Assembly: GCA_021734665.1 (NCBI GenBank)
Contig: JAIPIN010000006.1
Coordinates: forward strand, 1-32,962
Origin: Kiritimatiellales bacterium
GTDB lineage: Bacteria; Patescibacteriota; Gracilibacteria; Peribacterales; Peribacteraceae
Direction: 5' to 3'
Length of the DNA: 32,962 bases
Shown here piece by piece: positions 1 through 32,962 of the stretch. Positions within the stretch are counted from its first letter, which is position 1, and the number at the start of each line of letters is the position of its first letter. Position numbers and translations under genes: made by a program. Under the pieces are notes generated by a model. It did no database searches and was not told the DNA's origin. It saw nothing but the letters and a program-made list of their open reading frames with translations.

Positions 1-218
1 TTCTTTAGAAGGCTCATTTACAAATATTAAGTGTAAAATCAATGTACATCCTGGATTGAAAATCGAACGAAAACAAAAGCTGATTTCAGAGCTTTTAGGT
101 GGTTTCTAGCCCCCAAAATTTTCCATTAAGCCTATTTTTAAGCCAAAAAGTCTATTTGTGTAAAACAAAATATTTTGCGAGGCTTCTTTTTTTAGATTTG
201 ATTAAATAGAGTTATGAC

Positions 219-584
219 ATGCGTAAAAGACCTTATGAAAATATTATTGCTTGGCAGGAGGCATACAAGTTGTGTCTAACTGTTTATAAATTATCAAAAA
301 AACTTCCTATAGAAGAGCGATTTCCCTTGGCTAATCAGTTGAGAAGATCGGCTTATAGTGTTCCTACTAATATTGCAGAAGGGAATATGAAGAGGTCTAA
401 AAAGGAAAAGGCTCGTTTCTATGAAATTGCACAAGGATCATTAGAAGAGCTGCATTGTGAATGCAAATTATCATGTGATCTAAAGTATATTTCTATGAAT
501 GAATTTGAGAGTGTTGATGAACATCTTAATAGAGTTAGTTATCTTCTAGCCAGACTCAAGTCAGCAGTTCTAGTATCTCCTTAG
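219..584 (+). CDS. four helix bundle protein (S23/bVLRP-like family)
   Basis: ORF; IIAWQEAYKLCLTVYKLSKKLP...ANQLRRSAYSVPTNIAEG...FYEIAQGSLEEL is typical of the family. Confidence 0.9.
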   Translation: MRKRPYENIIAWQEAYKLCLTVYKLSKKLPIEERFPLANQLRRSAYSVPTNIAEGNMKRSKKEKARFYEIAQGSLEELHCECKLSCDLKYISMNEFESVDEHLNRVSYLLARLKSAVLVSP

Positions 585-607
585 GATTCTTTGGTTTCCT
601 TGGTTTC

Positions 608-1708
608 TTAGGATTCCTTATGCTCGTTTTCTATTAATTGCCGCAACTCCTGCATCGCTTTCAGCGTCACCCCTAGGTTTTGCATTTGTGCGTATGTCTC
701 GCCGAGCCTTTCGCCCGATCGTAATAAGTGACTTAAGTAGCTCTTATTAAGTTCGCGACTAAATTCACTTGGAGAGTCTGGATCAATAGGGGAGTGATCT
801 TTAAGAAATTCTGATTTAGAAATTCTAACTTGTGATCCGTCACTCATAATAATTGTTCCATGTCTTGCGATTCTCATTGGAAGTACACAATCGAACATGT
901 CTATTCCTGTGGCGACACACTTTTTCATCTGTTCGATTACGCCTACGCCCATTAGGTAGCGTGGTTTTTCTTCAGGCAGAAGAGGAGTGATTGCTTCTAC
1001 AACTCGTAGCATTTCTTCTTCCTCTTCTCCTACTGCAAGTCCTCCAAGTGCATAGCCATCAAAGTCCATTGCGATTAGTTCTTCGGCGCATTTCTTACGA
1101 AGATCGAGTTCGAGGCCACCTTGGATGATGCCAAACAATAACGGCCGTTGTAGGGTCACAGCGCGCTGTGACCCTACAACGCACAACTTCTCATGTATCT
1201 CCTTACACTCTTTCGCCCATCTGATCGTTCGATCCACAGCAGCCTCTATATCTTTTTTTGAGTCGGTGGAAGGTGGGCACTCATCAAAGCACATGATGAT
1301 GTCAGCACCTAAGTTGTGTTGAATTGTTATTGATTCTTCTGGTCCCATGAAAAGATTTTCTCCGTTTAAGTGAGAATTGAACTGAACACCTTTGTCAGTG
1401 ATTTTGTTATTGCGTCGCAGTGAATAAACTTGGAATCCTCCGGAGTCGGTAAGTATTGGTTTGTCCCAACTTATAAATTCATGTAATCCGCCTGCATCGC
1501 GAACAATCTCATCTCCGGGTTGGATATGTAAGTGATAGGTGTTACATAAGAGTATTTGTGCTCCTAGATCATTTAGATCTTTATGTGTTATTCCTTTCAT
1601 AGCACCTGCTGTTCCCACCGGCATAAAGAATGGTGTTTTTATAACACCATGTGCAGTGTGCAGTGATCCTTGTCGCCCCAATGATGTTGTTTTATGCAGA
1701 TCAAACAT
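608..1708 (-). CDS. tgt: queuine/archaeosine tRNA-ribosyltransferase family (Tgt-like), atypical zinc site and in-frame palindrome insertion
   Basis: ORF; TPFFMPVGTAGAMKGIT, LTDSGGFQVYSL, FGIIQGG, FDGYALGGLAVGE, GIDMFDCVLP motifs. Confidence 0.9.
   Translation of the reverse strand: MFDLHKTTSLGRQGSLHTAHGVIKTPFFMPVGTAGAMKGITHKDLNDLGAQILLCNTYHLHIQPGDEIVRDAGGLHEFISWDKPILTDSGGFQVYSLRRNNKITDKGVQFNSHLNGENLFMGPEESITIQHNLGADIIMCFDECPPSTDSKKDIEAAVDRTIRWAKECKEIHEKLCVVGSQRAVTLQRPLLFGIIQGGLELDLRKKCAEELIAMDFDGYALGGLAVGEEEEEMLRVVEAITPLLPEEKPRYLMGVGVIEQMKKCVATGIDMFDCVLPMRIARHGTIIMSDGSQVRISKSEFLKDHSPIDPDSPSEFSRELNKSYLSHLLRSGERLGETYAQMQNLGVTLKAMQELRQLIENEHKES
1146..1181. repeat. perfect 36-bp palindrome inside the tgt CDS
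   Basis: cgttgtagggtcacagcg|cgctgtgaccctacaacg; the two halves are exact reverse complements. Confidence 0.95.
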
Positions 1709-1856
1709 ATCTTCAAATAACTTCTATACGCTAGCAGCTAGCAGCTAGAAGCTAAAGAATTTGTTGCATATATAACAATTCTGACTTCCTGTCTCTTTTT
1801 AGATTTCAGAAGACATCTACAATAGGTCCCGACTTATAGTTTTCCCCCTTCTAAAT

Positions 1857-2282
1857 ATGAAATATTCTATTCCTAATGAGCCAGAGTGTATTGCAGCTTT
1901 GCTTATGCGCGTTGGCTTTGGACTATCCCTTCTCTTTGTTGGGCTTTCTCACTATATGACCTTCGAAGGATTTAAAGGTATGACTATGGATGGTCTTGGT
2001 GCTCTAGAGCCACTTGGCATGATCTGGGCATTTGTAATGCCTGCTCTCATGATTGTAGGTGGCGCACTCTTTGTTATTAATATGTACAAAGAGATCGCAA
2101 CATGGACTGCCGGGCTTGCACTTGTTTCTATTCCAGTTGGGATGCTTATAAAACCAATTCTTACCGGTGTATCTCTTGGTGACATGATGGGGCCAGCAAT
2201 TAATGCTTTCATATGGATTCTTGTTTATGTAACCGTAGTAAAGTTCGGCACTTGTTGTGGATCTTCATGTGAATCTAAATAA
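1857..2282 (+). CDS. DoxX-family membrane protein
   Basis: ORF with four hydrophobic segments; LLMRVGFGLSLLFVGLSHY N-terminus resembles DoxX. Confidence 0.65.
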   Translation: MKYSIPNEPECIAALLMRVGFGLSLLFVGLSHYMTFEGFKGMTMDGLGALEPLGMIWAFVMPALMIVGGALFVINMYKEIATWTAGLALVSIPVGMLIKPILTGVSLGDMMGPAINAFIWILVYVTVVKFGTCCGSSCESK

Positions 2283-2367
2283 AAGGAAACCAAAGAAACC
2301 AAAGAAACCAAGGGGGATATTCCCTTAGGATTCTTTGGTTTCTTAGGATTCCTCGGATTCCTTAATC

Positions 2368-3006
2368 TTATTTTTTAATAACCTTATCAATCAATCCATA
2401 TTTCATGGCTTCATCTGCACTCATAAAGTTGTCACGCTCCGTGTCTTGTATTACTTTCTCAAGTTTTTGTCCGGTGTGCTTGGCGATCATTTTATTCAAA
2501 AGATCTTTGGTCTTAATTATGTGTTCTGCGTGAATTGCAATATCGCTAGCTTGCCCTTCTGTACCACCAAGAGGTTGGTGAATCATAACTTCGGAGTGTT
2601 CTAGTGCGTATCGTTTTCCTTCTGCACCTCCTAGCAGAATCATAGCGCCTCCACTTGCTGCAATGCCAAGACACACAGTAGATACATCGGGTTTAATGTG
2701 TTGCATGGTGTCGTACATAGCCAGAGTAGATGTAACCTGACCTCCAGGGGAGTTCACGTACATCGTGATGTCCTTCTTTGGATCTTCTTTCTCCAAAAAT
2801 AGAAGCTGGGCGATTATGGAGTTGGCAATGTCATCATTGATTTGAGTGCCAAGAAAAATAATTCGCTCTTCTAACAGACGAGAGTATATGTCGTATGCGC
2901 GCTCACCCATTTGTGTCTTTTCGATCACAGTTGGAATAAGTACGTTCTGTGGATGCAGAGCACCGCGAGAAAGATTCTTAGATATAGATTGAAGATTGGA
3001 GTGCAT
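2368..3006 (-). CDS. clpP: ATP-dependent Clp protease proteolytic subunit
   Basis: [53 protein letters not shown] motifs. Confidence 0.96.
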
Positions 3007-3157
3007 TGTTTTGAAGGGAATTTTCGTATCTATAATAGCGTTTTTTAGGTCTCTGCGGCAGTATGCAGAGGATAGCGATTATGGTGTGTAGATTGTTTGT
3101 TATAAATACTAGACATCAAACTGTGGCAGCGGATTCGTTCTCCTGTAAAGTATTTCT

Positions 3158-4117
3158 ATGTCAGTTGCGGATATTGATATAGGCACTCAGGTTGATCAAT
3201 TTTTAAAAGAAGTGGAGCATCCATTGGTCGTAATTCTTGGTCCCACTGCGAGCGGAAAGACTTCTATGTCGATTAGTCTTGCAAGGCAATTGGGAGAACA
3301 GGGGAGTGAGGTGGAGATTGTGAATGCAGATTCACGTCAGCTTTATAAATATCTCAACATTGGAACTGCAAAAATTACAGAAGAAGAAATGCAAGGAGTG
3401 CCTCATCATTTAATTGATGTTCTTGATCCAAAAGAAGACGTGAGTGTAGGTTGGTACAAGGAAGAGGCGACTAGAATAATTAAAGAGATCCACGAGCGAG
3501 GTAATGTTCCATTTTTAGTTGGAGGATCGATGCTTTACGTCAGTGTGATTACGGATGAATTGACTATGGGGCCATCTTCAACACCCGAAGTTCGTAAAAG
3601 TCTTGAAGATGAGTACGATAAAGATGCAGGTGATACTCTTTATAAACGTTTGCAGGAGATAGATCCGGAAGAAGCTGAGCGTATCCATCAAAACAACAAG
3701 CCAAGACTTGTGCGTGCTATAGAAATTTGTGAGATTACTTCTCAAAGTAAAACTCAAGCAGTTGGGCAATCGGAAATATTTTCCAAAGATTCAACTGACA
3801 AACTGATCTTTGGGTTAGAGCTTGAACGCAGTGAGCTATGTGATCGAATAAATCAACGTACAAAAGAAATGTTTAAATCAGGATGGGTAGATGAGGTGCG
3901 TGATTTGTTGGATCTAGGATATAGACCAGAAGATCCAGGATTTAAAAGCTGTGGGTATCGTGAAATTATGGAAGCAATTCAATCAGGTCAGCCAATTATA
4001 GAAGAGGCTTTGGAAGAAGTAATTGCTGCCAAAACACGACAATATGCACGCAGGCAGATGACGTGGTGGAGAAGGGATGAGCGTATAACATGGGTAGAGT
4101 CATCTTTATTGAGTTAA
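3158..4117 (+). CDS. miaA: tRNA dimethylallyltransferase
   Basis: GPTASGKTSMSISLA, VNADSRQLYKYLNIGTAK, PHHLIDVLDP, VGGSMLYV motifs. Confidence 0.96.
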   Translation: MSVADIDIGTQVDQFLKEVEHPLVVILGPTASGKTSMSISLARQLGEQGSEVEIVNADSRQLYKYLNIGTAKITEEEMQGVPHHLIDVLDPKEDVSVGWYKEEATRIIKEIHERGNVPFLVGGSMLYVSVITDELTMGPSSTPEVRKSLEDEYDKDAGDTLYKRLQEIDPEEAERIHQNNKPRLVRAIEICEITSQSKTQAVGQSEIFSKDSTDKLIFGLELERSELCDRINQRTKEMFKSGWVDEVRDLLDLGYRPEDPGFKSCGYREIMEAIQSGQPIIEEALEEVIAAKTRQYARRQMTWWRRDERITWVESSLLS

Positions 4118-4214
4118 AAGTTAAAAGTGAATACTTCGGCAGTGCTCAGCACAAGTAGTGAAAAATGGTCGAATGTTAATTATTTTGCATTACATCTGCA
4201 CTATTAACTATTCA

Positions 4215-4367
4215 CTATTGACTATTAATTTCTAACGCTTTTCGCAGATCCTCTAAGCGCTTTCGTGTAACGAGTTCAACAGCATCTTTGGCATCACTTA
4301 TTTCTAGTACCAATTCTTCCGATCGTTCATTATTTGGAATTTCTGGTGTTTGTTTGTTTGTTTGCAT
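4215..4367 (-). CDS. small hypothetical protein (50 aa from the likely start MQTNKQ...)
   Basis: C-terminal part of ORF 4215..4433; start moved to 4367 to avoid overlap with the upstream ORF. Confidence 0.4.
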   Translation of the reverse strand: MQTNKQTPEIPNNERSEELVLEISDAKDAVELVTRKRLEDLRKALEINSQ

Positions 4368-4381
4368 AACAAAAAAGGGGA

Positions 4382-4774
4382 TTAGAACTTGAATACATCG
4401 TAATGTTCTTCGATTCGCTGTTTCATTTGCCACAGATGTTCAATCATTGTTTGTAGCTGTGGAGATTCATTTGGTGAAGCGTCGTGTTTACGAACTTCAT
4501 CAATACTTCGAATCAAATTAGCAATATTAAGAAGAGCCAGATCGGTTTTATCTTTCCATTCTTCATCCAGTCCTTTATATACATCTTGGTTCAAAAAGGA
4601 TTCTGCATTAAGTGGATCGATTTCTTTTGAATCAATCATCTTAAGAACCGTAGCCATAAAATCTTTGTGCTTATTATCCATATCTCCAGCAATGGCTTGC
4701 CCAGCTTTCTTCTGCTCGTCTTCTGTCATTGTATCTTGGTGTTTTGCCATGGTGGTGTGGAAATCATCAGCCAT
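4382..4774 (-). CDS. hypothetical helical protein
   Basis: 130-aa ORF in an otherwise unoccupied region. Confidence 0.6.
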   Translation of the reverse strand: MADDFHTTMAKHQDTMTEDEQKKAGQAIAGDMDNKHKDFMATVLKMIDSKEIDPLNAESFLNQDVYKGLDEEWKDKTDLALLNIANLIRSIDEVRKHDASPNESPQLQTMIEHLWQMKQRIEEHYDVFKF

Positions 4775-4810
4775 ACGTTCCTATTCTAGCATTTTTAGCT
4801 CTTCAGCGCT

Positions 4811-6115
4811 ATGTCTGGTACGATCATCCTCTCCATGGTCGATACACAAGCACCACTGGCTTATCGCATGCGCCCCACTGCTTTAGCCGATTTTGTGGGG
4901 CAGGAGGAAATTGTCGGGAAGGGGACGCCGCTGCGCGCTTCCATCGAGGCCGATACGCTCTCGTCGGTGATTTTTGCAGGTCCTCCCGGAACGGGGAAAA
5001 CCACATTGGCACGGATTATTGCAGAAACAACGCAGGCGCATTTTGTACAGCTCAATGCCGTCACAAGTGGAGTGAAAGATCTTAAAGAAGTGTGCAGCGA
5101 ATCTGAGCGGCTAAAAACTGCGTTGCGACAGCGAACAGTTTTATTCATCGATGAGATTCATCGTTTTAACAAAGCACAGCAAGATGCGCTTTTACCTTAT
5201 GTGGAGAGTGGTGCGGTCATTCTGATCGGTGCTACAACAGAGAATCCTTATTTTGAGGTAAATTCAGCGCTGGTGTCGCGCTCCAGTGTGTATCTGTTGC
5301 AGCCACTTAGCATGGAACATCTGCTTATGATTCTGCGGCGTGCACTGGAATCATCCGAAGGGTACAACGGTAAGATCACAATTGAAGACGAAGCACTAAA
5401 GCGCATTGCGACGGTTGCCGGAGGTGATGCACGTATTGCCTTAAATGCGTTAGAGTTGGCTGTGCTCACAGTTGGGAAGAAGATGACGGTGGCGCAAGTA
5501 GATGCCTTGTTTGCCAAGAATGCCAAGCGATACGACAAAACGGGGGAAGATCACTACAACACGATCTCCGCTTTTATTAAAACGATGCGTGGCAGCGATT
5601 GTGATGCAGCACTGGTGTGGCTCTTTAAGATGATTAACGCCGGCGAGGAGCCGCGGTTCTTGTTCCGCAGGATGGCAATATTTGCCAGTGAAGATATTGG
5701 CAATGCCGATCCGCGTGCGTTGCAAGTAGTAATGTCTGCCTGGCAGGCGTTTGAATTCGTCGGGTTACCGGAAGGGGAGTATTTCTTGGCACATGCATGT
5801 GTGTACTTAAGTCAGGCGCCTAAGAGCAATGCTATCAAGCGTGCAATGGGTGCGGTCAAATCCGCACTGCACTCTGCTCCATTACTAGAAGTGCCATACC
5901 ATTTACGTAATGCACCGATTAAGGGGATGAAGGAACAAGGATATTCCGTAGGTTACCAGTATCCACATGATGATAAGCGTGGAGTGGTGAAAGGGGATTA
6001 TTTCCCAATGGGCATGCAATCGCAGGATTTTTATGAACCAAGTGAGCGCGGGTTCGAGGCAGAGATACAGGAGCGACTGAAACAGACAAAAGAGGTATTA
6101 AAAGCGAAGAATTAG
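4811..6115 (+). CDS. rarA: replication-associated recombination protein A (RarA/MgsA AAA+ ATPase)
   Basis: PLAYRMRPTALADFVGQEEIVGKG, FAGPPGTGKTTLARIIA, FIDEIHRFNKAQQDALLP, IGATTENPYFEVN. Confidence 0.96.
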   Translation: MSGTIILSMVDTQAPLAYRMRPTALADFVGQEEIVGKGTPLRASIEADTLSSVIFAGPPGTGKTTLARIIAETTQAHFVQLNAVTSGVKDLKEVCSESERLKTALRQRTVLFIDEIHRFNKAQQDALLPYVESGAVILIGATTENPYFEVNSALVSRSSVYLLQPLSMEHLLMILRRALESSEGYNGKITIEDEALKRIATVAGGDARIALNALELAVLTVGKKMTVAQVDALFAKNAKRYDKTGEDHYNTISAFIKTMRGSDCDAALVWLFKMINAGEEPRFLFRRMAIFASEDIGNADPRALQVVMSAWQAFEFVGLPEGEYFLAHACVYLSQAPKSNAIKRAMGAVKSALHSAPLLEVPYHLRNAPIKGMKEQGYSVGYQYPHDDKRGVVKGDYFPMGMQSQDFYEPSERGFEAEIQERLKQTKEVLKAKN

Positions 6116-6194
6116 TCTATTAGAAGGAGAATTTAGAATAATAGACATTATTGATAATTATTGCAATATAGTATATAATACTATTCGAACAAAC

Positions 6195-6782
6195 ATGAAC
6201 CTCATTCCACAGCCGCTTAGGCACTTTGCGCATCAGCATGATGATCTACCTGCATTTCATGCTGGATATTTGGTACTAACTCTACTTGCAGCTTCAATGT
6301 TTAGCTTGGGAGCATTTGGACTTTTGATATTGGCTCATATGACTTTGGACTATGTTAAGTATAGAGAATATCACGGATATGGCTGGAGGATGACGGTAGA
6401 GGGGATTGTGCGAGAGAGTTTGCTTGATGTAACTCTTCTTTTGATTGGTTTGGTATTCTCTGTGTATTTGCATCATTCAATTGCTTTCCCAGGAATTAGT
6501 GGATTGATGAGAGCTGAGCTAACTATTGTAAGAATGTTCGGAACGCTTATTCCAAAGATGAAGATTCTGCATAACTTCCTCAAGGTGATTGCACACGTTC
6601 GTCATTACATGGATCATGCACATCCACACTTGCGCCAGCATTGGAGCACTGTTGATCGTGTGTGTTTCTGGTCTATTGCATTCACACTCTTCTTGCTTGC
6701 GTTTGCAGCACCAATTCTGCACGTAACATATCCAGAGATTCAAAATATCCTGATCGAAGAAATGATTCCTTGGACGATTTAG
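6195..6782 (+). CDS. hypothetical multi-pass membrane protein
   Basis: 195-aa ORF with several hydrophobic segments. Confidence 0.7.
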   Translation: MNLIPQPLRHFAHQHDDLPAFHAGYLVLTLLAASMFSLGAFGLLILAHMTLDYVKYREYHGYGWRMTVEGIVRESLLDVTLLLIGLVFSVYLHHSIAFPGISGLMRAELTIVRMFGTLIPKMKILHNFLKVIAHVRHYMDHAHPHLRQHWSTVDRVCFWSIAFTLFLLAFAAPILHVTYPEIQNILIEEMIPWTI

Positions 6783-6837
6783 TTATAGTAACTTAGTAAG
6801 GCTTGCGATTAGATTTGTAGTGTTCTAATCTTTGGGC

Positions 6838-7008
6838 ATGGAAAAATCTACCAGTAAAGAACCTGTCACCGATATAAGCAAGGTATGGTTTGGCAATAAG
6901 CCTGAAGACTGTCCCGTTAAGGCAAAAAATGCGGGTATTCGTAGAAGCCAGTCACATGCAATGAGATTAATTTTAAGTAGTCTTAATCGCGGGGATATCA
7001 AGAAATAA
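6838..7008 (+). CDS. small hypothetical protein, 56 aa (below the cutoff of the ORF track)
   Basis: ATG at 6838 to TAA at 7006-7008: MEKSTSKEPVTDISKVWFGNKPEDCPVKAKNAGIRRSQSHAMRLILSSLNRGDIKK. Confidence 0.45.
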   Translation: MEKSTSKEPVTDISKVWFGNKPEDCPVKAKNAGIRRSQSHAMRLILSSLNRGDIKK

Positions 7009-7066
7009 TAGTTGTTGTAGTAGCTAATTAAGAGTGGTTCTTCATTTCTAATGAAGATATTTGCTA

Positions 7067-8101
7067 TTACGCCACTGTGTTATTACCAAACAGCTCTTCT
7101 TCAATAGCCCTTGTCTCACCAAACCATTTTGTAAAGAATTCGGTTTCTTTGCCATCTGCGTAACGCTCCTTAAAGTCCTCGAATCGTTCTTCCAAAGGAA
7201 CAACCTCAGTCAGTTTTACTCGTTTATCTGCGTAAAAGAGTAGCTTTTGCTCAATAGTCATATCAGGAGGATTAGGTGTTTTAAACCCGTGTGGTGTGAT
7301 GATTTCTGCAAGCTTTGAATATCCCTGTTCTTGTAGGAAAAGTGAACATCCTTCTTCATGTCCGACATTAGGATATTTCTGTTTTAATTTTTCCCATGTT
7401 TCTTGCGCTTCATTAGAAGCTACTGCGTAAGTAGCATTTGTTCCAATATGAAAATCAAAGAATCTTAATAAATCATGTAATTGCCCCGCTCTCTTGAGAG
7501 CAAGTGAACGCACAATTATGCCATTATTCTTCAAATGCTCTGCGCAGCGTACAGCAAAATTGGCAACTACTTCGCAGTGTTCAATAATATGAGGCTGAAG
7601 CATTGCTTCTTCTCTCCATTGATTTACCTCTTCAGAGGAGGGCAGGGGAATGTCATTGAATGTTATGTTCAAGATTCGTGTGTGATTATCATCTTCTTCC
7701 TCGGATATATTTATTAAGATGGAGTCTGACTGTGTAGATTGTGCAAGTCTGTCGCTCCACTCTATGCATCTAATGCCTTCATGGTCATCAGATGTGGCGA
7801 CTACTTCTTCAGCTTGAGCCTTAGATAATCTAAAAAGATCCATATGCAGCAACTCTCCGTGGCTATTGGTTTTATAGCGTTGTTCAAGTGCATATGTGGG
7901 GCTTGTAAGATGCTCTGAGATGCCAAGCTCTTTGGCAAATCCTTGCAAAAAAGTTGTTTTCCCTACTCCAAGATCTCCTGTAAGAAATAAGGTTACAGGT
8001 GTTGTGTAGAGTGTTTTAGCCAATGATTCACCTGCAAATTTGGTGTTTTTGGCATCAGGAAGCCGTAAAGTGGTATTATCAAATATTGACTCCATGATCA
8101 A
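7067..8101 (-). CDS. tsaE: TsaE-like ATPase fused to a C-terminal HD-domain phosphohydrolase
   Basis: N-terminal LTGDLGVGKTTFLQGFAKELG...SPTYALEQRY...HMDLFRL is TsaE; C-terminal IIEHCEVVANFAVRCAEHL...AGQLHDLLRF...YADKRV fits an HD domain. Confidence 0.85.
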   Translation of the reverse strand: MIMESIFDNTTLRLPDAKNTKFAGESLAKTLYTTPVTLFLTGDLGVGKTTFLQGFAKELGISEHLTSPTYALEQRYKTNSHGELLHMDLFRLSKAQAEEVVATSDDHEGIRCIEWSDRLAQSTQSDSILINISEEEDDNHTRILNITFNDIPLPSSEEVNQWREEAMLQPHIIEHCEVVANFAVRCAEHLKNNGIIVRSLALKRAGQLHDLLRFFDFHIGTNATYAVASNEAQETWEKLKQKYPNVGHEEGCSLFLQEQGYSKLAEIITPHGFKTPNPPDMTIEQKLLFYADKRVKLTEVVPLEERFEDFKERYADGKETEFFTKWFGETRAIEEELFGNNTVA

Positions 8102-8139
8102 AATGTGATATTATAATACGTGAAATAAACATAACAAAC

Positions 8140-9681
8140 ATGCAACTTAGATCTCGCAAACAATTTGGATTTAGTATTAATCCGCTCCATAGCAAGCGGG
8201 AGCCTCATGCATTTCACTATCTTAAAGAGCAGTGGTCGTTTTGGATTGCCACTTTTTCTCTTATTGCCTTCGTGTTGGGGAATATGGTGGGGCAGCATGG
8301 GTTGTATGCATTTTGGGCATCAGTTCTTGGAGAGTTTGATGATAGCTTGATTGTATATACTGGCACAGTTTCTCCTATAGAAAAAGTTCCAGACTATGAA
8401 AAGTGGAGTGCATACGGAGGAAGTGTAGATAACCATACGTATAGGCAAGTGCCCGAAGAAGTTTTAGTCAGCCTTCCTCGTTATAAATCATCTCAGCAAA
8501 AAGAGGTAGATGCACTTCATGGTCATGGTAACGATGTGTATTCGGTTGGTTTCTTGGGATCATACAAAACAGGTGCAGAAGGGGATGGAAGTCATCCAGG
8601 TATAGATATTCGTGTACCAGAGGGGACACCAGTAATTGCGATGGCAAATGGAATTACCACACGAGTGTACGAAGATGCTGGATTTGGTAAGACAATAGTT
8701 GTTCGTCATCCTAATGTTCCAGATCCAAATAATCCTAGTAAGACAACTACATTATTCTCGGTTTATGCTCACTTGAGTGCAATGTACGTAACAGAAGATA
8801 CTATTGTTCACAAAGGCGAACATATTGGTGATAGTGGACAAACAGGATACGCATCTGGTCCTCACCTTCACTTCCAAATTGATCGTGAAGAAGCTCCATG
8901 GCATCCCTACTGGCCGTTTACAGGAGAAGAAGCTAGGCAAGAAGGACTCACTATTGAATCCGCTGTTAATGCAGGACTCTTTAAGTCTCGTGGGTATCTT
9001 TATACAGTAAATTCTATGGTATATGCACAGGCAAGCTATTCACCAGTGGTAGAAGATCAGATTCTAGTAGCAGAATCAGAGAAGAAAGAAGAGAAGCCAA
9101 CAATTGTAGAAACTGTTAAATCCAATGTTGTTAAGCTTTTAGAAGCCGTTGCTTCACGTAGATCAGGTCGTGTTGCACAAATGCTTGCGCGTCGTGATGA
9201 GCGTGCACAAATGAGGCTGGCAAGGCTGGAAGTAGAACAAGTTGCAGAAGTTTCACAGGCAGATCCTGTAGATACAGAGCCTGCGAAAGAGGAAGAGGAG
9301 AAAGTTATCGTTAGCGAAGAAGCAGTTGCAAGTACTTCTCCTTTAGTAGAAGTAGTAACCAAGACTCCAAAGAGTGGAGAGATAACATCTGTTTCTATAT
9401 ATCATGATGGAAACTTCTCTGGAAGGGATTGGGAAACAGTTAGAGTCTCTGTAATAGATGACAATGGAAATACAGTTACAAATAAATCGCCTAGTATGGA
9501 TATTCATTTGCGTACTGCATACGGAGAAGCAGAATTTAATCCATCTGTATTATCTCCTTCAGATTTTAAAGAAGGAGAAGCCGAAGTTCAGATGCTTCCA
9601 CGCGGAAGGCGCACAGTAGTTATTCAGGCGCAGCCATATGGTGTAATTAGTGGACCGATGGCATATGAAGAAGCAGAATGA
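8140..9681 (+). CDS. M23 family metallopeptidase with N-terminal transmembrane segment
   Basis: HPGIDIRVPEGTPVIAMANG, GKTIVVRHP, YAHLSAM, GHIGDSGQTGYASGPHLHFQI-type LytM motifs. Confidence 0.92.
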   Translation: MQLRSRKQFGFSINPLHSKREPHAFHYLKEQWSFWIATFSLIAFVLGNMVGQHGLYAFWASVLGEFDDSLIVYTGTVSPIEKVPDYEKWSAYGGSVDNHTYRQVPEEVLVSLPRYKSSQQKEVDALHGHGNDVYSVGFLGSYKTGAEGDGSHPGIDIRVPEGTPVIAMANGITTRVYEDAGFGKTIVVRHPNVPDPNNPSKTTTLFSVYAHLSAMYVTEDTIVHKGEHIGDSGQTGYASGPHLHFQIDREEAPWHPYWPFTGEEARQEGLTIESAVNAGLFKSRGYLYTVNSMVYAQASYSPVVEDQILVAESEKKEEKPTIVETVKSNVVKLLEAVASRRSGRVAQMLARRDERAQMRLARLEVEQVAEVSQADPVDTEPAKEEEEKVIVSEEAVASTSPLVEVVTKTPKSGEITSVSIYHDGNFSGRDWETVRVSVIDDNGNTVTNKSPSMDIHLRTAYGEAEFNPSVLSPSDFKEGEAEVQMLPRGRRTVVIQAQPYGVISGPMAYEEAE

Positions 9682-9706
9682 GGGATGCGTGAGTGGTGAT
9701 GTATAT

Positions 9707-9812
9707 TGGATGAGTGGATAGTTGAATGGTTAAATGGTTGGATGGCTCTAAAGTGGCAACAAGCCTGATAATCGCCTGCGAACCATCCAACCATGTAGCC
9801 ATCCAGCCATCA
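9707..9812. repeat. octad-array hairpin element, copy A
   Basis: TGGATGAG TGGATAGT TGAATGGT TAAATGGT TGGATGGC / core / AACCATCC AACCATGT AGCCATCC AGCCATCA; second copy inverted at 13111. Confidence 0.85.
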
Positions 9813-10832
9813 TTTCTTTATTGCATATGTCCTCAGCCCAATCATAATCGCAAGCAACACAACAGCTGCCACAAACTTCTCTTGAGTGGATAGAAATAGT
9901 GCGGTTATTCCAAACAAAGATCCAAGTACCGCAGTTAACAAGATTATTTGGCGGTCACTCCATCCTTTTTCTTGTAGCCTGTGATGCAGATGCTCTCCTT
10001 TTATTGTTCCTTTAAGTGGTGATTTACCTTTTAGTATTCGCTGCATAATTACAAGCCCAGAATCTATTAGCGGAACACCTAAGACTAGGAATGCAGTAGC
10101 TACTTTTCCGCCGGCATATAGCGTGAGTACTCCAAGCATCAAACCAAAGAACATAGCGCCTGTGTCGCCCATTAAAACGCGTGGAGGCGGTAAATCAAAG
10201 AGTAAGCATGCGAATGCGATGCCTGCTAAAACAAATGCTACGAGAGCAAGTTCTGGTTGATTAACTCGTTCACTTAAAGCAAGAAAACCAATAGTAACAA
10301 AGCCAATTGTAGAGAGTGTGCTTACTTGCCCTGATATTCCATCAAACCAATTTAATGCATTAATAGTAAGACCTAGCCACATAATTGTGAATATTCCGCT
10401 CCAGAAGGGTAGTGGACCAAATCCCGAGGTCATAATATCAAGCGTATCCAGTTTAAGAATTCCGCCGAGTGGATTTGTAATTGTGTAAATGCGAGAGCCA
10501 GTTGCAAAGATTATAAATGCGATAATGATTTGAATTGTTAAACGCATCCACGAGGGCAGAGGAGTGCGATCGTCCATAAAGCTATAAATTCCCAGAATAC
10601 CGATTGCACCTATAACACCTAATGATTGTTTTGATGTTTGTTCGATTACTAAAAAGAAAACAATAAAAATTATGATAGCTAGAATTCCTGTGGGGTAGGG
10701 GATGCGCGCTCGAGTTAATCCATAACGTTCAGGAAAATCAAGCAGGTTCCATTTTGGAAATAATTTGATGGCAATCAGGTGCAGCAGGAAGCAGAATACA
10801 AAGGCCAATATAGGAAACAATACAAGAGCCAT
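9810..10832 (-). CDS. MraY/WecA-like glycosyl-phosphate transferase (GT4 family)
   Basis: Polytopic protein; NALNWFDGISG and PPPRVLMGDTGAMFFG motifs. Confidence 0.88.
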   Translation of the reverse strand: MALVLFPILAFVFCFLLHLIAIKLFPKWNLLDFPERYGLTRARIPYPTGILAIIIFIVFFLVIEQTSKQSLGVIGAIGILGIYSFMDDRTPLPSWMRLTIQIIIAFIIFATGSRIYTITNPLGGILKLDTLDIMTSGFGPLPFWSGIFTIMWLGLTINALNWFDGISGQVSTLSTIGFVTIGFLALSERVNQPELALVAFVLAGIAFACLLFDLPPPRVLMGDTGAMFFGLMLGVLTLYAGGKVATAFLVLGVPLIDSGLVIMQRILKGKSPLKGTIKGEHLHHRLQEKGWSDRQIILLTAVLGSLFGITALFLSTQEKFVAAVVLLAIMIGLRTYAIKK

Positions 10833-10852
10833 TTTGTAGTATCATATCAGAA

Positions 10853-10916
10853 CAATATTCCAATATCTCACTATACTAATATTCTATTAATCCAATATTC
10901 TAATATTCTATTCATG
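10853..10916. repeat. octad array running into a start codon
   Basis: CAATATTC CAATATCT CACTATAC TAATATTC TATTAATC CAATATTC TAATATTC TATTCATG. Confidence 0.8.
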
Positions 10917-11270
10917 ACCCGTCCCAGATTATCCACAACGCGTGAACTATATGGAATTATTGGAAAGATTCCTGATGCTGGCAAATTGCAGTCAAAGTGG
11001 AATAAATTTTTTGAAAAAGAAGGAATGGATGCCTTTATGGATAAATATCCAACAAATGTGGATCAGCTACCAGCACGCTTGAGCGAGATGTTTCATTTTG
11101 ATAGGCGTGCGTACATAGTTGGAGCAGATTTGCAGGAGGCAATTATTCCACTATTGGATGAAGTGGAAAAAGAAGCCTTAGAGCAAGGGAGAGTAGAAGT
11201 GGTTATAAACAAGAATGGCGTTATGAAGGGGTACATAGAAATAGAATCATTTTCGTTGACTTTGGCCTAG
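10914..11270 (+). CDS. hypothetical protein
   Basis: ORF from MTRPRLSTTRELYGIIGK; upstream extension is the octad array, so this start is preferred. Confidence 0.6.
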   Translation: MTRPRLSTTRELYGIIGKIPDAGKLQSKWNKFFEKEGMDAFMDKYPTNVDQLPARLSEMFHFDRRAYIVGADLQEAIIPLLDEVEKEALEQGRVEVVINKNGVMKGYIEIESFSLTLA

Positions 11271-11321
11271 CTAGGATGAAAATAAATATATAACTCAACC
11301 AGTAGCCACGTGTTCGGTTGA

Positions 11322-11425
11322 GTTCTGCGCGGATTCCTTTTCATGGCATTCCCATGCTATTCGAGACTCAGTTCTCCCGTGGGAGGGCAATGAGCTTAAA
11401 AGGGATCCGCGCTCCTTTTTTTAAA
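11322..11425 (+). ncRNA. candidate structured RNA / large-loop terminator
   Basis: Closing stem gcgcggattcctttt / aaaagggatccgcgc with inner hairpins catgg-cattc-ccatg and ctccc-gt-gggag, then a T-rich tail. Confidence 0.5.
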
Positions 11426-11483
11426 GTTAAGCTATTGACGAAATTGTTTACTAGTGCAGAATTAAATTAGTCCCCATCTTGAC

Positions 11484-11650
11484 TAACCCCGACCTAGTTT
11501 TGAAGCGAGCTACAGCAAAACTAGGCCACCCTGCAATTTAGTTGCGCGACGTCTTGCAGGGATCTTGGGACGCGGATCCTATATTGCCAAATTCTAGTCG
11601 GGGACTACGGCAATCCTTACCCTTGGGGTCCGCGCCCCTTTCTTTAACGT
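11484..11650 (+). ncRNA. candidate multi-branched structured RNA
   Basis: ccccgac/gtcgggg outer pairing enclosing cctagttttg/caaaactagg and ccctgcaa/ttgcaggg; alternative cgcggatcc/gggtccgcg stem followed by ccccttt. Confidence 0.5.
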
Positions 11651-11895
11651 TAAAAAAGGTGGCCCGGACAACTAGAAAGTTGTTGTCCGAGCCGAGCCCG
11701 ACCCCAGTCGAAAATGAGTTAGCTGAATGACTGAGTCATTATGATCCTAGTGATTCGGCTGAGATCTCGAGAATTTTCCTCTTATTTAACTCTGAAGTCA
11801 AGTTATCTGTACAAAAAATCATCTAAATCAAGCGATTATTTAACATCACAATAACTCAATTCACAGAGTGGCAATAGCGATGGTAAACTTAAGTC

Positions 11896-13095
11896 ATGAC
11901 AAACTACTCATTACTTACAGAAGCAGAAATATCTGGTAAACGTGTACTACTTCGTGCGGGCTTTGATGTACCAATGAAAGACGGCGAGGTGGTAGATACT
12001 TCTCGTATTGAATCTATTGTTCCTACAATGAAATATATTTTAGATAAAGGAGCATCACTTATTATTATGGCCCACCAAGGGCGTCCAAAAGGGGAGCGTG
12101 TGCCCGAACTAAGCCAAAAACCACTTGCTCCAATTATCGGAAAATTATTGGGAGTAGAAGTTAAATTTGTAGATGAATGCTCAGGGCCAAGAGCACAAGA
12201 AGCATCTAAATCACTTAAATCTGGTGAGGTATTGCTACTGGAAAATTTGCGTTACGATACAAGAGAAAAGAAAAACGATCCAGAGTTTGCCAAAGAGCTA
12301 GCTCAACTTGCAGATCTTTATGTGAACGACGCTTTCCCAAACTGCCACCGTGCACATGCGAGTGTGGTAGGAGTTACTGAGCATCTTCCATCATATATGG
12401 GTTTGCAACTTCAGAAGGAAGTAGAGAATTTATCGGAGGTTAGAGACAATGCTCTGCACCCACTTACATTGATAATTAGTGGAGCAAAAATGGAAACCAA
12501 AGTTCCGGTAGCCGAGGCATTTTTGGATAGAGGTGAAAACATTCTAGTAGGAGGATGCATTGCAAATACTTTTTTACTTGCAGACGAAAAAGATATTGCA
12601 AAATCAAAGTGTCAGACAGACCAAGTATCAAAAGCAAAAGAAATTCTTGCGGCTAGCAAAGCTGCAGAAAATGCAACGGTTCATCTTCCTTCGCACATAG
12701 TAGTAGCGAGTGAGCTTTCTGAAGATTCAGATGCAGAAGATGTATCTGTTGATCAGATTGGAAAAGATAGATGTATTTTTGATATAGGAGCAAAGACTGC
12801 AGCATCTTATGCAGAAATAATTAAGGCATCTAAAATGATTGTGTGGAATGGACCAGTTGGTGTGTACGAGATAGATCAATTCTCAAACGGGACAAAAGCT
12901 ATTGCTCGTGCAATTGCAGAAGCTACAAGCAATGGAGCAAAGTCTTATATCGGAGGAGGGGATACCATCGATTTTCACACACGCAATTCGGAGTATTCTT
13001 TAGATGCTTATACTTTTGCGAGTACAGGTGGGGGAGCGATGCTCGAATTTATTTCTGGTGGAGAGTTGCCAGCGTTAGAAGTGTTACGAAAATAG
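11896..13095 (+). CDS. pgk: phosphoglycerate kinase
   Basis: MAHQGRPKG, LLLENLRYDTREKKNDPEFAKELA, YVNDAFPNCHRAHAS, WNGPVGVYE, GGGDT, STGGGAMLEF. Confidence 0.96.
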   Translation: MTNYSLLTEAEISGKRVLLRAGFDVPMKDGEVVDTSRIESIVPTMKYILDKGASLIIMAHQGRPKGERVPELSQKPLAPIIGKLLGVEVKFVDECSGPRAQEASKSLKSGEVLLLENLRYDTREKKNDPEFAKELAQLADLYVNDAFPNCHRAHASVVGVTEHLPSYMGLQLQKEVENLSEVRDNALHPLTLIISGAKMETKVPVAEAFLDRGENILVGGCIANTFLLADEKDIAKSKCQTDQVSKAKEILAASKAAENATVHLPSHIVVASELSEDSDAEDVSVDQIGKDRCIFDIGAKTAASYAEIIKASKMIVWNGPVGVYEIDQFSNGTKAIARAIAEATSNGAKSYIGGGDTIDFHTRNSEYSLDAYTFASTGGGAMLEFISGGELPALEVLRK

Positions 13096-13110
13096 CGAAG
13101 AGTTTTTTAT

Positions 13111-13203
13111 AGCTGAATGGCTATATGGTTGGATGGTTCGCAGGCGACTATCAGACCTGTTGCCACTTTAGTAGCCATCCAACCATCCAGCTATCCAACC
13201 ATT
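13111..13203. repeat. octad-array hairpin element, copy B (inverted relative to 9707-9812)
   Basis: Core CGCAGGCGAYTATCAGRCYTGTTGCCACTTTAG shared with copy A in opposite orientation. Confidence 0.85.
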
Positions 13204-13232
13204 ATTTATTTAAGATATACTCCATTTCGCCC

Positions 13233-14816
13233 ATGCTAACCGTAGCCATTCCTAACGAAGGCGAATCGTGGAGCGCGTTTGCGCGACGCATTCAAGATAC
13301 AGACGGAGACGTTCTGGTGATATTGCCTTCGGCGGAACAGATGCTTCCTCCAATCGATGAGAAGGCTAAACAAGCTTTTTTCCATGTGTGTGCTGATCAA
13401 ACTGATCGTATTCAAATTGCAACTTTTAAGCGATCATTCCAGCTCCAAGCGCATGCTCAGGGTATAGATGTTCTTGATAAAATAAGTGATGTTCGTAATG
13501 AACTAGAGGGTCATCCAGGTACAGATGAGGCACTTAGAGCGCTTTCTCCACATGTGTGGAAGCAGCAGTTACGCTCAAGTTTGCAGTCTATGGGACTTTT
13601 GTCATTGCCTAAACTGCGTATTTGGATTTTGATTTTTGTGAGTGGTTTTTTATTCTTCTTTGTTGTATTTAAATTACTACCTTCTGCAGATGTTCTTGTA
13701 TCTCCAAGAGGAGATGCTATTAGTCAAACAGTAAATATATTTCTAGTGCAATCTGGAGCAACACTAGAGGCATCGCCGCGTGTGCGCACACTAGATTTAG
13801 TACCTCTTACAGTTACAGTAGAGCGCACGCTAACATTCGATCAAATCAGCAAAGACTTTATTGGTCAGAGTGCGAATGTGGCAATGACGATAGTTAACAA
13901 ATCAAATGAGGAATATCAATTGCGCAAAGGATCAAGGCTTGCAAATCAAGCTGGTATGGTTTTTAGATTAGCAGAACAAGTAATTGTATTTGCAGGGGAA
14001 GAAGTAACAGTTAAAGCAACCGCAGATGATATTGATCTTTATGGAGAAATAATTGGAGAACGTGGAAATGTACCTGCAGGACTTAAGTGGGAATTCCCAG
14101 GGCTAGATGAAAATGAGAGAAAAGAAATATATGGTGAGAATCGCGTATCAGCACAAGGAGGTACAACAGCGCATACAACTGTATTAAAAGAAAAAGATAT
14201 TAATTTAGCAGAAAAACAACTTAAACAAGATTTGATGACAACTGCCAATCAGATGTTGGATGAGGAGTTATTACTTTTTAATTCAACAAACAAAAATCAA
14301 CAGATGGAGCGTTTGTACTATGATGAATTCACAAGTGCCACATTTTCTGGATTTGTACTACCTACGCAATTTATAGGTGAGCCCATTACTTCGGTGCCTG
14401 TATCTGGAACTATTTCTTATACCGCATATGCATACAACAAACATGCCGCAATGGATATGTTATACGAGGAGCTAATAAATCACGTAGGAGATGGCAGAAG
14501 ACTTATAGAGGAATCAATTACTGTTGATAGGCTTGTGCATCACGTTATTGATTATGCTGACGATCTTTCTTGGATAAAGCTTACAGTAGATTTAACTGGT
14601 AGAGAACAATATGTACTAGATCCATTAACTCCATTTGGTGCACATTTTGCAATGAATATACGAGAAATTGTGTCAGGTACAACTAAAGACGAAGCAGAAC
14701 GAATCGTTAAAAATTTACCAGAAGTTGATAATGCCGAAATAAGACTTTGGCCACCTTGGGCAAACATGTTGCCGGATAATCCGTCACAGATTTCTATTAC
14801 CCCGATGGGGGATTAA
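13233..14816 (+). CDS. membrane-anchored protein with baseplate J-like region
   Basis: Single TM (IWILIFVSGFLFFFVVF) then YGEIIGERGNVPAGL and FxxxxEVTV-like segments; start taken as MLTVAIPNEGESW. Confidence 0.5.
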   Translation: MLTVAIPNEGESWSAFARRIQDTDGDVLVILPSAEQMLPPIDEKAKQAFFHVCADQTDRIQIATFKRSFQLQAHAQGIDVLDKISDVRNELEGHPGTDEALRALSPHVWKQQLRSSLQSMGLLSLPKLRIWILIFVSGFLFFFVVFKLLPSADVLVSPRGDAISQTVNIFLVQSGATLEASPRVRTLDLVPLTVTVERTLTFDQISKDFIGQSANVAMTIVNKSNEEYQLRKGSRLANQAGMVFRLAEQVIVFAGEEVTVKATADDIDLYGEIIGERGNVPAGLKWEFPGLDENERKEIYGENRVSAQGGTTAHTTVLKEKDINLAEKQLKQDLMTTANQMLDEELLLFNSTNKNQQMERLYYDEFTSATFSGFVLPTQFIGEPITSVPVSGTISYTAYAYNKHAAMDMLYEELINHVGDGRRLIEESITVDRLVHHVIDYADDLSWIKLTVDLTGREQYVLDPLTPFGAHFAMNIREIVSGTTKDEAERIVKNLPEVDNAEIRLWPPWANMLPDNPSQISITPMGD

Positions 14817-14817
14817 C
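14787..14817. repeat. direct repeat, copy 1 (3' end of the 13233-14816 CDS)
   Basis: cagatttctattaccccgatgggggattaac; partner at 15225-15259. Confidence 0.85.
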
Positions 14818-14822
14818 TTTGT

Positions 14823-15137
14823 TTAAAATGGAGTTCTGCAGAGCTCATTTGCATTTGTTCTCAGTTGGGCCGAGACTAATTCTATAAGGTCACCTTCGTA
14901 ATCAGAATTCTCGGTTAAAATAGTGATTGTATGTGCAATCCATCCGTCTGCTTTTGTTTCAAGCGGTACAAAATCTTTTACTGTATTAAAATTTATTACT
15001 GCAGTCATACATAGTGCAGTTTCTCTTTGTAGATCTTCGGGGAGGAGATCCTGACCTCGTTCTTTTATCAATGCTAATATTTCCGTAGAAGGCTCTGTTG
15101 TCGGTTGTATTTCGGGTGTATCTGCTGTTTTAGCCAT
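14823..15137 (-). CDS. hypothetical protein
   Basis: 104-aa ORF between the two direct repeats. Confidence 0.55.
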   Translation of the reverse strand: MAKTADTPEIQPTTEPSTEILALIKERGQDLLPEDLQRETALCMTAVINFNTVKDFVPLETKADGWIAHTITILTENSDYEGDLIELVSAQLRTNANELCRTPF

Positions 15138-15224
15138 ATATATACGGGTAAAAGTAAGAGTTTACCTTAGGATATTTAAGTTTTTATGTCAAATTCATTA
15201 TCTTCAATAAATCTTAGAGCTTAT

Positions 15225-15259
15225 CAGATTTCTATTACTCCGATGGGGGGGGGATTAAC
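15225..15259. repeat. direct repeat, copy 2 (duplicated CDS 3' end)
   Basis: cagatttctattactccgatgggggggggattaac; one substitution and four extra G versus copy 1. Confidence 0.85.
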
Positions 15260-15287
15260 AATTAACAGTTAACAATAAGTGAGCATT

Positions 15288-15382
15288 GTCATCCTGAGTG
15301 CGCCGCCGGACGTGCTTCGATACGCCCTTCGCTTCACTCAGGCCTACTCAGCATGACACGGCGGCGTGTATCGAAGGGTGAC
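15288..15382. repeat. interleaved-complementarity intergenic element, copy 1
   Basis: GTCATCCTGAGT-GCGCCGCCG-...CTTCGATACGC...ACTCAGCATGAC-ACGGCGGCG-TGTATCGAAGGGTGAC. Confidence 0.9.
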
Positions 15383-15442
15383 ATGCCCTTACTTGAGCAT
15401 TGAAATACTCCAAAAAAACCACTAAAATCCCTTGTACACTTT

Positions 15443-16240
15443 ATGCTTCCTAATGCCTCACATTTTCGCTTACTGATGCGATTTTTTTCGATTGCTGTTT
15501 TGTGTGGTTTGTTTGTATTCTGTGCCGTATTGCTGCGAATTGTAACGCAATTTGATGGTACACACCCAGAGTATCCAGTGGAGTGCGGATTGGTGTTTGG
15601 AGCAGCTGTGGGGAAGGGGAGTACTCCAAGTAGAGCTCTTACACGTAGAGTAGAGAAAGCTGCAGAACTTTATAATGCAAAGTATATTAAAACACTAATA
15701 TTCTCGGGCGGAAAGGGGAGTGAGTGGCAGGAGAGTGAGGCTGCTGTAATGCGCAAAGTTGCAATGTTAAATGGGGTCGATCCCGATGATATTTATTTAG
15801 AAGAAGAATCAACATCAACTTGGGAAAATTTAGAATTTTCTAAATCAATAGCTGATGAACATTGTGGGGCTAGCTATGCGGAGTCCGAAATAGGAAGCGG
15901 GGCGTCTTATGTGGAGCTTGATGAGCGAAGTGAGGCCAGTCCCGCGGATTCTGATGGACGAAGTGGGGCGGGCCCCGCGAAGCTCCGCAGAGCGGAGCGA
16001 AGTGGGGTGGACGATCGCACAGCTGTAATAGCGATTTCTGATCGCTACCACTTAGCGCGAATTTTGCAGCTCGCAAACCAGCAAAATTGGGGGGACTTGG
16101 AATCCGCACCAGCCAGAAAGAGTGTGTCACCACTCAGTGAGACAAAAAGTGTGCTGCGTGAGGCCGTTGGAATCATCTTTTATGCTTTAAATGGCGATTC
16201 TCTTAGGAATTATTGGGAGAATCAAGAATTCGCGTTCTAA
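15443..16240 (+). CDS. YdcF/SanA/ElyC-like (DUF218) membrane protein with repeat insertion
   Basis: VFGAAVGKGSTPSRALTRRVEKAAELYN, FSGGKGSEWQESEA, EEESTSTWENLEFSK motifs. Confidence 0.85.
   Translation: MLPNASHFRLLMRFFSIAVLCGLFVFCAVLLRIVTQFDGTHPEYPVECGLVFGAAVGKGSTPSRALTRRVEKAAELYNAKYIKTLIFSGGKGSEWQESEAAVMRKVAMLNGVDPDDIYLEEESTSTWENLEFSKSIADEHCGASYAESEIGSGASYVELDERSEASPADSDGRSGAGPAKLRRAERSGVDDRTAVIAISDRYHLARILQLANQQNWGDLESAPARKSVSPLSETKSVLREAVGIIFYALNGDSLRNYWENQEFAF
15866..16003 (+). repeat. in-frame minisatellite: three 33-bp units plus one 39-bp unit
   Basis: 15866-15898, 15899-15931, 15932-15964, 15965-16003 encode GASYAESEIGS / GASYVELDERS / EASPADSDGRS / GAGPAKLRRAERS. Confidence 0.9.
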
Positions 16241-16465
16241 GCGATTTTAATTCTTTTGGAAGGTATTCATACCCGAGAGGCTTTTTTTAAGAGAGGTTAT
16301 TTTCTGATTTCTCTAAAGGGGGACTTATCTAAATAGAAATTGAAGCAGGTACTACTCCACATAATATTTTTTATAGTTGTATCCATTTGTACGCATTTAA
16401 ATCTTAATGTGTATTTGATACGCTGTACGCGTATTCCTACTGCACACGGTTTTATGTCAATTGAT

Positions 16466-16493
16466 TGTTAACATAAAATGCATTATGTTAAGT
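16466..16493. other. candidate Xer recombination (dif-like) site
   Basis: TGTTAACATAA-AATGCA-TTATGTTAAGT: perfect 9-bp inverted arms around a 6-bp centre, right arm matches the TTATGTTAA core of E. coli dif. Confidence 0.65.
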
Positions 16494-16529
16494 AGGAAGT
16501 TATGTGGAAAAGTCCCTTCCCTGCCTTGT

Positions 16530-17477
16530 ATGACTCCCCCAAGCAATAAAACAACAGTTGATACAAATCTTGCGCAAGCAATCGATCGTTACCTCGTGTT
16601 CTTAAAGGCAGAAGAAAACAAATCACCACTTACAATCGCTACATATAGATTGTCGCTAAATATGTTAATTGAACTTTCCGGCATTACAGATCCCCTGCTC
16701 ATAGATAAGGGCTCTGTTCGGGTATATAAGTCTGCTTTGCATTCATTTAGGACCAAATTAGGCAAAGAATTGGCGATTAGAACCAAAAATCACCATCTCA
16801 CGATATTGCGTGCATTCCTTAGATATCTCATTCAAGAGGAAGAAATGGATGTATATCCCCCAGATCGCGTGTCTCGCTTTAAAGAAGACCAAAGAAAGGT
16901 CAAAGTACTATTTGCAGAAGAGCTTGAAAGGCTCCTTAGTGCACCAGATTTGGATACAAAGATCGGTAAACGTGACAGTGCCATACTACATCTCTTCTTC
17001 TCTACAGGTCTTAGACTAGAAGAGCTACGTGGCCTTAACCGTAACAACCTAAATTTTACTACGCGAGAGATTTCGGTACGTGGTAAGCGTGGGAAGGTAA
17101 GAGTGGTATTTGTCTCCGACAAAGCTAAAGAGATGCTAGAGCTATACGAAAACTGCAGAATGGATAACCTAAGTCCCCTCTTTATTCGTAACTTCGATAA
17201 AGCGCGTAATGCAATGCCACCCGGAGAAGAGTTTAGGTTGTCGCGTATTTCTATTTATAACGTTGTTAAAAAGTACGCTCTGATAGCTGGGATTATGAGT
17301 AATCCCTCTCCGCACACCCTCCGTCACTCCTTTGCTACCGATTTACTGCGTAATGGGGCTGATTTGCGCTCTGTACAGGAGATGTTGGGGCATAAGGACT
17401 TAAGTACCACTCAGATCTATACGCATGTAACAAACCCCCAACTCAAGGAAGTCCACAAAAAATTCCACGGCAAGTAA
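16530..17477 (+). CDS. Xer-type tyrosine recombinase
   Basis: [10 protein letters not shown] (R), VRGKRGKVR (K), HTLRHSFAT (HxxR), [14 protein letters not shown] (H...Y); start moved to MTPPSNKTT because the dif-like site lies in the longer ORF. Confidence 0.93.
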
Positions 17478-17519
17478 ATCTGCGCAGGTTTGTTACCCCG
17501 CGTAGCGTAGCGAAGTGGG

Positions 17520-17608
17520 GTTACGAATCCCCAATTAAAAGAAGTTCATACCTGTCCGCCGAAGTCAGCCTTGGCTGACGTAGGAGGAAGAAGTTTCATG
17601 GGAAGTAG
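17520..17608 (+). pseudogene. relic 3' tail of a second xer-type recombinase, interrupted by a ~38-bp repeat
   Basis: gttacgaatccccaattaaaagaagttcat ([10 protein letters not shown]) + 17550-17587 insert + aagaagtttcatgggaagtag (KKFHGK*), matching the C-terminus [16 protein letters not shown]. Confidence 0.85.
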
Positions 17609-17783
17609 AACAATGTTATGGTGAGCTGAGCCTGTGCTGAGCACGACGAAGCATCGAACCATGGCATGTCCGTCACCCTTCGACTAAGCTCCAGCCGTCG
17701 CGCTTTTTGCTTTGTACGGCAAGCAGGACAGGCGACGCGCTCTGGTTTGCGTTGTAATTCATAAACCATAGCAGATTTTCGAC

Positions 17784-17812
17784 ATAAACCAGAGCAGGTC
17801 TTCGACCTGCGG
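17784..17812. repeat. REP-like inverted repeat, left copy flanking RAYT
   Basis: ATAAACCAGAGCAGGTCTTCGACCTGCGG; exact reverse complement at 18349-18377. Confidence 0.95.
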
Positions 17813-17882
17813 AGGTCCCCACTACAACGACGCGCGAGGGTCATACAAAAAACTACCTGCGGAGGTCCAGAATAAAAAAGAA

Positions 17883-18320
17883 TCACCACCCATCAAATTC
17901 CGTCACATCCCATTTGCCACAAGCTGATGACCATTGATATTCGTTTGCTGCATCGCACAGTTCAGCTTTGACGGGATTGTTATGCACATACTGTATTGCG
18001 CCACCTATATCATCCACGATGCGATTGTGAAATCGCGGCTGCCATAATGGTGAAATGCCAATTTGGAAATTTAATCCCATTTTGTATGTTCTCATTATTT
18101 TAGAAATTGAACCAGATTCTGGAACACGTAAAACAAAATGGCAGTGATCGGGCATAATAACAAATCCATACAAGAAAAACGGCATACGTTGTTGTGTGCG
18201 GTAAATATGTTCCACGGCTTCATGGGCGTATGCATTTTTTGCAAAATATGGTTCTCCATTGAACGTGTTGGTTGTAACCAGCATTATGTCTTCGTTCTGG
18301 GTGGGGTGACGTTGTGTCAT
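17883..18320 (-). mobile_element. REP-associated tyrosine transposase (Y1/RAYT)
   Basis: VIMPDHCHFVLRVP (HUH motif), LWQPRFHNRIV, AIQYVHNNPVKAEL. Confidence 0.92.
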
Positions 18321-18348
18321 AAAGTTTGTGATCCTAACATGGTTTTAA

Positions 18349-18377
18349 CCGCAGGTCGAAGACCTGCTCTGGTTTAT
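18349..18377. repeat. REP-like inverted repeat, right copy flanking RAYT
   Basis: CCGCAGGTCGAAGACCTGCTCTGGTTTAT, reverse complement of 17784-17812. Confidence 0.95.
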
Positions 18378-18455
18378 TTATTTAGGTACTCATCTCGGTG
18401 GGTGGCGGTCTGTAATACAATGTACTACAAAACACATACAATGTAATACATTCCC

Positions 18456-19004
18456 CTACTTCTCTTTACGCATCTCCTCCTGCCAAGTTTCAAATTGCCT
18501 TACAGCATGTCTATATTCCCTCGAGCTTTCACCCAGCATTTGCTTCAGATCCTCCACAACTTGTGTGAAGGTCATCCATATTGGGTGTGTATATTTAAGA
18601 TCTATTGGATCTAAAGCAATTTTTACACTTTCTAGGTTTACGATTTGTGACAGATGTTCTCTTATTGATGGGAAAAAACGTTGTATCACAATAGGAGGAA
18701 TCGCTCCTAAAGCATCTGAATAATCACTAAAATACAAGTGACTATTTCTTGTAATTGCACACCTTGCTCCACCTATAACAGCAGATATTTCACAATCAAA
18801 TGCCTCAGCTATATTTGCATGCCACATAACTGGTTTTGCGTAGAATGCATAGTGATCTTTGCCCTGAACTTGTGATTGCGCATCGTGCCTTCCAACTATA
18901 AATTTAATAAGTTCATCCTGTGGATCTGGAAGTTCTATTGTTCCTACACCAAACGTCACTTCATCTAGGTCTCTGCTGCCAAGTTCTGGAACTTCTGGTG
19001 ACAT
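18456..19004 (-). CDS. hypothetical protein
   Basis: 182-aa ORF, co-directional with 19013-19504. Confidence 0.65.
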   Translation of the reverse strand: MSPEVPELGSRDLDEVTFGVGTIELPDPQDELIKFIVGRHDAQSQVQGKDHYAFYAKPVMWHANIAEAFDCEISAVIGGARCAITRNSHLYFSDYSDALGAIPPIVIQRFFPSIREHLSQIVNLESVKIALDPIDLKYTHPIWMTFTQVVEDLKQMLGESSREYRHAVRQFETWQEEMRKEK

Positions 19005-19012
19005 GTGTAAAT

Positions 19013-19504
19013 TTATATCGCCCCCTCAAACACTGCCAGAGATGCACGAAATTCTGTGATGTCGTCTTCTGTATAATCGTCGTTACCTGTTACAAATTTA
19101 ATGAGGTCTCTGAAGAAGTCTCTTCGCATCACAATGTAATCTTGAACGTCTTTTGGAGTCAGTGTTGTATCACGGTTTAAAAGCTCGAGCTCTTTGCATG
19201 AGGCTTGTGCACAGCGCCCTTGCTGATCAATGCCAATCTCTGTGAATTCAATAATTTCATGAAGCACAGGATATTGTCGGACATTTTCACGCACATTTTC
19301 ACTAACGGCAAATACAGTTCCGTCTTCTGGGCTCTCCCCTGTTACACGTTGAACTGCAGTTGGCAGAGCCGGAGGGCACTTATCTGCGGGCAAAATATAG
19401 TAATCGAATGTTTCTCCACAGTAGGCTACGCTTTCTTTTTTATGTCCCTGTACACGATGCCACTGGTCATTCGATGCGATTTCTGATTTAGAGTAAGTTT
19501 TCAT
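19013..19504 (-). CDS. hypothetical protein
   Basis: 163-aa ORF, 8-nt gap to the downstream ORF. Confidence 0.65.
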   Translation of the reverse strand: MKTYSKSEIASNDQWHRVQGHKKESVAYCGETFDYYILPADKCPPALPTAVQRVTGESPEDGTVFAVSENVRENVRQYPVLHEIIEFTEIGIDQQGRCAQASCKELELLNRDTTLTPKDVQDYIVMRRDFFRDLIKFVTGNDDYTEDDITEFRASLAVFEGAI

Positions 19505-19563
19505 AAGGTAGCATTATTTAATGCCTTTATATTTATGTCAATACACATGTATAATTTTATGCT

Positions 19564-20448
19564 ATGCCAACCCGCCGTGAATTCATGCAGACATGCGCTC
19601 CCGCCATTTTAGGAGGTAGGCTTCCGTGCGGTAGACAAAGACAAAGGGGCTCAGAAGTTAATACAAGGTTGCAGAATATGGCCTCCTCTTTAATCCATTA
19701 CCCGGATATCAAAAAGCTCAAGTTGTCTTTAGTAGATGGCGTAGATAAAGGGTTGGTGCACTGGGAGCAGCTTCATTTTATGCATGATTCTAAGCCAAAG
19801 GTGCTGCAACAAATTGAGCAATGCCAGAAAGAGCTATTGCGTACATTGAGTCGTGCTATGCGTGATCCGACTATTGGTCTTACACGTTTGCATACAGAGG
19901 GGTACACGAGTCAATACTTGGAAAAAGAAATTGATTACCGTATGGAGTCGGTACGCGATGCGGTACGTGCGCAATTGCAAACACGATTGAATTACATGCG
20001 TTCTGGCTCTTTGCCTGCCCCTGTTGCTAATGCAGAAGTAGAACAACATATGAATAATCTAAAAATGCTGTCTACGCCGCATGTGCACTCTATTACATAT
20101 TGGGATGACGGTGATAAAACCAAGAGAATGAATGTCTCTGCACTTGGGCATCAGGGTGCAGCTCTAATATTGCATCACTTGAATGGACTAGAATTGGATG
20201 CAGCGGAAGACAATAATATTTTCATACAATCAGATCCGGAACGTATGCGTTATTATTCAAAACAAAAGCGGGATTACTTAATGCTTACAGCGCGCGATGA
20301 GCATGTGGTACAGATAGCAGAAGGAGCAATCGCTGATATTTTGCATGTTATTTTTGGCTGTGATCACGACTTTACTGACTATGCCAGAAAGCGGGGCGTA
20401 TCAGTATTAGAAGTAATTCCGCGGGAGGTTGCGAATTATGAAAAATAA
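19564..20448 (+). CDS. hypothetical protein with TAT-like N-terminus
   Basis: 294-aa ORF beginning MPTRREFMQTCAPAILGG. Confidence 0.65.
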   Translation: MPTRREFMQTCAPAILGGRLPCGRQRQRGSEVNTRLQNMASSLIHYPDIKKLKLSLVDGVDKGLVHWEQLHFMHDSKPKVLQQIEQCQKELLRTLSRAMRDPTIGLTRLHTEGYTSQYLEKEIDYRMESVRDAVRAQLQTRLNYMRSGSLPAPVANAEVEQHMNNLKMLSTPHVHSITYWDDGDKTKRMNVSALGHQGAALILHHLNGLELDAAEDNNIFIQSDPERMRYYSKQKRDYLMLTARDEHVVQIAEGAIADILHVIFGCDHDFTDYARKRGVSVLEVIPREVANYEK

Positions 20449-20579
20449 CGAATAAATCGCTTGAGAATGGTGAATATATGGTTAGAGTGGGCGCAATCGA
20501 TCTTTTACCCACCACCCGAGGAACGGAAGCAATAGTCGTAGCTGCTTTGTTCTTGTGTAGATCAGAGTAGCTTTAACCA

Positions 20580-20832
20580 CATCATGTACCTTTTGCGACC
20601 CCTGAAAGGGGTACAAAATTATGAACAGGAGATGGCTCCTCTAGAGTGTGTTGACGTTTTTTCAAGCACCATTCCTATGGCGCTCATGTTTCCATTGTTG
20701 CATTCTCCGGATCGGACCGACCATGTTTACATGGGTCACCCCGTGAAACGAGGATCACAATTAGGATTCAAAAGATCGAGTAACCCCCGCTCCAGATTCA
20801 ATTCTGGATTCAGCGGGGGCCTTTTAGCTAAT
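20580..20832 (+). ncRNA. candidate structured RNA ending in a Rho-independent terminator
   Basis: cccctgaaagggg inside gtacc/ggtac, ccatgt-tt-acatgg, and terminator cccccgct-ccagattcaattctgg-attc-agcgggggcctttt; no convincing CDS. Confidence 0.5.
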
Positions 20833-20959
20833 TTTGTATATATTTATCTTGAGAAAGTTAAATAGATGTCTAGAGTGAATGTAGTGATCTTTCGTAAGCT
20901 GCGCTGAATTTGCGTGAACGCAGTATAGTTATTAATTTAGCTATGTTGCACACACAGTT

Positions 20960-21170
20960 TAGTGTGGCTTGTACCATCCCATTCCAACTGCTCGGCCGAA
21001 AGGTAGACACATGATGGAGATTCGTTTCGCCTAGAGCTGTTCTCTAAAAGATGCGCAGGAGTAGGTGCCCTGCTCAAGAAGTTCCAATCCCATAGGATTG
21101 GAAGATTGATCACCGCCCCCAACCAGCAGTCTGTCTTACACAGACACAAGCTGGTCTGGGGGCTTTTTAA
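20960..21170 (+). ncRNA. candidate structured RNA ending in a Rho-independent terminator
   Basis: ttccaatcc-cat-aggattggaa hairpin and gcccccaaccag...ctggtctgggggcttttt terminator with inner gtctgt/acagac. Confidence 0.5.
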
Positions 21171-21172
21171 TA

Positions 21173-21925
21173 TTACTTCTTCACAAATCCTTCAAGCCCT
21201 TCCATTGCCTTAAGAGCCTCGATAGGCACCATCCAAATTGTTGTATTGGATTGATCGGAACTGAGGTCATTAATGCTTTGGAGCGTACGCAAATGAAGTG
21301 CGCCTGGTTGAGTTTTAAGTGTCTCTGCTGCTTTGGCCATATTAGCAGCAGCAGCTACCTCGCCTTCGGAATTAATAATAACTGCCTGCTTCTCGCGCTG
21401 TGCTTCTGCAACTTTAGCAATAGTCCTCTTGAGTGAATCAGGGAGCACAATGTCTTTGAGTTCTACAGCTTGTACATCAATCCCCCATGCATCTGATGCC
21501 GCATCTACTGTTGTCTTGATGCCTTCAGAAATCTCCTTCTTATTCTGCAACAGCTCATCTAAAGTTACTTCTCCAACCGAATTGCGCATCGTAGTTTGTG
21601 CAAGCTGTGATACCGCGTGATAAAAGTTCTCTACTTCGATCACTGCCTTCCTAGCATCCAGTACTTTGTAATAAATAACGGCATTAATTCTAATTGGGAT
21701 GTTATCTTTTGTGATTGCCTCTTGATCTGGAACATCTACAGCCTTCACACGGATATCCACTTTGATCAGTCTCTGGAATATAGGCACGATAATTTTCCAT
21801 CCAGGATTCCACGTTCCTTGGAACTTTCCCATTGTGAGTATAACTCCCCTTTCGTACTGATTAATTTGTCGTATGAATGAGAGGATTAGAATAATGGCCG
21901 GTGGGATAGCGTAGAACCAGAACAT
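21173..21925 (-). CDS. SPFH/Band 7 (stomatin/slipin) family protein
   Basis: QINQYERGVILTMGKFQGTWNPGWKIIVPIFQRLIKVDIR, WGIDVQAVELKDIVLPDSLKRTIAKVAEAQREKQAVI. Confidence 0.95.
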   Translation of the reverse strand: MFWFYAIPPAIILILSFIRQINQYERGVILTMGKFQGTWNPGWKIIVPIFQRLIKVDIRVKAVDVPDQEAITKDNIPIRINAVIYYKVLDARKAVIEVENFYHAVSQLAQTTMRNSVGEVTLDELLQNKKEISEGIKTTVDAASDAWGIDVQAVELKDIVLPDSLKRTIAKVAEAQREKQAVIINSEGEVAAAANMAKAAETLKTQPGALHLRTLQSINDLSSDQSNTTIWMVPIEALKAMEGLEGFVKK

Positions 21926-21992
21926 AGCTAGGAGGGGGAATTAGTAGTCTGATTTTAGTACTACGGAGTGTGAAACACTAGCATAAGCTAAT

Positions 21993-22084
21993 GTCATCCT
22001 GAGTGCGTCGCCGGTCGCACTTCGATACGCTCCGGCAAGCCGGAGCTACTCAGCATGACACGGCGGCGTGTATCGAAGGGTGAC
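21993..22084. repeat. interleaved-complementarity element, copy 2
   Basis: Same framework as 15288-15382; apical hairpin ctccggc-aa-gccggag. Confidence 0.9.
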
Positions 22085-22167
22085 TGACATAGTAGTTTAT
22101 CTTTTCACCCAATCTTCCATCAATCGCAAGGGCAAATGTCACCAACATACGAGTATAATTCCGCGTT

Positions 22168-22548
22168 ATGGAACTACACACATTTGCTTACACCATCGGC
22201 GTACTCGAACTAATTATTTTTATTCCTGTTTTGGTATCTGGATCTAAGGCCGTTGCTTGGATGCAGACGTTCTCGAACAACGATATAGCTATGCGCAGTA
22301 TGGGATGTGTTTTAACAATTCTAGGCGCGCTAGTACTCGTTGGTGATTGGTCCATTGGAACAGATCCCGCTGGGCTTATTCGTTTGGTAGCATGGGCATG
22401 TGTAATCAAAGGGTTGTTTGCTAGCTGGAAGCCAAGTGTTCTAAGCAGGAACATGAAGCTCATGTCTAATGCTGGCATGCGTCCTGTAATTGGTGTTGTA
22501 GGTATTGCTATAGGAGCGGCGCTTATCTACGGAGCTGGATTGGTTTAG
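22168..22548 (+). CDS. hypothetical membrane protein
   Basis: 126-aa ORF, hydrophobic. Confidence 0.65.
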   Translation: MELHTFAYTIGVLELIIFIPVLVSGSKAVAWMQTFSNNDIAMRSMGCVLTILGALVLVGDWSIGTDPAGLIRLVAWACVIKGLFASWKPSVLSRNMKLMSNAGMRPVIGVVGIAIGAALIYGAGLV

Positions 22549-22665
22549 AAGATTGCTAAATACCTACGTAGGTTAACGCCTGCGTAGGTTTAGCGTGTTA
22601 TCGCGGCGTAGGATAACTGGAGAAAAAGGCCGTTTTACGCTATAATAGAGTTGATACAAACATAT

Positions 22666-23031
22666 ATGGAAACAACAACACAAATCATTAATCTCCTAAT
22701 CATTAACCTTGAGTTTGTGAGTGATGCCATAGCATCAACTCTTGGATACATTGGAGTAGCAATTATTATTTATGGAGCACTAAAAGGATTTTTTCATTTC
22801 CTATATTCAGCTATTACTCGTGTAGGACATATACCGCATATTCGTATAGAGTTTGCAAAACATTTGTCACTTGGACTTGAGTTTCTTGTTGGAAAAGACA
22901 TCATTGGAACTATTGTTAATCCGTCTTGGGACGAGCTGGGTAAATTGGGAACGATTATTGTACTTAGAACAGTTGTTGCACTCTTCCTAGATTATGAATT
23001 AGAAAAGATGGAAAAGAATTTACAAAAATAA
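22666..23031 (+). CDS. DUF1622 family membrane protein
   Basis: IRIEFAKHLSLGLEFLVGKDIIGTIVNPSWDELGKLGTIIVLRTVVALFLDYELE. Confidence 0.85.
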   Translation: METTTQIINLLIINLEFVSDAIASTLGYIGVAIIIYGALKGFFHFLYSAITRVGHIPHIRIEFAKHLSLGLEFLVGKDIIGTIVNPSWDELGKLGTIIVLRTVVALFLDYELEKMEKNLQK

Positions 23032-23153
23032 GGAATCCCCTTTTTGGTTTTGTTAAGCGAAATAATTTTTTTGTAACAACACTACACAATGCAGTGTAAC
23101 TTTTCGCACGTTCTTATAGTTGAAATCTTGGTGTACGTCTGTACACTGCAAAT

Positions 23154-23390
23154 ATGCAAACAGAGATGATTATTCCTCGGCTTGAGTCTCCTTCCAGAGT
23201 GACAATTGATTGGTCCAAAGAGAAGGAATTAAAAGTTGATGTACTACTTGAGTGGTTGCGTTTGTATCCTAGAAAGCACGATATACATGTGTATTTGCCA
23301 TCTATGCGCAAAAGGTCTGATCATCCAAGGCTTCAAAATACGTTGCAGCAGTTGGGGTGCACTGTGACTGCGAGGATGTGCAGGGTATAA
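23154..23390 (+). CDS. small hypothetical protein
   Basis: 78-aa ORF in otherwise empty space. Confidence 0.4.
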   Translation: MQTEMIIPRLESPSRVTIDWSKEKELKVDVLLEWLRLYPRKHDIHVYLPSMRKRSDHPRLQNTLQQLGCTVTARMCRV

Positions 23391-23499
23391 GTGGTGTAAT
23401 GGTTTGACAGTAAAGTAAAGCTGAGTAGACTTTTGCTATCTTGTTCATTTCTATTATAAGTTCATAAACGTGACAGTGTTTTTTTGCTTTCAAACTAAC

Positions 23500-23790
23500 C
23501 TCTTGTAAAAAGGAGTCGCCAATCGAAAAGCGAATTCATTGTTTTGTCTTTAGCAGACTGAGCACTAGGAACAGGACCTAGGCTTTGCTCGGCCTCGTGA
23601 GCAACTAGAAGGCTTTCTTGGGGTAACGGACGCGTTATGTTCTGTAATTAGGCACTTAGGGTGCCCGAGTCTATCTCCAGTGCGGAAGGTCCAATGTGGA
23701 GATGAGACGCATAAATGAACAGTTCCGAGGGTCGGCTTCTAGAAACGCATTTGCGTTTCTTCAAGCCCTCCCTCGCTGTTTAATGTACAA
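23500..23790 (+). ncRNA. candidate structured RNA
   Basis: gagca-ctagg-aacagga-cctag-gctttgctc, ggcac-ttagg-gtgcc, gtct-atctcca...tggagat-gagac, and terminal cgaggg..ggctt..gaaacgca-ttt-gcgtttc..aagcc..ccctcg. Confidence 0.5.
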
Positions 23791-23797
23791 TCAATTC

Positions 23798-24295
23798 ATG
23801 AAACGATTGATGTTTATTTGTGGCGCATTACTTATAAGTGGATGTTCTCCTAAGAATGAATCCCCTCCTCTGCAGGCGAGTTATATAATTCCTTTGTATT
23901 CGCATGCTGTTTGGTCGCAGCCTTTAGAATCTGAACGTACATTTGAATGGGAAGGAGAACTTACCACAGTTCAAGGGCGTGAGGTCACTGGTACGTATGA
24001 AGAAGGTGTTCAGAACTCACTGCAGTACAGTGATATGGAGTTTGCAGATGAAGATTTTTGGAAGTATTACTTAGGAGAAGATACGCTCAAGCTAAGTGGC
24101 TTTGATACGATATTTATAGAGGAAGAAGATTACGATCGGCAGTTTGTTGGCCTGCGTGACGAAGCAGGGCATGTGCTTCTTCTTTCTAACATTATTGATT
24201 TTGATGTAAATATTGCATTCGCTCCAGAGTGCCCGTGCACATACACGTTTACGATATTTACTAATGATGAAAGAGTGGTACTTGAGAGTGAATAG
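23798..24295 (+). CDS. predicted lipoprotein, otherwise hypothetical
   Basis: MKRLMFICGALLISGCSPK lipobox; preferred over the upstream start, which lies in the structured region. Confidence 0.7.
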   Translation: MKRLMFICGALLISGCSPKNESPPLQASYIIPLYSHAVWSQPLESERTFEWEGELTTVQGREVTGTYEEGVQNSLQYSDMEFADEDFWKYYLGEDTLKLSGFDTIFIEEEDYDRQFVGLRDEAGHVLLLSNIIDFDVNIAFAPECPCTYTFTIFTNDERVVLESE

Positions 24296-24358
24296 TTAAG
24301 ACGATATATAGAATGGATAGATTTGCATTCAACGAAAAGGAACTTACAATCAGACGCT

Positions 24359-24667
24359 ATGTTTGATTACTACGTCTACATCGTACGTTGTATAGATCAC
24401 AGCTATTACACAGGCATTACTAATGATTATGAACGAAGATTAACAGAGCATAATTTAGGACATGATTCTAAATCCTATACATACTCACGTAGGCCAGTAG
24501 AGCTATTATATGTTGCACAATTCAATGATGTTAATGATGCAATTGCATGGGAAAAGCGTGTCAAACGGTGGAGTAGAAAGAAGAAAGAAGCGTTAATTAA
24601 CAGGGATTATGATCAGTTGCCAAGGTTATCTAAGAAAATATTTAATAAGCACAACTTGTCATCCTGA
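24359..24667 (+). CDS. GIY-YIG nuclease family protein
   Basis: MFDYYVYIVRCIDHSYYTGITNDYERRLTEHN...WEKRVKRWSRKKKEALI. Confidence 0.93.
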   Translation: MFDYYVYIVRCIDHSYYTGITNDYERRLTEHNLGHDSKSYTYSRRPVELLYVAQFNDVNDAIAWEKRVKRWSRKKKEALINRDYDQLPRLSKKIFNKHNLSS

Positions 24668-24752
24668 GTGCCCCGCCGGTCGCGCTTCGATACGCCCTTC
24701 GCTTCACTCAGGGCTACTCAGCATGACACGGCGGGGTGTATCGAAGGGTGAC
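24658..24752. repeat. interleaved-complementarity element, copy 3
   Basis: gtcatcctgagtgccccgccg...acggcggggtgtatcgaagggtgac; overlaps the stop codon of the GIY-YIG gene. Confidence 0.9.
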
Positions 24753-24787
24753 ACCAAGTAATAACTTACTCACAATGACAATTGTTA

Positions 24788-25933
24788 CTACATCATTATC
24801 CTCAAAAACTTCCTCTTCCCTACCTTACAAATCCCCTCTTCTGCTTTTGCATCGATGGATTTAACAGGTTTGTCGTTCAATTTAACTCCTCCTTGTTCAA
24901 TTACTCTCCTAGCATCAGATTTGGAAGCAACCAGCTTATTATCAACAATCACATCAATTAATGGTGTTCCTTTTTTCACTTTTACTTCAGGAATATCATC
25001 GGGTAGTTCTTTGCCTTTAAATACTTTATCAAATGCTTCTGCCGCTTGTTGGGCTTTCTTCTCTCCGTGATAGAGAGTAGTAATCTCCAGAGCTAGGCGT
25101 GCTTTAGCGGTGCGCGGATCACCTTTAACAATCTTTTTAACTTCATTCAAAGATACATCGGTACAACATTCAAAATACTTCTCCATTAGGTCATCATTAA
25201 CGGACATTACTTTGCCGTACATATCGTTTGGTTCATCATCTATGTAAATACAGTTGCCGTATGTTTTACTCATTTTGCGACCGTCTGTTCCTTCTAAAAG
25301 TTTGGTAGTTAGAACGAACTTCTCGCGTTTTCCGAGTGCTTTCTGAAGTGTTTTACCACATAGCATATTAAATAGCTGATCGTTGCCTCCCATTTCGCAA
25401 TCTACATCTAGTATTACAGAATCGTATCCGACCATAAGTGGATACAGGAATTCGTGTAGGCCAATTGGGCTCTCTTTTTTGATGCGTTCTTTGAACATAT
25501 CTCGCTGAATCATTTGCTGCACAGTAAAGTTGCTGGCTAGTTTTACTATTTCATCAAACTTAAGTTTCTCTAGCCACTTGTGGTTGTATACGACCTTAAC
25601 CTTTTTGAAATCTAAAATCTTTGCCGCCTGCTTTTTGTAGGATTTAAAGTTTTTTTCTACTTGTTTCTTGGTCAAAGGCTCTCGCATTGCATCTTGTCCT
25701 GATGGGTCCCCTATCATCGCTGTGAAGCTACCAATTAAGAAAATTACTTCGTGCCCAGCATCTGCAAAAGCTTTGAATTTTCTGAGTGGTACAGAATGTC
25801 CCAAATGGATCTTGGATCCTGTGGGATCTATTCCCCAGTAGATACGGATAGGTTTTTTGGCTTTCAGCTTCTTTTCTGCCAAAGCCTTAGGGACTACTTC
25901 TTCTACTGCGCGAGTTAGGAGATCATTATTCAT
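24788..25933 (-). CDS. tyrS: tyrosyl-tRNA synthetase
   Basis: YWGIDPTGSKIHLGHSVPLRKF, KMSKTYGN, C-terminal S4-like domain. Confidence 0.94.
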   Translation of the reverse strand: MNNDLLTRAVEEVVPKALAEKKLKAKKPIRIYWGIDPTGSKIHLGHSVPLRKFKAFADAGHEVIFLIGSFTAMIGDPSGQDAMREPLTKKQVEKNFKSYKKQAAKILDFKKVKVVYNHKWLEKLKFDEIVKLASNFTVQQMIQRDMFKERIKKESPIGLHEFLYPLMVGYDSVILDVDCEMGGNDQLFNMLCGKTLQKALGKREKFVLTTKLLEGTDGRKMSKTYGNCIYIDDEPNDMYGKVMSVNDDLMEKYFECCTDVSLNEVKKIVKGDPRTAKARLALEITTLYHGEKKAQQAAEAFDKVFKGKELPDDIPEVKVKKGTPLIDVIVDNKLVASKSDARRVIEQGGVKLNDKPVKSIDAKAEEGICKVGKRKFLRIMM

Positions 25934-25981
25934 GGCTCAAAGGATAGCACAAATGATTCGAAAGAGGCACAATGAGGAGGT

Positions 25982-26917
25982 ATGGCTGAATATGAATCTT
26001 CATCTACAGGCCGATTAGATTTATTCCTTTCTGGGCAAAATGGCATCTTGAGCCGAGCAAAGGCGCAAAAAATCATAAAAGATGGACATGTTCAGGTTAA
26101 TGGAAAGGTAATAACCAAGGTGGCATTTATACTAAAAGAAGGAGATAAAATCTTTGTTGTAGATATTGGTGAAAGTGGCAAAAGGGATGGTGGTTTGGAA
26201 CCTACAGATCTAGGTTTAGAAATATTGTACGAAGACGAAGCCTGCATGGTTATCAATAAGCCAGCGGGCTTTGCAGTGCACCCTGCAAGTTCTATGGAAA
26301 AGGGAGAAAAAACTATATTGCATGGTATTGCATTTATATTTGGTGAACTTGATATTCGATTTTCTCCGGATGCTGTTTTGGTGCATAGGTTAGATAAAGA
26401 GACAACTGGATGTTTGTTGATTGCAAAAACTACTCAGGCACATGCTGCATTACAAAAACAATTCGAAGAACGTACTGTATCCAAAAAGTATCTAGCTCTT
26501 GTTGCAGGAGCGCCTCAGCCTGCCAATGCAACTATAGATGCTCCAATTGGTAGAAATTTGATGCAACGTACAATGATGTCTATTTTTAAGACCAGTAAAA
26601 GCCGTGACGCAAAAACAACTTATAGAACCATTAAAGCTAATGAGGATTCGGCTTTGATTGAATGTGATTTGCATACAGGAAGAACTCATCAAGTGCGTGT
26701 GCATTTAAGTTCTATTGGTCACCCTATTCTTGGGGATCCTAAATACAAATCCCCTCTTAGTGTAGAGGTTACAGAAGAATATGAGATAGAAGGACTTTGT
26801 TTGCATGCTTGGAAACTCTCTTTTGTTACTCCTGATTTGAATATTAAAGTAAGTACAGAGGCATCGCTTCCCCCCTTGCTTATAAAGGCATTGGAGAGAG
26901 TTGGAATAGATTTATAA
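25982..26917 (+). CDS. RluA/RluD-family 23S rRNA pseudouridine synthase
   Basis: N-terminal S4 domain; VHRLDKETTGCLLIAKT, LHTGRTHQVRVHLSSIGHPILGDPKY. Confidence 0.94.
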   Translation: MAEYESSSTGRLDLFLSGQNGILSRAKAQKIIKDGHVQVNGKVITKVAFILKEGDKIFVVDIGESGKRDGGLEPTDLGLEILYEDEACMVINKPAGFAVHPASSMEKGEKTILHGIAFIFGELDIRFSPDAVLVHRLDKETTGCLLIAKTTQAHAALQKQFEERTVSKKYLALVAGAPQPANATIDAPIGRNLMQRTMMSIFKTSKSRDAKTTYRTIKANEDSALIECDLHTGRTHQVRVHLSSIGHPILGDPKYKSPLSVEVTEEYEIEGLCLHAWKLSFVTPDLNIKVSTEASLPPLLIKALERVGIDL

Positions 26918-26923
26918 CTCGGT

Positions 26924-27027
26924 GTCATCCTTCGATACACCACAGTGTCACACTGAGTGCACTGAGCACGAGCGTAGCGAGTGGTTCAGTGCGTATCGAA
27001 GTGCGACACGGTGGCACTCAGGATGAC
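26924..27027. repeat. interleaved-complementarity element, copy 4 (opposite orientation)
   Basis: Reverse complement reads gtcatcctgagtgccaccgtgtcgcacttcgatacgc...tgacactgtggtgtatcgaaggatgac. Confidence 0.85.
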
Positions 27028-27113
27028 ATGTAGGAGTTGTTATTTATTTAATGAAGATTCAATTGGCAGTTAGCATGTTAGCTAATTAGCTAACTGCTAA
27101 TAGGCTAATTGCT

Positions 27114-28859
27114 TTATAGGCTCTGTGGATCCAGACGCACGGTATATTCCATCTCATCTAGTATCTTGCCTTCGCTATCGCGAGCAACAATGTGATATAT
27201 GTTTGTTCCACGACGTAAAGTGAATAGCTTTGTATCTGCAATATAGTTCCAGAATCCTCTTCCAGGTTCATATAGTTGCAAACGGTAGTCGTTTACCCAA
27301 ACACTATTTGTATTATCGGATACAACACCTTCGATTAGCAGTTCTGTTCCTGTGGCTGCATGGAATGTGCCTTCTGTTGGACCTACCACTTTAAGTGATC
27401 CAGGGAGTAGTGGAACATTGTTAGGAAGAACATCAGATGTGGTTATGTTCTCCAATCCTGTGGATTCCTCTTTGTCATCAGAAGGTTCTGCATCACCCTC
27501 TGCTATTACCCCCTCTTCTCCTTCTCCTAGGATAATTGTAAGCACTGCAGGCTCACTTCTGTAACCACCACGATTTATTGCGACTACGTTGTAAATATTT
27601 TTTCCTGGTTGGAAGTTATCTAGTTTTACGTTGGCTAGATATGTCCATGAATCATCACCAGGATTAAAGAGTTGTAGTCTGTAATCATTTACCTCTATTC
27701 CAACTACTTCCTTAGAAGCTTTACCTTTGATCTCTAGAGTTTCTTCAGAGGTCAGATATGTTTGCCCATCAGATGCTGGAGATGTAATTACTGGAGGTTC
27801 AGGAGGTTTGCGATCTCGGCGAATTGTACGACGCACTTCTTCCTCTACTGTTCCATCTGAGGCTAGTGCTTCTATCACAATGTCTACTTCATCATTGTCC
27901 GGTAGTGCCATGTCTTGCGCAAAAGTAGATTTAGCTTCGTCTACGGCAACAATGTATCCGTTGATACGAACACTACTTACACTCTTCCCAACGGAACCTG
28001 CTACGCGCACAGTACTGGATTGAATCTGTGCACCATCTTGCGGTTCTGTAACGAGCAAAATTTCATCAATGGGGATAGCTGGTTCAACTGGCTCTATATT
28101 TGAAGTCATTTGTCTCTTAGCATGAGATGCACGGCTTTCTTCTACGAATGTTGGACGCATAATCAAAGGATCCAATGGTTTGCGGTATCTGTAAGGATCG
28201 CCAGTGATAATTGTTTGATCAGGAACAGAAAGTTGTTGGCCTTCTCCTATCAAAATAGGTTCATCTCTTCCTGTTAGCCACACACTTGCTCCAAGTCCAT
28301 CAGCAGAAAACACAACAATAGATGTTGTAGATATAATTGCCTCTGTTCTAGCAGGTAGCATCAGCTTTAAATTTGGTGTTACTACTTGGCGGATAATGCT
28401 GCCAGAAAATGTAGTTATTGTTGGAGTGGCAATCCAAATATTACCTTTAGTCAGTTCTAGTGAGAGAACAGATTCTTCTGCCCCTTTTGCGCTATCTGTA
28501 ATTAAGACTTCGCTTCTTTCGTCTAATCGCACATTTGTATCATCAAAATAAGAAAGAACCGCAAAAGCTCTACCTGAGGTTTCTATTCTGTCATCGGGAT
28601 ATAATTTTAGATCATTATCTGCACGTTTCATTTCTTTACCTTCTATAGAAACGCTCACAGTCCCTTGTCCTTCTATAGATAGTAAAACTGAATTTTGACG
28701 TACATCATTGCCAACTCCAAAGAATCGTAGAACCTTTGTACCAAGAATGAACAGCGAAAGGCCTAAAAGAAGCAGTATGACCATTCTTCCAACCATTGAT
28801 GTGACTGGAGAGGCTTGGGCTAATGCATAAGATCCACGGCGATGGCGGCGGTTTAACAT
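27114..28859 (-). CDS. membrane protein with FecR-like domain and duplicated Ig-like C-terminal domains
   Basis: TM near N-terminus, FecR-like LYPDDRIETSGRAFAVLSYFDDTNVRLDERSEV, two VNDYRLQL.xPG...GxNIYxxVA repeats. Confidence 0.65.
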   Translation of the reverse strand: MLNRRHRRGSYALAQASPVTSMVGRMVILLLLGLSLFILGTKVLRFFGVGNDVRQNSVLLSIEGQGTVSVSIEGKEMKRADNDLKLYPDDRIETSGRAFAVLSYFDDTNVRLDERSEVLITDSAKGAEESVLSLELTKGNIWIATPTITTFSGSIIRQVVTPNLKLMLPARTEAIISTTSIVVFSADGLGASVWLTGRDEPILIGEGQQLSVPDQTIITGDPYRYRKPLDPLIMRPTFVEESRASHAKRQMTSNIEPVEPAIPIDEILLVTEPQDGAQIQSSTVRVAGSVGKSVSSVRINGYIVAVDEAKSTFAQDMALPDNDEVDIVIEALASDGTVEEEVRRTIRRDRKPPEPPVITSPASDGQTYLTSEETLEIKGKASKEVVGIEVNDYRLQLFNPGDDSWTYLANVKLDNFQPGKNIYNVVAINRGGYRSEPAVLTIILGEGEEGVIAEGDAEPSDDKEESTGLENITTSDVLPNNVPLLPGSLKVVGPTEGTFHAATGTELLIEGVVSDNTNSVWVNDYRLQLYEPGRGFWNYIADTKLFTLRRGTNIYHIVARDSEGKILDEMEYTVRLDPQSL

Positions 28860-29027
28860 TTGACAATTAACAGTTAACAGCTAACAAAGGAAAGTTACTA
28901 TACGCCTATTTCTCATGTCGCAATAGTCGATTGTTACATGCCAAATGTCAAATGTCTCAAATAAATTCTTATAACTGTAAAACGACTATCGCCTGTTAAT
29001 TGTTAATAGTTAACTGTTAAATGTTGT

Positions 29028-30131
29028 TTAAACACTTACCCTCATAACCTCAGAAGCCGAGGTTACTCCATCCTTTATATAACTCTCACCCCATTCACGC
29101 ATTAGCCTATACCCCTCTTTTTTGGCCTGTTCTTCTAAAGTCATAGCTGTTTCATTTAGCAGAATCTGCTCTCTTATATCTGGTGTAATTATCAAAAGCT
29201 CCGGAAGAGCTATCTGCCCATCATAAGTACTATGATCCAGAGGATCGCAATCTGCTCCCTCTTTCTTACATTCATCACTTAACGTGCGCACAAGCCTTTG
29301 TGCGAGTATCGCGCGCAGAGATGGTGCAAATGTATAAGGGCTTACTCCCATAGAGAGCAACCTAGGAATGGCTTCTATAGCTGAGTTTGTATGCAGCGTA
29401 GATAGTACTAAGTGTCCTGTAAGAGCTGCATCGATTGCTGTTTGTGCGGTTTCTAGATCACGTATCTCCCCTACAAGAATTACATCTGGGTCGTGACGTA
29501 GGATGGATCTTAAACCGCTCGAGAATGTGTAATCATGCTCTTCGTCTACTTGGCTTTGAACAATTCCAGTTAGCTCATACTCAATTGGATTTTCCAATGT
29601 GATTATGTTCCTTTCTTTTCCAATAATAGTTTGCAGCAATGCGTACAGAGTAGTGGTTTTTCCTGATCCTGTAGGACCTGTTACAAGAATGAGGCCATTA
29701 GGAAGCTGCACTAGATCAGCAAGGCTATCGCGAATTTCCTTTGGGAATCCAAGTGTTTCTAAAGATACAATCCCCTTCTGAGGATCTAAAAGACGAAGTG
29801 TAAATGTTTCGCCAAACCTAGTTGGGATAGAAGCAACACGAATGTTAACAGTGCGACCTGGGGCTTCGAATGTGTACTGTCCATCCTGAGGAACATTAGT
29901 GATGTTGAGTTTTAACTTAGAAGAAAATTTTACGCGCCGAACAAGCTGAATGTAATTTTTGACTGAGATTTGTCCCAGCGATTGTAAAACGCCATGTAAG
30001 CGAACCTCAAGACGAACGAATTCTTTTTCTGGAGAAAAGTGAATATCAGATATCCCTTCTGCAACGCTGTAGAGCTCAAGTTCCTTCAGAAGTGAAGTGC
30101 CGTCCATCTGTTCCCATTTATTTTCACTCAT
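29028..30131 (-). CDS. GspE/PilB/PilT-family secretion ATPase
   Basis: LILVTGPTGSGKTTTLYALL, ITLENPIEYEL, RSILRHDPDVILVGEIRDLETAQTAIDAALTGHLVLSTLHTN. Confidence 0.93.
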   Translation of the reverse strand: MSENKWEQMDGTSLLKELELYSVAEGISDIHFSPEKEFVRLEVRLHGVLQSLGQISVKNYIQLVRRVKFSSKLKLNITNVPQDGQYTFEAPGRTVNIRVASIPTRFGETFTLRLLDPQKGIVSLETLGFPKEIRDSLADLVQLPNGLILVTGPTGSGKTTTLYALLQTIIGKERNIITLENPIEYELTGIVQSQVDEEHDYTFSSGLRSILRHDPDVILVGEIRDLETAQTAIDAALTGHLVLSTLHTNSAIEAIPRLLSMGVSPYTFAPSLRAILAQRLVRTLSDECKKEGADCDPLDHSTYDGQIALPELLIITPDIREQILLNETAMTLEEQAKKEGYRLMREWGESYIKDGVTSASEVMRVSV

Positions 30132-30177
30132 CAGGCTATTTTACCATATTATGGCTTTTAATGGAACTGCTTGATTT

Positions 30178-30240
30178 CGTTGCTCGTTGCGCGTTACTCG
30201 TTAAACGAGGAAACGCGCAACGCGTTACGGATTACGTTAA
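30178..30240. repeat. heptad array forming a long hairpin
   Basis: CGTTGCT CGTTGCG CGTTACT CGTTAAA CGAGGAA ACGCGCA ACGCGTT ACGGATT ACGTTAA. Confidence 0.8.
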
Positions 30241-30274
30241 AAGTATAACTGTGTGCAAGTAAGGCATAACAGAT

Positions 30275-32827
30275 GTGGTACTATTCCATCCCGTGCCCCT
30301 CCGTTCATATCGCTTACCATCGGAAACGCAAAGAAAGCGTTCTCTTTCTCAGCGAATGGCCCTGATTCATGGGTTTTTGCTCATTTGTTTGTTGATTATT
30401 GTGGCACGTTTATTGGAACTCCAAATAATTCGCGGAGATGAATATCACGAAATTGCACAAACACAGCACTTTGGAGGTGTCACTTTGCCTGCAAAGCGTG
30501 GAGAGGTTTTATCTCGTAATAGTAAAACAAGCGAGACAAGTATTCTGGCGACCAACACAACACTAGATATGGTGTATGTAGATCCGCTAATTACAGATGA
30601 TGCGACTCTGATAGCAGAAACACTTTCGGACATATTAGTTACAGAAAACTTTCATGCAATATGTAGCAAAGGAGATAACGGTTGCCCACGAGAGTTAGTT
30701 GAATACTACGAGCCAGCATTCAATCCTCTTTCTGGTGTTCAAGAAACATCTACTGGAGTTCTACTAGAGCCTCAGCGTTTACGAGTATCTGGACGCGCGG
30801 ATATTAGTGATGAACTAATGGATATCACAGAAGTGAGAAGACGATTTGCGCGTTCTATAGAAGATAGGATCTCTGAGCAGCGTGTTACATTTGTACCACT
30901 CGTTTATTCTGCTACCAAAGTGCAGATGCGCGATGTCAAAAAACTTAATATTCCGGGTATAGAAGTGATCGAAGATCAAAGGCTTATTTATGGAGATCCT
31001 GAAAACATTAAACAGCTTAATTTATCAAGTATTGCTCGTGCACTTTCATTTACTGTAGAGATGGATCCAGATTATGTGCGCAAGATTCTTAGAAGCAGAC
31101 CATTAAGGTACGTACCAATTATGCGCAGACTTCCTCCTGCAGTTACATCAAGAATTAAAGAAGCACAACTGGCTTCTATGCGCGCAACACAAGCAAAACG
31201 AAAAGATGCTCCAAGCTACGAGGCTGCTCAAGATATCCATGACCCACTGCGTTCTATTGCTCTGATTCCTGAGCATTGGCGTTTTTATCCGGATGGAACA
31301 GTAGCTTCACAAGTTGTTGGATTTTTGAATACCAATCAAGAGGCGCAGTATGGAATCGAGCGCACATTCAATCCTCAGTTAAGAGGACAAGAAGGAATGA
31401 TTAGTACTTTAAGCGATCCATCTGGTGGACAAATTCTAACATCGGAGCAATCAATTATTGATCCAGAGGATGGTGATACGATTGTTCTTACAATAGATCG
31501 TTTTATTCAAAAGCAGGTGGAAACCATATTGGAAGCGGCTGTAGAAGAATACGAAGCTGAGAGTGGACAAGTTATAGTTATGGATCCTTTTACAGGTCGC
31601 ATTCTTGCTATGGCTAACGCTCCCCTATTTGATAGCAATGTATATGGAACTGTTTTTGAAAAGGAACCAGTCTATCTAGATGAAAAAAAACAAAAAGAAG
31701 TTGTAGTAGAGATAATTCATCCAGAAACAAATTCATTTATTCTTAGGGGATACATAGGAGATGTGTTTACAGAAGAAGGGCGTGCCAATCTTTCTAAAGA
31801 ACGTAATCAAAGACTACTTACTTTAGAAGAGCTATATAATTTGGAGGATATTGTACGTTACTACATCTATGTAGGAGAAAACCAAAGACAGGAAATATTT
31901 CCTACAGATAAGCCAGATATTTGGCTTAAATATGCAAATGAAATTGGAGTTGGTGCCTACTTGAATCGCGGTATTCAATCTATATATGAACCTGGATCTG
32001 TTTTAAAGGCTGTTACTATGGCTGTGGCAATCGATCAGGGTGAGGTAACTCCAACAGACATATATAACGATGACGGCCCATTGGAGATTGATGAGTACAC
32101 AATCCGTAATGCTTTGCATACTTATTATGGAGAAGTAACTATGACTAACTGTTTGGAGTTCTCTATCAACACATGCATGACTAGTGTGTCGGAAAAATTA
32201 GGTCGAAAACTTTTTCACAGAATGCTGGAACGTTTTGGGTTTGGTCGTGTAACAGGAATAGAGCTAGAAGATGAACAACCTGGAGAATTACTTCCTTGGA
32301 GGCAGTGGAGTAATGCTTTACTTGCAACTGCTGCGTACGGACAAGGAATTTCATCTACTCCACTACAAGTTGTTACAGCTATCTCTGCGCTGGCAAATGG
32401 AGGAAAGCTGATGAGACCTATGATTATAGATAGCACAATTCATAATGATGGATCTGTGCTAAAGGCTCAGTCTCGTGTTATTGATCAAGTCATCACAGCA
32501 GAGGCCTCTGCGACTATTACGGCAATGCTTACGAGTACTGTAACTAATGGATTTGCTAAGACTGCAAAAGTAAAAGGATACAAAATTGCAGGTAAAACAG
32601 GTACAAGCCAGATTGCTGGCCCAGGTGGAAAGTACGAAACAGGAACAGGTGCGGCTATTACATCATTTGCTGGATATGCCCCAATAGATCATCCAAAATT
32701 TGTTGTACTAGTAAAACTTGATCGCCCTCATTCAGTTGAGTACGGATCGGAATCTGCAGCTCCAATATTTAAAGATATAGCTACATTCCTATTTAAGTAT
32801 TACGGGATACCGCCGGATGAAACTTAA
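30275..32827 (+). CDS. penicillin-binding protein (FtsI/PBP2-type transpeptidase)
   Basis: YEPGSVLK (SxxK), FSINTC (SxN), AGKTGTSQ (KTG); N-terminal TM. The true start may be internal (MALIHGFLLI). Confidence 0.92.
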   Translation: MVLFHPVPLRSYRLPSETQRKRSLSQRMALIHGFLLICLLIIVARLLELQIIRGDEYHEIAQTQHFGGVTLPAKRGEVLSRNSKTSETSILATNTTLDMVYVDPLITDDATLIAETLSDILVTENFHAICSKGDNGCPRELVEYYEPAFNPLSGVQETSTGVLLEPQRLRVSGRADISDELMDITEVRRRFARSIEDRISEQRVTFVPLVYSATKVQMRDVKKLNIPGIEVIEDQRLIYGDPENIKQLNLSSIARALSFTVEMDPDYVRKILRSRPLRYVPIMRRLPPAVTSRIKEAQLASMRATQAKRKDAPSYEAAQDIHDPLRSIALIPEHWRFYPDGTVASQVVGFLNTNQEAQYGIERTFNPQLRGQEGMISTLSDPSGGQILTSEQSIIDPEDGDTIVLTIDRFIQKQVETILEAAVEEYEAESGQVIVMDPFTGRILAMANAPLFDSNVYGTVFEKEPVYLDEKKQKEVVVEIIHPETNSFILRGYIGDVFTEEGRANLSKERNQRLLTLEELYNLEDIVRYYIYVGENQRQEIFPTDKPDIWLKYANEIGVGAYLNRGIQSIYEPGSVLKAVTMAVAIDQGEVTPTDIYNDDGPLEIDEYTIRNALHTYYGEVTMTNCLEFSINTCMTSVSEKLGRKLFHRMLERFGFGRVTGIELEDEQPGELLPWRQWSNALLATAAYGQGISSTPLQVVTAISALANGGKLMRPMIIDSTIHNDGSVLKAQSRVIDQVITAEASATITAMLTSTVTNGFAKTAKVKGYKIAGKTGTSQIAGPGGKYETGTGAAITSFAGYAPIDHPKFVVLVKLDRPHSVEYGSESAAPIFKDIATFLFKYYGIPPDET

Positions 32828-32828
32828 C

Positions 32829-32962
32829 CTAGATTCTAGTTCGAAGTGCAACGCTCTCTGATTCCATGAATACCTCGTGAGGAGTACGGTATCCGAGTCT
32901 TTTGCGAGGTCTATGATTGATCAAATCAACAGCCCATGCAAGCTCCCATTCCTCAATCTCTG
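32829..32962 (-). mobile_element. IS30-type transposase C-terminal fragment, continuing past the window edge
   Basis: Minus-strand frame reads EIEEWELAWAVDLINHRPRKRLGYRTPHEVFMESESVALRTRI*. Confidence 0.85.

Follow-up and report, generated by a model that had tools for sequence, protein, structure and literature searches.

TnpAREP transposases of subclass 2.4 are known with double-foot REPs, in which a 5' GT[AG]G and a 3' C[TC]AC end one hairpin, and with REPs located in frame inside the transposase gene itself, between the HUH and Y motifs (Quentin et al. 2018, PMC6006769). In canonical GTAG REPs the tag at one end is unpaired, and copies are abundant in the host genome; GTAG REPs also occur inside genes, repair and tRNA-modification genes among them, where they are translated in frame, and in a single case, recB of two Xanthomonas, different REPs occupy roughly the same position (Di Nocera et al. 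2013, PMC3733652). Among the palindromic elements of Rickettsia (RPEs), RPE-4 and RPE-6 carry a CGTC tag at one end and have no known transposase, RPE-1 being longer (PMC3733652).

The DNA analysed here is a stretch of 32,962 nt (the window) from a Peribacteraceae (Patescibacteria) MAG that is ~83% complete. An inverted-repeat scan confirmed what an earlier note on this stretch had reported, a perfect 36-bp palindrome (CGTTGTAGGGTCACAGCGCGCTGTGACCCTACAACG) at 1146-1181 (no strand assigned) with 18-nt arms, 100% complementarity and no spacer. By simple arithmetic, the chance of a perfect palindrome with 18-bp arms is ~33,000 x 4^-18, or ~5e-7 per window. It lies in a 366-aa ORF (608-1708, minus strand) encoding Tgt, which matches TGT structures in the PDB at E ~1e-91 and whose frame is open across the palindrome. 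Twelve codons of tgt (1145-1180, minus strand) are made up by it, corresponding to residues V177-R188 (VVGSQRAVTLQR). The 28-bp core GTAGGGTCACAGCGCGCTGTGACCCTAC (1150-1177, no strand assigned) is perfectly paired, and its two ends are GTAG and CTAC.

The same note gave this interval as about ten residues longer than in E. coli Tgt, and a phmmer alignment with E. coli TGT (PDB 10fb) indeed places 10 extra residues exactly at the palindrome. The segment comprises 18 residues in the window Tgt vs 8 in the congener L007, whose loop is thus 10 residues shorter. Compared with these two proteins, both of which do not have the palindrome, the helix-to-strand loop is lengthened by ~10-12 residues, and the comparison supports the proposed in-frame insertion at the level of sequence. 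Relatives without the palindrome do not reach the same length where they are short-looped, while some others are long, many of them with other repeats. An exact empty site at the nucleotide level was not found in the congeners, their loops being too diverged.

The window holds further repeats. Several other inverted-repeat families are represented at 585-627, 2284-2353, 9717-9811, 13109-13203, 22014-22084 and 24679-24752, namely a GGAAACCAAAG type adjoining tgt, a ATGGTTGGATGG type and a TTCGATACGCTC type. Within an ORF at 15443-16240 (plus strand), the segment GASYAESEIGSGASYVELDERSEASPADSDGRSGAGPAKLRRAERSG appears repetitive and resembles a further repeat inserted in frame. A 121-aa ORF at 219-584 (plus strand) may encode a protein of the four-helix-bundle / 23S-intervening-sequence kind.

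With GTAG at the 5' end and the complementary CTAC at the 3' end of one hairpin, the core GTAGGGTCACAGCGCGCTGTGACCCTAC has the GT[AG]G/C[TC]AC hairpin ends of a double-foot REP (PMC6006769). Unlike such a REP, which is dispersed in several copies in its host, the exact tgt element is located in tgt and is single-copy in its genome (G000), both as the 36-mer and as its 28-bp core. The closest relative came from the full family search and is found in another genus (G058), where a RAYT/TnpAREP gene contains the same 28-mer in frame, 31 nt being shared in total. The search for the 36-mer elsewhere in its own genome, which the earlier note had proposed, returned the tgt copy only; besides it there is one sister palindrome, GTAGGGGCACGGCATGCCGTGCCCCTA with T in place of C as the next base, inside the own RAYT gene (G000:C4) and at the same internal place as in G058. 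The reading frame of this own RAYT is broken by a frameshift near the C-terminus, ahead of the tyrosine motif.

Beyond exact copies, GTAGGGNC..GNCCCTAC palindromes occur in 18/74 genomes of the family with up to 14 per genome, and a reversed control gave few matches. The 68 copies represent 29 distinct cores, and merely 10/948 pairs are mismatched although the inner positions vary; since the search pattern fixes the outer positions, only the inner ones are informative for this statistic. The tgt core fits the consensus of this GTAGGG palindrome family. Among 380 Patescibacteria genomes and viral contigs, GTAGGGTCAC palindromes were detected in no others than the own genome and one viral contig (L175), and a similarity search of plasmids gave no match. 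Sequence thus supports that the tgt palindrome belongs to a dispersed GTAGGG-type family, as suggested before; the dispersal holds across the genomes of the family and not within the own genome, with its one exact copy.

Two further identities were considered and rejected. As in the intragenic GTAG REPs (PMC3733652), a GTAG-tagged palindrome is translated in frame within a tRNA-modification gene; a canonical GTAG REP has an unpaired tag and is abundant in its genome, whereas GTAG of the tgt element is paired with CTAC, leaving both ends paired, and its exact copy number is one. The resemblance to Rickettsia RPEs drawn in the earlier note is an analogy only: a palindromic repeat is translated in frame inside a gene in both cases, but the element ends in GTAG/CTAC (core) or CGTT/AACG (36-mer) instead of carrying the CGTC tag of RPE-4 and RPE-6, and it is RAYT-linked. 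The tgt element works like an RPE and is not an RPE. It is REP-like with double-foot structure, and as such another case of an already known kind of element, and it does not constitute a multicopy REP family resident in its own genome. The assignment to subclass 2.4 is deduced from features, namely the matching structure and the in-frame palindromes inside RAYT genes.

Most RAYTs inspected in the lineage carry a palindrome at the same internal place. RAYTs L229-L232, L234, L236-L239, L241, L243, L244, L246 and L249 have it in frame between the HUH and SLGxIIxxFKS motifs, each lineage with its own sequence type. A RAYT-like ORF (PF01797) in the window (17883-18320, minus strand) belongs to a different subfamily and has no internal palindrome. 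A second RAYT of the own genome (L227, G000:C25, 1527-2158) is flanked on both sides by GCAGCGATT-type palindromes in a REPtron-like layout. Moreover, PF01797 matches lie in open frames of ~770-1070 aa in G009, G010, G029, G034, G035, G043, G048, G058 and G071, which suggests that Y1 transposase domains reside in large proteins in several genomes of the family. An ORF in L226 (687-1814, minus strand) combines a Y1 transposase domain with a Ham1-like domain and has a GTAGGGCC palindrome in frame in the transposase part.

The tgt gene is one of many hosts. Out of ~65 palindromes read in context, 33 lie in frame in ORFs whose identity was established by similarity to Pfam, PDB or RAYT sequences. 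Hosting genes encode DHPS, HMG-CoA reductase, mevalonate-diphosphate decarboxylase, DnaG, ComEC, AroA, AroB, endonuclease III-like proteins, P-type ATPases, glycosyltransferases and RAYTs, among others. Two reading frames are used by these palindromes, in 21 and 12 cases, and none is read in the remaining frame, which contains TAG. Alignments with PDB entries show extra residues at the palindrome in DHPS, HMG-CoA reductase and AroB.

Within Tgt, the insertion falls in a surface-loop segment between residues 177 and 196 (1121-1180, minus strand) that varies widely in length and is in relatives a recurrent site of unrelated repeats. In 62 proteins of the family it measures 8-45 residues (median 13, sd 9.7) vs 6-10 residues (median 7, sd 0.9) in 55 proteins of other phyla; other Tgt segments barely vary in the family, save single cases and truncated proteins. 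Inverted repeats (score 8 or more) amount to 3.17 per kb in the loop vs 0.18 per kb over the remainder of these genes; the 55 outgroup loops contain none with such a score. By eye, the inserts in loops of different species of the family fall into no fewer than eight palindromic or repeat types that are unrelated to one another: GTAGGGTC, CCCTCTCC/GGAGAGGG, GA-rich hairpins, GGTCCC, CACTTCGAC, CCGCACCCCTGCAGGGGTGCGG, GACGTGATGCCATCACGTC and GAGCGGAGACGAAGGATCGACACG. Several of them have more copies in the same or other genomes.

Four congeners have loops that all differ from the window tgt, and none contains its palindrome. Apart from the short-looped L007, L005 shows a short repetitive stretch, L006 CCCTCTCCCGAAGGGAGAGGG and L008 a long hairpin of the GAAGAAACAGAGGA type. 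The recurrence extends to family f10 of the same class: in three of its tgt genes this loop holds a GTAGAGAC...GTCTCTAC palindrome, and the three have the upstream QTF codons in common. This element is dispersed in the f10 genomes concerned, where copy numbers reach 27 (G503). On the tree, the starred branches require GTAG palindromes to have arisen in tgt at least twice.

The AlphaFold model of the window Tgt has an overall pLDDT of 90.9 and matches TGT structures (TM 0.92). In this model the palindrome residues lie where helix 151-182 ends and in the loop that leads to strand 190-195, with pLDDT falling to 69 at residues 181-190. In TIM-barrel enzymes the helix-to-strand loops lie on the face opposite the active site, which fits a tolerance of inserts. 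We infer that the loop recurs as a site because inserts are tolerated there, rather than as a preferred DNA target. As a separate observation on these proteins, the CxCxxC zinc-ligand motif is present in 0/62 Peribacteraceae Tgt vs 54/55 of other phyla and 36/40 elsewhere in the class.

At orthologous coding sites, the arms of the palindromes appear to change in pairs. The GT2 genes of G011 and G013 carry ATAGCGCGCTAT and ATTGCATGCAAT, respectively, in the same alignment column, and both are paired. Likewise, ComEC of G012 and G015 has differing yet paired palindromes that share one column of the alignment; an alignment of the endonuclease III-like proteins (G010 and G047) also brings their palindromes together. 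Sites at which the arms would change in step, with pairing kept almost perfect, are in a glycosyltransferase, ComEC, an endonuclease III-like gene and possibly tgt in f10. Arms extend past the core in 19/68 copies vs 4.25 expected (p 2e-8, with copies within a genome being non-independent). Paired arms could result from template switching at hairpins, copy conversion, repeated insertion or hairpin selection.

Taken together, the tgt palindrome is very probably a REP-like double-foot element, spread by RAYT/TnpAREP proteins, which inserted in the tolerant Tgt loop with the frame preserved. A RAYT/TnpAREP transposase of the HUH type would process the hairpin as single-stranded DNA and move the palindrome, a step that is proposed on the basis of TnpAREP/IS200 biochemistry in the literature. 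The palindrome would then have inserted into the loop that joins the long helix (151-182) to the following barrel strand (190-195). With the frame preserved, the DNA would be translated as a 12-residue linker and Tgt would still fold; the insertion is presumably neutral for the enzyme. A RAYT is the likely mover. As the own RAYT of this type is frameshifted before its tyrosine motif and there is a single exact copy, movement would have occurred earlier or by another RAYT. The loop would tolerate this palindrome as it does other repeats, and a transposase preference for tgt DNA is possible and not needed.

Such a preference, based on sequence, structure or replication-strand context and going beyond mere tolerance, might nevertheless be read from the many unrelated repeats that recur at one tgt loop, including GTAG palindromes in two families. 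We regard it as rather unlikely, given that the same elements are located at different positions in many other genes, that the inserts are unrelated in sequence and therefore probably have different movers, and that no common flanking motif is apparent by eye in the tgt loops viewed. Alternatively, the palindrome may never have been inserted and may instead stem from expansion or template switching within a loop that was variable beforehand. Tandem-type repeats in several loops (L005, L269, L276, L312) and the extension of arms past the core above chance would agree with this; the identity of the 28-bp core with a RAYT-internal palindrome of another genus and its fit to the family consensus make it very improbable.

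The tgt mRNA is predicted to form a strong RNA hairpin at the palindrome (z -3.97), and palindromes at orthologous coding sites of other genes stay paired, as would be seen if the hairpin had a function in tgt, e.g. an mRNA structure that tunes expression, and were kept for it. However, it is absent from 4/4 congeners, whose loops hold unrelated sequence or almost nothing, and a function of this kind seems most improbable. That the element is known from a single MAG and in a single copy, and that palindromes can be misassembled, would allow for an assembly artefact. The probability of this is close to negligible: the frame is kept, the identical core is found in G058 and the same element type lies in frame in many independent MAGs. 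We have rejected this reading on the last of these points.

Two parts of these results are worth pursuing: the recurrence of inserts at the tgt loop, and the arms that change in pairs. The literature consulted lists intragenic REPs one gene at a time, and PMC3733652 does not describe a single loop with many unrelated repeat types; here one loop of a conserved enzyme gathers many repeat families in parallel. A broader idea is that the Tgt loop serves as a class-wide landing pad for unrelated palindromes and that orthologous coding palindromes are actively maintained or repaired at the DNA level, the protein following. We put this forward tentatively and hold it somewhat more doubtful than probable. 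With the paired changes, it becomes testable whether correction at the DNA level can drive changes in protein sequence. The Tgt loop offers a natural assay for the palindromes that are mobile in Patescibacteria and for the places at which proteins tolerate them.
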